Positions 1 to 64,000 of a stretch of DNA of 64,000 nucleotides are shown here, piece after piece. The notes below the pieces were generated by a model. That model searched no databases. It worked only from the letters and a program-made list of their open reading frames with translations, and had not been told where the DNA came from. The position numbers were made by a program, and so were the translations under genes. The stretch comes from an uncultured Algibacter sp. (GTDB lineage Bacteria; Bacteroidota; Bacteroidia; Flavobacteriales; Flavobacteriaceae), in the NCBI RefSeq assembly GCF_947487575.1, contig NZ_CANKXG010000008.1, positions 179,451 to 243,450 on the forward strand, given 5' to 3'. Position 1 is the stretch's first letter. Each line of letters opens with the position of its first letter.

Positions 1-279
1 AACAGCAGTTACATTTCCATTAGGCGCATTAAATGAAATATAATTATTCATCGTCGCTCCAGCTGAAATAGGTACAGTTCCACTACCATTTGAATTAATA
101 GTTACACTATTGTCTATTTCAACATCATCAGGGTTAACTTGAAAGGCTCCTGGAGGTAATACTAATTTTTCATTCATTTGTAATGCAACTTCAGCTTCAT
201 CCGAAATTTTATCAACACTATCCTCTCCACATGTAAATAAGACCATCATAAGAACGATAAATAAATAATTGGTTTTCAT
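1..279 (-). CDS. Partial lipoprotein of unknown function (N-terminal 93 residues)
   Basis: An open frame runs from ATG at 279 to the window edge with no stop, so the C-terminus is missing. It is too truncated for the ORF track. The translation starts MKTNYLFIVLMMVLFTCGED, a hydrophobic signal peptide ending in a lipobox (LFTC, Cys17), so the product should be a lipid-anchored envelope protein. The visible mature part is acidic and Asn/Ser/Gly-rich, suggesting an extracellular beta-rich domain. I do not recognise the family. Confidence 0.75.
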   Translation of the reverse strand, partial: MKTNYLFIVLMMVLFTCGEDSVDKISDEAEVALQMNEKLVLPPGAFQVNPDDVEIDNSVTINSNGSGTVPISAGATMNNYISFNAPNGNVTAV

Positions 280-448
280 AATTTTGATTTTGGTTAGCAG
301 TTATACTAAAAACTATTAACGGATATTAAAACAAAAATGTCCGAAATATACTTACATATAAAACTGACATTTTGTTGGTTAATATAATTCTCCCTAAGAA
401 CTAATTAATAGCGATGTAAATATCAATAATTAGTTTGATTAATGCAAT

Positions 449-461
449 ACTCAAATTGAGT
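449..461. terminator. Short palindrome after the LuxR-type gene
   Basis: ACTCAAATTGAGT is a perfect 13-base palindrome about 12 bases past the stop of the minus-strand regulator. It may be part of a weak terminator. The rest of the gap 280-473 is AT-rich leader for the truncated lipoprotein and shows nothing else I can name. Confidence 0.25.
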
Positions 462-473
462 AGTACAACCTTT

Positions 474-1244
474 TCAAATAAGGTTTCTATTAATTTTAAG
501 CATCCCAATAAGCTCTCCTGTTGAGGATATGTTTAATTTTTTAAGAATATTTCTCCTATGCGTATCAACTGTATTTGCCGTTATACTAAGCTTCTCAGCT
601 ATTTCTTTACTTGAATAGTTTAAAACTAATAGCCTTATAACATCACGTTCTCTATTACTAACACCATCAGAAAGTAATTTTTGAGAAAAATTATTAAAAT
701 AAACCGTTTCATACTCATTTTTATCGTTTAATAATTTAGCTGAAGCACATACTTGCATTTCGATATTAGATGATAATACGGTGTAGTGAGCCAAACCTAT
801 TATAGGTTTGTTTTCCCTATCAAACTCTAGTGGCGTTGTATTTTGTATAATGTTTACATATTCATTGTTTCCATTCTTTAATCGATAATTCCATGTATAT
901 GTCATCTTACTCCTATCTCTAACAGCAATTTCTTTTAAAGTAAAATTCATAAGTTCGTTCAAAGCTTTTAACCATACTTCTAAATCTTCTGGATGCATTT
1001 TACTCCATAAATACCGCATACCCTTTGCCTTTAACTCCACTCTATCCATACCTAAGCAAGCATTCAAATTTTTACTTATGTATTCAAATGATAAATCTTG
1101 CGTGTTAGTAATACAGAAAAAAGTAGAATTATAAGGTAAGTATGTATCTAATTCTATTATTTTTTCAATGTGTTTTTTTAGTGAAGGATTATCATGCGAT
1201 TTAAAAATTTCTTTATAGGCTTCTTTGATACTTCCATTATTCAT
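474..1244 (-). CDS. PAS-like sensor with C-terminal LuxR-type HTH (transcriptional regulator)
   Basis: 256 residues. Residues about 35-160 look like a PAS/PAC fold ('MHPEDLEVW', 'WNYRLKNGN'), so the protein probably senses a small ligand or redox state in the cytoplasm. Residues about 195-250 form a LuxR/GerE helix-turn-helix: 'SNRERDVIRLL' followed by 'SSKEIAEKLSITANTVDTH'. There is no receiver domain or membrane segment. The gene is monocistronic, with the tRNA-Val gene upstream on the same strand. Stand-alone PAS-LuxR proteins of this shape are common in Flavobacteriia. The target genes cannot be predicted from context. Confidence 0.85.
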   Translation of the reverse strand: MNNGSIKEAYKEIFKSHDNPSLKKHIEKIIELDTYLPYNSTFFCITNTQDLSFEYISKNLNACLGMDRVELKAKGMRYLWSKMHPEDLEVWLKALNELMNFTLKEIAVRDRSKMTYTWNYRLKNGNNEYVNIIQNTTPLEFDRENKPIIGLAHYTVLSSNIEMQVCASAKLLNDKNEYETVYFNNFSQKLLSDGVSNRERDVIRLLVLNYSSKEIAEKLSITANTVDTHRRNILKKLNISSTGELIGMLKINRNLI

Positions 1245-1305
1245 AGATGAGAGATTTTCTTAAATATAGATAAAAAAAATTAAGAAGAACCTTATTAATT
1301 TAAGA

Positions 1306-1341
1306 GCATAAAAAAATCCCAAGAAAAATCTTAGGATTTTT
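1306..1341 (-). terminator. Intrinsic terminator of tRNA-Val
   Basis: On the minus strand the sequence just past the tRNA 3' end forms AAAATCCTAAGA / TCTTGGGATTTT around a short T-rich loop and runs into a T tract. This fits a rho-independent terminator for the tRNA transcript. Confidence 0.7.
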
Positions 1342-1342
1342 G

Positions 1343-1417
1343 TGGGCGCGAAGGGATTCGAACCCCTGACCCCTTGGGTGTAAACCAAGTGCTCTGAACC
1401 AACTGAGCTACGCGCCC
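1343..1417 (-). tRNA. tRNA-Val (anticodon UAC)
   Basis: The minus strand folds into a complete cloverleaf. The acceptor GGGCGCG pairs with CGCGCCC followed by discriminator A. The D arm is in 'GTAGCTCAGTTGGTTCAGAGC'-like sequence. The anticodon stem CTTGG/CCAAG encloses loop TTTACAC, which contains TAC. The T arm holds GGTTCGAATCC. No CCA is encoded. Confidence 0.95.
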
Positions 1418-1479
1418 TCTAAATTGGACTGCAAATATAACCTAGTTTTTAATATTGCAAAAACTTTTTCAATAAAAAA

Positions 1480-2697
1480 TTAAATTATTTCTGCTACAAC
1501 AAATGTACTCCCTCCAATAAAAATTAAATCATTGTTTTTTGCGTTTTTTAAAGCCGAATTATAAGCTTCATTAACAGTACCATATGCCTTACCTAATATA
1601 CCAAACTTAGATAATTTTTGTTTTAATTCTTTTTCATTTAATCCTCTTAAAATACTAGGTTTACAGAAGTAATAAGTAGCATTTTTAGGTAGCAAATCGG
1701 CTATCGTACTCAAATCCTTATCATTTACCACTCCAAAAACAATGTGCAAAGACTCGAAAGACTCATTTGAAAGCTGCTGCATTACATGACGCAAGCCCTC
1801 TCTATTATGTCCTGTATCACAAACTACCTTTGGAACCGCATTTAAAACTTGCCAACGTCCTAACAACCTTGTGTTTTTTACAACTTTTAACAAACCTTGA
1901 GTTATATTATTTTCAGAAATATTAAATCCTAATTTTTGAAGTTCATGTATTGTTTGAACAACAGTTTTTATATTCTTAGACTGGTAACTTCCAATCAAAT
2001 CTGATTTATATTTTTTAGAAATGACTTTATCTGCAAAAACAATCTTGGAATTATTAGTTTTGGCTAAACCCTTAAAAACCGATATTGTCTCTTTTTGAGT
2101 TTCACCAATAACTACTGGAACACCTTTCTTGATAATCCCTCCCTTTTCAAAAGCAATAGCTTCACGTGTATCTCCTAAAAACTGTGTATGATCTAAACCA
2201 ATATTTGTAATTACAGAAACCTCTGGAGTAATAATATTAGTAGAATCCAATCTTCCTCCTAAACCAACCTCAACAACAGCAAAATCAACTTTTTGTTTAG
2301 CAAAATATTCAAATGCCATGCCTACTGTCATTTCAAAAAAAGACAGCTTATTAGCTTCAAAAAAGGCTCTGTTTCGCTCGATAAAACCAATAACAAATTG
2401 CTTACTTACTTCTTGTCCGTTAATTTTAATACGCTCCCTAAAATCTTTTAAATGTGGCGATGTATACAACCCAACTTTATACCCGGCTTCTTGTAAAATG
2501 GAGGCCAACATATGGCTTGAAGACCCTTTTCCATTAGTTCCAGCAACGTGAATTGATTTAAACTTTTCTTCTGGGTTAGCTAAGTACTTTGCTAACTTTA
2601 TAGTATTTGATAAATCTTTTTTAAAAGCTGTTTTACCTTGCCTTTGATACATTGGGAGTTGAGAAAACATCCAATTGAGTGTATCTTGATATGTCAT
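1480..2697 (-). CDS. folC: Bifunctional folylpolyglutamate synthase / dihydrofolate synthase
   Basis: 405 residues, normal for FolC. It adds glutamate to dihydropteroate or folates using ATP. The Mur-ligase-type P-loop GTNGKGSSS is at about residues 53-61, followed by 'YTSPHLKDFRERI' and the central 'VEVGLGGRLDSTN' motif. The glutamate-binding region has 'DTGHNREGL'. It is the last gene of a tight exbB-exbD-tonB-folC run: only three bases separate it from the tonB-type stop, so it is probably co-transcribed although functionally unrelated. Confidence 0.93.
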   Translation of the reverse strand: MTYQDTLNWMFSQLPMYQRQGKTAFKKDLSNTIKLAKYLANPEEKFKSIHVAGTNGKGSSSHMLASILQEAGYKVGLYTSPHLKDFRERIKINGQEVSKQFVIGFIERNRAFFEANKLSFFEMTVGMAFEYFAKQKVDFAVVEVGLGGRLDSTNIITPEVSVITNIGLDHTQFLGDTREAIAFEKGGIIKKGVPVVIGETQKETISVFKGLAKTNNSKIVFADKVISKKYKSDLIGSYQSKNIKTVVQTIHELQKLGFNISENNITQGLLKVVKNTRLLGRWQVLNAVPKVVCDTGHNREGLRHVMQQLSNESFESLHIVFGVVNDKDLSTIADLLPKNATYYFCKPSILRGLNEKELKQKLSKFGILGKAYGTVNEAYNSALKNAKNNDLIFIGGSTFVVAEII

Positions 2698-2700
2698 TGA

Positions 2701-3555
2701 CTACTGACTTAATTTGAAGTTAACACTAACAAATCCTATTTGACGCGATGGTGCTTTAGAATCTGATGGCCATTTATGAGACATAGCAATTTTTTTTGCT
2801 GGCTCTAATAAGCATTGAGCCGTATTTGTTGTACCTTTTTGGCCAGGGTCTGCAGATACTACATTACCATTTTGATTAACAATAATTTTTACGATGACCA
2901 TTCCTGACTCATTACAATCTTGTTTCAATCTTTTAAAAGAAGCCTTACCCCTACCATTTAAACCGTAACCAACGCCTCCACTTCCGGTGCCTTGATCCCC
3001 AAAGTAACTTGGCGCATAAGGATTACCATCTAAGCTACCTTTATCTCCAGCTGTATTATCATTACCTTCACTTCCAGTTTCAGAACCTTCAGATTTACTA
3101 ACTCCACCAATTAAAGCATCCAGCTTCTTTCTTTTTTCTTCTTGTTCACGCTTTTCTTTAGCAATTCTATCCGCCTCGGCCTTAGCTTTAGCATCTGCAA
3201 TAGCTTTTGCTTTTGCTTCGGCTTGTTTTTGCTTTTTTATAGCAATTTCTTCTGCGTTTTCTTGTGTTAAAACTTCTTCTTTAACTTCTGATGACTTTGC
3301 AGGTTCTGGTTCTGCTTTTGAAACATCTGGTTGTGGTGGTTCTTCAATTTTACGAGGCTCAGACTTTACAGGTTTCAATGGCTGAATATTCCCTTTACCA
3401 AAACTTGAATTACCAAAATTTACGGCAACACCGTACTCTTCAGGCGGATCCATATATGTTGTACCAACCACAAACAACAAAAGCAACAGAATTACGGCTA
3501 TCAAAGCTGTTAATTTTGCTGAATTCTTTTCATGTTTTGTTTTAAAATACTTCAT
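2701..3555 (-). CDS. TonB/TolA-like energy transducer
   Basis: 284 residues. A short cytoplasmic N-terminus is followed by one membrane segment (about 15-32, 'LTALIAVILLLLLFVV'), then a Pro-rich stretch (EPRKIEEPPQPDV), a long Lys/Ala/Glu coiled coil (about 105-145, TolA-like), a Gly/Ser/Asp-rich linker and a C-terminal domain ('GMVIVKIIVNQNGNVVSA') resembling the TonB C-terminal fold. It should span the periplasm and pass proton-motive energy from ExbB/ExbD to outer-membrane receptors. It lies two bases after exbD. TolA-like and TonB-like roles cannot be separated from sequence alone. Confidence 0.85.
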   Translation of the reverse strand: MKYFKTKHEKNSAKLTALIAVILLLLLFVVGTTYMDPPEEYGVAVNFGNSSFGKGNIQPLKPVKSEPRKIEEPPQPDVSKAEPEPAKSSEVKEEVLTQENAEEIAIKKQKQAEAKAKAIADAKAKAEADRIAKEKREQEEKRKKLDALIGGVSKSEGSETGSEGNDNTAGDKGSLDGNPYAPSYFGDQGTGSGGVGYGLNGRGKASFKRLKQDCNESGMVIVKIIVNQNGNVVSADPGQKGTTNTAQCLLEPAKKIAMSHKWPSDSKAPSRQIGFVSVNFKLSQ

Positions 3556-3557
3556 CC

Positions 3558-3950
3558 CTATTTTGGCTTTACAGCTAAAACAACCTTAAATTTATTTCTA
3601 TTAGCGATATCCATCACTTTTACAACGTTTTTAACAGGAACTGACTCTTCTGCTCTTAGTATAATAGTTGGCTTCTCTTGAGAAGATAACGCAGCTAACA
3701 ATTCGTTTTCTAAAACACTTTCGCCAACTCGTTTTTGGTCTATATAATAGGTTAAATCTTTCTTTATACTAACTGCTACAGACTTTTTATTTTCTGTTTT
3801 TCCACTTGCTTTTGGTAATAAAATATCAATAGCATTTGTGGTTACTAAAGTTGAAGCAATCATAAAAAAGATAAGTAACAAAAACACAATATCTGTCATG
3901 GATGACATATTGAATTCTGGTGTAACCTTATTTCTTCCTCTAAAGTTCAT
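3558..3950 (-). CDS. exbD: ExbD/TolR-family biopolymer transport protein
   Basis: 130 residues with a single N-terminal membrane helix ('MTDIVFLLLIFFMIAST') containing the conserved Asp expected to be protonated in ExbD/TolR. A small periplasmic domain follows ('KPTIILRAEESVPVKNVVKVMDIA'). It should form the inner-membrane motor with the ExbB-type protein one base upstream and drive the TonB-like protein two bases downstream. Confidence 0.92.
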   Translation of the reverse strand: MNFRGRNKVTPEFNMSSMTDIVFLLLIFFMIASTLVTTNAIDILLPKASGKTENKKSVAVSIKKDLTYYIDQKRVGESVLENELLAALSSQEKPTIILRAEESVPVKNVVKVMDIANRNKFKVVLAVKPK

Positions 3951-3951
3951 A

Positions 3952-4653
3952 CTAAGTAGGTTCGTTTAAATGATCTAAAAACTCTAACGAATTTGCTTCC
4001 ATTTGATATACCACTTTATCTGTTCTAACTACTAAGTGATTGTAAGCCATATATGCTACAATACCTACAATTAAACCAGCAACGGTAGTCGTCATAGCGG
4101 TATATAAACCACTTGCTAAAACGTCCATTTGTATAGAACCACCTGCGTTAGCCAATTCGAATATTGCTAATATCATTCCAATTACCGTACCAAGGAACCC
4201 AATCATTGGAGCAGCACCAGAAATGGTTGCTAGAATACTCACGTTTTTTTCTAGTCCATAAATTTCTAAACGGCCAGCGTTTTCGATAGCTGTGTTGATA
4301 TCAGCTAATGGTTTGCCTATTCTAGAAATCCCTTTCCCAATTAATCTTGATACTGGAGTGTTTTGTTGTGCGCAAAGCATTTGAGCTGAATCTATTTTAC
4401 CATTACTTACGTGGTCTTTAATTTGATTCATGAAATTAGCATCAACTTGCGATGCGGCTTTTATTGCAAAAATGCGTTCAAAATAAATATAAATAGCGCC
4501 TACTAAAAGTAAAAACAAAATGGCGATTATCAGTTGTCCTGCAAGGCCTCCACTACTAATTAACTCTATTATTGAAAGTGATTTTTCAACAGATTCACCA
4601 TCAGTTAGTACTTCTGTACCTTCTTGTGTGTCTTGTAATAATGTACTTAGCAT
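3952..4653 (-). CDS. exbB: ExbB/TolQ/MotA-family proton channel protein
   Basis: 233 residues with three membrane segments: about 32-55 ('LIIAILFLLLVGAIYIYF'), and a pair at about 140-165 ('ISGAAPMIGFLGTVIGMI') and 180-205 ('TAMTTTVAGLIVGIVAYMAY'). The last two carry the typical MotA/TolQ/ExbB motifs. It is the first gene of the exbB-exbD-tonB-folC operon. Upstream lies repeat element A, which belongs to the 3' side of nhaD. Confidence 0.92.
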   Translation of the reverse strand: MLSTLLQDTQEGTEVLTDGESVEKSLSIIELISSGGLAGQLIIAILFLLLVGAIYIYFERIFAIKAASQVDANFMNQIKDHVSNGKIDSAQMLCAQQNTPVSRLIGKGISRIGKPLADINTAIENAGRLEIYGLEKNVSILATISGAAPMIGFLGTVIGMILAIFELANAGGSIQMDVLASGLYTAMTTTVAGLIVGIVAYMAYNHLVVRTDKVVYQMEANSLEFLDHLNEPT

Positions 4654-4753
4654 ATAATATTGATTTATTGCAAATGTATAACGTTTTGTTTTTTATTAAA
4701 GTATAATTGATATTTTAATATGCACTTTAAATGTTTTAACGGTTGCTGGATTT

Positions 4754-4847
4754 GCGTTAGGGATTGCAATGAAAAGCCCACAGCACCTCATGTTTTTGAG
4801 GTGCGCGGACTTGTAATGTAAAGCCCGACCCTTGTGGTAACGCCCAA
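4754..4847 (-). repeat. 3'-gene hairpin element, copy A
   Basis: Conserved outer blocks (GCGTTAGGGATTGCA at one end, AAGCCCGACCCTTGTGGTAACGCCCAA at the other, quoted in part) enclose a variable hairpin, here CACCTCA/TGAGGTG. The GTTACC end lies about 18 bases past the stop of nhaD. It matches copies B-E elsewhere in the window, all with the same polarity relative to the preceding gene. Confidence 0.8.
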
Positions 4848-4865
4848 ATAACTTTTATTTAAATT

Positions 4866-6266
4866 TTAAAACCAAGTTCTTGTAAACATGAATGCTACTG
4901 CACCTACTAAGAAACCAACTAAAGCCAACCATGCTATTTTTTTTAAGTACCAGAAAAAATCTATTTTTTCCATACCCATGGCTACAACACCTGCAGCAGA
5001 ACCAATAATTAACATACTTCCTCCAGTTCCTGCAGAATAAGCAATAAAGTGCCATAACTCATTATCTATAGGTTCATGAAACATACCTAAACTAGCTGCT
5101 ACTAAAGGCACATTGTCTATTATAGCAGAACCTACACCTAACAATAATACCACTAAGTCTGAAACTCCTGTGTGCCCTTCTTGATGTAACTCTGTTCCTA
5201 ACATTGGCATTGTATCTTGTAATGACCCAGCAAAATTGAATAAGATTCCTAAAGATTCTAAAGCAGCTACGGCCATTAAAATTCCTAGGAAGAATAATAT
5301 ACTTGGTAATTCTATTTTAGATAATGAGTAATGTACAGGGCTATGCATGGCATGTGCATCGCTTTCTTCTGCACCATGCTCAGTCATACTAAACTTAGAG
5401 CTACTATAAATTTCTGCAAAAATAGCCACTACACCTAAAGACAACATCATACCAACATAAGGTGGTAAATGCGTTATTACTTTAAATATTGGAACAAATA
5501 CAATAGCACCTAAACCTAAATACAGCATGGTACCGCTAAACTTAGATTTCTTTTTTTCTTCAACTTCTTCCATTTCTAAATCCCCTTTAAAGGCTGGTAA
5601 AAATGATGCTATAAATGTTGGTACTGCCATACATAAAAATGATGGCAATAGTAAATACCCAATTAAATGCCCTGTGGTTACTTTTTTCCCAATCCATAGC
5701 ATGGTAGTAGTAACATCGCCAATTGGAGACCAAGCACCACCTGCGTTGGCGGCAATTATTATTAAACCCGCATACCAGATACGCACATTTCTGTCTTTTA
5801 CTATTTTTTGTAGAATAGAAATTAAAACAATGGTTGCTGTAAGATTATCAATTATTGCTGATAAGATGAAAGCCAGTATGGCAAAAATCCAAAGTATTTT
5901 ACTTTTTTTCTTAGTTTTAATAAAGTCTTTAATAGTTGAAAAACCATCAAAATAATCAATGATTTCAACAATAGTCATAGCTCCCAGAAGGAATACTAAA
6001 ATCTCAGAAGTTTTACCTAAATGATGCAATAGGGTTTCTTCCATTAAATGCATCTTTTCTTCGGAAGCTAAACCACCAAAATTTTCCATTAAGGAATGGT
6101 TTCCAGAGTCAAACCATTGTGTAAAGCCATCAATACCTAAAGCTATTAATGCCCAACAAATTGCCATCATGACTAGTGCCGGAATAAGTTTATCAATTTT
6201 AATACTATGCTCTAAAGTAATGGCTAAATAGCCCATTACAAACACTAAGATGATTGCTGCTTCCAT
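4866..6266 (-). CDS. nhaD: Sodium:proton antiporter, NhaD family
   Basis: 466 residues, about 11-13 membrane segments. It exchanges cytoplasmic sodium for protons and is common in marine bacteria. Typical NhaD/ArsB-type signatures are visible: 'IVEIIDYFDGFSTIKDFI', 'DNLTATIVLISIL', 'NAGGAWSPIGDVTTTMLW' and near the C-terminus 'IIDNVPLVAASLGM' with 'AGTGGSMLIIGSAAG'. A His/Glu-rich cytoplasmic loop (about 295-312) may be a pH sensor; that is inference. It is followed eight bases upstream by the dehydrogenase gene on the same strand, so both may share a transcript ending at element A. Confidence 0.92.
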   Translation of the reverse strand: MEAAIILVFVMGYLAITLEHSIKIDKLIPALVMMAICWALIALGIDGFTQWFDSGNHSLMENFGGLASEEKMHLMEETLLHHLGKTSEILVFLLGAMTIVEIIDYFDGFSTIKDFIKTKKKSKILWIFAILAFILSAIIDNLTATIVLISILQKIVKDRNVRIWYAGLIIIAANAGGAWSPIGDVTTTMLWIGKKVTTGHLIGYLLLPSFLCMAVPTFIASFLPAFKGDLEMEEVEEKKKSKFSGTMLYLGLGAIVFVPIFKVITHLPPYVGMMLSLGVVAIFAEIYSSSKFSMTEHGAEESDAHAMHSPVHYSLSKIELPSILFFLGILMAVAALESLGILFNFAGSLQDTMPMLGTELHQEGHTGVSDLVVLLLGVGSAIIDNVPLVAASLGMFHEPIDNELWHFIAYSAGTGGSMLIIGSAAGVVAMGMEKIDFFWYLKKIAWLALVGFLVGAVAFMFTRTWF

Positions 6267-6274
6267 AAATTTAA

Positions 6275-7501
6275 TTAAATTAGTTGTTTTAGTGCAATTT
6301 CAAATGCTGTTGCACTCATTTCGGTTTTTGACTTATTTTTATTGTAAACTTGTTGTATGGCGTCTTTTATTCTATTCGAAGTATCATTAAAAATGGCCTC
6401 ATCTGTCATTTGCACTTTACGCTCCATAAAATACGCAAAAACTCTTGCCATTCCACAATTTGAAATAAAATCTGGAATTAAACTTACTTTATAATCAGTA
6501 TGCTCCATGATTGGCCCAAAGAAAATCTCTCTGTCTGCAAAAGGCACATTAGCACCGCAGGATATAACTTCTAGTCCATTATCAATCATTTCGTCAATTT
6601 GATGAATTGTGATTAATCGTGATGCAGCACAAGGTGCGAAAATTTCGGTATTTAAAGCCCATATCTTTCTATTAATTTCTTCGAAAGGAATTAAATTATC
6701 CGCCACTAAGGTATTATCTCTCTTAGCAAGAAAAAAATGACTTATATCATCAAAAGTAAAACCGTCTTCATTTATAACACCTCCTACTATATCTATAATA
6801 CCAACAATTTTAGCTCCCATTTGAGATAGATAGAAAGCAGCAGCAGCCCCTACATTTCCAAATCCTTGAACAACGGCCCGTTTACCTTTTATAGAACCTC
6901 CATAAATATTATAATACTGCTTTACAGCTTCGGCGACTCCAAATCCTGTAATCATATCGGCTACGGTATACTTTTTTGAAACATCTGGTGAATAATCTGG
7001 GTTTTCAATAACTTTAATTACACCTTGACGCAACTGCCCTATTCTATTAATTTTATCGGCTTCGGTGGGTTTAAAATGCCCATTAAAAACCCCCTCTTGC
7101 GGATGCCAAACTCCACTTTGTTCTGTAATAGGTATTACTTCATGTATTTCATCAACATTCATATCACCACCAGTACCGTAATAACTTTTTAATAATGGGG
7201 AAACAGCTGCATACCAACGCTCTAAAACACCTTTTTTACGAGCATCTTTAGGGTCAAAATTAATACCTGACTTAGCGCCACCAATAGCAGGACCAGAAAC
7301 CGTAAATTTGATTTCCATAGTTTTTGCTAAAGATAAAACTTCGTTCATATCAAGTCCTTTACGCATTCTTGTTCCACCACCTGCAGCTCCCCCACGAAGT
7401 GAATTAATAACCACCCATCCTTCTGCTTCTGTTTTAGAATCTTTCCAGTTAAAGATTATCTCAGGTGCTTTTTTCTCATACTTTCTTAATAATTTTTTCA
7501 T
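6275..7501 (-). CDS. Glu/Leu/Phe/Val dehydrogenase family protein
   Basis: 408 residues. Oxidative deamination of an amino acid with NAD(P), in the cytoplasm. The N-terminal domain has a Gly-rich substrate region ('GGAAGGGTRM'), the catalytic Lys segment 'GGAKSGINFDP' and 'GTGGDMNVDEIHEV'. The C-terminal Rossmann domain has 'QGFGNVGAAAA' followed by 'IVGIIDIVGG'. The length fits glutamate or leucine dehydrogenase, and the substrate is not settled by what I can see. A 15-bp inverted repeat lies in its leader (see separate entry). It is next to nhaD (eight-base gap). Confidence 0.85.
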   Translation of the reverse strand: MKKLLRKYEKKAPEIIFNWKDSKTEAEGWVVINSLRGGAAGGGTRMRKGLDMNEVLSLAKTMEIKFTVSGPAIGGAKSGINFDPKDARKKGVLERWYAAVSPLLKSYYGTGGDMNVDEIHEVIPITEQSGVWHPQEGVFNGHFKPTEADKINRIGQLRQGVIKVIENPDYSPDVSKKYTVADMITGFGVAEAVKQYYNIYGGSIKGKRAVVQGFGNVGAAAAFYLSQMGAKIVGIIDIVGGVINEDGFTFDDISHFFLAKRDNTLVADNLIPFEEINRKIWALNTEIFAPCAASRLITIHQIDEMIDNGLEVISCGANVPFADREIFFGPIMEHTDYKVSLIPDFISNCGMARVFAYFMERKVQMTDEAIFNDTSNRIKDAIQQVYNKNKSKTEMSATAFEIALKQLI

Positions 7502-7506
7502 TCTAC

Positions 7507-7590
7507 TTTCCTAATGACTCATTTATACAACATTCCTATAATCTATACGGAGATAAGTTTAAGCGAAGTTATAATTGAGTCATTAGGAAA
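7507..7590 (-). promoter_or_regulatory. Long-range inverted repeat in the dehydrogenase leader
   Basis: TTTCCTAATGACTCA (7507-7521) and its exact complement TGAGTCATTAGGAAA (7576-7590) are separated by 54 bases, immediately upstream of the dehydrogenase start at 7501. As RNA the arms would form a 15-bp stem very near the start codon. As DNA they could be paired operator half sites or ends of a tiny mobile unit. Confidence 0.6.
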
Positions 7591-7660
7591 ATAAATTTTA
7601 ATTATTAATCTAACAAATATAAAAAACTAAAAAGCTATTAAGATTAATTTTTTATGATTT

Positions 7661-8719
7661 TTATGGGAGAAATATTCTACCAGAACTATGGTCTTTTGAA
7701 GCTCCTGTAACACTTTTCAAACAATTTACTTCGTTTCTAAGTTTTAATATCCCCAAAAAAGCAAAAACAAGGGCTTCTTTAAATTCTACTAAATCATTAT
7801 CAGGAATTAAAATATCAACTTTTTTATTCGATTTGATTTTTGAAATGATATAAGAATTATATGCGCCACCACCAGTAACTAGTACTTTAGAATTCTTTTT
7901 TAAAACTCGTGCTATTTGTTTTGAAATATGGTCTGAAAATGTTTTAAGAATATCTTTCTCTTCACCTCTTGCAGCTTCAATAAGCGGGAAAATATTTTTA
8001 TTAACCCACTCTAACCCTAATGATTTTGGTGGTTTTTCACTATAAAAATCTAACTCACTTAACATATTTCCCAAAGTCAGCAAATATGCTCCTGATGCTG
8101 CAATTTCACCCTTATCATCATAATCAAACCCTAATTGTTTAGCATATTTATTAAGGACAATATTAACTGGACAAATATCATAAGCAACCCGTTTATCATT
8201 CAAATCCATGGAAACATTTGCAAATCCTCCTAAATTCAAACAAAAATCGTATTCAGAAAACAACAATTTGTCCCCAACTGGAACAAGTGGAGCACCTTGA
8301 CCTCCTAGTTCAATATCCTGTACTCTAAAATCGCATACAACCATTTGTTGCAATATTTTAGCTAAAAATGGCAGATTACCTATTTGATAAGTTAATGCTT
8401 TATCTGGTTGGTGTAACGCCGTATGCCCATGAGAGCAAACAGCGTCAATATTTTCTATACCATATCTATCTATAAAATTTCTAATAACACCTCCTAAATA
8501 TTCAGTATAATCAACATCTATAATTTTTAATTCATCCAAAGAATTATTGACTAAATTCTTGAGTTTTTTATACCATTTAGAAGAATATTCAACAGTTTCA
8601 GCATTCAGAATCTCGAAACCCCAATTATCATTTAAATAAAACTTAGTATAAACTAAATCAATTCCATCTAAAGATGTACCAGACATTACACCAATTACAT
8701 AATATTCATCTTTCATCAT
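7661..8719 (-). CDS. anmK: Anhydro-N-acetylmuramic acid kinase
   Basis: 352 residues, the usual size. It phosphorylates and opens 1,6-anhydro-MurNAc recovered from peptidoglycan turnover. Family signatures are clear: 'VMSGTSLDGIDL' at the N-terminus, 'AVCSHGHTALHQP', 'LGGFANVS' and 'LVTGGGAYNSYII' near the C-terminus (ASKHA fold). It is divergent from the acyl-CoA dehydrogenase gene and apparently monocistronic. Confidence 0.93.
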   Translation of the reverse strand: MMKDEYYVIGVMSGTSLDGIDLVYTKFYLNDNWGFEILNAETVEYSSKWYKKLKNLVNNSLDELKIIDVDYTEYLGGVIRNFIDRYGIENIDAVCSHGHTALHQPDKALTYQIGNLPFLAKILQQMVVCDFRVQDIELGGQGAPLVPVGDKLLFSEYDFCLNLGGFANVSMDLNDKRVAYDICPVNIVLNKYAKQLGFDYDDKGEIAASGAYLLTLGNMLSELDFYSEKPPKSLGLEWVNKNIFPLIEAARGEEKDILKTFSDHISKQIARVLKKNSKVLVTGGGAYNSYIISKIKSNKKVDILIPDNDLVEFKEALVFAFLGILKLRNEVNCLKSVTGASKDHSSGRIFLP

Positions 8720-8809
8720 AGAAAGTAAATGTAATCAACTTACTTAAATATATAAAAGAATCAACCCGTGAAATTGAGCCATTGTTTTTAAGTATTCACA
8801 TTTAAAAGC

Positions 8810-8817
8810 TATATTTG
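8810..8817 (+). promoter_or_regulatory. Possible Bacteroidetes -7 box for the acyl-CoA dehydrogenase
   Basis: TATATTTG matches the TAnnTTTG -7 consensus known for Bacteroidetes and lies about 40 bases before the start at 8857. I see no convincing -33 TTTG at the usual spacing, so this is tentative. Confidence 0.4.
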
Positions 8818-8856
8818 TAAACATTTTTTACCAAAACAAGATTTTAATTACGAATT

Positions 8857-9999
8857 ATGAATTTTAACCTTTCGGAAGAACATATAATGATACGAGATGC
8901 GGCTCGCGATTTTGCCAGAACAGAATTACTTCCTGGAGTAATTGAGCGTGATAACAAACAAGAATTCCCGCAAGAGCTTGTTAAAAAAATGGGAGATTTA
9001 GGTTTTTTAGGTGTTATGGTAGACCCAAAATATGGAGGAAGTGGAATGGATGCTATTTCATATGTACTAATTATGGAAGAACTTTCTAAAATTGATGCCT
9101 CAGCCTCTGTTATAGTTTCGGTAAACAACTCCTTAGTTTGTTATGGATTAGAAGCTTACGGAACAGAAGAACAAAAACAAAAATATCTAACCAAATTGGC
9201 TACTGGCGAATTTATTGGTGCATTTTGTTTAAGCGAACCTGAAGCTGGTAGTGATGCTACTTCACAACGTACAACAGCCATAGACAAAGGCGACCATTAC
9301 ATAATTAATGGCACAAAAAACTGGATTACAAGTGGTGGACGTGCTGATGTTTATTTAGTTATTGCGCAAACAGATAGAGATAAAGGCTCTCATGGCATTA
9401 ATGCTTTTATTGTTGAAAAAGGCATGAAAGGTTTTGATATTGGCCCAAAAGAAGATAAACTTGGTATCCGCGGAAGCGACACACACACCCTACAATTTAA
9501 CGATGTAATAGTGCCTAAAGAAAATAGAATTGGGGTTAACGGTTCTGGATTTCGCTTTGCTATGAAAACACTTTCTGGAGGGCGAATAGGTATAGCGGCA
9601 CAAGCCTTAGGTATAGCTTCTGGCGCATACGAATTAGCATTAAAATATTCCAAAGAACGAAAAGCTTTTGGAACAGAAATTTGCAACCATCAAGCCATAG
9701 CATTCAAATTAGCCGATATGTATACTGATATTGAAGCTGCAAGAATGATGGTCATGAAAGCTGCTTGGGATAAAGACCAAGGCAAAAATTACGATAAATC
9801 TAGCGCCATGGCAAAACTATACGCCTCGAAAGTAGCTATGGAACACACAGTGGAAGCCGTACAAATACACGGCGGTAATGGTTTTGTAAAAGAATACCAT
9901 GTAGAACGTTTAATGCGTGATGCAAAAATCACTCAGATATACGAAGGGACTTCAGAGATACAAAAAATTGTAATTTCTAGAAGTTTAATTAAAGAATAA
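8857..9999 (+). CDS. Acyl-CoA dehydrogenase (short/medium chain type)
   Basis: 380 residues, standard for the family. FAD-dependent alpha,beta-dehydrogenation of an acyl-CoA thioester in the cytoplasm, with electrons passed to ETF. Visible motifs are 'FCLSEPEAGSDA' (FAD/substrate), 'NGTKNWITSGG', 'KLGIRGSDTH', and the C-terminal 'QIYEGTSEIQ' carrying the catalytic Glu of the butyryl-CoA-type enzymes. It stands alone between a divergent anmK and a strong terminator, so it is probably not part of the arsenosugar operon that follows. Confidence 0.93.
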   Translation: MNFNLSEEHIMIRDAARDFARTELLPGVIERDNKQEFPQELVKKMGDLGFLGVMVDPKYGGSGMDAISYVLIMEELSKIDASASVIVSVNNSLVCYGLEAYGTEEQKQKYLTKLATGEFIGAFCLSEPEAGSDATSQRTTAIDKGDHYIINGTKNWITSGGRADVYLVIAQTDRDKGSHGINAFIVEKGMKGFDIGPKEDKLGIRGSDTHTLQFNDVIVPKENRIGVNGSGFRFAMKTLSGGRIGIAAQALGIASGAYELALKYSKERKAFGTEICNHQAIAFKLADMYTDIEAARMMVMKAAWDKDQGKNYDKSSAMAKLYASKVAMEHTVEAVQIHGGNGFVKEYHVERLMRDAKITQIYEGTSEIQKIVISRSLIKE

Positions 10000-10037
10000 A
10001 CATATAGTTTCTCCATAAACTATTATCTACTTTAAAA

Positions 10038-10082
10038 AAAAATCGTCATTTAATATATTTTCTATATTATTTGGCGATTTTT
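10038..10082 (+). terminator. Terminator after the acyl-CoA dehydrogenase
   Basis: AAAAATCGTCA pairs with TGGCGATTTTT (one G-T pair) across a 23-base AT loop and ends in a T tract. It separates the dehydrogenase from the arsenosugar cluster. Confidence 0.7.
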
Positions 10083-10124
10083 GTTAAGTTGCGTTAAACC
10101 TTCCGACTTAATAAATTAGATTTC

Positions 10125-10132
10125 TATCTTTA
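10125..10132 (+). promoter_or_regulatory. Possible -7 box before the arsenosugar cluster
   Basis: TATCTTTA, one mismatch from TAnnTTTG, lies about 17 bases before the ATG at 10149 in a terminator-bounded gap. The same octamer occurs before the FAD oxidoreductase at 23157. The assignment is tentative because no -33 element is clear. Confidence 0.3.
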
Positions 10133-10148
10133 GACAAAAATATTTTCA

Positions 10149-10484
10149 ATGTCAAAAACATATTACGATCCAGCCGACTTAAGAAAGTTTGGAAAAATAA
10201 CAGAATGGAGTGAGGAGCTAGGAAACAAATTCTTTGATTATTATGGCAAAGTTTTCGAAGAAGGCGCGCTTTCCACAAGAGAAAAATCTTTAATAGCACT
10301 AGCCGTTGCCCATACAGAGCAATGCCCATATTGCATTGATGCATACACGAAAGATGGTTTGCAACGCGGTGTTACAAAAGAAGAAATGATGGAAGCCATA
10401 CATGTAGGCGCAGCTATAAAAAGCGGCGCAACTTTGGTACATGGCGTACAAATGATGAATAAAGTGAATAAGTTAGACGGATAA
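10149..10484 (+). CDS. Arsenosugar-cluster AhpD/carboxymuconolactone decarboxylase-like protein
   Basis: 111 residues, a single CMD/AhpD fold with the redox CxxC in 'EQCPYCIDAYTKDGL' and the following 'HVGAAIKSGATLVHG' helix. Members of this fold are thiol peroxidases or reductases. The position directly before arsS matches the peroxidase-like family known to accompany arsenosugar genes. A role in reducing arsenicals or protecting intermediates is inference. It is the first gene of the cluster. Element B follows five bases after its stop, which may partly terminate the transcript before arsS. Confidence 0.85.
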   Translation: MSKTYYDPADLRKFGKITEWSEELGNKFFDYYGKVFEEGALSTREKSLIALAVAHTEQCPYCIDAYTKDGLQRGVTKEEMMEAIHVGAAIKSGATLVHGVQMMNKVNKLDG

Positions 10485-10488
10485 TATT

Positions 10489-10573
10489 TTGGGCGTTACC
10501 ACAAGGGTCGGGCTTTACGTTACAAGTCCTCGCTCCTTCGTCGCTGTGGGCTTTCCACTGCAATCCCTAACGC
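10489..10573 (+). repeat. 3'-gene hairpin element, copy B
   Basis: TTGGGCGTTACC starts five bases after the stop of the AhpD-like gene, and the element ends AATCCCTAACGC. The outer blocks equal copy A. The variable centre is a different short stem-loop (TCGCTCCTTCGTCGC region). It sits inside the arsenosugar cluster, between its first gene and arsS. Confidence 0.8.
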
Positions 10574-10627
10574 AAAACCAGAACTCAAATTTTTCCGTAG
10601 TAACTATATATTAGTAAAAAATAACTA

Positions 10628-11683
10628 ATGGCAACAAAGTCTCTACATAAACGAGAAAGCGATTTAGCAAACAGCAACAGGCAGTTAGAAATTCTATCAA
10701 ACGGTATTTTTCAAAATGGAGAATTACCAACCTTTAAAAGTAAAATTGCCGAAACCAATCAATTTCCACTTAAAGCGAAAAAACTTGAAATACTACAAAT
10801 AAACGTAGGTTACATGTGTAATCAAGTTTGTGACCATTGTCATGTAGATGCTGGCCCAGACCGAAAAGAAATCATGACGCGCGACACTATGCAGCAATGT
10901 TTGGATGTTATAAAAAACACAGGCGCTCATACTTTAGATTTAACTGGAGGCGCACCAGAAATGAATCCAGATTTTCGTTGGTTTGTTGAAGAAGCAGCAA
11001 AAGCCGGAATTAAAGATTTTATAGTACGCTCTAACTTAACAATCATCAGAGCCAATAAAAAATATTACGATTTGCCAGAGTTTTTCAAAAAGCATAATGT
11101 TCATGTGGTTAGCTCTATGCCACATTGGACACGAGGAAAAACTGACAAACAACGTGGCGACGGTGTTTTTGATAAATCTATAAAAGCGCTTCAAGAATTA
11201 AACGCTGTAGGTTATGGTATACCAAATAGTCATTTAAGATTAGATTTGGTTTACAATCCTTCAGGGGCCTTTTTACCAGGAGATCAAATGTCCATGGAAA
11301 AAGATTTCAAAAAAGCTTTAATGGAAGACTTTAGTATTCAGTTTCATAATTTGTTTGCCATAACAAACTTGCCTATTTCTCGTTTTCTCGATTATTTAAT
11401 AGCTTCAGAAAACTATGAAGATTATATGCATGCACTTGTTGAAGCCTACAACCCAACAGCTGTTGAAAATGTCATGTGTACCAACACGCTTTCAGTAAGT
11501 TGGGACGGATATTTATACGATTGCGATTTCAACCAAATGCTTGAACTTCCTGTAAATAGCAAAGCAAAACACATTTCAGAATATAACGAAGATTTACTAG
11601 AAGGTAGAAACATTGTTATTTCACAACATTGCTACGGGTGTACTGCAGGAGCAGGGAGTAGTTGTCAAGGAACAGTAGCATAA
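10628..11683 (+). CDS. arsS: Arsenosugar biosynthesis radical SAM protein ArsS
   Basis: 351 residues. Radical SAM enzyme: the CxxxCxxC cluster motif is at C64, C68 and C71 ('YMCNQVCDHCHVDAGP'), followed by the Gly-rich 'LDLTGGAPEMNP'. A Cys-rich C-terminus ('QHCYGCTAGAGSSCQG') suggests an added cluster or arsenic-binding site (DUF3641-type end). ArsS is known to transfer the 5'-deoxyadenosyl moiety to dimethylated arsenic, giving the dimethylarsinoyl-nucleoside precursor of arsenosugars. Its neighbours (ArsM, TIGR04282- and TIGR04283-type glycosyltransferases, phosphorylase) support this. It starts the tightly packed part of the operon. Confidence 0.9.
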   Translation: MATKSLHKRESDLANSNRQLEILSNGIFQNGELPTFKSKIAETNQFPLKAKKLEILQINVGYMCNQVCDHCHVDAGPDRKEIMTRDTMQQCLDVIKNTGAHTLDLTGGAPEMNPDFRWFVEEAAKAGIKDFIVRSNLTIIRANKKYYDLPEFFKKHNVHVVSSMPHWTRGKTDKQRGDGVFDKSIKALQELNAVGYGIPNSHLRLDLVYNPSGAFLPGDQMSMEKDFKKALMEDFSIQFHNLFAITNLPISRFLDYLIASENYEDYMHALVEAYNPTAVENVMCTNTLSVSWDGYLYDCDFNQMLELPVNSKAKHISEYNEDLLEGRNIVISQHCYGCTAGAGSSCQGTVA

Positions 11684-11692
11684 AACAACCAC

Positions 11693-12187
11693 ATGAAAAA
11701 GGTATTACTCTTTATTTGTATTGGGGTTTCAATCTCCGGATTTGCTCAAAAAACGCTTTCAAAATTATTGAAGCAGCAAAACAAAGAGAGTATTCCTTAT
11801 ATTTCTGTCGAAGATTTAAAAACTGAGAAAGAGTCTATTATTCTATTAGATTCAAGAGAACAAAAAGAGTTTAATACAAGTCACTTACAAAATGCTATTT
11901 GTGTAGGTTACGATTCCTTTAACTTGGATATTGTAAAACCTAAACTACCAAATAAAAACTCAAAAATAGTAGTGTATTGCTCTTTAGGTATTCGTTCTGA
12001 AGATGTTGCAGAAAAACTTAAAAAAGCAGGCTATTCAAATGTCTACAATTTATATGGAGGCATTTTTGAATGGAAAAATAACGATTTAGAAGTCTTAAAT
12101 TTACAAGAACAACCAACAGATTCCATTCATACATTTAGTAAAGCATGGAGTAAATGGTTAAAAAAAGGCGTAAAAGTATATGAGTAA
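11693..12187 (+). CDS. Exported rhodanese-like protein
   Basis: 164 residues. A signal peptide (about 1-19, 'LLFICIGVSISGFAQ') suggests the periplasm. One rhodanese domain has 'LLDSREQKEFNTSHL' and an active-site loop 'VVYCSLGIRSEDV' with Cys96 intact. Rhodaneses move sulfur as a persulfide. In this setting thio-arsenical formation is imaginable but is only inference. It lies nine bases after arsS and overlaps the next gene by eight bases, so it is firmly part of the operon. A sulfur-transfer enzyme outside the cytoplasm is an unexplained feature of the cluster. Confidence 0.85.
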   Translation: MKKVLLFICIGVSISGFAQKTLSKLLKQQNKESIPYISVEDLKTEKESIILLDSREQKEFNTSHLQNAICVGYDSFNLDIVKPKLPNKNSKIVVYCSLGIRSEDVAEKLKKAGYSNVYNLYGGIFEWKNNDLEVLNLQEQPTDSIHTFSKAWSKWLKKGVKVYE

Positions 12188-12809
12188 AACATTAGTTATT
12201 GTTTTTGTAAAAAACATAAAACTTGGAAAAGTAAAAACCAGACTAGCCAAAACCATTGGCAATCAAGGCGCTTATAATGTTTATAGCGAACTCGTAAAAG
12301 TTACCGAACAAGCTACCGAAAATGTATCAGCAGATAAACGTATTTATTTTTCTGATGCTGTAGTTGACACGAAATGGAAAAACGATTATAAAGCAGTTCA
12401 ACAAGGTATAGGTTTAGGCGAACGCATGAAAAATGCTTTTCAAAAAGGTTTTAAGGATGGTTATAAGCGTATCGTTCTAATAGGCTCAGATTTGCCAGAT
12501 ATCACAGCAAATCATATCAATAAAGGTCTTGACGTTTTGAAAGAAAATGAAGTGGTTTTCGGACCTGCAGAAGATGGTGGCTATTACTTAATTGGACTTT
12601 CAAAAATGAATAAGTCCGTTTTTGAAAACAAGCCTTGGAGTCAAGCCCATTTATTAGAGGAAACACTTCAAGAATTGAATAAAAAACAAGTTACATTTAC
12701 TACTTTAGATACTTTAAATGATATTGATACTTATGAAGATTTAATAGCTTCAAAATTTTATCAATCTAACATACAATTACAAGAAAAAATCAAACAATTA
12801 CATGATTAA
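12180..12809 (+). CDS. TIGR04282-type arsenosugar biosynthesis glycosyltransferase (DUF2064)
   Basis: 209 residues. Nucleotide-sugar-transferase fold of the DUF2064 group: 'VKNIKLGKVKTRLAKTIG' at the start, 'GSDLPDITANHI' (DxD-like) and 'PAEDGGYYLIGLSK'. Proteins of this type recur next to ArsS and ArsM in bacteria and are annotated as arsenosugar glycosyltransferases. The acceptor or donor has not been read from sequence. The start overlaps the rhodanese stop by eight bases and its own stop overlaps the phosphorylase start by eight, implying translational coupling. Confidence 0.85.
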   Translation: MSKTLVIVFVKNIKLGKVKTRLAKTIGNQGAYNVYSELVKVTEQATENVSADKRIYFSDAVVDTKWKNDYKAVQQGIGLGERMKNAFQKGFKDGYKRIVLIGSDLPDITANHINKGLDVLKENEVVFGPAEDGGYYLIGLSKMNKSVFENKPWSQAHLLEETLQELNKKQVTFTTLDTLNDIDTYEDLIASKFYQSNIQLQEKIKQLHD

Positions 12810-13614
12810 GTTTATAGAAGAAACAGTTGATTATTTAAAAGACAAAGGTTTTGATAGTCCTGAAATCGGCATCATTTTAGGCACAGGATTAGGTGAATTA
12901 ATCAACGATGTAGAAATAACAAAAGAAGTAAGTTATAACCATATTCCTAATTTCCCAACTGCTACGGTAGAGTTTCATAAAGGAAAACTTATTTATGGTA
13001 CTATGGCTGGCAAAAAAGTTATTATCATGCAAGGGCGTTTTCATCTTTATGAAGGCTACTCGCTACAGGATGTCACTTACCCAGTTCGCATCATGGAGAA
13101 ATTAGGCATACACACCCTGTTAGTTTCCAATGCTTCAGGCGCTATTAATCTCAACTTCAAAAAAGGAGAATTGATGTTAATTGAAGACCATATTAATCTT
13201 CAAGGTAGTTCACCATTAGCCTTTAAAGGTGTTGAACTTTTAGGCGAACGTTTTACCGATATGAGTGCACCTTATGATGCTGAAATCAATTCAAAATTCA
13301 AAAGCATAGCTAAAATCAATAACATCAAATTACATGAAGGCGTTTATGTTAGCGTTTTTGGTCCGCAATTGGAAACCAGAGCAGAATATCGTATGTTAAA
13401 AACTATAGGAGCCGATGCTGTAGGCATGAGTACTGTTCCAGAAATTATTGTTGCTAATCATTTAAAATTAAAAGCTGCAGCAGTATCTGTCTTAACTGAT
13501 GAATGCAACCCAGATAACTTAAAACCTGTCAATATAAGCGAAATTATAGCCATGGCTGGTAAAGCAGAACCAAATATGGTTACACTTTTCAAAGAATTAA
13601 TTAAAACACTTTAG
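12802..13614 (+). CDS. Purine nucleoside phosphorylase (trimeric, PNP-I type)
   Basis: 270 residues. Phosphate-dependent cleavage of purine nucleosides: 'LGTGLGEL' (phosphate loop), 'QGRFHLYEGYS' and 'GPQLETRAEYR' with the base-contacting Glu191 kept. At the position of human Asn243 it has Asp233 ('VLTDECNP'); in the human enzyme that single change is known to admit adenosine. This would suit removal of adenine from the ArsS product, though salvage of ordinary purines is equally possible. It is embedded in the operon by an eight-base overlap and is followed by a 75-base gap before arsM. Confidence 0.9.
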   Translation: MIKFIEETVDYLKDKGFDSPEIGIILGTGLGELINDVEITKEVSYNHIPNFPTATVEFHKGKLIYGTMAGKKVIIMQGRFHLYEGYSLQDVTYPVRIMEKLGIHTLLVSNASGAINLNFKKGELMLIEDHINLQGSSPLAFKGVELLGERFTDMSAPYDAEINSKFKSIAKINNIKLHEGVYVSVFGPQLETRAEYRMLKTIGADAVGMSTVPEIIVANHLKLKAAAVSVLTDECNPDNLKPVNISEIIAMAGKAEPNMVTLFKELIKTL

Positions 13615-13689
13615 TTGTGTAATATCAGTTACATAGTAACAACATAAAACAACTATTTTTATATAGAAAAATTTTACTAAAAATATACC

Positions 13690-14661
13690 ATGAGCACATA
13701 TTTAGAAACAACCCACGACGTATATAAAGAAGCAGCCTTAACTCCCGATGTTGGCTTATGTTGCACCACAAACCCTATTTGGGAATTACCGGGTTTAAAA
13801 ATCCCAAAAATCATGCAAGAGATGAACTACGGTTGTGGCTCTACAGTACATGCACGCGATTTAACAAACAACCCAAAAATGCTTTATGTTGGTGTTGGTG
13901 GTGGGATGGAGCTATTACAATTCGCTTATTTTAATCGTCAAAAAGGTGGTGTTGTTGGAATTGATGTGGTTGATGAAATGTTAGAAGCATCAAGAAAAAA
14001 TTTTAAAGAAGCAGAAGCACAAAATGATTGGTTTAAAAGTGAATTTGTAGACCTTAGAAAAGGAGATGCTATGAATTTACCTGTTGAAGATAATAGCATT
14101 GATGTTGCTGCTCAAAATTGCTTGTTTAACATTTTTAAAGCTGATGATTTAAAAAAAGCTATTGAAGAAATGCATCGTGTTTTAAAACCTCATGGGCGTT
14201 TAGTAATGAGCGATCCAACTTGCGAGCAACCTATGAACGATACATTACGTAACGATGAACGTTTACGTGCTTTATGTTTAAGTGGAAGCTTACCAATTGC
14301 TGAATATGTTAAAGCATTAACCGATGCTGGTTTTGGAACTATTGAGATTAGAGCTAGAAAACCATATAGAATTTTAGACCCAAAGAACTATCCAACAGAC
14401 GAGTTAATTTATATAGAATCTATTGAAGTTGCAGCAATTAAAGACCCAATGCCAGAAGACGGCCCTTGTATTTTTACAGGGAAAGCCGCTATATATTATG
14501 GAGATGAAGACTATTTTGATGACAAATTAGGACACGTTTTACTTAAAAACCAACCACTTGCTATTTGCGATAAAACAGCCGCGACTTTAAAAGCGCTAAA
14601 TAGAAATGATATTTACTTTAGTGAGTCCACTTATCACTATGATGGTGGTGGATGTTGTTAA
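13690..14661 (+). CDS. arsM: Arsenosugar-type arsenite methyltransferase ArsM
   Basis: 323 residues. SAM-dependent methylation of As(III), expected to give dimethylarsenic for ArsS. The class I methyltransferase motif is 'LYVGVGGGMELLQ' with 'VVGIDVVDEMLEASRKNF'. Candidate arsenic-binding cysteines are C24-C25 ('VGLCCTT') and C49 ('NYGCGS'). Later come 'AAQNCLFNIF' and a C-terminal 'GGGCC' tail (C322-C323). This Cys pattern differs from the classical microbial ArsM spacing and fits the arsenosugar-associated subgroup. It has a 75-base leader with no clear operator. Confidence 0.88.
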   Translation: MSTYLETTHDVYKEAALTPDVGLCCTTNPIWELPGLKIPKIMQEMNYGCGSTVHARDLTNNPKMLYVGVGGGMELLQFAYFNRQKGGVVGIDVVDEMLEASRKNFKEAEAQNDWFKSEFVDLRKGDAMNLPVEDNSIDVAAQNCLFNIFKADDLKKAIEEMHRVLKPHGRLVMSDPTCEQPMNDTLRNDERLRALCLSGSLPIAEYVKALTDAGFGTIEIRARKPYRILDPKNYPTDELIYIESIEVAAIKDPMPEDGPCIFTGKAAIYYGDEDYFDDKLGHVLLKNQPLAICDKTAATLKALNRNDIYFSESTYHYDGGGCC

Positions 14662-14710
14662 GCAATATTATAATTCCTATAAAATTATAGGTCTTAGAAT
14701 TTAATAATAT

Positions 14711-14740
14711 TATAGATTCCTATCTTCACAGGAATGACAG
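14711..14740 (+). repeat. GTCATTCC-type dispersed repeat abutting a start codon
   Basis: ATTCCTatcttcacAGGAAT then GACAG directly touches the ATG at 14741. This is a fragment of the common flavobacterial GTCATTCCTG...AGGAATC repeat. It leaves no room for an ordinary ribosome binding site other than the repeat itself. Confidence 0.6.
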
Positions 14741-15640
14741 ATGGATAAGTATTTAGACATTATAAAAAGCTCCTATTCTGGATATTGGAATTATCTCAAA
14801 AATGAGATACTTTTCCAAAACCAGTGGAACAATTATTTTTATGGTTTAATTATTATTTCACTTTTGGTTTGGGTATTAGAAATTCTATTTCCTTGGCGGA
14901 AGAATCAATCTATTTTCAGGAAAGATTTTTGGCTGGACACCTTTTATATGTTCTTCAACTTCTTTTTATTAAATCTTATTATTCTGATAGCACTTTCAAA
15001 TACAGCAGCTTCATTTTTTAATGATATTTTAGGAAGTATCGGTTTATCCATTAAAAACTTTCAACTTTTTGATGTAGATAATTTACCAAAATGGCTAGGA
15101 TTGTTTGTTTTCTTTATCGTTTCAGATTTTGTGCAATGGAATACCCATCGCTTATTACATCGCGTACCTTTTTTATGGAATTTTCATAAAGTACACCATT
15201 CTGTTAAAGAAATGGGATTTGCCGCACATTTGCGTTACCATTGGATGGAACCTGTAGTATACAAATCGTTACTCTATATCCCTATAGCTATTATCGGGAA
15301 TTATGATGCTAAAGATGTGGCCATAGTTTACTTTTTCACTATAACCATTGGGCATTTAAACCATGCTAACTTAGGTTGGGATTACGGTTTTTTAAAATAT
15401 ATTTTCAATAACCCGAAGATGCACATTTGGCATCATGCCAAAGCGTTACCCAAACATGTTAGGTTTGGCGTTAATTACGGACTAACTTTAAGCATTTGGG
15501 ATTATATTTTTAAAACAAATTATATCCCGCATAACGGAAAAGATATTGAACTGGGTTTTTCTGGAGATGAAACCTTTCCTAAAGATTTTATAAAACAAGA
15601 ACTTTATCCCGCGTTTTCACAAAAGCCAAAACCCGATTGA
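14741..15640 (+). CDS. Sterol desaturase / fatty acid hydroxylase family membrane protein
   Basis: 299 residues with several membrane helices (about 32-52, 70-95, 118-135, 185-205) and the family's histidine clusters that bind a di-iron centre: 'HRLLHRVPFLWNFHKVHH', 'GHLNHAN' and 'MHIWHHAKALPKHV'. Relatives hydroxylate or desaturate membrane lipids or cleave ether lipids. It lies between arsM and DUF547 inside the arsenosugar block. A lipid-modifying enzyme here could relate to arsenosugar lipids, which is inference. The start is 80 bases after arsM, directly after a dispersed repeat, and no later Met is plausible. Confidence 0.8.
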   Translation: MDKYLDIIKSSYSGYWNYLKNEILFQNQWNNYFYGLIIISLLVWVLEILFPWRKNQSIFRKDFWLDTFYMFFNFFLLNLIILIALSNTAASFFNDILGSIGLSIKNFQLFDVDNLPKWLGLFVFFIVSDFVQWNTHRLLHRVPFLWNFHKVHHSVKEMGFAAHLRYHWMEPVVYKSLLYIPIAIIGNYDAKDVAIVYFFTITIGHLNHANLGWDYGFLKYIFNNPKMHIWHHAKALPKHVRFGVNYGLTLSIWDYIFKTNYIPHNGKDIELGFSGDETFPKDFIKQELYPAFSQKPKPD

Positions 15641-15659
15641 TAATAAACTTAAGCTTCAA

Positions 15660-16517
15660 ATGAAATACCTACAATTATTTGCACTCTTCATTTTTATCTC
15701 ATCTTGTTGTAGCACAAAACGCATTACTGAATCATCTTCTGATAAACCAAAAACTGAAGTAATAGAAATCACAAAAGATTCTATTACTACTGAAATTGAA
15801 ACTACTACTGAAATAGAACCACCAAAACCACCAAAAATAGTTGAAGTTGATGTTGTTGATGATTATACGCCTGAAGCATTTAATCATTATTCATGGAACA
15901 TTCTATTGAAAAAATACGTTACAAACTCTGGTAACGTAAATTACAAAGGTTTTAAAAGCAATAGAAAAGAACTAACAAATTATATTACCAGCCTTAGCAA
16001 AAACATTCCTAACGATACTTGGAGTAATCAAGACAAATTAGCGTATTGGATAAATGCTTATAATGCTATGACTATAGATTTAATCCTTAGGCATTACCCT
16101 GTTAAAAGCATAAAAGACATTAAAAAACCTTGGAACCTACGTTATTGGAAATTAGGCGAAAAATGGTATAATTTAAATGAAATTGAACATAACATTTTAA
16201 GAAAAATGAATGAACCTAGGATTCATTTTGCTATAGTTTGCGCCTCTTTTTCTTGTCCAAAACTTTTGAATAAAGCTTTTAGGTCTGAAAATATAGATAA
16301 CCAATTAACTAAGGTTACTAGAGAATTTTTAAGTGATTCTAATCGAAATGAAATTTCTCAAAACAATATTAAACTATCAAAAATATTTCAATGGTTTGCT
16401 AAAGATTTCAAACAAGATGGAAGTTTAATTGATTTCTTAAACACATATTCTGAAATTACTATTTCCGCGAAAGCGAAAAAAAGTTTTAAAGACTATAACT
16501 GGAAGCTAAATGAATAA
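15660..16517 (+). CDS. DUF547 lipoprotein, first copy
   Basis: 285 residues. A lipoprotein signal ('LFIFISSCCSTK') is followed by a Thr/Glu/Pro-rich linker (about 25-60) and a DUF547 domain: 'KLAYWINAYNAMTIDLI', 'IEHNILRKMNEPRIHFAIVCASFSCPKL'. The function of DUF547 is not established; a transglutaminase-like fold has been suggested, which I cannot confirm from sequence. It overlaps the following glycosyltransferase by eight bases. A second DUF547 gene lies at 22233-22946, so the region carries two paralogues. Confidence 0.85.
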   Translation: MKYLQLFALFIFISSCCSTKRITESSSDKPKTEVIEITKDSITTEIETTTEIEPPKPPKIVEVDVVDDYTPEAFNHYSWNILLKKYVTNSGNVNYKGFKSNRKELTNYITSLSKNIPNDTWSNQDKLAYWINAYNAMTIDLILRHYPVKSIKDIKKPWNLRYWKLGEKWYNLNEIEHNILRKMNEPRIHFAIVCASFSCPKLLNKAFRSENIDNQLTKVTREFLSDSNRNEISQNNIKLSKIFQWFAKDFKQDGSLIDFLNTYSEITISAKAKKSFKDYNWKLNE

Positions 16518-17295
16518 AATTTCAATCATAATTCCTGTTTTAAATGAAGATGCATACATAGGCAAACTGTTAGAGCATTTACTAGCCAATTCTTTATCTA
16601 AAAATATTTCAGAAATTATAGTTATAGATGGTGGAAGCACTGATAACACCAAAGACATTGTTGGAGATTTTTCAAATTTTACAAGTATTCCCAATAAAAA
16701 AGCCTTTAACTATATTGAAAATTCGACCTTTGGTGACAAACTGATTTCGACGGAAAAATTAAAAACCCAAATTCTGCTTTTAAATTCTGAAAAAGGACGC
16801 GCAGTACAAATGAATTTGGGTGCTAAATCTGCATCTGAAAACATTTTATATTTTTTGCATGCCGATTCGCTTCCTCCTAAAAACTTTGACCAATTAATTA
16901 TAGATGAAATTGAAAAAGGAAACGAAGCTGGTTGTTTCAGAATGCAGTTTGATAGTAACCATTGGTGGTTGCGTTTAGCAAGTCAGCTAACAAAATTTAG
17001 TTGGCGTGCTTGTAGAGGCGGAGACCAAAGTCAGTTTATTACTAAATCCTTATTTGATGACATTGGAGGCTTTAATGAAAACTATACTATTTACGAAGAC
17101 AATATTTTAATAAACGAACTGTATGCCAGAAAACAATTTGTTGTTATTAATGAGAAACTAAAATCTTCTGCACGAATGTATCGCAAACATGGTGTTTGGA
17201 AATTACAATATTTCTATTGGTCCATTTATATAAAAAAATGGCTTGGGGCAGATGCGGATGAACTTCACAATTATTACAAAAAATATATTGGCTAA
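16510..17295 (+). CDS. TIGR04283-type arsenosugar biosynthesis glycosyltransferase (family 2)
   Basis: 261 residues. A GT-A family 2 domain: 'SIIIPVLNEDAYIGKLL', 'VIDGGSTDNT', a long insertion with 'LLNSEKGRAVQMNLGAK', 'LHADSLPP' (DxD-like) and 'RACRGGDQSQFI' with 'YEDNILINEL'. This group recurs with DUF2064, ArsS and ArsM in arsenosugar loci. It is the last gene of the block. Its stop is three bases from that of a convergent phosphoesterase, and no terminator hairpin is visible. Confidence 0.85.
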   Translation: MNKISIIIPVLNEDAYIGKLLEHLLANSLSKNISEIIVIDGGSTDNTKDIVGDFSNFTSIPNKKAFNYIENSTFGDKLISTEKLKTQILLLNSEKGRAVQMNLGAKSASENILYFLHADSLPPKNFDQLIIDEIEKGNEAGCFRMQFDSNHWWLRLASQLTKFSWRACRGGDQSQFITKSLFDDIGGFNENYTIYEDNILINELYARKQFVVINEKLKSSARMYRKHGVWKLQYFYWSIYIKKWLGADADELHNYYKKYIG

Positions 17296-17298
17296 ATT

Positions 17299-18027
17299 CT
17301 ACTTATTTCTCCCCTTTTCATTTGGATATAAAGCTGGTAAGTTATCACTTTGGAATACTTTTTTTGTATTCACATCAACAATTGATAATTTCCCTGTAAA
17401 GGCTGCTCCTGTATCAATATTCCATACGTTAATGGCATTCATAGGCACATCACTATTAAAATTTATTGTTGGTGTATGCCCAATATAAATTTCTTTATAA
17501 TGTTTTAATCGATTTGGGTAAATTGCCGAATCTTTTTCAATACGTTTATCCATGGTTAAAGCCATTTCCCAAAGTGTTCTATCAAAATACAAAGTAGTTT
17601 CAAAAACCTCTTTACTCACACCATGCATAGATGTAAAACCAGCATGAAGAAATAGTCGATTTTCATTATCTAAATAGTACAATGGCATATTTTCAAAAAA
17701 CTCTAAATGCTGTTTTTTATCTTCTTTTGAAAAGCCTTGATAGCTTTCCATAGTTTCTTTCCCTCCGTGCATGTACCATGTTGGATTAACATCATCACTT
17801 CTTAACCATTCTTCGCACCAAACATCATGATTTCCTTTTATAAAAACGCATTTTATTTTTTGAGAAAGTTCGACTAAAAACTGAATAACCTGAGCAGACT
17901 CGCTCCACCCATCAATATAATCTCCTACAAAAATTAAGGTGTCATTATCCTTAATTTCTACCTTATTCAAAACTTGTATTAAAGCTTTTAATCCGCCGTG
18001 AATATCTCCAATTGCTAAAATGCGCAT
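17299..18027 (-). CDS. Calcineurin-like metallophosphoesterase (Ser/Thr phosphatase type)
   Basis: 242 residues. It contains the two-metal signature series 'AIGDIHGGLKAL', 'FVGDYIDGWSES', 'IKGNHDVWCEEW', and later 'LHAGFTS' and 'IYIGHTPT'. There is no signal peptide, so it is cytoplasmic. The compact size matches bacterial PrpA/ApaH-type phosphatases; the substrate is unknown. It is convergent with the arsenosugar block and apparently monocistronic. Confidence 0.88.
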   Translation of the reverse strand: MRILAIGDIHGGLKALIQVLNKVEIKDNDTLIFVGDYIDGWSESAQVIQFLVELSQKIKCVFIKGNHDVWCEEWLRSDDVNPTWYMHGGKETMESYQGFSKEDKKQHLEFFENMPLYYLDNENRLFLHAGFTSMHGVSKEVFETTLYFDRTLWEMALTMDKRIEKDSAIYPNRLKHYKEIYIGHTPTINFNSDVPMNAINVWNIDTGAAFTGKLSIVDVNTKKVFQSDNLPALYPNEKGRNK

Positions 18028-18142
18028 ACCTAATTAATTTTTGACAAAACTAATAGATTACTTTAATAATGAAAATATTGAAGAAAATTTTATTGGTTTC
18101 TAGCCTGAAAAATCATTTTAACTAAATTGTTGGCGGTTAAGT

Positions 18143-18249
18143 GCGTTAGGGATTGAGGTATTTATTGAAGCTCTTTTTGTGTTGTTGCACCTATGCAACA
18201 CAAAAAAGCGACTGCCGAAAGCCCGACCCATTTTTAGGGTAACGCCCAA
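18143..18249 (-). repeat. 3'-gene hairpin element, copy C
   Basis: The outer blocks are as in copies A and B. The centre is a long hairpin CTTTTTGTGTTG / CAACACAAAAAAG, nearly identical to copy D 15 kb away. The GTTACC end is about nine bases beyond the stop of the Omp85-like gene. Confidence 0.8.
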
Positions 18250-18258
18250 ATTAAGATT

Positions 18259-19530
18259 TTAAAAGTATTGCCCAATTCCAAATACAAAACCATTAGTAGT
18301 TCCTTTTGTGATTCCATGGCCATAATCGATTCTAAAAATAGCGTTATATATTTTTTTATGAATAAAACGAAGTCCTAAACCAGGATGTACTTTTATATTA
18401 TCATTTTTACTAAAATCTCCCAAATCACCTCCTGGGTTTCGCCATGTACCAGCATCAACAAAAGCGTTTCCTTGTAAAACAAACCAGCCTTTTTCATAGA
18501 GTGTGTGTCTGTATTCGGTATTCCAAACAATTACCCCTGTACCCCTGTCAATGGTGTTACCCACTCCACGAACATTCAGGTTATTATCAACAGAAAAAGG
18601 CGCAAAAGGGGTGTCATCATTTGTGGATAGTCCTAAACGTAATCTATTAGCCCAATTTCCTTTTTCTCCCACACGTTTAAAAAGAAAAAAGTCATTCCAG
18701 CCAATAAAAAAATCGGGTAACATATCGTTTGTTGATGTAACATATTGAAAGTTAAACTGACTTTTAAATCCTGAAACGTATTGGTAGAAGTAATCTAATT
18801 TATTATACTCATAAACACCTTTTAAAAGCCATTTATGTACATTTAATTCTTGAGGAACATTAGAGCTAGTAGCACCAAACTTATATTGATAATCTTCAAC
18901 AAAATAGTTGATACCGAGTTCCATTCTATTCTTAAAATCAAATTCATATAAGCCCAAAACCTCAAATGACTTATTATTATATTTATAATCTGAAGGTTCT
19001 GGCTCATTCATCAAAAAAACGGGTTCTAGAGTTGTTAAATCTTGATGGTTTACTGCTAAGCCTAATTTATTAGAAAACAAATAAGGTGCTCTGAAATTTA
19101 TGGCATAACTGCTGTAAATATCCTTTTGATAAAAACCTCCAAACGTTATATTTCGTCCTAACAGATTAAACTCATAAAGCCCCAATCGATATGCAAACTC
19201 ATCATCATTAGTGGTATAAATATTTGCTGATGGAATAAGTGTAAAATTCTCTTCTATATTATAAAATACGTTATACTGATTGTCTTCTGATGGAAACACC
19301 TGATAATATGCATGTGATACCGAGGGCAAGCGTTTTAAACGTAAAATATCTTGTTCTATAATAGTAGAATCTAAAACAACACCTGGTTTTATTTTAGATA
19401 TGTTTTTTATAAATGACGCTTTTAACTTTTTATTGCCCTGAACTTTTAAATCGTGTACAACAGCATTTTGAGCAGAAAGATTGGGAAGAGTAAAACCTAA
19501 TAATATAAAAAAGAATACTAATTTTTTCAT
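18259..19530 (-). CDS. Omp85/BamA-like outer-membrane protein with one POTRA domain
   Basis: The MKK start at 19530 gives 423 residues and is preferred to the ORF-track start: it opens a clean signal peptide ('LVFFFILLGFTLPNLSAQ') and forms an ATGA overlap with the upstream lipoprotein. One POTRA-like domain follows ('HDLKVQGNKKLKASFI', about 25-95). The rest is an amphipathic beta barrel ending in F ('FGIGQYF'). It is much shorter than essential BamA, so it is more like a patatin-less Omp85 or TamA-type export barrel. It is coupled to a lipoprotein and a GH113-like enzyme. Confidence 0.78.
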   Translation of the reverse strand: MKKLVFFFILLGFTLPNLSAQNAVVHDLKVQGNKKLKASFIKNISKIKPGVVLDSTIIEQDILRLKRLPSVSHAYYQVFPSEDNQYNVFYNIEENFTLIPSANIYTTNDDEFAYRLGLYEFNLLGRNITFGGFYQKDIYSSYAINFRAPYLFSNKLGLAVNHQDLTTLEPVFLMNEPEPSDYKYNNKSFEVLGLYEFDFKNRMELGINYFVEDYQYKFGATSSNVPQELNVHKWLLKGVYEYNKLDYFYQYVSGFKSQFNFQYVTSTNDMLPDFFIGWNDFFLFKRVGEKGNWANRLRLGLSTNDDTPFAPFSVDNNLNVRGVGNTIDRGTGVIVWNTEYRHTLYEKGWFVLQGNAFVDAGTWRNPGGDLGDFSKNDNIKVHPGLGLRFIHKKIYNAIFRIDYGHGITKGTTNGFVFGIGQYF

Positions 19531-20255
19531 TCGGCAATAAAAGGTTTTTGAATTACCCAATTTACCCAATTATCTAGACTTACATCCATTAATGTAAAAT
19601 TATAATTTTCATTTAGAATTAAATCGGGAGGTGCATTGGTAGTAACATTTAAAACAACATTGTTTAAATTATAATATTGAAACTGATTCTCATAGGTATA
19701 CGTTCCGGATAATAAATTATCATTTTCATCTGAAACTACCTGAAAATATATAGCATTATCACCTACTGGATTATCTTCCCATATAAAACTTGGCATACCT
19801 GATTCAGATTGATTTACAACAACTTCATCATTCCAAACCGTAGACTTAGAGATTTGCTTCGATTGTATAGGATTGGAAATTTTCACCTCTCCATCTAACT
19901 CGAAAGTAACAATTATCCATTTTTCGTTGGATGCTTTTTGTGTAAACTTCCCTAGGTGTCCATTAAAAACTGGTTCGCTGCTAAGCAAATTTCTAGTATA
20001 ATTTTGATAATTATTTTCATCAACTTCGGTAGTATTTGTTTTGTAGAACCTAATATTGGAAGCTCCAAATTCTGGGTAATAAAAAGTAAGTATATCTCCA
20101 GTATTTTTATCACTTGCAGCACAAGCAACAACGGCACCAGTCTCAATAGTTTTACCAGATAGATAATTTGCTAAAGTTTGTACTTCCTCACCATTGTCTT
20201 TTGAACAAGACATTAAAACAAAAAAACATATAATGATGTATCCTATTTTTTTCAT
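19527..20255 (-). CDS. Lipoprotein of unknown function
   Basis: 242 residues. A signal peptide with lipobox ('CFFVLMSCSKD', Cys17) points to an envelope lipoprotein. The mature part is beta-rich with many aromatic and Asn residues. I do not recognise the family. It has four-base ATGA overlaps both with the GH113-like gene upstream and the Omp85-like gene downstream, so the three are translationally coupled. It may be a partner lipoprotein for the barrel or the hydrolase, which is inference from context only. Confidence 0.8.
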   Translation of the reverse strand: MKKIGYIIICFFVLMSCSKDNGEEVQTLANYLSGKTIETGAVVACAASDKNTGDILTFYYPEFGASNIRFYKTNTTEVDENNYQNYTRNLLSSEPVFNGHLGKFTQKASNEKWIIVTFELDGEVKISNPIQSKQISKSTVWNDEVVVNQSESGMPSFIWEDNPVGDNAIYFQVVSDENDNLLSGTYTYENQFQYYNLNNVVLNVTTNAPPDLILNENYNFTLMDVSLDNWVNWVIQKPFIAE

Positions 20256-21256
20256 TTCAAACTATATTGTTTTCTTATTAAGTCTTCAGCTGGTTTATTT
20301 TGTGGTGTAAATCTGGAATTATTCTTACCTCCTGCTTTTTCGTGGTTATGAAACCATTTCCAAATAAATCCGCCAGCAAACCAATCTTCTTTCCAAAACG
20401 TTTCCAATAGGGCTTGTGTTGTATTTGTTTGTGCTCCAAGATTTACTTGATTCATACTTCTATCACTTTCCCAAGGTGTCTTACCTGAATAATCCACACT
20501 TCTATAACCATACTCAGTAAACAAAATAGGTTTATCATACTTTTGACTCATATTATAAACCTCTTGTTTATGCGTTTTCCAACCTTTTAAACATTCTTCT
20601 ACTGTGGGTGTTTTACTTTCACTTACAGGGAAATAAGCATCTACTCCTATGTAATCTAAATGGTTCCAAAAAGGTGTTCTTTTAAACTCATCCCAATTTG
20701 CGGCATAGGTTAATTTTCCCTTGTACTTTGTTTTTATTTTTTTAATTAAATCATTCCAAAACTCTGGCCTGTTTTCAATAAACTTCTCTAATTCAGTACC
20801 TATACAAAGTAGCTCGGCTTTCACCTCATTTGCTAATTCTGCATAATCTAAAATAAAACTTGAATATGAATCTTCTAAAGTTTTCCAATCAGCTTCATTT
20901 TTCATTTCAATAAGCCCAGTAAATTCACCATGCCAAACCCAAATTTGAGGTTTTAACATTACTTTTATATTCTTTTTTCTAAGCTCACTTATATATTGTT
21001 TCGCTCCTGCGCTAGTCTCTCCAAACCATTGCCCATCCGTATTATAAGCTATCTCTGGATGATCTAAATTTCTAACAAATCCGAAAGGCATAATGGCTGC
21101 ATAGTTTGCATTAACATTTACTACTGGCTTAATATGAACTTCATTTACAGCTTCTCTAGACGCAACAAAACTCACACCATTAATTTTATTGGTCTGAGTT
21201 TGACAAGACTGAGTAAATACTATAAATGAAAAAATTAGGAACTTAAATAATCTCAT
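20252..21256 (-). CDS. GH113-like TIM-barrel glycoside hydrolase, lipoprotein
   Basis: 334 residues with a lipoprotein signal ('FIVFTQSCQTQ'). The fold reads as a TIM barrel: 'NYAAIMPFGFVRN', 'KVMLKPQIWVWHGEF', an acid/base candidate in 'LLCIGTELEKF', 'YIGVDAYFPVSE' and a nucleophile candidate in 'ILFTEYGYRS', with 'GFIWKWF' near the end. This layout is that of family GH113 beta-mannanase-like proteins. The actual substrate is unknown. Lipid anchoring suggests action on the cell surface or in the periplasm. It is first of a three-gene coupled run with a lipoprotein and an Omp85-like barrel. Confidence 0.78.
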   Translation of the reverse strand: MRLFKFLIFSFIVFTQSCQTQTNKINGVSFVASREAVNEVHIKPVVNVNANYAAIMPFGFVRNLDHPEIAYNTDGQWFGETSAGAKQYISELRKKNIKVMLKPQIWVWHGEFTGLIEMKNEADWKTLEDSYSSFILDYAELANEVKAELLCIGTELEKFIENRPEFWNDLIKKIKTKYKGKLTYAANWDEFKRTPFWNHLDYIGVDAYFPVSESKTPTVEECLKGWKTHKQEVYNMSQKYDKPILFTEYGYRSVDYSGKTPWESDRSMNQVNLGAQTNTTQALLETFWKEDWFAGGFIWKWFHNHEKAGGKNNSRFTPQNKPAEDLIRKQYSLK

Positions 21257-21292
21257 AGAAAGAAGTTTAAGCCCCTAATTTAATATTATTCA

Positions 21293-22162
21293 TTAAAACA
21301 ATGCCCTTAAACCTATGTTAAATGATTGCCCTAATCCTGTATTTTCGCCTCTTATAAATTTGCTATATAGTGCTTCAAGATTTAGAGTTTTTGATAATTG
21401 ATACTTTCCTCCGAAGCCTAGTGCCGTAAAATCTTGGTCAAAATCCCCTATTCTTTGAAAGTGTTGTACAAAACCCAAAACGGTAGATTTATCACTCGGA
21501 AAATAACTCATAAATACGCCAGGGGCTAAGACAAAAGTATTGTTTGCAAAACTATCATCATCACCAAAATTATACTCCGTATTTAATTCTGTAAATAATT
21601 GCCAATTGCCACTAGGCAAAGTATAATCATAAAAGAACCTGTTTTGAAAGGTGAAAGCTGTTTGATCTAGAAAAACACCATTAGTGTCAGATTCTGCACT
21701 AATCAAAGGAATGTGAAATGCTGATTGCACTGTAAAATTACTTACATTCTTTAATGGGTTGAATTTAATTACTGGAGCTATTGAGGTTAAACCTGAACGT
21801 GCCGTACCAGCTTCTCCATCAAAAGAGAACACATCCAATGCGTCTCTTCCTCCCACAACATTAGATCTTATTTCTGCTAATAACCCAACATTTATTTTAC
21901 TGTTTTCGGATACCCCAGTAAAAATATCAATACTAGAAGTAAAGTATGTTTCGCGAGGCTTATCACTCTTAATACCTCCTTCTATTTTTTGAGTTTCTGT
22001 ATATAAATTATTAAACCATTTAATATCCCACTGACCTTTCTTTAAAAGTTTTGAAGGTGTATATGTTTGAATATTACTTTTTTGCGATGCTTCTTCATCT
22101 TCTTGTGAAAAGCCTGTGAACGCTAAGGTTGTAAACACTAATATTGCTATAATCTTTTTCAT
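21293..22162 (-). CDS. Outer-membrane beta-barrel protein, unknown cargo
   Basis: The MKK start at 22162 (289 residues) is chosen because it begins a signal peptide ('IIAILVFTTLAFTGFSQ'); the upstream 15 residues of the ORF track do not. The mature protein is Gly/aromatic-rich with alternating beta segments and ends in 'NIGLRALF', an aromatic C-terminus expected for barrel insertion. It resembles the transporter-like barrels often found in Flavobacteriia. It lies 70 bases downstream of the second DUF547 gene, likely in the same transcript. Confidence 0.75.
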   Translation of the reverse strand: MKKIIAILVFTTLAFTGFSQEDEEASQKSNIQTYTPSKLLKKGQWDIKWFNNLYTETQKIEGGIKSDKPRETYFTSSIDIFTGVSENSKINVGLLAEIRSNVVGGRDALDVFSFDGEAGTARSGLTSIAPVIKFNPLKNVSNFTVQSAFHIPLISAESDTNGVFLDQTAFTFQNRFFYDYTLPSGNWQLFTELNTEYNFGDDDSFANNTFVLAPGVFMSYFPSDKSTVLGFVQHFQRIGDFDQDFTALGFGGKYQLSKTLNLEALYSKFIRGENTGLGQSFNIGLRALF

Positions 22163-22232
22163 AATTTGGTTTTGTTTTTTATTTCTACTGAAGCAGAAAT
22201 CTTTCACTCTATTTGGTTTGTTATTTTTTTAA

Positions 22233-22946
22233 TTATTGTTTGTTTACTTTCCAATCATAAGGAAAGTAGCTTAATTTAAAATTACTGTCTAATTTTTCTG
22301 TTCTGTATTTGTTTATAAAATCAATCTCAGTCTCACCATTCATGGTAAAATCTCCCTTATACCATTCCATTATTTGAGAAGCTTGCACACGCTTTTTCTT
22401 TAAATTAATTCTTAAAAACGTACCATTCAAAGCTATTTTAGTTTGCTTTTCTAATTGGGCATTTAATGTGTTTGGCAAATAAGCTTTACTAATTAACGGC
22501 GGGCAACCTACTGCGCCACATACCAATACAAAATGAAAGCGTGCATCTTTAAAATTACCTCTTAAAAGTTTATGCTCAATATCATTTAAGGTAATGCTTT
22601 TACCTCCTAAGCTATAAGTTGTTTTATCAAAAAAACCTGCATTATCAAGTGGTGAATTTGTTGGGTAATTATTTATAATACCTTTTATTACTGAAAGGTT
22701 ATAGGCGTTAATCCAAAAGGCTTGATAATTATTAGCATCACTTTTAACGACCGAAATACCTTCAGCTATCTTTAAAATGCTATTAAGCTCATCTTGATTT
22801 GCATGAATTTTTGAGTATGCCACTTTTCCGTTGGCTACATTGGTTTTAAAAAAAGCATCTGCTTTATTTAAAAACTTATTTAAATCTTGAGAAAACCCTT
22901 CAAAAGATATTAATGCTATAAGTACTATTATTAATTGTTTTTTCAT
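22233..22946 (-). CDS. DUF547 protein, second copy (exported)
   Basis: The start at 22946 (237 residues) is preferred because it opens the signal peptide 'QLIIVLIALISFEGFSQ'; the upstream 27 codons look like leader. The domain signature matches the first copy: 'QAFWINAYNLSVIKGII', 'LNDIEHKLLRGNFKDARFHF', 'LVCGAVGCPPL'. The product should be periplasmic rather than lipidated. Function is unknown. It is divergent from the FAD oxidoreductase and membrane ferredoxin across a 251-base gap, which hints at shared control. Confidence 0.85.
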   Translation of the reverse strand: MKKQLIIVLIALISFEGFSQDLNKFLNKADAFFKTNVANGKVAYSKIHANQDELNSILKIAEGISVVKSDANNYQAFWINAYNLSVIKGIINNYPTNSPLDNAGFFDKTTYSLGGKSITLNDIEHKLLRGNFKDARFHFVLVCGAVGCPPLISKAYLPNTLNAQLEKQTKIALNGTFLRINLKKKRVQASQIMEWYKGDFTMNGETEIDFINKYRTEKLDSNFKLSYFPYDWKVNKQ

Positions 22947-23156
22947 TTCTAAATTATTTATAGTTTTACATGTCTTTTCTAATATCCGACATATTTTAAA
23001 TTTTAAACTTTGCAAAGTAACTGCCATTAGGTCGAACTAAATTTCAGGTAATTACATAAAAAATAAAACTTTTTTCACGTCTTATCCTATTATGAATCCT
23101 TACAAAATACAATCAATTTAAACTTATTCTAAATTAACACCTATAATTTAAGTTCT

Positions 23157-23164
23157 TATCTTTA
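23157..23164 (+). promoter_or_regulatory. Possible -7 box before the FAD oxidoreductase
   Basis: TATCTTTA, 33 bases before the start codon, is one mismatch from TAnnTTTG. The same octamer precedes the arsenosugar cluster. It lies in the divergent 251-base gap shared with the DUF547 gene. No operator symmetry is obvious there. Confidence 0.3.
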
Positions 23165-23197
23165 GCTTCGACCTAATTAGAAATTAACAACCAAAAT

Positions 23198-24505
23198 ATG
23201 CAAGAACACATCGTTATTATAGGAAATGGAATTTCTGGCGTAACTGCTGCAAGACATATAAGAAAATTGTCTGACAAAAAAATCACCATTGTATCTGCAG
23301 AAACCGAATATTTTTTCTCACGCACTGCACTCATGTACATATACATGGGACACATGAAGTTTGAGCACACGCAACCATATGAAAATTGGTTCTGGGAAAA
23401 AAATAGAATTAACCTTAAAAAAGGATATGTAAAAACTATCGATACCAATGCAAAAACGCTTTATTTTGCAGAAGGAGACACACTTAAATACGACAAACTT
23501 ATTATTGCCACAGGTAGTAAACCAAATAAGTTTGGATGGCCAGGTCAAGATTTAGAAGGTGTTATGGGCATGTATCACAAGCAAGATTTAGAAAACCTTG
23601 AAAAGTATGCTCCAAATAATAAAGCATGTAAAAGAGCTGTAATTGTTGGCGGAGGCTTAATTGGTATTGAGCTTGCTGAAATGCTAAACTCGCGACAAAT
23701 TCCTGTTACTTTTTTAGTAAGAGAAGATAGTTTTTGGAATGGTGTTTTACCAACGGGTGAAAGCGAAATGATTAACCGTCATATAAAAAATCATCATATC
23801 GATTTACGACTTGGAAACAATTTAAAGGAAATAGTTTCTGATGAAAACGGTAAAGTCAAATCTATAATCATTCAAGAAACGGGCGAAGAAATTGCTTGTG
23901 ATGTTGTTGGTTTAACCGCCGGTGTAACTCCAAATATCGATTTTATAAAAGATTCTGAAATTGAAACAGGAAGAGGTGTAAAAGTAAATCGTTATTTAGA
24001 AACAAATGTTTCAGATGTTTATGCTATTGGAGATTGTGCCGAACAACATGAAGGTATAAATGGGCGTAGACCCATTGAAGCTGTTTGGTATACAGGACGT
24101 ATGATGGGAGAAACTTTAGCACAAACCATCTGCGAAAACAGAATACAATATAATCCTGGGCATTGGTTTAACTCTGCCAAATTTTTGGATATTGAATATC
24201 AAACTTATGGTTGGGTTTTTAGCGAACGTGGAAGACCTGAATACGAAAAACATTTTCATTGGAAACATGAAGATGATACGAAATGTATAACCATTGCATA
24301 TCACAAAAACACTAACACTTTTCTAGGTATTAACACCTTCGGAATTAGAATGCGCCATGAAATATTTGATATGTGGTTAACCGAAAAACGAGATGTAGAT
24401 TATATTATAAATCATCTTCCTGAAGCTAATTTCGACCCAGAATTTTACAGTCATTATGAAGCTGATATTCTTTCAGCATACAACAAACAACTACAAACCG
24501 TATAA
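23198..24505 (+). CDS. NAD(P)/FAD-dependent pyridine nucleotide-disulfide type oxidoreductase
   Basis: 435 residues. The FAD site is 'IVIIGNGISGVTAARHI', the NAD site 'AVIVGGGLIGIELAEML', and the second FAD motif 'VYAIGDCAEQHEG'. No redox-active CxxxxC is seen, so it resembles NirB-type or rubredoxin/ferredoxin reductases rather than glutathione reductase. The C-terminal 100 residues are a separate Trp/His-rich region. It is two bases before the membrane ferredoxin gene, so it probably exchanges electrons between NAD(P)H and that protein. Confidence 0.85.
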   Translation: MQEHIVIIGNGISGVTAARHIRKLSDKKITIVSAETEYFFSRTALMYIYMGHMKFEHTQPYENWFWEKNRINLKKGYVKTIDTNAKTLYFAEGDTLKYDKLIIATGSKPNKFGWPGQDLEGVMGMYHKQDLENLEKYAPNNKACKRAVIVGGGLIGIELAEMLNSRQIPVTFLVREDSFWNGVLPTGESEMINRHIKNHHIDLRLGNNLKEIVSDENGKVKSIIIQETGEEIACDVVGLTAGVTPNIDFIKDSEIETGRGVKVNRYLETNVSDVYAIGDCAEQHEGINGRRPIEAVWYTGRMMGETLAQTICENRIQYNPGHWFNSAKFLDIEYQTYGWVFSERGRPEYEKHFHWKHEDDTKCITIAYHKNTNTFLGINTFGIRMRHEIFDMWLTEKRDVDYIINHLPEANFDPEFYSHYEADILSAYNKQLQTV

Positions 24506-24507
24506 CC

Positions 24508-26097
24508 ATGAGTAATAAAATAAATCATAGTATGTCTTTAGCAAAACCAGATGCTGTAGACATTTCGAATAAACAAAAAATAGCTCTTGCAATAGGCATT
24601 ATTGGGTTATTAATTTTAACACTAGCTCTTTTTAACACAAACTTTCCAAACAAAGGATTATTCTTAACACTTGCCTTAGGGTTAATATCTGGCGGCATTA
24701 TAATCTATTCAAGAGAAGCCTATTTAACAAAGCTAGAAGGCATAAAAAATGATGGTGTTTGGTTCAAATCTATTTCATCACGAGGTACTTGGGGTTGGAT
24801 TGTTGGTGTTATACTCACTGCATTTTACATCATATTATATTTCTTTCCTAAATATTTAGGATTAGGAACAGACGGCGCAGAAAACACGGGATTAATTAGC
24901 TTGTTCGACCCTTTAAGCAAATTATTAAGTGGCAGACCTGCAAGCCAGTGGTTTGTTTACGGTACACTTTACACGGTTGCTATTTTAGCCTTTGGATATA
25001 AATTTATTTTAAAATACAGGCACAATCGTTACCAACAATTACGTACAGGTTCTGTAATGTTTTTTCAATTAGGGTTTGCTTTTTTAATTCCAGAGTTCAT
25101 GTATGTTATGAACAACGATTTGCCTTATTACGATTTAAAAAGTGTATGGCCACTTAACTATTATATTTTTGATGAATGGTCTGTAAACGGATTCCTTTCA
25201 AACGGAAATATTGGTTTAGCTTTAATATTGTTTGGCATCATTTCCATTTTTGTAATCACACCCATTTTAACTTATAAATACGGAAAACGTTGGTATTGCT
25301 CATGGGTTTGTGGTTGTGGCGGTTTAGCTGAAACTGCTGGAGATTCTTTTAGACAATTATCTTCTAAAAAAATGTCTGCTTGGAAATTAGAACGTTGGTT
25401 AATACATACTGTTTTAGTATTTTCTGTAGTGATGACAGTAGCTATGATTTATACCTATTTAGGTTATGATAAAAATGATTTCTGGTTAACACGAGGTGTT
25501 TTTATTTCTTTAGTCATCGGGTTCCTAACATTAGTTTTTGCAGGTGTTATGTATTTTAAAAGACAAGAATTAGGTAAAGATGCTAAATATGGTGCTATTG
25601 GTTTCTTTGTTGTCATTGCATTATTACTTATCATGCATTTTACAGGAACAACAAATCAAATATTTTATATTAAATCGGGTGCGCTAAGATCTGCATATGG
25701 TTTATACATAGGTTCTATATTTTCAGGTGTTATTGGCACAGGCTTTTATCCTATCTTAGGAAGTCGTTCTTGGTGCAGATTTGGTTGCCCTATGGCTGCT
25801 ATTCTAGGGTTTCAACAACGTTTATTCTCTAAATTTAGAATTACAACTAACGGCGGACAATGTATTTCTTGCGGAAACTGCTCAAATAGTTGTGAAATGG
25901 GAATTGATGTTCGTGCCTATGCGCAAAAAGGCGAAAATATAGTACGCTCAAGTTGTGTAGGCTGTGGTATTTGTTCTGCAGTTTGCCCAAGAGGTGTATT
26001 AAAACTAGAGAATGATGGCATGGAAGGACGTATCAACCCAACAGAAATCTTATTAGGAAACGATGTTGATTTAATGGATTTGGTAAATAAGAAATAG
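24508..26097 (+). CDS. Polytopic membrane protein with two 4Fe-4S clusters (NapH/CcoG-like)
   Basis: 529 residues and about nine membrane helices. It has NapH-type cysteine motifs between helices ('YCSWVCGCGGLAE', 'WCRFGCPMAAILG') and a C-terminal ferredoxin domain with two clusters: 'CISCGNCSNSCEMG' and 'CVGCGICSAVCPRG'. It should pass electrons between the quinone pool or membrane and the soluble flavoprotein encoded just upstream. The physiological acceptor is unknown. The gene pair reads as an electron-transfer module; nearby envelope genes give no clear substrate. Confidence 0.85.
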   Translation: MSNKINHSMSLAKPDAVDISNKQKIALAIGIIGLLILTLALFNTNFPNKGLFLTLALGLISGGIIIYSREAYLTKLEGIKNDGVWFKSISSRGTWGWIVGVILTAFYIILYFFPKYLGLGTDGAENTGLISLFDPLSKLLSGRPASQWFVYGTLYTVAILAFGYKFILKYRHNRYQQLRTGSVMFFQLGFAFLIPEFMYVMNNDLPYYDLKSVWPLNYYIFDEWSVNGFLSNGNIGLALILFGIISIFVITPILTYKYGKRWYCSWVCGCGGLAETAGDSFRQLSSKKMSAWKLERWLIHTVLVFSVVMTVAMIYTYLGYDKNDFWLTRGVFISLVIGFLTLVFAGVMYFKRQELGKDAKYGAIGFFVVIALLLIMHFTGTTNQIFYIKSGALRSAYGLYIGSIFSGVIGTGFYPILGSRSWCRFGCPMAAILGFQQRLFSKFRITTNGGQCISCGNCSNSCEMGIDVRAYAQKGENIVRSSCVGCGICSAVCPRGVLKLENDGMEGRINPTEILLGNDVDLMDLVNKK

Positions 26098-26142
26098 TTT
26101 TCGATTTATCATATTAACTAAAAAGACAAATCTGAATTATAA

Positions 26143-26166
26143 TGTCACACTGAGCTTGTCGAAGTG
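26143..26166 (+). repeat. GTCAC..GAGCTTGTCGAAGTG dispersed repeat, left copy
   Basis: TGTCACACTGAGCTTGTCGA followed by AGTG lies 22 bases before the decayed GIY-YIG gene. A related copy (26613-26636) and an inverted one (26505-26528) surround the same gene. Confidence 0.75.
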
Positions 26167-26188
26167 CAAACTTAAATGCAATAACTAA

Positions 26189-26526
26189 ATGAGATTCTAT
26201 TACGTTTACATCCTTCTTTGTGCAGATAATACCTATTACACAGGAATGACAAATGATTTAGAGAGAAGAATTAATCAACATAAATCTGGATATAAAAAAG
26301 ATAGTTATACGGAGTCTAGACGACCAATTGAGCTTTAAGTGGTATTTACAATTTATAAACCCTACAGAAGCCATTAAAATTGAAAAACAAATAAAAGGTT
26401 GGTCACGCAGAAAAAAAAGAAGCTTTAATTAATGAGAATTGGAAAGATTTAGTTGAATTTTCAAAAAACTATACCGAACATGGCAATCGCATTAATCAAA
26501 ATAAGTCTTCGACATGCTCAGACTAA
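26189..26526 (+). pseudogene. Decayed GIY-YIG endonuclease (UvrC/YhbQ-like)
   Basis: Reading from ATG at 26189 gives MRFYYVYILLCADNTYYTGM then 'TNDLERRINQHKSGYKK', the start of a single-domain GIY-YIG nuclease. The frame stops at TAA 26336. The next segment ('KWYLQFINPTEAIKIEKQIK', 'GWSRRKK') continues in the +1 frame. After an A8 tract at 26411-26418 the rest ('KEALINENWKDLVEF') continues in a third frame to TAA 26524. Two frameshifts make it a pseudogene unless either indel is a sequencing error; the A8 tract is a likely place for one. Repeats on both sides are typical of these small nucleases in Bacteroidetes. Confidence 0.8.
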
Positions 26527-26528
26527 CA
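26505..26528 (-). repeat. Inverted copy of the GAGCTTGTCGAAG repeat at the pseudogene 3' end
   Basis: On the minus strand it reads TGTTAGTCTGAGCATGTCGA followed by AGAC. It overlaps the last codons of the nuclease remnant, so the repeat supplied the C-terminus. Confidence 0.6.
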
Positions 26529-26612
26529 TCACGTTTATTAATTGGCTTGATAAAAAAGCATAATATTAGATATCTTTTAAAAATTGTTTTTAAGACAAAT
26601 GAGAACCAAAAA

Positions 26613-26636
26613 TGTCACCCCGAGCTTACCGAAGTG
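26613..26636 (+). repeat. GTCAC..GAGCTTACCGAAGTG dispersed repeat, right copy
   Basis: TGTCACCCCGAGCTTACCGA followed by AGTG, in direct orientation to the copy at 26143. It ends 13 bases before the YwqK-type gene and so forms its leader. Confidence 0.7.
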
Positions 26637-26649
26637 CAATACCATATAA

Positions 26650-27126
26650 ATGAAAAAAATAGTCTTTATAATATTTGTATTAATCTCTTTCAACGCTTTC
26701 GCAGAAAAAGAATATCAAAGAACGTATTTCGAAAATGGAAATATCAAATCTGAAGGTTGGACAGAAAATAATCAAAAAACAAAGTTCTGGAAATTCTATT
26801 ATGAAAACGGAAACATAAAAAAACAAGGACACTTTTTAGCAGGTAAAGAAATTAAATACTGGAAATTCTACACCAAAAGTGGTGCTTTAGAAAAAGAAGG
26901 ACACTTTAAAAACGGAAAGAAGAATGATTGGTGGCTATTTTATGATACGATGCAAAAAGTAAACCATAAGTGCCAATTAAAGGACAATCAAAAAAATGGG
27001 TATTGTCTTATGTATGAAAACGAAAAACTAGTCTCAGCCTCAAAATATAAAGCAGGTAAAAAAATAAAAGAATGGACTACCTTTGCATCCTTTAAAAAGG
27101 AGAATAAAATTAGCGATCTTAAATGA
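26650..27126 (+). CDS. YwqK/MORN-like repeat protein, exported
   Basis: 158 residues with a signal peptide ('IVFIIFVLISFNAFAEK'). About four imperfect repeats of the form YFENGNIKSEGW..K..FWKFY follow ('YYENGNIKKQGHF', 'YTKSGALEKEGHF'), the pattern of the YwqK family. These are called antitoxins in some annotations, but an exported protein next to glycosyltransferases argues against that here. The ATGA overlap with the following glycosyltransferase gene indicates co-translation. Confidence 0.8.
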   Translation: MKKIVFIIFVLISFNAFAEKEYQRTYFENGNIKSEGWTENNQKTKFWKFYYENGNIKKQGHFLAGKEIKYWKFYTKSGALEKEGHFKNGKKNDWWLFYDTMQKVNHKCQLKDNQKNGYCLMYENEKLVSASKYKAGKKIKEWTTFASFKKENKISDLK

Positions 27127-27815
27127 CCCATATAAAAGTCATCATTCCAGCTTATAACGAGGCAGATTCTATAACCCATGTTATAAACGATATTCCTAAT
27201 ATTGTTAACGAGGTTATTGTAGTCAGCAATAATTCTACTGATAATACAGAAGTTAATGCAAAAAAAGCTGGGGCTACCGTTTTAAAAGAAAACAATAAAG
27301 GTTATGGTTATGCCTGCTTAAAAGGTATGCAACATATTGCAAATCAAAATGAAAAGCCAGATATTGTTGTTTTTCTTGATGGTGATTACAGTGATTACCC
27401 AGAAGAATTAACCAAAATAGTAGCGCCCATAATTAATGATGGTGTCGATTTTGTAGTCGGTGCACGTATAAAAAAACTCAGAGAAAAAGGAGCTATGACA
27501 ATACCACAAATTTTTGGTAATTGGCTAGCTACAACATTAATGAGCTTGTTTTTTAGAGCAAAATTTACAGACTTAGGCCCTTTTAGAGCCATTAAGTACA
27601 ATAGGCTTTTAGAGCTTAACATGGAAGACAAAACATACGGATGGACCGTAGAAATGCAACTTAAAGCGCTAAAACAAAAATTTATATATACCGAAATACC
27701 AGTAAATTATAGAAACAGAATAGGGGTCTCAAAAGTTTCAGGTACAGTAAAAGGTGCTATATTTGCAGGCATAAAAATCTTAGGTTGGATTTTTAAATAC
27801 AGTTTTAAAAAATGA
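27123..27815 (+). CDS. Family 2 glycosyltransferase, polyprenyl-phosphate type
   Basis: 230 residues. GT-A fold with 'VIIPAYNEADSITHVI', 'VVSNNSTDNTE', the metal-binding 'VVFLDGDYSDYPEEL' and 'RAKFTDLGPFRAI'. It resembles the dolichyl-phosphate mannosyltransferase (DPM1) group without C-terminal membrane helices. It probably transfers a sugar to a lipid phosphate on the cytoplasmic face. It has four-base overlaps on both sides, with the YwqK-type gene and with the large glycosyltransferase. Confidence 0.85.
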   Translation: MTHIKVIIPAYNEADSITHVINDIPNIVNEVIVVSNNSTDNTEVNAKKAGATVLKENNKGYGYACLKGMQHIANQNEKPDIVVFLDGDYSDYPEELTKIVAPIINDGVDFVVGARIKKLREKGAMTIPQIFGNWLATTLMSLFFRAKFTDLGPFRAIKYNRLLELNMEDKTYGWTVEMQLKALKQKFIYTEIPVNYRNRIGVSKVSGTVKGAIFAGIKILGWIFKYSFKK

Positions 27816-29302
27816 TTTTAGAAACAGCAGTTATAGTCATATACACCGTGTCACTTTTACTCATATTTATGTATGCGTTGGCGCAATTAAACCTGTTGTT
27901 TAACTACCTATCTTCTAAAAAAGCAAAAGACAATTGCGCAAAATTAGATTTATCAAATCCAGATGAAATCCCATATATCACTATACAACTTCCCGTATAT
28001 AACGAAATGTATGTTATGGAACGGTTGTTAGATAATATTGCAGAAATTGACTATCCAAAAAACAAGTTAGAAATTCAAGTTTTAGACGATTCCACAGATG
28101 AGACTGTAGAAAGCACACTTAAACACATACAAAAACTTCAAACCACCGGTTTAGATATAACACATATAACCAGAACAGACCGTAAAGGCTTTAAAGCTGG
28201 TGCACTAAAAGAAGGTTTAGAAACCGCCAAAGGCGAAATTATCGCCATTTTCGATTCCGATTTTCTCCCTCAAAAAGACTGGTTAAAACGTACCGTTCCG
28301 TATTTTAAAGATAAGGCAGTTGGTGTTGTACAAACCCGCTGGGGGCACATTAATCGCAATTATTCTATCTTAACACGAATTCAAGCTTTTGCCCTCGATG
28401 CACATTTTACTTTAGAGCAAGTAGGGCGAAACAGTAAAGGGCATTTTATTAACTTTAATGGTACGGCAGGCTTATGGCGAAAAGCATGTATTATTGATGC
28501 TGGAAATTGGGAAGGCGACACCCTAACCGAAGACCTAGACCTTAGCTACCGCGCACAACTTAAAAATTGGAAATTCAAATATTTAGAACACGTAGAAACC
28601 CCTGCCGAGCTTCCTATAGTTATAAGCGCAGCACGCTCACAACAATTTAGGTGGAATAAAGGTGGCGCAGAGAACTTCCGTAAAATGATGGGGCGCGTCG
28701 TAAAAAGTAAAAACATATCAGCCAAAACCAAAGTACACGGCTTACTGCATTTATTAAACAGTACCATGTTTTTAAACGTGCTAATTGTAGGTGTTTTAAG
28801 TATCCCCATGTTATATATAAAAAACGAATACGCCCATTTACGCCCTTATTTTTACGTTATGAGTTTCTTCGTACTAAGTACTATAATCTTTTTTATATGC
28901 TATTGGTTTATGTACAAAAACATTTATGGTAGTGGCTTTAAAAACTTTATAAGCTACATAGGCATGTTCTTCGTATTTTTCTCTATTGCCATGGGCTTTT
29001 CATTGCATAATTCTATAGCGGTACTAGAAGGACATATGGGTAAAAAATCAGAATTTGTACGCACACCAAAATTCAATATCAAAAAGTATAAAGACAACTG
29101 GAAAAATAACAAGTACATAAAAAAAACAGTATCCGTACACGTTATTTTCGAGGGACTCCTCATGCTCTATTTTGGTTTCGGTATGTACAGCGCCTTTATT
29201 GTAGGTAACCAAGGCGGCGATTTCGGACTCTTCCCATTCCACCTCATGCTATTTGTAGGCTTTGGCTATGTGTTTTTTAAGTCCCTAACATCAAAAGTGT
29301 AA
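27812..29302 (+). CDS. Cellulose-synthase-like processive family 2 glycosyltransferase
   Basis: 496 residues. One N-terminal membrane helix, a GT-A domain with 'VLDDSTDET', 'AIFDSDFLPQ', 'LTEDLDLSYRAQ' and the QxxRW motif in 'SQQFRWNKGG', then four C-terminal helices (about 320-495). The DxD, TED and QxxRW set marks processive beta-glycan or glycolipid synthases. The acceptor is unknown. It is coupled to the preceding DPM1-like gene. Repeats begin within 20 bases after its stop (29321 onward), then element E. Confidence 0.87.
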   Translation: MILETAVIVIYTVSLLLIFMYALAQLNLLFNYLSSKKAKDNCAKLDLSNPDEIPYITIQLPVYNEMYVMERLLDNIAEIDYPKNKLEIQVLDDSTDETVESTLKHIQKLQTTGLDITHITRTDRKGFKAGALKEGLETAKGEIIAIFDSDFLPQKDWLKRTVPYFKDKAVGVVQTRWGHINRNYSILTRIQAFALDAHFTLEQVGRNSKGHFINFNGTAGLWRKACIIDAGNWEGDTLTEDLDLSYRAQLKNWKFKYLEHVETPAELPIVISAARSQQFRWNKGGAENFRKMMGRVVKSKNISAKTKVHGLLHLLNSTMFLNVLIVGVLSIPMLYIKNEYAHLRPYFYVMSFFVLSTIIFFICYWFMYKNIYGSGFKNFISYIGMFFVFFSIAMGFSLHNSIAVLEGHMGKKSEFVRTPKFNIKKYKDNWKNNKYIKKTVSVHVIFEGLLMLYFGFGMYSAFIVGNQGGDFGLFPFHLMLFVGFGYVFFKSLTSKV

Positions 29303-29320
29303 TCACTAAACACAAAATAT

Positions 29321-29350
29321 CGTCATGCTGAACTTGTTTCAGCATCTCAC
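29321..29350 (+). repeat. GTCATGCTGAACTTGTTTCAGCATCTCA dispersed repeat
   Basis: ATGCTGAACTTGTTTCAGCAT is an imperfect palindrome and a frequent flavobacterial intergenic repeat. A close relative (GTCATCCTGAACTTGTTTCA plus GGATC) lies at 34341-34370. Confidence 0.65.
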
Positions 29351-29363
29351 ATCTTAATTATTT

Positions 29364-29390
29364 TTGGGCGTTACCACAAGGGTCGGGCTT
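29364..29390 (+). repeat. 3'-gene hairpin element, truncated copy E
   Basis: TTGGGCGTTACCACAAGGGT followed by CGGGCTT is identical to the first 27 bases of copy B and then breaks off into unrelated sequence. It lies 61 bases past the glycosyltransferase stop, in the same polarity as the full copies. Confidence 0.75.
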
Positions 29391-29440
29391 GTTTATTGAC
29401 TTTGTTTTTAAATCGAAAGAGAAGGTTTTCTTGAGAGGTT

Positions 29441-29576
29441 CGTTTAACGGTCTCGTATAACCGTCAGTTACGGGTTTATATGCGTTAATTTTCAGTTTAG
29501 CACTGACGTTAGCAATTCCGAGTGGATTCGGACGTAGTCGAATCCGCCGTAATTGCGGTTATACATTGTTACAAAC
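29441..29576. repeat. Second type of intergenic repeat with nested hairpins
   Basis: The gap between the glycosyltransferase and the lipoprotein gene contains no ORF. It holds nested stems (GGATTCGgacgtagtCGAATCC, and AACGGTctcgtatAACCGT). From memory its style resembles widespread flavobacterial intergenic repeats with ACGAGACCGTTA and TATACATTGTTAC ends. No second copy lies in this window. Confidence 0.4.
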
Positions 29577-29598
29577 TGTTTTTTATAATTATAAAGTT

Positions 29599-30135
29599 CT
29601 ACAGGTTATTATTGACTACTCCTTCATAATGTCCAACTACAGTTACCGAGTTCCATTTAAAACTGTAATCAAGATTAATTTCGTTTACTAGATTGTCTTC
29701 TGTAGAAGTAATTGAATTAATTGTCACATCACCAGAAACAAATCTTTCGTCTTGAAACCAATAGCCAGTAGTAATGTCTACTTCATCTTGATTAGAATTA
29801 TCTTGAAAATGAATAGGTAAATAACCATGTATTCCAAATTTGTGGTTTCTACCATTTTCAGTTGAATATTTTCCTTTTACAAGAGGACCATCTTCTATAT
29901 CTGTCCCAGAATCTAAACTAAAGCGACCAAATTGGCCTTCAGGCAGGTTGTGGTCAAGAGGGTTGCAGAATATGAAGTCAAAAGCTGAACTTTGACTGTT
30001 AGATTTTGCAAAATTAGTTTCATAGAAAACACCATTGTAAGTAAAACCATTTCTACTTTCAGAAACATCATCAGAAGAACAAGAAATAATAGATAATCCA
30101 ATTAAAACTCCAAATATTAAATTCAATTTTTTCAT
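29599..30135 (-). CDS. Small lipoprotein of unknown function
   Basis: 178 residues. A signal peptide with lipobox ('IGLSIISCSSDD') implies envelope lipidation. The mature part is Gly/Asn/Asp-rich and probably a beta sandwich ('FTYNGVFYETNFAKS', 'NLDYSFKWNSVTVVGHYEG'). I do not recognise the family. It is monocistronic and divergent from the GT-C-like gene. Confidence 0.8.
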   Translation of the reverse strand: MKKLNLIFGVLIGLSIISCSSDDVSESRNGFTYNGVFYETNFAKSNSQSSAFDFIFCNPLDHNLPEGQFGRFSLDSGTDIEDGPLVKGKYSTENGRNHKFGIHGYLPIHFQDNSNQDEVDITTGYWFQDERFVSGDVTINSITSTEDNLVNEINLDYSFKWNSVTVVGHYEGVVNNNL

Positions 30136-30171
30136 TTGGTAAAGTTTGGTTTAAATTGTTTGTAATGCGAT

Positions 30172-30200
30172 GATATAAATCCGTTTTAATGATTTATATC
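30172..30200. promoter_or_regulatory. Inverted repeat in divergent promoter region
   Basis: GATATAAATC (30172-30181) and GATTTATATC (30191-30200) are exact complements with a 9-base spacer. They lie between the divergent lipoprotein and GT-C-like genes. It could be an operator or a leader hairpin. Confidence 0.45.
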
Positions 30201-30291
30201 AGACGTTAAACGAAGTTAGTTAATTTTTCTGACAAAATCAAGTAAGTAATTTGTATTTAATATGACAAACAAATAATCATATATTTACCAC

Positions 30292-31740
30292 ATGCTTTTA
30301 AACCCAACATTTTTAAAACTAAGTAAAACACAATTACTTATCGCATTATCAAGCGTGTTATTCTATTGGGCTTTTGCTTACGATTTAATTAGAACCGATT
30401 ACATAAAACTCATCATGCTGTATAGCGCGTTGTTTATTTTGTTCTATAAACTAGTACAGCGTTTTAAAAGCAATATTCAATTTTTAAGCTATTTAGCCTT
30501 TGGGTTTCGAGCTATTTTTATTTTAGCCATACCTAACCTGTCACAAGATTTTTATCGTTTTATATGGGATGGTCGCATGATATTAGAAGGCATAAACCCT
30601 TATTTATTTACCGTAGAATCGTTTATAAGCAAAGATGAATTTCCTGTAGCAGAAGCTTTGGAACTGCGCGCTGGCATGGGCAGTTTAAATGCCAGTCATT
30701 TCACTAATTATCCGCCAATAAATCAACTCTGTTTTACCATTGCTGCTCTATTTGCTGGAAAAAGCATTTTAGGTTCGGTAGTAGTTATACGCTTGCTTAT
30801 TATTGCTGCCGATTTTGGAACGCTGCACTTTGGTAAAAAACTATTAGAAAAACTAAAGCTACCTGCGCATCATATATTTTGGTATATTTTAAATCCGTTT
30901 ATCATTATAGAACTTACAGGCAATCTGCATTTTGAAGGGGTTATGATTTTCTTTTTAGTATGGAGTTTGTATTTGCTTTATGTTGGCAAATGGCAATTCG
31001 CTGCAGTGGTTTTAGCCTTATCTATTTCAGTAAAATTGATTCCGTTAATATTTTTGCCTTTGTTTTTTCAGTGGTTTGTAAAGCGAAACGTCATTGCGAA
31101 CAAAGTGTCGCTATCTGCTAAAAAGGAAGAGATTGCCACGTCGTTACCTCCTCGCAATGACCTATGGAAGGGAATGACAAAACTGATTGGGTTTTATACC
31201 ATAGTCATCTTGACTACGCTCCTACTTTTTGCGCCGTTTTATTCCTCAGAATTTGTAAACAACTATTCAACAACGGTGGCACTCTGGTTTCAAAACTTCG
31301 AGTTTAATGGCAGTATCTACTACATAGCCAGAGAAATTGGATACTTGTTTAGAGGTTATAACGAAATTGCTATTATTGGAACTATAACACCCATACTTGT
31401 TATACTGTTTGTTTTAATCATCACCTTTTTTAGAAGAAATAGAACGCCTATACAACTTATTACAGCGATGCTACTAGTATTATCATTTTATTATTTTACA
31501 ACCACTACAGTACACCCTTGGTACGTTGCCTCACTATTAATACTTTCAATTTTTACTAAATACAAATTTCCTTTAGTCTGGAGTTTTGTAATTATACTTA
31601 GTTACTTGGCATATATAAACCTTAACAAAGCCGATAAATCTGAAAACCTTTGGGTCATTGCTTTGGAATATGTTATTGTTTATGGCGTATTTATTTGGGA
31701 AGTATTCATAAAAAAGGTTTCCAAAACATTGGAAACCTAA
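30292..31740 (+). CDS. GT-C-type polyprenyl-phosphate glycosyl(mannosyl)transferase-like membrane protein
   Basis: 482 residues and roughly 11 membrane helices. An acidic motif after the second helix pair ('LSQDFYRFIWDGRMILEGIN') is typical of GT-C enzymes of the GT87/DUF2029 style, which use lipid-linked sugars on the outer face. It would suit the lipid-sugar product of the DPM1-like gene at 27123. Residues about 266-290 ('VIANKVSLSAKKEEIATSLP') are hydrophilic and come from an in-frame repeat inserted in a loop between helices. The 3' end contains a terminator hairpin over the last codons. Confidence 0.8.
   Translation: MLLNPTFLKLSKTQLLIALSSVLFYWAFAYDLIRTDYIKLIMLYSALFILFYKLVQRFKSNIQFLSYLAFGFRAIFILAIPNLSQDFYRFIWDGRMILEGINPYLFTVESFISKDEFPVAEALELRAGMGSLNASHFTNYPPINQLCFTIAALFAGKSILGSVVVIRLLIIAADFGTLHFGKKLLEKLKLPAHHIFWYILNPFIIIELTGNLHFEGVMIFFLVWSLYLLYVGKWQFAAVVLALSISVKLIPLIFLPLFFQWFVKRNVIANKVSLSAKKEEIATSLPPRNDLWKGMTKLIGFYTIVILTTLLLFAPFYSSEFVNNYSTTVALWFQNFEFNGSIYYIAREIGYLFRGYNEIAIIGTITPILVILFVLIITFFRRNRTPIQLITAMLLVLSFYYFTTTTVHPWYVASLLILSIFTKYKFPLVWSFVIILSYLAYINLNKADKSENLWVIALEYVIVYGVFIWEVFIKKVSKTLET
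31090..31161. repeat. In-frame GTCATTGCGA palindromic repeat inside the GT-C-like gene
   Basis: GTCATTGCGA (31090-31099) and its exact complement TCGCAATGAC (31152-31161) bound a 72-base unit with an internal GAGATTGCCACGTCGTTACC. This is the style of the dispersed GTCATTGCGA...GCAATGAC repeats that are normally intergenic. It keeps the reading frame and adds about 24 hydrophilic residues. Confidence 0.8.
31716..31737. terminator. Bidirectional terminator overlapping the end of the GT-C-like gene
   Basis: GGTTTCCAA / TTGGAAACC with an AACA loop covers the last coding bases. On the minus strand the hairpin is followed by TTTTT, so it is best placed to end transcription of the convergent acidic-protein gene. 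Confidence 0.65.
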
Positions 31741-31822
31741 ATTATTTTATGCCATACTGAAAATAAATTCGGTATAGCAAAAATTACATTTTTTCTAACT
31801 TAGTAATTGTATTTATTTTATC

Positions 31823-32131
31823 CTATTCTTCTTCATCCATTTTAGGTGGTTGTACCGCTTCTGGATCATTATTATCAAAATCCTCATAATCATCTACATC
31901 ATAATTCTCCATTGTTACCGATAATGTAGAACTCACTTTTACTAAATATTTGGTGTCTTGGGTAATAACTTCAACGGCTTCAATCATATCATTATGTTGA
32001 TTTCTAAAGGATATAATATGATCATCATCATAACCATCAGGATATTTTTCAACTAATAAGGCTAAAATTTCCGGGGTCAGTTTCTTAAAATCTACAATGA
32101 CTCTTTTTAAGTTTTCATTCCTATTTTTCAT
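31823..32131 (-). CDS. Small acidic cytoplasmic protein, unknown function
   Basis: 102 residues. No signal peptide. The N-terminal 70 residues may be a compact alpha/beta domain ('VDFKKLTPEILALLVEKYPDG'), followed by a very acidic tail (DDYEDFDNNDPEAV, ending DEEE). I recall similar short proteins as conserved hypotheticals in Flavobacteriia but cannot name a function. It is alone on the minus strand between the long hairpin at 32239 and the terminator at 31716. Confidence 0.75.
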   Translation of the reverse strand: MKNRNENLKRVIVDFKKLTPEILALLVEKYPDGYDDDHIISFRNQHNDMIEAVEVITQDTKYLVKVSSTLSVTMENYDVDDYEDFDNNDPEAVQPPKMDEEE

Positions 32132-32238
32132 CGCTAGGTATTTTTTTATATTGGTTGGTTTTCATATAATAAAAATACACAAAAATTAAAAGCGCTACAT
32201 AAAATTACATTATTTTTCAAGTGCTATATGTCTTTAAA

Positions 32239-32308
32239 AAAATAGGTTCATGTTTAATAGTATGTTGTCTCAACAAGAAATACATACTATTAAACATGAA
32301 CCTATTTT
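32239..32308 (-). terminator. Very long perfect hairpin (27-bp stem, 16-base loop)
   Basis: The arms 32239-32265 and 32282-32308 are exact complements (AGGTTCATGTTTAATAGTAT is part of the left arm). On the minus strand it ends in a T tract, so it can terminate the pseudouridine-synthase-like gene. The stem is much longer and less GC-rich than normal terminators, so an antisense, processing or mobile origin is possible. Confidence 0.7.
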
Positions 32309-32400
32309 GAAATGTAATTGGTATAATAATCTAGAACTTTTGTTTTCCCAAACTCCAGTCTGAGCAAGGTAGAAACTTGATGCTGAATATGGGTTTTATT

Positions 32401-33243
32401 CTAAAGCATCTTCAAGGTATTCAATTCCTGCTCGGTTAAGTGTTTCCAATGCCCGCGTGGAATATCTTTTTTAGTTAAGTGACCAATTGCCACACAGTCT
32501 AAGCTTAAAATATCGTATTTAAAATATTCAAAAATGGTACGAATAATGGTATTTCCTGTATTCTTGATTTTTAAGCCGATTTCCTTTTTACTGGCACCAT
32601 CTATATAGCTTATCTCTTCAACTTCAATCAATTTACCTTCCACTTTAAAACCGCCTTGAATCTTTTTTAAATCTTCTAGTTTTAAGTTTTTATCTAATTC
32701 TAAATGAAATAAACGGGCTACACCATGCTTAGAGTTCATGAATTTACTGGATATTGTATCGTCATTCGTAAATAACAATAACCCTTTTGAGTTTCGCCCT
32801 AAACGTCCAATTGGTTTAATACGTGAAGATGTGGCATTAGCTACTAAATCCATTACCGTTCTCCCTTTTCCTTCACTGGTAGTGGTTGCAAATCCTTTTG
32901 GTTTATTAAGTAACACATAGGCTTTTTTCTCGGGTCTTATACTTGCGCCATCATACCGAACCTCGTCTACTAACTTTACTTTGTAACCCATTTCGGTAAT
33001 TACTTTACCGTTTACGCTTACTAAACCAATAGCTATATGTTCATCGGCCTCACGACGCGAGCAAATACCCGAATTGGATATAAATTTATTTAACCTAATT
33101 TCATCAGGGTTACCTGATTTTTTTGGAGTTGGATTATTTTTTTTAACAGGTGTATTTCCCTTAGCATTACTTCTAAAACGTTTGCTTTCACTACCACGTT
33201 CTGACGACTTTCCTTTTCTTTTACCTCCTTGTTGTTTGTCCAT
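32401..33243 (-). CDS. RsuA/RluB-type pseudouridine synthase paralogue, catalytic Asp absent
   Basis: 280 residues. A basic, Lys/Arg/Ser-rich N-terminus (about 1-50) is followed by an S4 RNA-binding domain ('IRLNKFISNSGICSRREADE') and the synthase domain. The family's catalytic motif GRLDxxTxGLLLLTND reads 'GRLGRNSKGLLLFTND' here, so Asp is Gly. The normally Arg-rich 'NRIVRRIFE' and 'KLDRV' positions are 'NTIIRTIFE' and 'SLDCV'. It probably binds RNA but lacks classical catalysis. It stands after element D in the minus-strand isoprenoid run. Confidence 0.8.
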   Translation of the reverse strand: MDKQQGGKRKGKSSERGSESKRFRSNAKGNTPVKKNNPTPKKSGNPDEIRLNKFISNSGICSRREADEHIAIGLVSVNGKVITEMGYKVKLVDEVRYDGASIRPEKKAYVLLNKPKGFATTTSEGKGRTVMDLVANATSSRIKPIGRLGRNSKGLLLFTNDDTISSKFMNSKHGVARLFHLELDKNLKLEDLKKIQGGFKVEGKLIEVEEISYIDGASKKEIGLKIKNTGNTIIRTIFEYFKYDILSLDCVAIGHLTKKDIPRGHWKHLTEQELNTLKML

Positions 33244-33316
33244 TACTTATAATTTTGTGCAAAGATATACTTAAAATTATGATTCTTGATTTAAAGCTTG
33301 TCGATTTGTTGGGTCT

Positions 33317-33419
33317 GCGTTAAGGATTGAGGTATTTGTTGAAGCTCTTTTTGTGTTGTTGCACCTATGCAACACAAAAAAGCGACTACCGAAAGCCTGA
33401 CCTTTGTGGTAACGCCCAA
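33317..33419 (-). repeat. 3'-gene hairpin element, copy D
   Basis: Nearly identical to copy C, including the TTTTTGTGTTG/CAACACAAAAA hairpin, with a few substitutions (GCGTTAAGGATT, GCCTGACC). The GTTACC end is about four bases beyond the stop of the UbiA gene. Confidence 0.8.
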
Positions 33420-33423
33420 AAAT

Positions 33424-34326
33424 TTATATGCGATTTAAGATAACACTTACGTCTATTAATAATATACTAAATACACCTGCGAGAATAATAAATTTTAAGA
33501 TATTATGTAATATAAGATACTGCGTTTTGGTTTTTGACCTCCATAACATAAATAGAAAAACAAGCAGTAGTAAAAAGCTTAAATAAAAGAATATATACAT
33601 GTTACCAACTTCAAAACGATATAAGAGCAAATAGGTTGGCACTAAGGTTAAAGCTGCCAAAATGGTCAACATTATTTTTGATGTTTTCTCGCCAAAAGCC
33701 ACAGGTATAGTGACATAGTTTTGGGCAATATCGCCTTTTATGTTTTCTAAATCTTTAGTGAGTTCGCGCATTGCAATTATTAAAAACAGAAATATGGCAT
33801 GTACAAAAATGACTGTTTCAAAATTTTTGTAATACATGAAAATGGCGAAGAATGGTGTTATGGTAAGTATTGCTGATGTTAAATTACCTATAAACGGCAA
33901 CCTTTTTAACTTATGAGAGTAAAACCAAATGGCGAAAATGTAAATTGAAAAAAACAGAACTGCTTTAAACGACACGTAACTTGCCATGATTACTGCGATA
34001 AAATTTAACACAAAATAAAATGATAGTTTGGTGTTTTGACTTACCAGCCTATCTAACCTAGACTTTATTGGGCGGTTTATTAAATCTTTTTCTGAATCGT
34101 AAAAGCTATTTATAATATATCCTCCTGCTATGGTTACTGAAGATGCCAATACCAACATGAGTAAATTTAAATCGAAAACCACGGCTTTTAAAGGCTTATC
34201 GTACGCCAAAATATAAACTGCTGTAAGGTATTGAGCAATAACTACAATTAAAACATTATAACCTCTTACCACAGAAAACATACTGAAAAATTTAAGTAGA
34301 ATATGTTTCTGTCTTCTTGTTAACAT
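33424..34326 (-). CDS. UbiA-family prenyltransferase
   Basis: The ATG at 34326 (300 residues) is chosen: the ORF-track start at 34356 is a TTG that lies inside a dispersed repeat. About eight membrane helices. The first Asp-rich motif 'NSFYDSEKDLINRP' and second 'DLENIKGD' bind the prenyl diphosphate through magnesium. The gene follows mevalonate kinase and mevalonate diphosphate decarboxylase, so it probably uses an isoprenoid chain made by that pathway. Geranylgeranylglycerol-phosphate synthase type or menaquinone type are both possible; the acceptor is unknown. Confidence 0.85.
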   Translation of the reverse strand: MLTRRQKHILLKFFSMFSVVRGYNVLIVVIAQYLTAVYILAYDKPLKAVVFDLNLLMLVLASSVTIAGGYIINSFYDSEKDLINRPIKSRLDRLVSQNTKLSFYFVLNFIAVIMASYVSFKAVLFFSIYIFAIWFYSHKLKRLPFIGNLTSAILTITPFFAIFMYYKNFETVIFVHAIFLFLIIAMRELTKDLENIKGDIAQNYVTIPVAFGEKTSKIMLTILAALTLVPTYLLLYRFEVGNMYIFFYLSFLLLLVFLFMLWRSKTKTQYLILHNILKFIILAGVFSILLIDVSVILNRI

Positions 34327-34340
34327 CTTAAAAAGTTTGA

Positions 34341-34370
34341 TAAGATCCTGAAACAAGTTCAGGATGACAG
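34341..34370 (-). repeat. GTCATCCTGAACTTGTTTCAGGATC dispersed repeat
   Basis: An imperfect palindrome (ATCCTGaaacaagttCAGGAT on plus) in the 53-base gap between mevalonate kinase and UbiA. It supplies the UbiA leader and explains the false upstream TTG start. It is related to 29321-29350. Confidence 0.7.
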
Positions 34371-34379
34371 TAATGAAGT

Positions 34380-35309
34380 TTAGAAGTTATAAACGACTTC
34401 TAATTTATAATCTGACAATGCTTGTTTTGCCTTTTGAATATCTTCTGTAAAACCAAGTATATAGCCTCCGCCACCAGACCCACAAAGTTTTAAATAGTAT
34501 TCGTTGGTTTCAATTCCTTTTTTCCACAGTTCGTGAAATTGCTTTGGAATCATTGGTTTAAAGTGATTTAACACCACTTTAGATAATTGCTTAGTATTAC
34601 TAAATAATGATTTTATATCTCCATTTAAGAAATCGTCAACACAAGCATCTGTATGCTTTATAAACTGATTTTTTAGCATGCTACGAAAACCTTCTTGCTT
34701 CATTTTTTCCATAAACAAGCTAACCATTGGTGCGGTTTCTCCAATTATACCACTATCCAATAAAAACACAGCGCCTTTCCCCTCACTTTGCTGTGCAGGA
34801 ATACCAGTGGCTTCAATATTATCTTTTGAATTGATAAGAATTGGAATACTTAAATAACTATTTAAAGGATCTAAACCAGAGGATTTTCCATGGAAAAAAG
34901 ATTCCATTGCAGAAAAAATACTTTTTAATTTTAGAAGCTTTTCTCTAGTTAAGTTTTCAAGAACGGTAATTTTATCAAAAGCATATTTATCGTAGATAGC
35001 TGCTACCAATGCACCACTACTACCAACACCATACCCTTGCGGAATTGATGAATCAAAATACATTCCTGAATTTACATCTTCTAATAATCGTTCGATATCA
35101 AAACGAACAATAGCATCATCTGTACTTTGCAGGTGATTTGCAAATTGCTTTAAACTTGTGTTTGATTTGACAGCCTCATCTGTAGGGTTTTCATCTTTCT
35201 TTAAAGCTCCATTATAAAAACTATAAGGAATAGATAAACCTTTGGAATCTTTAATGATACCATACTCACCAAAGAGTAATATTTTTGAGTAAAAGAGAGG
35301 TCCTTTCAT
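34380..35309 (-). CDS. GHMP kinase, probable mevalonate kinase
   Basis: The start at 35309 ('MKGPLFYSKILLFGEYG', 309 residues) is preferred to the longer ORF-track start, which would overlap the decarboxylase gene and has no family similarity. The GHMP ATP-binding loop is 'PQGYGVGSSGALVAA' and the C-terminal motif 'CGSGGGGYILGF'. The 'LLFGEYGIIKDSKGL' start is typical of mevalonate kinases. Together with mvaD this places the mevalonate route to IPP here. It might instead be phosphomevalonate kinase; sequence and order favour mevalonate kinase. Confidence 0.82.
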   Translation of the reverse strand: MKGPLFYSKILLFGEYGIIKDSKGLSIPYSFYNGALKKDENPTDEAVKSNTSLKQFANHLQSTDDAIVRFDIERLLEDVNSGMYFDSSIPQGYGVGSSGALVAAIYDKYAFDKITVLENLTREKLLKLKSIFSAMESFFHGKSSGLDPLNSYLSIPILINSKDNIEATGIPAQQSEGKGAVFLLDSGIIGETAPMVSLFMEKMKQEGFRSMLKNQFIKHTDACVDDFLNGDIKSLFSNTKQLSKVVLNHFKPMIPKQFHELWKKGIETNEYYLKLCGSGGGGYILGFTEDIQKAKQALSDYKLEVVYNF

Positions 35310-35337
35310 AAGCAATTTTTGACTTGGTTTAGCAAAA

Positions 35338-36447
35338 TTACAACAGTTTTGCCCCAAAACCAATTTTATCGTTAATATACTCACCTTTTTGACAAAAGAC
35401 AACTAATTCAGTATTAATGAATTCCATAACTGATTTTGCCTCATTTTCAGGATACAACACATGTACATTAGCTCCTGCATCAAGTGTAAAACATATTTTT
35501 GAGCCTGAAGTTTTACGGTAATTCCAAATTTTATTAATAATTTCCAAAGTATTTGGTTTCATTAATATGAAATAAGGCATACTGGTCATCATCATGGCAT
35601 GGAGTGTTAATGCTTCACTTTCCACTAGTGCAATAAATGCATTTAAATCACCATTTTTCAATATAGAAATCATGTCAGAAAGGTTTTTACCTGCTTGTTT
35701 AAATCGCTCTTGAGCAAATGGATGATTATGCATTAAATTGTGCCCAACAGTACTGCTTACCTGTTTTTTACCTTTATCAACTAATAAAATAGTATCCTGA
35801 TAATTTTTGAAGTTAGAGTGTACTTCGTAAGGATATTTTATGCCGAACAAATCTGAACTTCCTTTAATTTCTTCATGTTTTCCCCAAACTACTAAATCAC
35901 CTTCAAGACTTCGGCAAGCACTTCCAGAACCTAAACGTGCTAAAAATGATGCTTTTTGAATGAAATAATTTTCATCATAAGACTTTTCGACTGCGCTCAA
36001 GGTAACATCAGACTTAATTAATTCCTTTTCTATGCTCATTAAACACAACGCCAATGCACTCATTCCTGAAGCAGAAGATGCTATACCTGAACTATGTGGA
36101 AATGTATTTGATGTTTCTATTTTAAAATGATACCCCTTTAAAAAAGGTAAATAGGCTTCTATACGCTTAAAAAAAGTTTCAATTTTTGGTTTAAAATCGT
36201 CTTTTTTTTCGTCATCTAAAAACACTTCAAACGACAAGTTACCATCGTTTTCTTTTTTTGTAAAACTCAGCTTTGTATTTGTCTTACAATTGTTTAGTGT
36301 AAAACTAATAGAAGGATTTTCTGGAATTTGATGTTCTTTCTTCCCCCAGTATTTTACCAAAGCAATATTACTTGGTGAAGACCATGTGAAACTGCCTTTT
36401 TCTATACTATTTGAATACGCTTTTGGAATAAAACCTGCTGCTATCAT
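35338..36447 (-). CDS. mvaD: Diphosphomevalonate decarboxylase
   Basis: 369 residues. ATP-dependent decarboxylation of mevalonate diphosphate to IPP. Signatures: 'SSPSNIALVKYWGKKE' near the N-terminus, the GHMP loop 'PHSSGIASSASGMSAL', 'RLGSGSACRSLEGDLVVWG', and 'FTLDAGANVHVLYP' with the conserved Asp near the C-terminus. It is upstream of mevalonate kinase by 28 bases, first gene of the isoprenoid run. Confidence 0.9.
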   Translation of the reverse strand: MIAAGFIPKAYSNSIEKGSFTWSSPSNIALVKYWGKKEHQIPENPSISFTLNNCKTNTKLSFTKKENDGNLSFEVFLDDEKKDDFKPKIETFFKRIEAYLPFLKGYHFKIETSNTFPHSSGIASSASGMSALALCLMSIEKELIKSDVTLSAVEKSYDENYFIQKASFLARLGSGSACRSLEGDLVVWGKHEEIKGSSDLFGIKYPYEVHSNFKNYQDTILLVDKGKKQVSSTVGHNLMHNHPFAQERFKQAGKNLSDMISILKNGDLNAFIALVESEALTLHAMMMTSMPYFILMKPNTLEIINKIWNYRKTSGSKICFTLDAGANVHVLYPENEAKSVMEFINTELVVFCQKGEYINDKIGFGAKLL

Positions 36448-36548
36448 TTGTTACATTTCAGTTGACAAAGACTGTTTAAAACAGACTTTATTAATTGGCT
36501 AAATTTATTTCTGGCAAAAATAGTAAATATCTAACGGTCTTTTTTATT

Positions 36549-37079
36549 TTAGCTAGATAGTGACAATAACTTTACCATAGTTTTATAGTTTCTTGCTGTA
36601 GCTGTAATTTTTAATTTTCGTTCAAACCAATTAACACCTAGTTTTGCTTTGCCCGCTCCCAGAGTATAGAAAATATATATGCAGTTTTTAGTAATAACAA
36701 ATGCTTCGTTTGGAAATTTAAGTTGCGAGGTTTCATTTATTAAATCCTTTTCTAGAGCTTCATTGAGTATTATAAAATAGCTATTCATTTTCTTTTCTTC
36801 GGGAAAAGGGCAGTTATTTAGAATCGATTCAATTTCGTTTTTAGATTTTACTAAAACTGGCACATCAAAACCAAAATGAGACAAAATGGCTTTTTGAATT
36901 TTATTCTCTAAAACTTTACTATCCAATTCTTTACTTTGAAAAATAACATTTCCGCTTTGAATGTAGGTTTTAACATTAATAAGTCCAGACTTAGTTAATA
37001 ATTCTCTAAGGTCTGCCATTGGGATTTTTTTATGCCCGCCTACGTTTATACCTCTTAAAAGCGCAATATATATTTTCAT
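36549..37079 (-). CDS. DUF1697 family protein
   Basis: 176 residues. It starts 'MKIYIALLRGINVGGHKKIPM', followed by 'YIQSGNVIFQS', the hallmark of DUF1697. No catalytic motif is known to me. It is cytoplasmic. It lies immediately after the BaiN-like gene (its start touches that gene's stop) and 101 bases before mvaD, so it closes the GDPD-BaiN group. Confidence 0.88.
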   Translation of the reverse strand: MKIYIALLRGINVGGHKKIPMADLRELLTKSGLINVKTYIQSGNVIFQSKELDSKVLENKIQKAILSHFGFDVPVLVKSKNEIESILNNCPFPEEKKMNSYFIILNEALEKDLINETSQLKFPNEAFVITKNCIYIFYTLGAGKAKLGVNWFERKLKITATARNYKTMVKLLSLSS

Positions 37080-38291
37080 TTATTTTGAAATATTTTGAGC
37101 GGCAATATAAGCTCCTGTCCAAGCATTTTGAAAATTAAAACCACCCGTAACTGCATCTACATTAATAACTTCGCCCGCTAAATATAAATTTTTGATTCGC
37201 TTACTCTCAAAGGTTTTAAAATTCACTTCTTTAAGGTTAACACCACCTGCGGTAACAAATTCTTCTTTAAAAGTGCTTTTACCATCAACTTTAAAAACGG
37301 CTTGTGTTAAATGGCCTGCCAAATTTTCTAATTGCCCTTTATTTAAATCTGCCCATCGGGTTTCAATAGCCATATTAGATGCTAAAACTAACTTATGCCA
37401 TAGTCGTTTTGGTAAATCAAATTGTGTAGATTTAAACACTGTTTTTTTTGCTAAATCTTGTTTTAAGGTTTTCAGTATTTCTAAACACTCTTCAAAAGCA
37501 TGCCTGATAAAATTAATCTCTATTTTAAATTTATAGTTTCTTTTTGCTAATTCTAAAGCTCCAAACGCAGACAGTTTTAAAATAGAAGGCGCACTCATTC
37601 CCCAGTGTGTTATTAGCAGTGACCCCTCACTCCATAAGTCTGTATCAAGAACTTTGATTTCTACATTTTGAGCAACAACCCCTGGAATATCTTGTATGCG
37701 CTCATCTTTTATATTGAATGTAAATAACGAAGGCACAGGTTGTGAAATGGTATGCCCAAGACCTTCTAACAAACTCCAAATTTTAGGATTGCTACCAGTA
37801 GCTATTAAAACTTTTTTTGACAAAAAATCACCTTGTGATGATTCTATTTTGAACAACTCTTCTTGAAGTTCTATTGATTTTACAGAATGGTTATACAACA
37901 CCTCAACCTGATGCTTTTCTACTTCATTTAAAAAACAATCAATTATAGTTTGTGATGAATTAGAAACAGGAAACATTCTACCATCGTCTTCAATTTTTAA
38001 TTCCACACCTCGTTTTTCAAACCACTCAATAGTATCACCTGTCATAAACTGATGAAAAGGGCCTAGTAATTCTTTTTCACCTCGTGGATAATGTTGTGTT
38101 AATTCTTTAGGAATAAATTCTGCATGTGTTACGTTACAACGTCCACCACCAGAAACTTTCACTTTACCTAGACCTGTTGCACCACGTTCTAGAATAGAAA
38201 TTTTTAAATTCGGATTTTGTTCTGCAATATTAATGGCTGCAAAGAAACCAGCTGCACCACCACCAACTACAACAACATCTTTTGATGTCAT
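37080..38291 (-). CDS. BaiN/HI0933-type FAD-dependent oxidoreductase
   Basis: 403 residues. The FAD motif is 'VVVVGGGAAGFFAAINI', then 'KVSGGGRCNVTHAE' and a C-terminal 'GEVINVDAVTGGFNFQNAWT'. These are diagnostic for the HI0933/BaiN family of soluble flavoproteins with unsettled substrates. It overlaps the GDPD stop by four bases (ATGA), so translation is coupled. Confidence 0.9.
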   Translation of the reverse strand: MTSKDVVVVGGGAAGFFAAINIAEQNPNLKISILERGATGLGKVKVSGGGRCNVTHAEFIPKELTQHYPRGEKELLGPFHQFMTGDTIEWFEKRGVELKIEDDGRMFPVSNSSQTIIDCFLNEVEKHQVEVLYNHSVKSIELQEELFKIESSQGDFLSKKVLIATGSNPKIWSLLEGLGHTISQPVPSLFTFNIKDERIQDIPGVVAQNVEIKVLDTDLWSEGSLLITHWGMSAPSILKLSAFGALELAKRNYKFKIEINFIRHAFEECLEILKTLKQDLAKKTVFKSTQFDLPKRLWHKLVLASNMAIETRWADLNKGQLENLAGHLTQAVFKVDGKSTFKEEFVTAGGVNLKEVNFKTFESKRIKNLYLAGEVINVDAVTGGFNFQNAWTGAYIAAQNISK

Positions 38292-38974
38292 ATCCTATCT
38301 GGATAGTCAGAAATTATACCATCAACACCATAAGATTTTATTCTTGCTAAAGGATTCAAATTATTTACAGTAAAAGCAAAAACTTTAAATTCTTCCTTTA
38401 ATTCTGTAACAATTTCTTCTGTTAGCATCGTATAATCTGCATGAATACCAACTGCATTTATTGTTTTAGCAAATTCAACAGCTCTACCTAAATTCCTATC
38501 TGTAAGCACAGCCAAAGGAATTTTATCATTTATTTTGTGTATAGTTTCTAATAAACCTTCTTGAAAGCTAGACACTAAAATATTTTCATATTCCCATCCT
38601 TTTTTATCTACATAAAATGTTATAATCCGAGCTGCTTCTTTTGCGGTATCTTGACCTTTAAGTTCTATATTTAATAAAGACTTATTATCAACTAAAGCTA
38701 AGACCTCTGCTAAAGATGGAATTTGATAAGTTCCTTTGGTTTTTAAACTTTTTAAAGATTTAAGGGTGTGTTTTGCTACCTCTCCTGTTCCATTAGTAAT
38801 TCTATCAACTGTAAAATCATGAAACACAACTAACTGACCCGAAGCGCATCTATGCACATCTATCTCAATACCATCAACCTTTAAGCTTAGAGCTTTTTTA
38901 ATAGATTCTAAAGTATTTTCAGTTAAGTGTCCTTTGGCTCCTCTGTGCCCAATTTTTAAAATTTTACTTTCCAT
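38288..38974 (-). CDS. Glycerophosphodiester phosphodiesterase
   Basis: 228 residues. TIM barrel: 'IGHRGAKGHLTENTLESI' with the His-Arg and Glu-Asn metal ligands, 'DGIEIDVH', 'VFHDFTVDRITNGTG' and a late 'GVDGIISDYPD'. It hydrolyses glycerophosphodiesters to glycerol-3-phosphate and an alcohol. No signal peptide, so it acts in the cytoplasm. It overlaps TesB by 11 bases upstream and the BaiN-like gene by four downstream. Confidence 0.9.
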   Translation of the reverse strand: MESKILKIGHRGAKGHLTENTLESIKKALSLKVDGIEIDVHRCASGQLVVFHDFTVDRITNGTGEVAKHTLKSLKSLKTKGTYQIPSLAEVLALVDNKSLLNIELKGQDTAKEAARIITFYVDKKGWEYENILVSSFQEGLLETIHKINDKIPLAVLTDRNLGRAVEFAKTINAVGIHADYTMLTEEIVTELKEEFKVFAFTVNNLNPLARIKSYGVDGIISDYPDRI

Positions 38975-39836
38975 TTTTAATAGGTCTTATTAATCCTTCT
39001 TGAGCCACTGTGGCTATCAATTTTCCATCTCTGGTAAAAATATGTCCTCTTGCTAATCCTCTTGCATTAGATGTACTTGGAGATTCTGTAGCATAGAGTA
39101 ACCAATCAGAAAAATCGAAATCTCTAAAAAACCACATCGAGTGGTCCAAACTCGCTGTTAACGTATTTCCCCAATGCGCCTTACTTGCATGAGGATTTAA
39201 TGTTGATGTTAAAATATTATAATCCGAAATATAAGTTAAAATCTGCTGTTTTGTAACTAAATCTAATTCTTTTACATCTCCTTTTAGTTTAAACCAAACA
39301 TTATGACTTGGAGGCAAATCTTTTGGATCCATTGGATTTGCAAATGCTGTTGGTTTAAATTCTACAGGACGCTCAATGGCTAAAAAAGATTTTAATCCTT
39401 TGGGTAAAAAATCTCCAAACTCCTCATATAAGTCCGTCCAACTTAATAATTCTTCGGGTTTTTTTATGTTTGAGTTTATCTCAATTTGATGATTGTATCC
39501 TTCTTCCTGTTTATGAAAAGAAGCCGACAAAATAAAGATAGTAATATCTTTTTGATGTGCTGTAACTCTTCGAACAGAAAAGCTACCACCGTCCCTAACC
39601 AAACTCACATTATAGGTTATTGGCAACTCTAAATCTCCTGCTTCTAAAAAATAAGCATGCATAGAATGTAATACTCTTTGATTGGTAATTGTTCTGCTTG
39701 CCGCATTTAAAGCTTGTGCTAAAACCTGCCCACCAAATACAATAGGACTTCCAATGGTTTTACTTACACCATTAAATTCATTTTCACTTATTTTTTCTAA
39801 CACTAGAAGGTCTAATAAGTCGTTAACTGTAGTCAT
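38964..39836 (-). CDS. tesB: Acyl-CoA thioesterase II
   Basis: The start at 39836 (MTTVNDLLDLLVLEKI, 290 residues) matches normal TesB length. The 14 extra residues of the ORF track are probably leader. Double hot-dog fold: 'GQVLAQALNAASRTI' and 'SLDHSMWFFRDFDFSDWLLY' with the catalytic Asp region, and a C-terminal 'SPSTSNARGLARGHIFTRDG'. It hydrolyses acyl-CoA. It heads the tesB-GDPD-BaiN-DUF1697 transcript. Confidence 0.9.
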   Translation of the reverse strand: MTTVNDLLDLLVLEKISENEFNGVSKTIGSPIVFGGQVLAQALNAASRTITNQRVLHSMHAYFLEAGDLELPITYNVSLVRDGGSFSVRRVTAHQKDITIFILSASFHKQEEGYNHQIEINSNIKKPEELLSWTDLYEEFGDFLPKGLKSFLAIERPVEFKPTAFANPMDPKDLPPSHNVWFKLKGDVKELDLVTKQQILTYISDYNILTSTLNPHASKAHWGNTLTASLDHSMWFFRDFDFSDWLLYATESPSTSNARGLARGHIFTRDGKLIATVAQEGLIRPIKNGK

Positions 39837-39920
39837 TAGTTTTAAGTAATCTTTATTTATTGACAGCTTTTTTACCAAAAATATCTTGTAAATTTAACAC
39901 TATAAATTTTGACTACCTAA

Positions 39921-40715
39921 ATGAACAAACTCCTAATTTTATTTTTTTTAATTATTTCTAGTTGCAAGACTGAAAACTTGATAGTTATAGCTGATTTACC
40001 AAATAGTTTAAAAGAAGCCTCTGCGATAGAAAAAATAACCAACTCAAATTTATTATGGACAATTGAAGACTCTGGAAACAAAAACAATATTTATGGATTA
40101 AATTTAAAAGGAAAAATTATAAAAGACATTGATATAAATAATTCCAGTAACATTGATTGGGAAGACTTAACCTCAGACAATCAAGGAAACTTATATATTG
40201 GCGACTTTGGTAATAATAGTAAAAATAGAGATGATTTTACTATATATAAAGTTTCCAATTTCAACACTAACAAAACAGAGGCTCAACGCATTAATTTTAT
40301 TTTACCAAAAAAAGTAAAACCAAAAGATTTTGAAGCTTTTTTTCTTTTTAAGGATTACTTCTATTTGTTTAGTAAAGAAAATAAATCTAGCATGCTTTTT
40401 AAAGTGCCTAACCAAGTAGGTTTACATACTGCAACATTAATAAAGGCATTTAACTTAGATGGTAAAAACCATCGCATTACATCTGCCGACATTAGCAAAG
40501 ACGGCAAAACAATTGTTCTCCTAAATCATAATAAACTTTGGAAAATAACTAATTTTAAAAACGACCTTTTTTTTGAAGGAAAGATACAAGAACTAAAATT
40601 TGACCATAATTCACAAAAAGAAGGGGTCTGTTTTAAAAACAATTCAAGTGTCTATATTACGGATGAGAGAACTAAAAATAAAGGTGGTAATCTGTATAAA
40701 TTTAATATCAACTAA
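39921..40715 (+). CDS. Lipoprotein with possible beta-propeller repeats
   Basis: 264 residues. Lipobox 'LIISSCKTE' (Cys15). Repeated blade-like phrases ('LLWTIEDSGNKNNIYGLN', 'IDWEDLTSDNQGNLYIGDFG', 'VYITDERTKNKGGNLYKF') suggest an SdiA-regulated or propeller-like extracellular domain. Function unknown. Divergent from tesB and convergent with a thioredoxin gene (four-base gap between stops). Confidence 0.75.
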   Translation: MNKLLILFFLIISSCKTENLIVIADLPNSLKEASAIEKITNSNLLWTIEDSGNKNNIYGLNLKGKIIKDIDINNSSNIDWEDLTSDNQGNLYIGDFGNNSKNRDDFTIYKVSNFNTNKTEAQRINFILPKKVKPKDFEAFFLFKDYFYLFSKENKSSMLFKVPNQVGLHTATLIKAFNLDGKNHRITSADISKDGKTIVLLNHNKLWKITNFKNDLFFEGKIQELKFDHNSQKEGVCFKNNSSVYITDERTKNKGGNLYKFNIN

Positions 40716-40719
40716 ATCA

Positions 40720-41019
40720 TTACCCATGGGTTTGAATAATGTTTACAATATCTCTTTTTTGCAACACTCCTGATTGCCTCCATTTTGGAACACCATTTTT
40801 AAATAAAATCATAGTAGGCACACTTCTTACTTGATACTTAGTTGCAAGTTCTACATTTTTATCAATATCAACTTTTACTATTTTTATTGCATCTCCCAAT
40901 TCGTCTTTAACATCTTTTAAAATTGGCATTAGTGCTTGACATGGCCCACACCATGTTCCAAAAAAATCCACCAATACAACATTATCAGAATTCACTATGT
41001 CTTTAAAACTACTTTTCAT
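40720..41019 (-). CDS. Thioredoxin
   Basis: 99 residues, a single thioredoxin fold. The redox site is 'FFGTWCGPCQALMPIL', with the cis-Pro in 'VRSVPTMILFKNG'. Cytoplasmic dithiol carrier, a likely electron donor for the methionine sulfoxide reductases 6-10 kb downstream, though not in an operon with them. Confidence 0.92.
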   Translation of the reverse strand: MKSSFKDIVNSDNVVLVDFFGTWCGPCQALMPILKDVKDELGDAIKIVKVDIDKNVELATKYQVRSVPTMILFKNGVPKWRQSGVLQKRDIVNIIQTHG

Positions 41020-41117
41020 AATTAATTTATCTTACTACCGTATTAGACGAAAATTTTAATCATGAATTACAATTTTAATTTTTGAGGCTCTGAAAACATG
41101 TTTTGGGTGACACTACG

Positions 41118-44100
41118 TTAAAAACCAAAACCAACTTTAAATGCTAAACGTAAACCATCATTACTATTAAATGCTGATAAATTTAATGTCATAATATCTG
41201 CTGCATTAGCAAAAACGCCCCCTCCTACTGATGTATTCCACTTACTCGAATTAAAGGCACTATCAAAAACTAACTCATTATCTACCCAAACACGCCCATA
41301 ATCAAAACCAGCAAATACACCTATATTTAGTGGCAGCAATCCTGTTTTAACTTTACGAAGGTTTAAACGCAAATCGGTACTTTGAGAAAATGAATTCTTA
41401 CCAGAAAAACGTTCATTTCTAAAACCACGAAGCCCATTATTTGCTCCTATGTTTGCTGCTTGATAAAACTCAAAATTGTCACCAAAAATAAAATGTGCTT
41501 TAGCGTTTGTAGCAAAAACCAATTGCCCACTTGACACTAATTTATAATCAAACCCAAGCTCTGGAATAAAATAAGCAAACCCTTTTGACTCTTCTAAATT
41601 AGATTTATAACCAAATTCAAGGCTTGTTTGCATTCCTATAGTAGGAAATGCTTCGTTATCTTTATTTTGATAACTGTACATAGCTTCAACTCCAATAAAA
41701 TCTTTGTGGTTTTCTTGCCCATTAGTGACATAAAATGTATTTATAAAACGATTGTTAGTTTCTTCAACTCCAATAGATTCATAACTTAAGCCTAATTTAA
41801 AATGCGCGCCTTGTTCTCCTCTCCAATTTAAAGACGGTGCGAATTTTAATGTGCTTAGCTTTACACGATTAAAATCTAAGTCTCTATCTATACCGTCGCC
41901 TTCATTAGCCTCTTCATTTGGTGTGCTATTTCCATACCCAAAGAAATTAATAGCAAAGTTAGGACTTGTATATTTAGCATTTAAACCCAAATTCCACACC
42001 CCTATAACATTCGCAAATTCTCCATTATATTCAAAATCGAACCCACTTGTAGCAAAATAATAAGAACCAGAAATAGTATGTTGAGACCCAAACGGATTAC
42101 GCTCAAATCCATAATTTGAAAGCGTATTTACAAAACCTAACCTAAAGCCGTCATCTGGATTGGAACCTATTAATGGCATAAACTGGTTGATTCTATTTTT
42201 TGGTTTAGTATGGTCATATATATTTGTTTCATAATCGTCAGTAAGATTCTTATGACCTTTTTTAGTTGTAAACTTATTTTTCTTAGACTTATAGTCATAC
42301 ATCCATACTTTCTTTCCGTTTTCAATAGAATACGTATCATTATTCTGCCCTCCAACCAATCTTAATTTAATATGGTTATCGCCTTCTCCTGTAACTTTAA
42401 ACAGATCTTCATCATCCAATCCATACATCCAAATTTCTTTGGTAACTTCTTTATTATAAGTTTTTTGATGTAAAAGAATTCCCTTTTCCCCATTTTTAAT
42501 TCGATATATAGATAGTTTCGTATTCCCATCTGGCAACCTTTCAATTTCAAACATATCATCTTTATCGGTTCCCAGAACTAATGGTATTTTATTAAGGGCT
42601 TCAAAATACCTATTTGCAATTTCTGGAAGGTTTTTAAGTCGTAATTTAAAAACACGTTTTATCTCTAAAATTGTTTCGTCTTGAACTTCTTTTGGGAATG
42701 ACTTAAACGCATTATCTATTACAGCATCTGATAAGTTCTTTTGAATGAATGCTACTTGCTCTTTCCATTGCTTTTCGGTAGTTTCATTTAGTAACATCAT
42801 ATCTAACGAAAACGGACTTGAATTGAATCCTTTAACATTTCTAACATCCTCATTAAAACCTTCCATTAATTGTAGAGGTGGTATAATTCGGGTTGCTATA
42901 TTCATTAAAGCACCGTCTCCCATATTAGAGAAGGCTTGATCTCTATCTCTAGGAATTGGTCTAAAAACAATTCTACCAGCTTCTTTAAACTCAGCCCAGC
43001 GCCATTGATCCATATGCCTATCCCAATCTCCAATAGCCATATCAAATAATCGTGCTCTTAAAAACATTTGGTCATCAACAATATATTTTTCGTCTTTACG
43101 TAGCTTCTTTATTAAGTCATCAGTACTTTCAATTTTATTGGAGTTACCAAAACTTTTAAGATTTCCATGTCCATCAGAAACGTGTTCTTCTATCATATAT
43201 AATTCATCACCAAAATCTGTATTAAAAGCCGCTAAAGCATTTTGTTTTGGAACAAAATACAGTACAGGGTTAGTATGGTATAAATTAACGGCGTCAGATA
43301 AATTGCCAGTTACAAATGGTGCATATGGATGTGAACCTGTATAAAAGTCTTGTATTATTTTTTCTGTAGTTGTACCGTCAAATTGCCCTTCAATATATTG
43401 ATCTTTAAAAGCCATAGCTTGCAAATATATCGTTGCACTTTTTCTAATGGCGCGCATAACATAGCGTTTCCCGTCTTCATTTATTAATTGTAGAGATTTT
43501 GATTGATGCCCTCCGCCTTTTCTATAAGGTTTTAAACCCCCAAACAAAGTATCTAAACTTACTGTTGGTGCATTTACTTTAGTACCGTAATATGCTCTGT
43601 AACGCTCTCCCCATATATATTTATAAAAACCACTTTTTGTAATTTCTTCCTTAGAATAAACTGATGCTAATTTTTCATTTGGAAACGATTTATAATCTAC
43701 AATACCATCTTTTTCGTCTACTGAAAATACTTCTGTTTGAAAAATAACTTTATTATTCTTTGCTGAATAAAACCGAACTGCTGATGACCCATCTACAAAA
43801 ACATCTAATCTAGCAAAACCAGAATCACTTGAGGAAAACTCGCCACTTACATTACGAGTTGCCGTTGATTTTGAACCTGCTCCGCTAACTATTTGAGGTA
43901 AATTATCTTGAACTAAATACTGTAAACTATGCTCATGCCCGGAAACAAAAAGCACTTTATCATTTTCTTGAGCTATAGTTACAATACGCCTTTTAAAAGC
44001 GTTATACTTTTTATTCTGCAAATCGGCAGGAGAAATGCCACTTGCTTTTCTTAATATATTTTTTAAAGTTCCTAAAACCGGAATAGGCTTTAAATGTGAA

Positions 44101-44813
44101 CCAAAACTGTATTGCCCGCCATGTGGTCCATTGGTAAACATAGGATGGTGCATTGCGATAATAGTTGTTTTACCACGTGCTTTTTTTATTAAACCTTCTA
44201 ATTCTTCAAAAAACCTGAACCTTGTTTTTATTTCACAGTCATCATTTATTGTTGGGTGTTTATCCCAGTTTGTTAAATACCATTCCGAATCAATTACAAT
44301 CATAACAATATCATCAGATATTTCTACTTTTTCAATAGGGCATCCATTTTCAGGTAAAAAAGTATTTTTCCCTAAAGCGTTTTCTATATATTTTTCTTGT
44401 CGTTTTAAACCTTTCAATCCATTGCTATACCAATCGTGGTTCCCTGGAATAAAAATAGTTTTACCTTTAAAATCTTTTACAGCCTCTGTCTGAACCTTTA
44501 ACTGATATTCTGCAAAAGCTCTATTTTCATCATTCTTTTTTGGCAATCCCTTAGGATAAATATTATCGCCCAAAAAAAGCGCTGTACTATTTTTTGATGC
44601 ATTACTTAATTCAGATTTAAATGCTTTTAAAGCTTCTGAAGACGAATCGATTGGGGAATTACCACCATCGCCAATTAAATAAAATGAATGTGCAATTTCC
44701 TTACTTGGAAAATTATTTTGCGCTGAAACATCTTTATATTGAGTCTTATAAGTCGCACAGGCATTTAGAACGGCTATAACGACAAGCAAGGAAGCTATTT
44801 TTTGAAACTTCAT
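41118..44813 (-). CDS. Lipoprotein fusion: metallophosphoesterase + Omp85-type barrel
   Basis: The start at 44813 (1231 residues) gives a lipobox signal ('ASLLVVIAVLNACATY'), better than the ORF-track start inside the leader. The N-terminal calcineurin-like phosphoesterase (about 45-330) has 'LIGDGGNS', 'FLGDNIYPKG', 'IPGNHDWYSNG', 'MHHPMF' and 'SGHEHS'. A large middle region (about 400-860) follows with 'RPIPRDRDQAFSNM'. The C-terminal third is a beta barrel with a surface-antigen (D15/Omp85) tail ending 'LAFKVGFGF'. Such fusions recur in Bacteroidetes. Substrate and topology are unknown. It would tether a phosphatase to the outer membrane. Confidence 0.85.
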   Translation of the reverse strand: MKFQKIASLLVVIAVLNACATYKTQYKDVSAQNNFPSKEIAHSFYLIGDGGNSPIDSSSEALKAFKSELSNASKNSTALFLGDNIYPKGLPKKNDENRAFAEYQLKVQTEAVKDFKGKTIFIPGNHDWYSNGLKGLKRQEKYIENALGKNTFLPENGCPIEKVEISDDIVMIVIDSEWYLTNWDKHPTINDDCEIKTRFRFFEELEGLIKKARGKTTIIAMHHPMFTNGPHGGQYSFGSHLKPIPVLGTLKNILRKASGISPADLQNKKYNAFKRRIVTIAQENDKVLFVSGHEHSLQYLVQDNLPQIVSGAGSKSTATRNVSGEFSSSDSGFARLDVFVDGSSAVRFYSAKNNKVIFQTEVFSVDEKDGIVDYKSFPNEKLASVYSKEEITKSGFYKYIWGERYRAYYGTKVNAPTVSLDTLFGGLKPYRKGGGHQSKSLQLINEDGKRYVMRAIRKSATIYLQAMAFKDQYIEGQFDGTTTEKIIQDFYTGSHPYAPFVTGNLSDAVNLYHTNPVLYFVPKQNALAAFNTDFGDELYMIEEHVSDGHGNLKSFGNSNKIESTDDLIKKLRKDEKYIVDDQMFLRARLFDMAIGDWDRHMDQWRWAEFKEAGRIVFRPIPRDRDQAFSNMGDGALMNIATRIIPPLQLMEGFNEDVRNVKGFNSSPFSLDMMLLNETTEKQWKEQVAFIQKNLSDAVIDNAFKSFPKEVQDETILEIKRVFKLRLKNLPEIANRYFEALNKIPLVLGTDKDDMFEIERLPDGNTKLSIYRIKNGEKGILLHQKTYNKEVTKEIWMYGLDDEDLFKVTGEGDNHIKLRLVGGQNNDTYSIENGKKVWMYDYKSKKNKFTTKKGHKNLTDDYETNIYDHTKPKNRINQFMPLIGSNPDDGFRLGFVNTLSNYGFERNPFGSQHTISGSYYFATSGFDFEYNGEFANVIGVWNLGLNAKYTSPNFAINFFGYGNSTPNEEANEGDGIDRDLDFNRVKLSTLKFAPSLNWRGEQGAHFKLGLSYESIGVEETNNRFINTFYVTNGQENHKDFIGVEAMYSYQNKDNEAFPTIGMQTSLEFGYKSNLEESKGFAYFIPELGFDYKLVSSGQLVFATNAKAHFIFGDNFEFYQAANIGANNGLRGFRNERFSGKNSFSQSTDLRLNLRKVKTGLLPLNIGVFAGFDYGRVWVDNELVFDSAFNSSKWNTSVGGGVFANAADIMTLNLSAFNSNDGLRLAFKVGFGF

Positions 44814-44857
44814 ATTGAGGTGGATTAATTCTTTAAAGGTAATAATTACAATTCTAT

Positions 44858-45820
44858 TTAATTCCAATTTAAGCCACTTCGCTCATCCCAATAGGCTTTT
44901 GGAAAAACTTTTAAAGCTTTAAGTGATTTTAATTCTTCTGAAGTCAAGTTGAAATTTAAAGCCTCTAAATTTTGAGTTAATTGCGTTTTACTTGAAGCTC
45001 CGCTCAACACATATGTAGGCTCTAAACTATCCATTACAAAGCGTAATGCAATGGCATCAAAACCTGCTTCATACTTTTTTGACAATTGGTTTAAAATTTT
45101 ATATACTTCTGAGTAATGCTGAAATTTTTTATTTTGAAAAACGCGACCATTTGCCAAAGCTTCCTTAATAATAACTTTTTTTCCTTGTTTCAAAATAGCT
45201 TTTAAAATTGAAAAAGGAGATTGTTCAAAAATATTATAAGTTACCTGAAAACTATCAAACAATTCATGCCCGTCAATCTTAACTTTTAAAGCGGCCTTAA
45301 TAACTTCTTTTTGATTAGCACCGCTTGTAGTAATACCAATTTTTAAACCAGTCTCATTTTTTATTTGATGTAGTTGATTCAAAACATCTTCATTTTCTAA
45401 AATACCACTTTCAAAAGTTGCTGAATGCACTTGGTAGTATTTTAGGTTTGGCAACATTCCTTTTGAAACTTGCCATTGTTCTAGTAGTTTTTCTAGTGAG
45501 TGTTCTTTTATTTCATGTTTTCCGCTATAACCTAACTCCCAATTTGCCACATAAGTATAACCCCATTTTGTTCCTAAAATGGCATCTTTATGTTTGTTTT
45601 CCTCATTCCATTCTTTCAAAAACGCTTCGCCTTTTCCATAAGATGGTGCTGTGTCAAAATAACGAATGCCTAATTTATAGGCTTCATCTAAAACTGAAAG
45701 TGAATTTTCTTTAAATGCTTTTTCTGATTTATCAATAGCATCATTATCTCTAATATTAATATACTCTGGCCGCCCTAAAGCTGCTAATCCTAAGCCTATT
45801 TTCGTATTTGAATTACTCAT
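44858..45820 (-). CDS. Aldo/keto reductase
   Basis: 320 residues. NADPH-dependent carbonyl reduction. TIM barrel with 'IRYFDTAPSYGKGEAFL' (catalytic Asp and Tyr), 'LGTKWGYTYV' (Lys) and 'YYQVHSATF' (His). C-terminal 'YVLSGASSKTQLTQNLEAL' is the cofactor region. Its start codon shares bases with the upstream stop (one-base overlap with the OsmC fusion gene), so it ends the redox-repair operon. Confidence 0.88.
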   Translation of the reverse strand: MSNSNTKIGLGLAALGRPEYINIRDNDAIDKSEKAFKENSLSVLDEAYKLGIRYFDTAPSYGKGEAFLKEWNEENKHKDAILGTKWGYTYVANWELGYSGKHEIKEHSLEKLLEQWQVSKGMLPNLKYYQVHSATFESGILENEDVLNQLHQIKNETGLKIGITTSGANQKEVIKAALKVKIDGHELFDSFQVTYNIFEQSPFSILKAILKQGKKVIIKEALANGRVFQNKKFQHYSEVYKILNQLSKKYEAGFDAIALRFVMDSLEPTYVLSGASSKTQLTQNLEALNFNLTSEELKSLKALKVFPKAYWDERSGLNWN

Positions 45821-47040
45821 TAATCTATTAATTCTGTTTCAATTATTGTATCGGAAATTAAGGTTCTATGCACTGGACATTTTGATGCTATTTCTTTTAA
45901 TTTTGCTTTTTGCGTATCATCTAAATTACCAATAAATTTCAATCGTTTTTGTAAATGATCGATTCGTTTTGGTTCATCAAAATCCAGCATCAAATCATCA
46001 CTATGTTTTTTTGAATAGGTAATATAGGCATAAACTTCCTGTAAATCCCATTGCTTTCGTTGGGCATACATCTTTAAAGTCATTACGGTACACGCCGCTA
46101 ATCCTGCACTTAAAAAATCATAAGGCGACGGCCCAAAATCGTCTCCTCCAATACTCTCTGGTTCATCTGCTATAAAATTGTGCTTTTTAGTTTTAATAGA
46201 AGTTGTAAAATTATCCTCAACCAAATTTAAATACGCTACCAATTGTTCGCCTTTAGTATCTAACATGGTATTATCTTCTTGCTCAAAATAACGCTGTACC
46301 CATGTACCAATTATATTACCAACATACCTACTATCTTTTGAATTTGTAAGTAGGTGGTCGGCATCATCTAAACTCACAAAACTTTTTGGATGGTGAGCAT
46401 CATGATACAATTTATGTGCATTTTCAATACCAACTATAGTATCGAAAGGGGCATGCATTATTAATAAAGGTTTACGCAAGTTTTTTGTTATTTCTGGTAA
46501 ATTTATTTTACCAAAATCTTCTACAAATTCTTCATTTATTTTAAAAGGTCTACCACCAATATTCACCTCAACTTCTCCTTTTTGTTTAACTTCTTCAATA
46601 CCATGCGAAAATAAATGTGTAACATGACTTACAGTAGCCGGTGCTCCAACTGTAGCAACAGCTTTTATGTTTTCTAATTTAGATGCAGCAACAATTACGG
46701 CAGCTCCACCTAACGAGTGGCCAACTAACAAACTTGGAGCTTGATAGTTTACTTTTAAGTAATCATTAACCGCTAATAAGTCGTCAACATTTGCAGAAAA
46801 ATAACTTTCTGAAAATTCACCTTCACTCCTTCCTAAACCAGTAAAATCAAAACGAAGTACACCAAATCCATGACTAGTAAGCGACCTACTAATATTTCTT
46901 ACGGCTCCCAAAGCACTACTACATGTAAAACAATGCGCAAAAATTGCATAATACTGTGGTTTTTGGTCGGCAGGCAGTTCTAAAAAAGCCTGTAATTTAT
47001 GCCCTTTTTTATTTTGAATATTTAGCTTGATACTGTTCAT
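45820..47040 (-). CDS. Alpha/beta hydrolase-OsmC fusion protein
   Basis: 406 residues in two parts. Residues about 1-255 are an alpha/beta hydrolase with the nucleophile elbow 'VGHSLGGAA', a late Asp ('MHAPFDTIV') and His ('DADHLL'). Residues about 265-406 are an OsmC/Ohr domain with two redox cysteines ('[15 protein letters not shown]', '[12 protein letters not shown]'). The OsmC part reduces organic hydroperoxides and the hydrolase may act on esters. Known as a fusion in Bacteroidetes. It overlaps the upstream MsrA-like gene by 32 bases, which is longer than the usual coupling overlap. Confidence 0.9.
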
Positions 47041-47551
47041 CTTTTAAATGTTTTAATTTATTTTGATTTGCATAGTTTGAAAATTGGTTTAACAGAATTT
47101 TCAATTTAGGATTGATAAACGTTTCACAAAAAGGTTTCTCTGGATTACTATAATAGTAATTTTGAATTCCCTCACGTGACCTTTTAAAACTATTAAACGG
47201 AAATACTTGAGTTATCAATTTGTTTTCAAATTCATCTTTAAATGCATTAATAATCGCCTCCACCTTTTCCTTTTGTTCATTAGAAAACGTATAAATAGCT
47301 GAGCGATATTTTGTTCTCATAGAATGATTGGACTTGCTTTTATGAGTATATAAATGAATTTCTATTAATGTTTTTAGTGAAATATCATCAGCATTAAAAT
47401 GAACAATAACCGCTTCGGAAAAACTAGCATTACCATTTATAGAAGCTACAAAACCTTGCTCTACTTTTGAAACACCAAGTAATGATTGAAACACAGCCTC
47501 TGTACACCAATGGCAACCACCTCCTAAAGCTATTTTATTCTGCGTATTCAA
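47009..47551 (-). CDS. MsrA-family methionine sulfoxide reductase, divergent second copy
   Basis: 180 residues. The active-site segment is '[18 protein letters not shown]', where typical MsrA has GCFWG(xE); the Cys is kept and a second Cys lies three residues later. The '[12 protein letters not shown]' motif is intact. It differs clearly from the canonical copy next to it, suggesting a separate substrate or a different recycling Cys. Its stop lies inside the OsmC fusion gene. Confidence 0.85.
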
Positions 47552-47562
47552 GTTTAAAAAAA

Positions 47563-48057
47563 TTATATAAAAGGGGTTTCAAATCTTTCAAAATGACATG
47601 TATACCCATTAGGGATTCTCACTAAATAATCTTGATGCTCTGGTTCTGCTTTCCAAAATGTTGCATAAGGCTCTAAAGTGGTTACAACGCTACCATCCCA
47701 TTTACCTGAATCATTAACAATTTTAATAATGTCTTCTGCATCTTTTTTTTCTTCTTCATTCTGAAAAAATATGGCAGACCTATAACTTGACCCTCTATCA
47801 TTTCCTTGCCTATCAACTGTTGTTGGATTGTGAATTCTAAAAAAATAATCTAGAATTTCTCTGAATGATGTTTCGTTTGGATCATAAGTCAATTCAATGC
47901 CTTCGGCATGTCCTGGATGGTTTTTGTACGTAGGGTTATCGTTTTCTCCACCTTGGTATCCAACTTCTGTATCTTTAATCCCTGGACGTGTTCTAAATAA
48001 ATCTTCCATTCCCCAGAAGCATCCTCCTGCTATATATGCTTTTTTATAATTTTTCAT
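47563..48057 (-). CDS. msrA: Peptide-methionine (S)-S-oxide reductase MsrA
   Basis: 164 residues. Repairs Met-S-sulfoxide using thioredoxin. The canonical active site is '[18 protein letters not shown]' and downstream '[22 protein letters not shown]' and 'SSYRSAIFF'. It is followed 11 bases later by the second MsrA. Confidence 0.93.
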
Positions 48058-48100
48058 TTTTTTAATCTTTCTTTTTTTAACTTAATTTCTAATAACTCTA

Positions 48101-49657
48101 TTATGAACTACAAGATAACATAGAACAGCCTACTTTATGGCGTGCCCACTCTGGTCGTTTTTCAAACCATTTTTCATATTCGGGTTGCTCATTATAAGGT
48201 TTTTTAAGCATTTGAAATAATTCATCTATCAACTTATAATTACCTTTATTAGCATCATCAATGGCTAATTGTGCCATATAGTTACGGAGAACGTATTTTG
48301 GGTTTACAGTATTCATTTTTTGTTTTCGTTCTGTTGGACTAGTATATTCCTGTTGTAATCTAACTTCATAATTTAAAAACCAAAACTCCCATTCTTTTTT
48401 TACTTCATCTGGCATATTATCAAAGTCATAAAACGCATCTTTTAAAACTTGAAACCCTGTTTCTTCATCTTTAAAATCGCTTAAATTCCTAAAAAATATG
48501 GTCATATCTGTTTCTACTAATTGCAAGTTTTCTTCCAGATTTTTAATAAAATCTTCATCGTTATCAACCTCTTCATAAAGCCCTATTTTAGCTTTCATCA
48601 TTTGTAAATTCTGCGATTCAAAATCAGTTTTATATTGATTTAAAATAGCTTCCAAAGGTTCTGCCTCCTCAATTAATGGATAAATTGCATTTGCTAGTTG
48701 CAGCAAATTCCACAAGCCGATATTTGGTTGATTTCCGTAACGATACCTTTTATGTTGCCTATCAGTTGTATTTGGCGTCCACCCATAGTCATAACCTTCT
48801 AACCAGCCGTAAGGCCCATAATCTATAGTTAAACCTAAGATTGACATGTTATCGGTATTCATCACACCATGCACAAAACCTACACGTTGCCATTCAATAA
48901 TCATTTGTAATGTACGCTTTGAAACTTCTTTAAAAAAAGCAATATAAGTATCTTTTGAAGGCGCTCCTAAATGTGAAAAATGGTGTTTTATTGTATAATC
49001 TACCAACTTTTTTAAATTTTCATCATCTTGTCTTGAGGCAAAAATTTGGTAGTTACCAAAACGCAAAAACGATTCGGCTGTTCTACATACAATCGCACCT
49101 TTTTCGTAAGCGGGATTGCCATCATACATCACATCTCGCATGACTTCGTCTCCAGATAACACCAAAGACAAAGCTCTTGTAGTTGGCACTCCCAAATGAA
49201 ACATGGCTTCACTACACAAATATTCACGAATTGAGGAACGTAATACTGCTAAACCATCGGCTGTTCTAGAGTATGGTGTTTCGCCCGCACCTTTTAATTG
49301 TAATGCCCAATTTTTATTTTTATGTTCAACTTCACACAGATTAATAGCACGTCCATCACCTAATTGCCCTGCCCAATTACCAAATTGATGTCCGCCATAG
49401 CACATTGCATACGGGGTTGTGTTTTCTAGCACTTTATTTCCAGTAAATACTTTTAAAAAATCATCGCTTTTAGCATCAGTTTTTGATAAGCCAAGATTCT
49501 TTAACATTTCTGGAGACACATGCAACACCTCTGGTTTTGCTGTTTGCTTTGGTGTTACATACGAAAAACAGGCTTTAGCAACCTGCCTTCTAGAATTTTC
49601 TAAAATGGGGTCTGTAGGTAATTCTTGATTAAATTTATCTTTTATTTTGAGTTTCAT
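48101..49657 (-). CDS. SelO/YdiU-family protein AMPylator
   Basis: 518 residues. Pseudokinase-like fold that transfers AMP to proteins. Signatures: 'MCYGGHQFGNWAGQLGDGRA', 'LKGAGETPYSRTADG', 'VHGVMNTDNMSILGLTIDYG'. It ends 'CSMLSCSS': the Cys three residues from the C-terminus stands where selenoprotein O has selenocysteine. SelO is known to AMPylate redox proteins such as glutaredoxin and to depend on oxidising conditions. The glutaredoxin-like gene directly upstream is therefore a plausible partner. It is preceded by a hairpin repeat. Confidence 0.92.
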   Translation of the reverse strand: MKLKIKDKFNQELPTDPILENSRRQVAKACFSYVTPKQTAKPEVLHVSPEMLKNLGLSKTDAKSDDFLKVFTGNKVLENTTPYAMCYGGHQFGNWAGQLGDGRAINLCEVEHKNKNWALQLKGAGETPYSRTADGLAVLRSSIREYLCSEAMFHLGVPTTRALSLVLSGDEVMRDVMYDGNPAYEKGAIVCRTAESFLRFGNYQIFASRQDDENLKKLVDYTIKHHFSHLGAPSKDTYIAFFKEVSKRTLQMIIEWQRVGFVHGVMNTDNMSILGLTIDYGPYGWLEGYDYGWTPNTTDRQHKRYRYGNQPNIGLWNLLQLANAIYPLIEEAEPLEAILNQYKTDFESQNLQMMKAKIGLYEEVDNDEDFIKNLEENLQLVETDMTIFFRNLSDFKDEETGFQVLKDAFYDFDNMPDEVKKEWEFWFLNYEVRLQQEYTSPTERKQKMNTVNPKYVLRNYMAQLAIDDANKGNYKLIDELFQMLKKPYNEQPEYEKWFEKRPEWARHKVGCSMLSCSS

Positions 49658-49670
49658 TTCTTCTGGTATT

Positions 49671-49703
49671 AGACCTACAAGGTTTTTGAAACCTTGCAGG
49701 TCT
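49671..49703. repeat. AGACCTACAAGGTTT hairpin repeat between grx and selO
   Basis: AGACCTACAAGGTTT / AAACCTTGCAGGTCT forms a 15-bp stem (one mismatch) with a 3-base loop and a T run on the plus side. It occupies the 54-base gap inside the redox operon. It could be an attenuator or a copy of a common flavobacterial hairpin repeat. Confidence 0.7.
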
Positions 49704-49711
49704 TTTTAATT

Positions 49712-49960
49712 TTACAGTAATTTTTCAATCCATTTTTTCAAATCAGTATCTGACGGATTTCTTAGTTTCTTTTCTCCAATAGTTACTGTTGGAAAATTGA
49801 GTTTTCTATTTTTATATAAATTTCTTAACGCTTCAGCATCAACTTCATTTAGTTCAACATCTAAAAACGTATAATTCAAATTTAAATCTTCAAAATACCT
49901 TTTATAATATTGACTTTTATGGCACTTTTCGGCGCCATAAAGTTTTATTTCTGTTGCCAT
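49712..49960 (-). CDS. Glutaredoxin-like protein
   Basis: 82 residues. Thioredoxin fold with the redox site 'YGAEKCHKSQYYKRYFED', a monothiol-like CHKS pattern, and cis-Pro in 'KLNFPTVTIGEKK'. Cytoplasmic. Three bases separate it from the redoxin gene upstream, and selO follows, so it is a candidate SelO substrate and thiol donor. Confidence 0.85.
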   Translation of the reverse strand: MATEIKLYGAEKCHKSQYYKRYFEDLNLNYTFLDVELNEVDAEALRNLYKNRKLNFPTVTIGEKKLRNPSDTDLKKWIEKLL

Positions 49961-49963
49961 AAC

Positions 49964-50452
49964 TTACATGGTTTTTAATAACTGAATAGCTGCATCTGGA
50001 TTTAAATGAAAATCTGAAAACACCACATTATCGTGCTTATCTATAAACAAAAACCATGGTGTTCCTCCTGTTTGGTAATTTTTCATAATGTTAGAAATTG
50101 ATTTTCCATCATCACCAGCATCATGACCAAAAGGTATTTTTAAACTGTATTGTTTTTGGGTTTCAACCATCTTTTCGTAAGTATTAGAATCATGTCCTTC
50201 AAAAACAGTTTGTACTGCTAGAAAAACTATATTTTTATTTTCCTCCAAAGCCTCTACCATTGTCTTTAAATCTGGCAATCCCTTTTTATGGCATCCAGGA
50301 CACCAACTTTGAAAACAATATACCACCTTAAACTTTCCTTTAAAATCTGATAATTTAATTGGCGCTATTGTATTTCCATTAGCATTAATCCAGTCTTTTA
50401 CTTCAAACTCTGGTGCCTTAAACACTTGCTTTTGATTTACTCGATTTGACAT
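49964..50452 (-). CDS. TlpA/AhpC-like redoxin
   Basis: 162 residues. Redoxin fold with 'VYCFQSWCPGCHKKGLPDL' (CxxC) and 'YQTGGTPWFLFID'. No signal peptide, so it acts in the cytoplasm rather than as a periplasmic TlpA. It is likely a thiol-disulfide reductase or peroxidase. It lies between msrB and the glutaredoxin-like gene. Confidence 0.87.
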   Translation of the reverse strand: MSNRVNQKQVFKAPEFEVKDWINANGNTIAPIKLSDFKGKFKVVYCFQSWCPGCHKKGLPDLKTMVEALEENKNIVFLAVQTVFEGHDSNTYEKMVETQKQYSLKIPFGHDAGDDGKSISNIMKNYQTGGTPWFLFIDKHDNVVFSDFHLNPDAAIQLLKTM

Positions 50453-50523
50453 TCTATTGCCCTTTCTTTAATAATAATTAGTTATGAATTTACCCCAATA
50501 AAGCTAACGAAGTTATGAAAGTT

Positions 50524-50985
50524 CTAGTTGCTATTTGTTATATCTTTCTCTAATTGCATAGATTCTGAATTTATGCAATAGCGCAAACCACTAGGTTCTG
50601 GCCCATCTGGAAATACATGTCCTAAATGTGCATCGCAGGTATTGCATAGCACTTCAACACGCACCATTCCAAAGGCGGTATCTCGAATATACTTAATAGC
50701 ATTTTCTTTAATAGGCTGTGTAAAACTCGGCCAGCCTGTACCAGATTCGAACTTAATAGTAGAGTCAAATAAAGATGTATTACAACACACACAATTATAT
50801 TTACCTGCTTCATGTATACTACACAAAGCACCACTATGAGGTCTTTCTGTACCTTTAAGTCTTGTAATTCTAAACTGTTCTGAAGATAATTGAGCCTTCC
50901 ATTCGGCTTCTGTTTTTTCGACACGTTTGTCGGGAGTTGGGTTTCCTTTTACAGAAAAGTTGATAACCTCTTTCCAAGTTAGCAT
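50524..50985 (-). CDS. msrB: Peptide-methionine (R)-S-oxide reductase MsrB
   Basis: 153 residues. Repairs Met-R-sulfoxide. Zinc-binding cysteine pairs are 'NCVCCNTSLF' and 'VLCNTCDAHLGHVFPDG'. The catalytic Cys is in 'SGLRYCINSESM'. First gene of the minus-strand redox-repair operon that runs to the aldo/keto reductase, and divergent from the HD-PycTM gene. Confidence 0.93.
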   Translation of the reverse strand: MLTWKEVINFSVKGNPTPDKRVEKTEAEWKAQLSSEQFRITRLKGTERPHSGALCSIHEAGKYNCVCCNTSLFDSTIKFESGTGWPSFTQPIKENAIKYIRDTAFGMVRVEVLCNTCDAHLGHVFPDGPEPSGLRYCINSESMQLEKDITNSN

Positions 50986-51198
50986 AATTATGGTTCCTTT
51001 CTTTTTTTAGTTAATTATAATATGCTTTTCAACATAAAGGTAGTCGAAATTAAATTCAAAAACTTACAATGTAAATCTTCTAAAAAGCATTTGAAAGCAT
51101 CAATGAAATTTACGACAAATAATACCGTTATTAATACTTTATTTTAATATCCTTAAAGTTTAGTATTTTTACTAAATAAACACTTATAACTTCTAGAC

Positions 51199-52395
51199 AT
51201 GCTGATTGAAGCTACTGAAAAATTTGTAATAAATCTTTTAAATGATAAGCTAGACACCTCGTTTACCTATCATAATATTACACATACACAGCGTGTTGCC
51301 GAAGACGCAAAAGCTTTGGCTGAACTTTTAAATATTGATGAAACTCAAAAAAACCTTCTGTTAATTGCAGCATGGCTACACGATACTGGTTACACAAAAG
51401 GCATTAAGCATCATGAAGATGAAAGTGTAAAAATTGGAACGGCTTTTTTAAAAGAGCAAAAATGTCCTGCAAATGATATTAAAATTATTTGCGACTTAAT
51501 TTTAGCCACCAAAATGGAAGCTATTCCTAATAACACTTTAGAAAAAATAATTAGAGATGCAGATTGCTCGCATATTGGAAGTAAAAACTATCTGGAAATT
51601 TCTGAACTCCTAAGAAAAGAATGGGAATTACAATGTAATAAAACATATTCTGAAATAGATTGGTTAGACGAAAACATTAATTTCCTATCAACAAAGCATC
51701 GTTTTCACACTCCTGAAGCTGCAAGTATTTGGGATAAGCGTAAAGGTAAAAACCTATCTGAACTACTTAAATTAAGAAAGAAAATTAAGACTGAAAACAA
51801 AAAGCTAACTCAGAGAAAAGAAGAGTTAAACTTTAAAAAGAATAAGATAGAATTGCCTGAACGTGGTATTGAAACTGTTTTTAGAGTAACTTTAAAAAAC
51901 CACATGCAATTAAGTAATATAGCCGATACTAAAGCTAATATATTATTATCGGTTAATGCTATTATTGTATCATTAGTTCTATCTAACTTGGTTTCAAAAC
52001 TAGACAACGCTTCTAACGCTTATCTTATAATACCAACCGTCATTTTTGTGATTTTTACAGTAATATCTATTATACTTTCTATATTAGCTACTAGGCCAAA
52101 TGTTACTAGTGGAAAATTCAATAAAGAAGATGTTGCAAATAAAAAAGTAAATCTTTTATTCTTTGGGAATTTTCATAAAATGAGCTTAAAAGATTTTGAA
52201 TGGGCCATGGGAGAAATGATGCAAGACAGAGATTACCTTTACTCTTCTATGAAGAAAGATTTATATTTCTTAGGATTAGTCTTAGATAAAAAATATAAAA
52301 TTCTTCGTATTACATATTCTGTATTTATGATAGGTATAATTGTAAGCGTTATTGCTTTTGCTATTGCGTTTAAATACGATGGAGGAGTTTCTTAA
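51199..52395 (+). CDS. HD-domain protein with Pycsar-effector-like membrane domain (DUF5706/PycTM)
   Basis: 398 residues. An N-terminal HD phosphohydrolase ('YHNITHTQRVAEDAKAL', 'IAAWLHDTGYTKGIKHHED', 'IIRDADCSHIG') occupies about 1-165, then a Lys-rich linker with helix (about 190-215), then a DUF5706 membrane effector domain with three helices (about 250-270, 277-298, 372-392) and the signature 'NIADTKANILLSVNAIIVSLV'. PycTM proteins are effectors of Pycsar immunity, activated by cyclic pyrimidine nucleotides. No cyclase is encoded nearby, so this may be a housekeeping relative. Its stop overlaps the stop of the convergent GAF gene. Confidence 0.85.
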   Translation: MLIEATEKFVINLLNDKLDTSFTYHNITHTQRVAEDAKALAELLNIDETQKNLLLIAAWLHDTGYTKGIKHHEDESVKIGTAFLKEQKCPANDIKIICDLILATKMEAIPNNTLEKIIRDADCSHIGSKNYLEISELLRKEWELQCNKTYSEIDWLDENINFLSTKHRFHTPEAASIWDKRKGKNLSELLKLRKKIKTENKKLTQRKEELNFKKNKIELPERGIETVFRVTLKNHMQLSNIADTKANILLSVNAIIVSLVLSNLVSKLDNASNAYLIIPTVIFVIFTVISIILSILATRPNVTSGKFNKEDVANKKVNLLFFGNFHKMSLKDFEWAMGEMMQDRDYLYSSMKKDLYFLGLVLDKKYKILRITYSVFMIGIIVSVIAFAIAFKYDGGVS

Positions 52396-54764
52396 GCTTT
52401 AATTTCTTTCATTAAATCATTATAAGTATAAAACTCTTTATCATTATCATCTTTATGATAAAGCACACTTACACGAATAGCTTTTAGCCCTGTTACCGCT
52501 TGTAAATCTTGAAGTTCTACAATCTCAACATCGGTATCTAAATAATGTTTTGACTGTAAAAACTTAACATACCTCAAGTATTCCTGTTCGTCCTGTTTTT
52601 GTGAATAAACAATACTTATTTTACCTTTTTGGGTAACACGCTCTGTGGTTCCTTTTATATAGGCTTTGTCTACACGTTTTTTTACAATTTCATAACGAGC
52701 ATTATAGGTACCATCAACATCAAACTGTTTTTCATCCATTCTAAAACTTATGGATAGTGGTTGACTAAATACTAAAATCATAGAAGCCACATCAAGTGGT
52801 ACGGCAAAATCAGATTGCATTTGATAATAACTATTTTCCATTTCGCACATGACTTGCAATTGCCATAAACGCAAATTATATAGATAAATAAGATTAAAAC
52901 TATCATCTTTAGTAATAGATTCTCCTATGTACATATTATGTTCTACACCATCAGTTTTATAACGTTCAAAATAATGTGGATACATTTGTTGTGCTACAAT
53001 TTGCTTTTTATCTAACAAAGAAGCCATTTCTACATTAATTTTAGCTATGGTATCATCATAATCTTTTCTATATTTATAAAGCACATTCAAATTATTATTA
53101 ATACTAGAATGATAAGCTTCAATTTTGGCTGATAAACTTTCAACTGAGCTCAAATGATTAAGAGCAGGTTCAATATCATCTTTTAAAAACTCAGATATCT
53201 GTTGTTCACTATCTACCTGAAAATTAGTTTCTAATCCAGTTAAATAATCGTTTATCTGATATATAAATTGTTCGTGTATTGGCAAAGGTTCAATCTCTAA
53301 CACCGTGTTAAAAATATCTTTTACGGCTTTTAGCTGAAGTGTTAAATCTTGTTGCGTTGCTTTATTTCTAGCTTCAGAAGACCCCTTTATATCTATCTGC
53401 CCATAAAGTGGATAAATATTCTCGAAAGCTATCTTTTTAAAATTAGGTTCAAACCCATTCAATTTGTCTTTAATAAAAGTTTTGGCCTCCTTAGCAAATC
53501 GCCATTTTACACTGGAATGAATGGATGTACATTCTTGTTGAATAACGGCTTCAATTAAATTTTCTTCATCACTTTTAGAACGCTCAACAGCTGAAACTAT
53601 AAAAGGCATAACATCAACTAATTTATTTGCATTAATGCTATTTAAAACTTGAGGTTTATCAGAAACTATTTCAAGAATCCCCATTAAACCATTATCATTT
53701 GCAATAGGCGCAAAAATGGCACTCCTAATACCTTGTTCATACAAACTGGTTATGTGTGGTGCTTGACCATTTGATTTCTTAAAAACACTATCCACATCTG
53801 ATACCGAAAAATATTTATTCTCTCTCAATAACCTATTGTATGACCAATTACATAAGGCATCTGCGCAACTTCTACTTTGCAAACTCCCTAACAGATAGCT
53901 ATTCATAGCCACACCATAAACGCGCTCAAAATTATCTTCTTCATTATCATAAATAGAAAAACCAACTTTTATGTTATTTATACCTAATAAAGACGCGAAG
54001 ATGTCTTGAAAATCCTTCATAAAGGTTTCGTCTTTCCTTTTATCTTCACCTATTAGGCTTGATTTTATGTTAGAAATAGATTGATCTTCAGTAACATCAA
54101 AAATATTAGAAATCACAAACCCCTTAAAAATATAACTATTTGCAGGAAATTTATCTTTCCAAAGTTCTATGTTTTCAAAATTATCAAGTAATTCATTATA
54201 ATCTTCTGTTGTTATTTTCTTTGCCTTTTCTGTTGGAACAATTTCACAAAAATCAGCATTATATAAAATTTTATAATAACGAATAATACCATTTGCATCT
54301 GGTATTTCGTAGTAAAATGGACGCTTAAAATTTAAGTTATATCCATAGCAAAAATTCAAGATGATAGTACATGCAATGATATACCTATCGTCATCAGGCA
54401 TGTTTTTTATATTTAATTTAAACTCTTCACCAGCTGTTTCTATTATATTCTTGAAACGTTCAGACGAATTAAAAATTAAATCGTGAAAGGGAACAGAAGC
54501 TGTTTTTATTTCGTTTCTTGTTAAAACAGGTGCAAAAGAATCTTGAAGGATAATACTAATTTCTTTTTCTCTGTCTTTTAAAACTTGAGTATCACTAAAT
54601 CCATCTCTTAACTCAGGAAATGGTTCAGCTGAATTTAAAACCCGCTTTGCTTTAGCTGACAGAAAATCATCATCATTTTTGGACAAGTTTTCATAATGCT
54701 CAAGTAGTTTGTTGAAACCAACTTTAAGCATCATTGGCGATTCGATATTATCGTTAATATCCAT
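52392..54764 (-). CDS. GAF-domain protein, large, unknown function
   Basis: The start at 54764 (790 residues) is preferred over the ORF-track start because the preceding eight residues fall in the leader. A GAF-like domain (about 255-410) contains 'YSVSDVDSVF'-like and 'SLYEQGIRSAIFAPIANDNG' sequence. The flanking regions are all-helical and long, with no kinase, cyclase or HTH signature. It is probably a cytoplasmic sensor scaffold. Its stop codon overlaps that of the HD-PycTM gene by three bases, which links transcription of the two only by convergence. Confidence 0.75.
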   Translation of the reverse strand: MDINDNIESPMMLKVGFNKLLEHYENLSKNDDDFLSAKAKRVLNSAEPFPELRDGFSDTQVLKDREKEISIILQDSFAPVLTRNEIKTASVPFHDLIFNSSERFKNIIETAGEEFKLNIKNMPDDDRYIIACTIILNFCYGYNLNFKRPFYYEIPDANGIIRYYKILYNADFCEIVPTEKAKKITTEDYNELLDNFENIELWKDKFPANSYIFKGFVISNIFDVTEDQSISNIKSSLIGEDKRKDETFMKDFQDIFASLLGINNIKVGFSIYDNEEDNFERVYGVAMNSYLLGSLQSRSCADALCNWSYNRLLRENKYFSVSDVDSVFKKSNGQAPHITSLYEQGIRSAIFAPIANDNGLMGILEIVSDKPQVLNSINANKLVDVMPFIVSAVERSKSDEENLIEAVIQQECTSIHSSVKWRFAKEAKTFIKDKLNGFEPNFKKIAFENIYPLYGQIDIKGSSEARNKATQQDLTLQLKAVKDIFNTVLEIEPLPIHEQFIYQINDYLTGLETNFQVDSEQQISEFLKDDIEPALNHLSSVESLSAKIEAYHSSINNNLNVLYKYRKDYDDTIAKINVEMASLLDKKQIVAQQMYPHYFERYKTDGVEHNMYIGESITKDDSFNLIYLYNLRLWQLQVMCEMENSYYQMQSDFAVPLDVASMILVFSQPLSISFRMDEKQFDVDGTYNARYEIVKKRVDKAYIKGTTERVTQKGKISIVYSQKQDEQEYLRYVKFLQSKHYLDTDVEIVELQDLQAVTGLKAIRVSVLYHKDDNDKEFYTYNDLMKEIKA

Positions 54765-55184
54765 AATATTAGTCTTCTTGAAGTACAAATTTACAAATTA
54801 AAGATTTAGTCGATATTAAATAGACTTCCTGACTATGGATTTGTTACCAAAAAAATGTAATTTTCATGGCTTTTCTAGAGGAAAAATTTTAAATCAACAG
54901 TTATTCATATAAAAGATACATGCAATTCAATTATTATTTGATAGTGATAGCTGAAGCAAATCAAGTTAACAAAAACTATATTTAAAGGTGATTTTTGAAA
55001 AAAAATCTGTTTTGATATTTCTATACCTAAAACAAAGCATTTACTTTGGTTAAAGTATTAATGCTTTATAAAAAATTAGCGCTGTAAAACTTACAAAAAT
55101 TCAGTTTAGTTTGATAAGTAAAAAAGCTTCTCAATTCCTGATTGGAATATGAGAAGCTTTTCTTTTTTAAGAAATATTGATATT
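54765..55184. other. Gene-free gap with hairpins
   Basis: No coding ORF is supported here. It holds the leader of the GAF gene, an imperfect hairpin AAAGCAT-TTACTTT / AAAGTA-ATGCTTT at 55034-55067, and the terminator of the transaldolase at 55122-55161. The remainder is AT-rich without other signals. Confidence 0.6.
55122..55161 (-). terminator. Terminator of the transaldolase gene
   Basis: AAAAGCTTCTC / GAGAAGCTTTT with an inner ATTCC/GGAAT pair; on the minus strand it ends in a T tract 24 bases past the stop. Confidence 0.8.
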
Positions 55185-55841
55185 CTAGTTATTCCCTTTT
55201 TCGTAATCTGCTAAAAACTTAGCTAAGCCACTATCTGTTAAAGGGTGCTTTAGTAATCCCGTTATTGAAGATAAAGGTCCCGTCATCACATCACTTCCTA
55301 TTTTTGCACAATTAATAACATGCATCGTATTTCTAACTGAAGCTGATAAAATTTGGGTTTCAAAACCATAATTATCATAAACATGTCTAATTTCTTCAAT
55401 TAAATGTAATCCATCTGTAGAAATATCATCTAAACGCCCTAAGAATGGAGACACATAAGTTGCTCCTGCTTTGGCTGCTAATAATGCTTGACCTACAGAA
55501 AACACTAATGTTACATTGGTTTTAATACCTTTACTTGAAAAGTATTTGCATGCTTTTACTCCATCAGCAATCATTGGTAATTTTACAACAATTTGAGGGT
55601 TTAAAGCTGCCAAAGCTTCTCCTTCTTTTACCATACCATCGAAATCTGTAGAAATAACCTCTGCGCTTACATCGCCTTCTACTAAATCACAAATCTTTTT
55701 GTAATGGTTAATAATATTCTCTTCACCAGTAATACCCTCTTTTGCCATTAAAGACGGATTCGTTGTTACACCATCTAAAACACCTAAAGCTTGAGCTTCT
55801 GCAATATCATCAAGGTTTGCTGTATCAATAAAAAATTTCAT
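55185..55841 (-). CDS. Transaldolase / fructose-6-phosphate aldolase family protein
   Basis: 218 residues, the short (FSA/TalC) class. '[19 protein letters not shown]', '[14 protein letters not shown]', '[11 protein letters not shown]' with the Schiff-base Lys, and '[14 protein letters not shown]'. It interconverts C3, C4, C6 and C7 sugar phosphates in the non-oxidative pentose phosphate pathway. It is 11 bases downstream of transketolase, which favours transaldolase activity. Confidence 0.9.
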
Positions 55842-55851
55842 AAGTTTAGTT

Positions 55852-57888
55852 TTATACTGTTTTTAAATATTCTAATACTTGTTTACTTACTTTTTCGCCT
55901 GTAAAACCAAACTTATCATCTAGTACAGTTGCAGGAGCTGAATAACCAAAATGCTCTAAACCAAACACTTTTCCGTTATCGCCTACCAAAGCTTCTAAAT
56001 TTACTGGCAAGCCAGCCGTTAGACCAAATAATGGTTTGTTTTTAGGAATGACGCTATTTTGATAATCTTTAGATTGTAATCTGAATAGCCCTTCAGAAAT
56101 TACCGAAGCTATATTCACTTTTAATCCATTTTCTTTTTCTAAAATCTCAGAAGCTGCAACTAACGTAGAAACTTCAGAACCATTTGCAATCAAAACAATA
56201 TCTGGGTTTTCTACTTCTTTTACTAAATACCCCCCTTTTTCTGCAGCTAAAGCCTCTTCATACCTTGATTCTCCTTGAGCTGGAACATCTTTTATACCTT
56301 GTCTTGATAAAATTAAACCAGATGGTGTGTTTTTGTTTTCTAAAGCCATTTTCCAAGCAACACTTGTTTCAGCTGAATCTGCAGGACGCATAGCTAAGAA
56401 ACTATTTTTACCACTGTGATTTTTAAGCTTTTCTAATAAACGAATTTGCGCTTCTTGCTCAACAGGTTGATGTGTTGGTCCATCCTCACCCACTCTAAAA
56501 GCATCGTGGGTCCAAACATATTTTACACCTAACTCCTGAATACCACTTAAACGAATAGCTGGTTTCATGTAATCTGAAAACACAAAGAATGTCGCTACTA
56601 CAGGAATACAACCGCCATGTAATGCTATACCATTAGCAATACAAGACATGGTTAATTCTGCTACACCAGCTTGTAAAAATGATCCGCTAAAATCCCCTTT
56701 TTGTAATGCTGAAGATTTCTTTAAGAATCCATCAGTTTTATCACTGTTTGATAAATCTGCTGAAGATACAATCATGTTCTCAACATTATCTGCTAAATAA
56801 CCTAAAACATTAGACGATGCCGCACGGGTAGCTAAACCTGCTTTATGCTCTATAGATTCAAAATCTAATTCAGGAAGTTCTCCAGATAAGAAGAAATCTA
56901 ATTTACTGGCTAAAGCACTATTATCTTTTCTCCAAGCATTAATTACAGCTTTCTTCTTTGCTGCTTGTTCCGTTTTTTCAGAAATTATGTTTTTATAAAA
57001 ATCACTTACATCACTGTAAATATCAAAAGGATTTTCAACACTTGCTCCTAAATTTAGCAATGTTTTTTCATAATCTGCCCCTGTTGCTCCAATAGGTTGT
57101 CCGTGAAGTTCACAATGCCCTTCAAACATACTTCCATCAGCAGTTACACAACCTTTACCCATTATGGTTTTACCGATAATCAAAGTTGGCTTATCAGTTT
57201 CGTTATTGGCATCGGTTAATGCTTGCCTTATTTCATCATGGTTATGCCCATCAATGGTTACAACTCTCCATCCCCAAGCTTCATATTTTGTTGCTGTATC
57301 TTCACTAGTAACCTCGTCTGTTGATGTTGATAATTGTATATCATTAGAATCAAAAAACATAATAAAGTTATTCAATCCTAAGTGACCAGCAATTCTACCT
57401 GCACCTTGAGAGATTTCCTCTTGAACACCTCCATCGGAAATGAAACCATATACCTTATGATTCATCCAATCCCCAAAACGTGCTTGCAAAAATTTAGCTG
57501 CAATAGCAGCTCCAACACCCATAGTATGACCTTGCCCTAATGGTCCAGATGTATTTTCAATACCTCTAGCTACATCAACTTCTGGATGCCCTGGTGTTAT
57601 TGAACCCCATTGTCTGAAATTAGCAACATCATCTTTGGCATAGTTTCCTAAAAGGTAATATTGCGCATACATTAATGTAGATAAGTGACCTGCATCCATA
57701 AAGAAACGATCTCTAAATGCCCATTCCATATCTGATGGATCATAATTAAAAAATTCGGAATACAAAATATGCATAAAATCTGCACCTCCCATTGGACCAC
57801 CTGGATGACCTGACTTTGCTTTTTCTACCATAGCTACAGCTAACGCTCTAATATTATCTGCTGCTTGTAAGTTAATGTCTTTGTTCAT
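55852..57888 (-). CDS. tkt: Transketolase
   Basis: 678 residues, full length. Thiamine diphosphate-dependent transfer of two-carbon units. '[18 protein letters not shown]' near the N-terminus, '[20 protein letters not shown]' with the TPP-binding GDG-like region upstream, and the pyrimidine domain '[19 protein letters not shown]'. Paired with the transaldolase in one transcript. Confidence 0.95.
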
Positions 57889-58439
57889 TTTTAATTCTGA
57901 TATTTATATTTAATAACTTTAAAATATGTTCTTTATGAGACAAAAAATCTTTAAAAAAAACACCTATTTTGCAAATATATAACCTTTATATTGTTAGGAC
58001 TTATTAAAAGTCAAAATTATTTAGTAACAGCTGTTAACATCTCCTTAATATTAAACATTTGCCATATAAAAAAGCTGACTTAATAATATAAGTCAGCTTT
58101 TACTTTATAGTTTTAGTGAAGATACTTATATTCTCTTGCATCTTTATAAACATTTCTTTTGGATTAATGGTGCTTTTGAAAAGACTTACCCAAAACCAAA
58201 AACATAACGCCACGTAGTATCCATACCTGAAGTGTTACAAATGATAAAAACACATCAAACTGTACTGATATAAAATTCCAAAACTAATTGCCCAAATAAG
58301 AAAAACTGATTTATTAAATGATAAGTTTATTTTTTATCAATTATTAAAAGCAGAAGCTTTAACCTAAGCAAGTGTGTTTTTAATGTGTTACACTTTATTG
58401 TAAATAAAAACATAAACACTATGAACACGCATTGTAAAA
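57889..58439. other. Gene-poor gap with terminator and possible decayed ORF
   Basis: Holds the tkt leader, the terminator at 58070-58101, and at about 58164-58330 (minus strand) two short hydrophobic reading segments in different frames ('FLIWAISFGILYQ' then 'VWILRGVMFLVLGKSFQKHH' before TAA). They may be one small membrane-protein gene broken by a frameshift. No start codon is convincing. Confidence 0.35.
58070..58101 (-). terminator. Terminator of the permease transcript
   Basis: AAAAGCTGACTTA / TAAGTCAGCTTTT, a perfect 13-bp stem with a 6-base loop, followed on the minus strand by a T run. It lies about 340 bases past the small membrane-protein gene. Confidence 0.75.
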
Positions 58440-58610
58440 CTACTCTTCTTCTTTTATCCAGAAAGGTGTAGTAGCAAACCATAGAATTGTTCCTATTAAC
58501 ATAATTGTTTTCATGTTTACCGGCTCAATTTTTCCTACAAATGATAATATACCAACTAACAATATCAAAACGCCTATTGAAATAGCACTAATTAATTTTA
58601 GTATTTTCAT
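58440..58610 (-). CDS. Small membrane protein, 56 residues, downstream of the permease
   Basis: ATG at 58610 and TAG at 58440. Not in the ORF track because it is short. The translation begins 'MKILKLISAISIGVLILLVG' and has a second hydrophobic stretch ('TIMLIGTILWFATTPFW') before an acidic end (KEEE). Two predicted helices with a short loop, so a membrane hairpin. It starts three bases after the permease stop, so it is co-transcribed. It could be a small subunit or stabiliser of the transporter, by position only. Confidence 0.7.
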   Translation of the reverse strand: MKILKLISAISIGVLILLVGILSFVGKIEPVNMKTIMLIGTILWFATTPFWIKEEE

Positions 58611-58613
58611 AAT

Positions 58614-60008
58614 TTATGATTTTTGAAGTTTCATAATAAGTACATATAATAAACTGGAAGCAATCCAGCAAGGTATTACTGCATAAGCAGGAAACAAACC
58701 TTTTGCAAAGATAAAGTACAACCCTAAAGCTACCGGAATAGTCCAAGCTAATAAAACAGCCACATTAAAGCTAGATCCCTTTTCATCTGCAAAGTCTTGC
58801 GTAAAATTCATTTTTTTTGCTAGATAATGGTTAACAAAAATAACCCCACCCATTGGCCCCAAGATTGTTCCATACAAACCTACAAAATCAAGCAACTTAC
58901 TTGATAGTGTTGGAAAAATACCAGCTATTGTTGCTATTATACCTGCTAAAATTACACCCGAATATTTTTTTGCATTGGTTGAAAACAAACTTTGAAATGC
59001 AAGACCTGCTCTGTAAATGGTAGGATTTGCAGTTGTCCATCCCGCTATGATCACACAGATAATTCCTGTCCAACCTACGGCACTCCAAGCTAAAGCCCCT
59101 GGATTAGCAGAAATATCTCCAGTTAATTTTATCTGAGCCGCTAACATAAATGAAGCACAAATCCATGCCATATAGTGCCCCAAAAACATTCCAATTGATG
59201 GACCCCAACCTGCACGAGTATCTTTGGCAAAACGCATTATTGATAAGTCTGACATTCCAAAATGCATCGCAGCATTACATAACCAAGAGAAAATCACAAT
59301 TTTCCAAAAACCAAAATCTACCTTACCGTTAATAGACTGCACCACACTTATTCCTTTATCCCATTCTGCAAGTAGACTTTTCCATGAATCAACCTCCATT
59401 TGTGATAGTGCAGATAAACCACAAGCAGCAAAAACAATAATCATCCAAGGTGCCGCTATGTTGGCAAATTTAGAAACAGTATTATAACCCGCAGCTGCTA
59501 CAATTGCCATTACTAAACCCACGATGATAACAATTGCCGAAAACCCTGGGCTACTTAAACCAAAAACACTTTCTGGAACAGAAAAACTTACACCAAAGGG
59601 AATTCCAACAGCACTAGCAGAAACCGTAATCATAGCGCCTGCTAAAAAACAGAAAAGCACTCCATTAACTACATTATAAACTTTTACTAAATGCTTTCCT
59701 GCAATTTTTTCTAATTGATAATACAAAGTTAGTTTGCTAGATACAGCTATAGGAGCCACTATGTATCTCCAAGTAAGTATCGCTAGAATATTACCAATAA
59801 ACAATCCTAACAACAAATCTTTTAAACTGGCTCCCGCAGCTAAAAACAATGGGCCAATCATAAATTCAGTACCTGCAGCGTGTTCTCCTGCATACATACC
59901 TAAAAATGATTTCCAGCCTTTTAATTTTGATTGAGGCACAGGGGTTCTTTCAAATTCTCCACCTGACACATCTTCTATTGCATCTAATTCTTGTTGGTAT
60001 TCTGCCAT
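58614..60008 (-). CDS. NCS1-family nucleobase:cation symporter
   Basis: 464 residues, about 12 membrane helices, with an acidic cytoplasmic N-terminus ('YQQELDAIEDVSGGEFE'). The first helix region 'MYAGEHAAGTEFMIGPLFLA' and the middle 'GFWKIVIFSWLCNAAMHFGM' and 'GWTTANPTIYRAGLAFQ' are as in purine/cytosine permeases. The substrate could be a nucleobase or a related small molecule. Divergent from lutA, with a shared 309-base gap. Confidence 0.85.
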   Translation of the reverse strand: MAEYQQELDAIEDVSGGEFERTPVPQSKLKGWKSFLGMYAGEHAAGTEFMIGPLFLAAGASLKDLLLGLFIGNILAILTWRYIVAPIAVSSKLTLYYQLEKIAGKHLVKVYNVVNGVLFCFLAGAMITVSASAVGIPFGVSFSVPESVFGLSSPGFSAIVIIVGLVMAIVAAAGYNTVSKFANIAAPWMIIVFAACGLSALSQMEVDSWKSLLAEWDKGISVVQSINGKVDFGFWKIVIFSWLCNAAMHFGMSDLSIMRFAKDTRAGWGPSIGMFLGHYMAWICASFMLAAQIKLTGDISANPGALAWSAVGWTGIICVIIAGWTTANPTIYRAGLAFQSLFSTNAKKYSGVILAGIIATIAGIFPTLSSKLLDFVGLYGTILGPMGGVIFVNHYLAKKMNFTQDFADEKGSSFNVAVLLAWTIPVALGLYFIFAKGLFPAYAVIPCWIASSLLYVLIMKLQKS

Positions 60009-60317
60009 AATTTTGGTTTAGTTAGTTATTATAAAATAGTATATCTTTCTTTATTATTTTTTAAATCTACCTCTAAAATAATTATATCATTCAGACGAAA
60101 ATATACGGTAATAGTTAAAACTCTATCCTGTACTGTTCGGTTAAACTAAAAGTTCATTAATCTACTCATAATATTCAATTTCTTAATTAGAAAAATACAT
60201 ATAGAATTTTATCTAATTAAAATCAATTTTTACGGGTTAGAACAGGATAGCTAGTTATCAATAATAATCTACTTTTATTATAACTTATACAAGAGCTAAA
60301 ATCTTAATAAAATATAC
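60009..60317. other. Divergent promoter gap between permease and lutA
   Basis: No ORF is supported. Besides promoter-like AT sequence it contains the palindromic unit at 60123-60250 (see separate entry). No clear operator for a LutR-type regulator is visible. Confidence 0.6.
60123..60250. repeat. MITE-like palindromic unit
   Basis: CTATCCTGT (60123-60131) and ACAGGATAG (60242-60250) are exact inverted ends. A second exact pair, TTAATTAGA (60183-60191) and TCTAATTAA (60212-60220), is nested inside. No coding capacity. It could be a small non-autonomous element or a structured regulatory region between permease and lutA. Confidence 0.4.
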
Positions 60318-61055
60318 ATGAAAGTAGGTTTATTTATACCATGCTATGTTAACCAACTGTATCCGCAAGTGGCAATAGCTACTCTGGAATTACTAGAAAA
60401 ATTGAACGTTGACGTTTATTATCCCCAAGGGCAAACATGCTGTGGGCAACCCCTAGGTAATTCAGGATATGAAGATGATTCTAAAGGTGCATGCAAATTA
60501 TTTGTAGAAAATTTTAAACAATATGACTATATAGTTGGGCCATCTGGAAGTTGCATCTATCATATTAAACATCACTTTGATATTTTAGAGCAAACACCAG
60601 AAGTACAAAAAGTAAGAAACAATGCGTATGAACTTTGCGAGTTTTTAGTAAAAGTTCTTGGAAAAACCGATTTAGGAGCATCATTCCCACATAAAGTTGG
60701 TTTACATAAAAGTTGCCATGGCTTAAGAGGTTTAAAACTTGGTTCCTGTTCTGAAGTTAAAGGGGAGCATTATTCTACCGAAGAAGATTTATTGAATAAA
60801 GTTAAAGGACTTGAATTAATGTCTTTAAATCGTAAAGATGAATGTTGCGGTTTTGGAGGTACTTTTGCTGTTTTTGAAGAAGCCATCTCTACCAAAATGG
60901 GAAAAGATCGTGTTCAAGATCATTTAGATAGTGATGTAGAAGTTTTAACAGGTGCTGACCATTCGTGTTTGATGCATTTGGAAGGTTTAATAAACCGTAA
61001 TAAACAACCCTTAAAGGTAATGCACATTGCCGAAATATTAAATAGCAGTTTATAA
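60318..61055 (+). CDS. lutA: L-lactate oxidation complex, Fe-S subunit LutA
   Basis: 245 residues. Two CCG-type cysteine domains: 'YPQGQTCCGQPLGNSGYED' and 'NRKDECCGFGGTFAVFEEA', also found in the heterodisulfide reductase family. With LutB and LutC it oxidises L-lactate to pyruvate at the cytoplasmic side of the membrane. First gene of lutABC. Confidence 0.92.
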   Translation: MKVGLFIPCYVNQLYPQVAIATLELLEKLNVDVYYPQGQTCCGQPLGNSGYEDDSKGACKLFVENFKQYDYIVGPSGSCIYHIKHHFDILEQTPEVQKVRNNAYELCEFLVKVLGKTDLGASFPHKVGLHKSCHGLRGLKLGSCSEVKGEHYSTEEDLLNKVKGLELMSLNRKDECCGFGGTFAVFEEAISTKMGKDRVQDHLDSDVEVLTGADHSCLMHLEGLINRNKQPLKVMHIAEILNSSL

Positions 61056-61057
61056 TT

Positions 61058-62425
61058 ATGAACCACGCAACTAAAGCTAAAGAATTTAATAAAGACGAAT
61101 CTAAAGTCAACTGGCACGACAAAGCATTATGGTATGTTAGAGAAAAACGAGACAAATCGGCACATAGCATTCAAGGTTGGGAATATTTGCGAGAATTAGG
61201 ATCAGCCATTAAAGCTAATGTATTATCAAATTTAGATGAGTACTTGGTCGAATTTGAATCTAATGCACAAAAAAACGGTATCCATGTACATTGGGCATCT
61301 AATGCTGAAGAACACAATAACATTGTAAATAGTATTCTTGAGAAACACAATGCAAAAAGGGTCGTTAAAAGTAAATCCATGCTTACTGAAGAATGCCATT
61401 TAAATCCATTCTTAGAAAAAAAAGGAATTGAAGTTATTGATACAGACTTAGGAGAGCGCATTGTTCAATTGGCTGAAGAGCCACCAAGCCATATTGTACT
61501 CCCTGCAATTCATAAAACGAAAGAACAAGTTGATGAATTATTTCAAGAACATCTTGGAACGAAACCTAGCCAAGGAAACCCTGAATACTTAGTTAGTGAA
61601 GCACGAAAACATTTAAGAGATAAATTTTTAAAAGCAGATGTAGCCATTACAGGAGTCAATTTTGCAGTTGCAGATACAGGTGGCTTTGTTGTCTGTACTA
61701 ATGAGGGCAATGCTGATATGGGTGTCCATTTATCAAAAGTGCACATTGCATGTATGGGTATTGAGAAAATTATTCCTAAAGAAAAACACTTAGGTGTGTT
61801 TTTACGTTTACTAGCCAGAAGTGCTACAGGGCAACCTATTACAACCTATTCTTCGCATTTTAATAAACCCGAAGAAGGCAAAGAAATGCATATTGTTATT
61901 GTTGACAATGGAAGAACTGAACAACTGAGTAGAGAAGATTTTAGAGCCTCTCTACATTGTATACGTTGTGGTGCTTGTATGAACACCTGCCCGATATACA
62001 GAAGAAGTGGCGGTCATAGTTATGATTACACAATACCTGGACCAATTGGGTCTATTCTTTCCCCTGGTAAAGATTTGAAAAAACACAGTTCACTCCCTTT
62101 TGCATCCACGCTATGTGGGTCTTGTTCTAACGTATGCCCTGTGAAGATTAATATTCATGAACAGCTATACAAATGGCGACAAGTTATTGTTAAAGAGGAA
62201 AAACAACCTGTAGTAAAAAAATCTATTTTAAAAGTTGCAGGGATTATATTAGCTAAACCAAGCTTATATGGTTTTGCAGGAAAATCAGCGAGATTTGCTT
62301 TAAAACATTTACCAAAATTTATGATATACAACAAATTAAACGCTTGGGGTAAAGCCAGAGATTTACCAGAGATAAAGAATGAAAATTTTGATGAATGGTA
62401 CAAAAAACGAAATAAAAATGGGTAG
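61058..62425 (+). CDS. lutB: L-lactate oxidation complex, Fe-S subunit LutB
   Basis: 455 residues. An N-terminal LUD-type domain (about 55-290, 'GVNFAVADTGGFVVCTNEGN') is followed by two 4Fe-4S motifs: 'LHCIRCGACMNTCPIYRRS' and 'CGSCSNVCPVKINIHEQL'. It starts two bases after lutA. The stop overlaps lutC by eight bases. Confidence 0.92.
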   Translation: MNHATKAKEFNKDESKVNWHDKALWYVREKRDKSAHSIQGWEYLRELGSAIKANVLSNLDEYLVEFESNAQKNGIHVHWASNAEEHNNIVNSILEKHNAKRVVKSKSMLTEECHLNPFLEKKGIEVIDTDLGERIVQLAEEPPSHIVLPAIHKTKEQVDELFQEHLGTKPSQGNPEYLVSEARKHLRDKFLKADVAITGVNFAVADTGGFVVCTNEGNADMGVHLSKVHIACMGIEKIIPKEKHLGVFLRLLARSATGQPITTYSSHFNKPEEGKEMHIVIVDNGRTEQLSREDFRASLHCIRCGACMNTCPIYRRSGGHSYDYTIPGPIGSILSPGKDLKKHSSLPFASTLCGSCSNVCPVKINIHEQLYKWRQVIVKEEKQPVVKKSILKVAGIILAKPSLYGFAGKSARFALKHLPKFMIYNKLNAWGKARDLPEIKNENFDEWYKKRNKNG

Positions 62426-62996
62426 AGAAGCTATTTTACAATCAATAAAAGAAAACAAACCAGATTTACTTCCTATGCCAACCGTTAATGTTGAGGCTTT
62501 TGCTGAAGACCTCAATATACTAGAGGTCTTTAAAAATAATATTGCTTTAGTTGGAGGTAACATAAAACAAATTGAAAAAAAAGCCATTGATACTGAAGTT
62601 AAGACCATTTACTCAAAGGCAAAACGCATAGTTTCTACTTCATCTAAAACAGCTTTAGGAACAGTTAAAATTTCTATTGATACTGATCCACATGAACTTG
62701 AAGATATCGATTTGGCAATTGTAGAAGGCGAATTTGGTGTATCTGAAAATGGTGCTATATGGGTGACTGCTGAAAACAGTATCGTTCGTGCGTTACCATT
62801 TATTACAAATGACCTTGTTATCATTCTTGAAAAAGACAAACTTTATCTTCACATGCACCAAGCTTATGATATAATTAGCCAAAGAAACAGGAGTTTTGGA
62901 GTCTTTATATCTGGACCTTCTAAAACAGCAGATATTGAACAATGCTTAGTTGTTGGTGCTCATGGCGCTATGAGCTTAACGGTATTATTAGTATAG
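62418..62996 (+). CDS. lutC: L-lactate oxidation complex subunit LutC
   Basis: The start at 62418 (MGREAILQSIKENKP, 192 residues) is preferred: it gives a normal LutC length and an eight-base overlap with lutB, while the ORF-track start lies inside lutB. LUD domain: 'ALGTVKISIDTDPHELEDI', 'FGVSENGAIWVTAENS', 'IEQCLVVGAHGAMSL'. Third subunit of the lactate-oxidising complex. Confidence 0.92.
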   Translation: MGREAILQSIKENKPDLLPMPTVNVEAFAEDLNILEVFKNNIALVGGNIKQIEKKAIDTEVKTIYSKAKRIVSTSSKTALGTVKISIDTDPHELEDIDLAIVEGEFGVSENGAIWVTAENSIVRALPFITNDLVIILEKDKLYLHMHQAYDIISQRNRSFGVFISGPSKTADIEQCLVVGAHGAMSLTVLLV

Positions 62997-63060
62997 AGAA
63001 AATAAACGTGTACATCAATTTATACATTGCTTTTTCGCTCTAATTAAAACAATTTCAAAT

Positions 63061-63840
63061 ATGAAAAAATTAGTATTCTTATCATTAGCAGTATTAATTC
63101 TATCTAGTTTTCAACAGACTTCAATTATTGAAAAAACACTTAAAGATATTAACAGTAACTTTAAGAATATGAAAGTTACCTTAGTGAATTGGCCTAATAG
63201 CTTACAACCAAAATTAGGGAATTTAAAAAAAACAGCTTTTATGGCGTTTCCTAAAAGAAGAACTAAAAAAAAGCTACCACTACTTATTTCGTTACACGGT
63301 GCTGGAGGAAAAACATGGACTGTTGAAGAGCAGCTTAGTCGTTCAGCAAAAGTTAAAGGGCTTTCACTTGCTGAATTAGCAGGTAAAGAGCTCATTCTTT
63401 TAGAACCAAATTCTTTTGAGAAATGGAACCCAGACACTTTAAACATAATGTTAGATTACATCCTTGAAACGCACCCTGAAATTGATACAAATCGTATCTA
63501 CCTTATAGGACACAGCATGGGAGGTATAGGAACATGGAATTGGATACTAAAATCACCTAACCGTTTTGCTGCGGCTGCACCCTCTGGTTTTAGAGGTATA
63601 AATGAGCAAGACGATATAAGTAAATTAGCCAAACTTCCTGTTTGGGGAATGGTAGGTGGTAATGATGAAAAGAATGTTGAACCCGTAAAAAAAATGATAT
63701 CTCTTCTGCAGAATGAAGGTAATACTAACGTAAAACACACTGCATTTCCTGGTGCTAATCATGCTAAAGGCAACGCCATGGTATTTAGTGCTACAGAATG
63801 TATTGACTGGATGCTTAATTTTTCAAGTAGAACAAATTAA
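63061..63840 (+). CDS. Exported alpha/beta hydrolase (esterase/depolymerase-like)
   Basis: 259 residues. A signal peptide ('LVFLSLAVLILSSFQQ') and an alpha/beta hydrolase core: oxyanion 'LLISLHGAGGKTW', nucleophile 'LIGHSMGGIGTW', and a late His in 'FPGANHAKGNAM'. It looks like a PHB-depolymerase-like or carbohydrate-ester esterase; the substrate is unknown. Monocistronic, with its own terminator. Confidence 0.85.
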   Translation: MKKLVFLSLAVLILSSFQQTSIIEKTLKDINSNFKNMKVTLVNWPNSLQPKLGNLKKTAFMAFPKRRTKKKLPLLISLHGAGGKTWTVEEQLSRSAKVKGLSLAELAGKELILLEPNSFEKWNPDTLNIMLDYILETHPEIDTNRIYLIGHSMGGIGTWNWILKSPNRFAAAAPSGFRGINEQDDISKLAKLPVWGMVGGNDEKNVEPVKKMISLLQNEGNTNVKHTAFPGANHAKGNAMVFSATECIDWMLNFSSRTN

Positions 63841-63878
63841 TCCATCCTCTTTAATTTTAACAAATTTTTAATGCAAAT

Positions 63879-63917
63879 AAAAAGACTCAACCAAATTAGC
63901 TGAGTCTTTTTATTTTA
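63879..63917 (+). terminator. Terminator after the esterase gene
   Basis: AAAAAGACTCA / TGAGTCTTTTT, a perfect 11-bp stem with a 10-base loop and a T tract. Confidence 0.85.
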
Positions 63918-63922
63918 TAGTT

Positions 63923-64000
63923 CTGTCCCGTCCTGAAATAGCGATACACTAAAACATTAGTGTAATGAAAACATCGGAAAACACTGGGTACGTAAAGCGT
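63923..64000 (+). mobile_element. Probable left end of an IS3-family insertion sequence (truncated by the window)
   Basis: TGTCCCGTCCTGAAATAGCG resembles terminal inverted repeats of IS3-type elements from Bacteroidetes. It lies just after the terminator, and an ORF starts within it 42 bases later. The right end is outside the window, so the assignment is provisional. Confidence 0.5.
63965..64000 (+). CDS. Partial transposase OrfA start
   Basis: ATG at 63965 opens 12 codons to the window edge, MKTSENTGYVKR, of the kind seen at the start of IS3-family OrfA proteins. Only this stub is visible. Confidence 0.45.
   Translation, partial: MKTSENTGYVKR

Follow-up and report, generated by a model that had tools for sequence, protein, structure and literature searches.

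An intergenic-type palindromic repeat in frame in a flavobacterial glycosyltransferase gene, and a loop that has very probably taken up several repeat families

Introduction

Palindromic repeats that are dispersed between genes can also be found inside them, which raises the question of how an enzyme tolerates such an insertion. We address this question for a window of 64,000 nucleotides from an uncultured marine Algibacter sp. (Flavobacteriaceae), in which a gene for a predicted membrane glycosyltransferase contains a 72-bp palindromic unit. A sequence-only reading of this DNA had proposed that the unit is an intergenic-type repeat in the course of becoming protein. Here, we ask whether the unit is an insertion, whether it is a single case, and what may have brought it there.

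Results

The repeat unit and its host protein

The following features were recognised at the locus (window positions):

30292-31740, + strand: gene for a predicted GT-C-fold membrane glycosyltransferase of 482 aa (intact open reading frame, Foldseek, weak NCBIfam matches)
31090-31161, + strand: 72-bp inverted-dimer palindromic repeat (type A), encoding residues 267-290, VIANKVSLSAKKEEIATSLPPRND; pLDDT <50 at residues 268-286
31090-31116, + strand: left monomer, GTCATTGCGAACAAAGTGTCGCTATCT, with partial decay relative to GTCATTGCGANNNNANNGAAGCAATCT of copies in relatives
31130-31161, - strand: right monomer, GTCATTGCGAGGAGGTAACGACGTGGCAATCT as reverse complement, near-consensus (94% over 33 nt against the consensus built from the other genomic copies)
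31090-31099, + strand: left terminal inverted repeat of 10 bp (exact-arm check)
31152-31161, - strand: right terminal inverted repeat of 10 bp (exact-arm check)
31170-31179, + strand: GGGAATGACA, candidate remnant of the end of an older type-B repeat, coding for GMT of ...GMTKLIGFY

The 72-base unit with exact inverted ends described in the sequence-only reading is present at exactly 31090-31161, with perfect 10-bp arms (GTCATTGCGA/TCGCAATGAC) and 52 nt in between. Its length is a multiple of three, and its 24 codons are read within one open frame as VIANKVSLSAKKEEIATSLPPRND, so that the frame is kept and about 24 residues are added, as had been claimed. The description of these residues as charged was fair in a mild sense only, since K, R, D and E make up 7 of the 24. 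The RNA fold of the unit was more stable than that of shuffled sequences (z = -2.8). Its left end reads aaaCGTCATTGCGA and its right end aGGTCATTGCGA; GTAG is absent from both ends, and no target-site duplication is visible at the unit, where the flanks aaac and ctat differ. The nearby GGGAATGACA occupies the position of the ...GCAGGAATGACA end in the intact type-B inserts of four homologues (L064, L080, L108 and L111), and by this shared position it is possibly a remnant of an older type-B end.

The best Foldseek matches of the host protein were GPI mannosyltransferase I (9wno, E 5.7e-5), PimE (9dm5) and ALG6 (6snh), all with a probability of 1.00 and TM-scores of 0.49-0.56 by query. Matches to the NCBIfam MptA/MptB mannosyltransferases were weak, and a Pfam search of the protein returned no family match. 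An AlphaFold2 model built from 60 orthologues reached a pLDDT of 79.5 and a pTM of 0.83. By these fold-level matches the host enzyme has a GT-C fold, in agreement with the earlier assignment as GT-C-like, and it would probably use a lipid-linked sugar donor. In the model the insert falls in the low-confidence stretch 268-286 (pLDDT <50) between the helices 250-274 and 288-316, which is the interhelix loop that had been proposed. The flanks of this loop are lysine-rich, and the positive-inside rule therefore suggests a cytoplasmic location.

Copies of the repeat in the genome

The motif GTCATTGCGAG occurs in 11 exact copies in the 3.5-Mb genome (35 contigs), while its reversed control occurs 0 times; further copies, which the sequence-only reading had suggested looking for, are thus present. 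The unit common to these copies is (C)GTCATTGCGAGGAG...CGACGTGGCAATCT, in which the base preceding GTC is C in several genomic copies and T, G or another base in the rest. The right half of the unit, AGATTGCCACGTCGTTACCTCCTCGCAATGAC, matches copies elsewhere over ~32 nt. Among the eleven copies, the one in the GT-C gene is the only one within a long ORF. A second copy with both exact 10-bp ends at the same spacing was not found in this genome, because elsewhere the repeat occurs as single units or with longer spacers.

A chance palindrome in ordinary coding sequence can practically be dismissed. The shortness of the 10-bp ends is all that speaks for it, against which stand the 11 copies versus 0 in the control, the match of ~32 nt to dispersed repeats and the fact that orthologues change length at that very site.

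Loop length in orthologues

We collected homologues from 60 relatives and 80 further loci, and measured the loop between fixed anchors. Loop size ranged from 21 to 98 residues, and distant homologues carry a minimal loop of 21 residues. Loops without recognisable repeat DNA were mostly 21-36 aa (anchors included) versus 52 aa in the window protein. Hence, the 72-bp unit is an insertion relative to the orthologues; orthologues free of repeat DNA do not carry the same loop. A perfect empty site for the exact insertion of the window was not found among the homologues. The loop of the nearest short-loop relative (L004, genome G006) is shorter by 17 aa rather than 24, so that a small deletion or replacement has to be assumed as well. 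The window protein forms a clade with L004, L045 and L046 (support 98%), in which all four loops are different: one is of type A, one is short, one has a decayed A and one has C together with D.

Repeat families in the loop

In the longer loops, the DNA contains abundant in-frame palindromic repeats that can be recognised as such, and we assigned these to five types:

Type A: GTCATTGCGA...GCAATCT, read as NVIANEMKQSVS..EIATSQ.PRND
Type B: GGATTCCTGCCTTCGCAGGAATGAC, read as KWIPAFAGMT
Type C: CTGAAACAAGTTCAGCATGAC, read as ILKQVQHD
Type D: around TCGACTGCGCTCGA, read as ACAERSRS or PLDYARGD
Type E: GTCATTTCGA...GAGAAATCTC, read as NVISTE.SDEKS

Types A-D have copies elsewhere in the genomes of the set, and their reversed controls were all zero. 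Type E is weaker and rests mainly on repeat anatomy, because a tight pattern gave few genomic copies. A search of Rfam with the repeat gave no match. In total, at least five unrelated families recur in the loop, often stacked and always in frame. The longest loop (L047, 98 aa) contains matches to A, C, D and E together, and stacked and nested repeats within one loop were also seen in L046, L067 and L048. In many genera the type-A copies share their insertion point (KRN|VIAN...PRND) and orientation, and several loops retain only the right half of type A (EIATS..PRND).

Outside the loop, near-identical type-A copies form clusters between genes with a spacing of ~89-95 bp at L138 (G014:C16 near 51000) and L125 (G001:C27 near 49500).

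Among 100 homologues, strong repeat matches (local-alignment score >=15 to the repeat consensuses) were found in 34 of the 51 long loops, but in only one of the 49 short loops. At this score none of 326 same-sized segments elsewhere in the same genes and none of 510 codon-shuffled loops matched. We relied on this stricter cut-off because a looser threshold gave 10% matches in the control segments. Long loops without a recognisable repeat numbered 17 of 51 at score 15 and 10 of 51 at the looser cut-off; these ten require other routes of lengthening or full decay of the repeat.

In a tree built without the loop columns, with family presence called by similarity cut-offs, the minimum number of presence changes was 21 for A (present in 24 rows), 11 for B, 12 for C, 18 for D and 8 for E, parsimony counts that do not separate gains from losses on a tree in which 40 of the 97 inner branches are weak.

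Repeats inside other conserved genes

Of 92 repeat copies examined, 27 were within long open frames that extend for at least 30 codons to either side, one of them (L195) in a doubtful ORF; these numbers do not measure the true fraction, because the genomes were partly picked for glycosyltransferase inserts and the glycosyltransferase loop itself accounts for 9 of the 27. Hosts named by NCBIfam were PurL, Mfd, GDP-fucose synthase (Fcl), IcmF, GltX, GHMP kinase, LeuS, RNase R, HemW and BioF. The solved GltX structure 6b1z lacks the insert.

Mfd contains a second hot spot, likewise a loop. Among 37 relatives this loop holds type A in several species, a D-like repeat in G008 and type C in G015 and G016, and it is empty in G002, G003 and G005. 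The Mfd of the window's own genome (L215) carries a sixth repeat type in frame, the GTCATTCAGAGC type, in which GTCATTCAGAGCAAAGCGAAGAATCTC is read as CHSEQSEES. PurL, also compared among 37 relatives, has type A in three and is empty elsewhere. Inspection by eye of filled and empty pairs of PurL and Mfd revealed no consistent target duplication.

Two further genes deserve mention. A single GHMP kinase gene (L158/L170, G060:C27) contains two separate in-frame type-C inserts, EMLKQVQHDET and EILKQVQHDET. Within the window, the gene for MvaD (diphosphomevalonate decarboxylase, 35338-36447, - strand) has an in-frame type-D-like core, VTLSAVEKSYD, at 35986-36003, a site at which solved homologues are shorter by ~17 residues.

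Length and frame of coding dimers

The 15 coding dimers that were recognised each have a length of 72 or 75 bp, and all use the same one of the six frames. In contrast, the 13 intergenic dimers range from 71 to 90 bp, and none of them measures 72 or 75 bp (Fisher p ~3e-8, an overstated value since some coding copies share ancestry). The frame used is open in all coding dimers and is the most hydrophilic (GRAVY -0.69), whereas an alternative frame, open in 12 of the 15, is strongly hydrophobic (GRAVY +1.03). These lengths raise the tentative and rather unlikely idea that the copies in genes form a subfamily of their own, adapted to coding: 72-75-bp palindromic dimers, open and hydrophilic in one frame, that spread from gene to gene and have tolerant loops (GT-C, Mfd, PurL, GltX) as their main habitat. 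If so, such loops would store selfish DNA and steadily give rise to new protein segments.

Discussion

Origin of the inserts

The reading that we favour, and hold to be very probable, is that an intergenic palindromic repeat was inserted in frame and that the permissive loop took up several families many times, with selection acting mainly as a filter. A repeat that is or once was mobile, an inverted dimer of ~30-nt hairpin units, would have entered the exposed interhelix loop. The enzyme would have gained 24 disordered residues without being broken, as the length of the insert is divisible by three and translation uses the stop-free, most hydrophilic frame; drift would later have eroded the insert. 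Since the loop appears to tolerate almost anything in frame, unrelated families may have entered it many times in the ancestry of the Flavobacteriaceae, beside or inside one another, followed by erosion and in-frame loss. Selection would mainly keep the frame and a soluble peptide. Neutral in-frame insertion filtered by loop tolerance thus appears most likely, and no function of the insert peptide is indicated. Of this reading, the data establish what the repeat is, that it was inserted in frame, that the loop varies and takes several families, that other genes are hosts as well, and that length and frame are biased; from these we infer an order of insertions in the loop and the existence of an enzyme that mobilises the repeats.

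The shared insertion point and orientation of type A in many genera, and the loops that retain its right half only, would also be expected if a single ancestral type-A insertion had been inherited throughout the clade and had diversified by decay and loss. We regard this as unlikely, because no fewer than four further families (B, C, D and E), with copies elsewhere or a clear anatomy, occur in varied combinations, near-intact A copies appear in distant rows with short loops in between, and A alone requires at least 21 changes. A mixture of one old A insertion and many later ones may apply. It is very improbable that the inserts were selected for a tuning effect of the repeat peptide, or of an mRNA hairpin, on the enzyme or on its expression. 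Hairpin stability above that of shuffled sequences, the recurrent hits in conserved genes and the use of one frame only would fit such a role, but the loop sequence varies between close relatives, many relatives do without an insert, unrelated families replace each other, and solubility explains the frame bias.

Insertion might also be directed to these sites, either because a palindrome already in the loop draws in others or because copies in the gene and between genes are exchanged by recombination. In agreement with this, single loops contain stacked and nested repeats, and the Mfd loop of different species holds four types. Permissive loops alone predict equal clustering, however, since the gene would not retain insertions at other positions, and PurL, GltX, LeuS and others carry inserts without a known prior palindrome. 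Site-directed insertion is therefore doubtful, and we retain repeated neutral uptake by a permissive loop.

A RAYT can be rejected as mobiliser: the genome encodes a single Y1 transposase, which has another repeat on its flanks, and the sampled copies have neither a transposase-like ORF nearby nor a Y1-like ORF in their loci. This single Y1 (RAYT-like) transposase shares one open frame with hemF (L043:340-1863, - strand; G000:C10 near 34700), possibly as a transposase-HemF fusion, and the palindrome that joins and flanks the two, GACCTACAAGGTTTTNAAAACCTNGCAGGTC, is a different repeat.

Comparison with known repeats

In-frame palindromes in proteins are already known from the Rickettsia RPEs and from intragenic REPs. 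The earlier proposal that a repeat has become protein here is supported, but the window is not a single case, and the phenomenon has precedents in Rickettsia, Wolbachia and intragenic REPs. RPEs are in-frame palindromes of several families in many conserved genes (Ogata et al. 2000, 2002, reviewed in PMC2229807, PMC10969869). By description, the repeats studied here resemble them as selfish palindromic repeats in frame in conserved genes, with several families and tolerant host proteins. They differ in length (72-75 bp here, 105-146 bp for RPEs according to PMC2229807) and in host (free-living Flavobacteriaceae here, obligate intracellular alphaproteobacteria there), and in the Flavobacteriaceae several families have serially invaded a single loop. 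The Wolbachia palindromic element (Ogata et al. 2005), which is compared by its description only, is likewise a protein-coding palindrome in another host.

According to the parts of Di Nocera et al. 2013 (PMC3733652) that bear on this, CGTC- and GTAG-tagged REPs are palindromes of 20-40 nt whose intragenic dimers encode 20-30 aa, CGTC REPs without a dedicated transposase are known in Bacteroidetes (Gramella forsetii), and in two Xanthomonas species recB carries different REPs at approximately the same site; in those parts, we found no description of a hot spot shared by five families across dozens of species. The repeats studied here are similar to CGTC REPs in that they are short, dispersed palindromic units, single or in inverted dimers, that flank no Y1 transposase in the sampled loci; the CGTC tag is found at the left end, but is absent from the right end and from some copies. 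They do not match RAYT-mobilised GTAG REPs, as the unit ends lack GTAG and no RAYT is flanked by the repeat. MITEs (ERIC/RU, Correia, QMITE1; PMC2229807, PMC10969869) are likewise small elements with inverted repeats that are non-autonomous and can form in-frame fusions with ORFs, and the 72-bp unit shares their terminal inverted repeats; in contrast to MITEs, neither a target-site duplication nor a parent transposon was found for the repeats here.

Three features look new: the entry of different families, one after another, into one loop in dozens of species of free-living Flavobacteriaceae, the second loop in Mfd, and the coding-sized subfamily. We found no prior description of these three in the open-licence literature, which is weak evidence, and a literature search with the bare repeat sequence returned primers and unrelated text only. 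Our results extend protein-coding palindromes to free-living Bacteroidota, with one loop recording many rounds in which selfish DNA turned into protein. The empty, freshly filled, stacked, eroded and lost states of one orthologous loop in ~100 genomes form a natural series, in which passage through the protein-level filter, gain of function, rate of erosion and ongoing movement of transposase-less REPs can therefore be tested. For annotation, ILKQVQHD, KWIPAFAGMT, ACAERSRS and VIASETKQS in flavobacterial proteins should be regarded as translated repeats rather than domains.

Two type-C repeats also lie between genes in the window. One (29322-29342, - strand) is located just 3' of a GT2 gene and ~1 kb 5' of the GT-C gene. 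The other (34348-34368, + strand), which lies between genes for a GHMP kinase and UbiA, overlaps the predicted N-terminus of UbiA, the true start of which is probably a later ATG.
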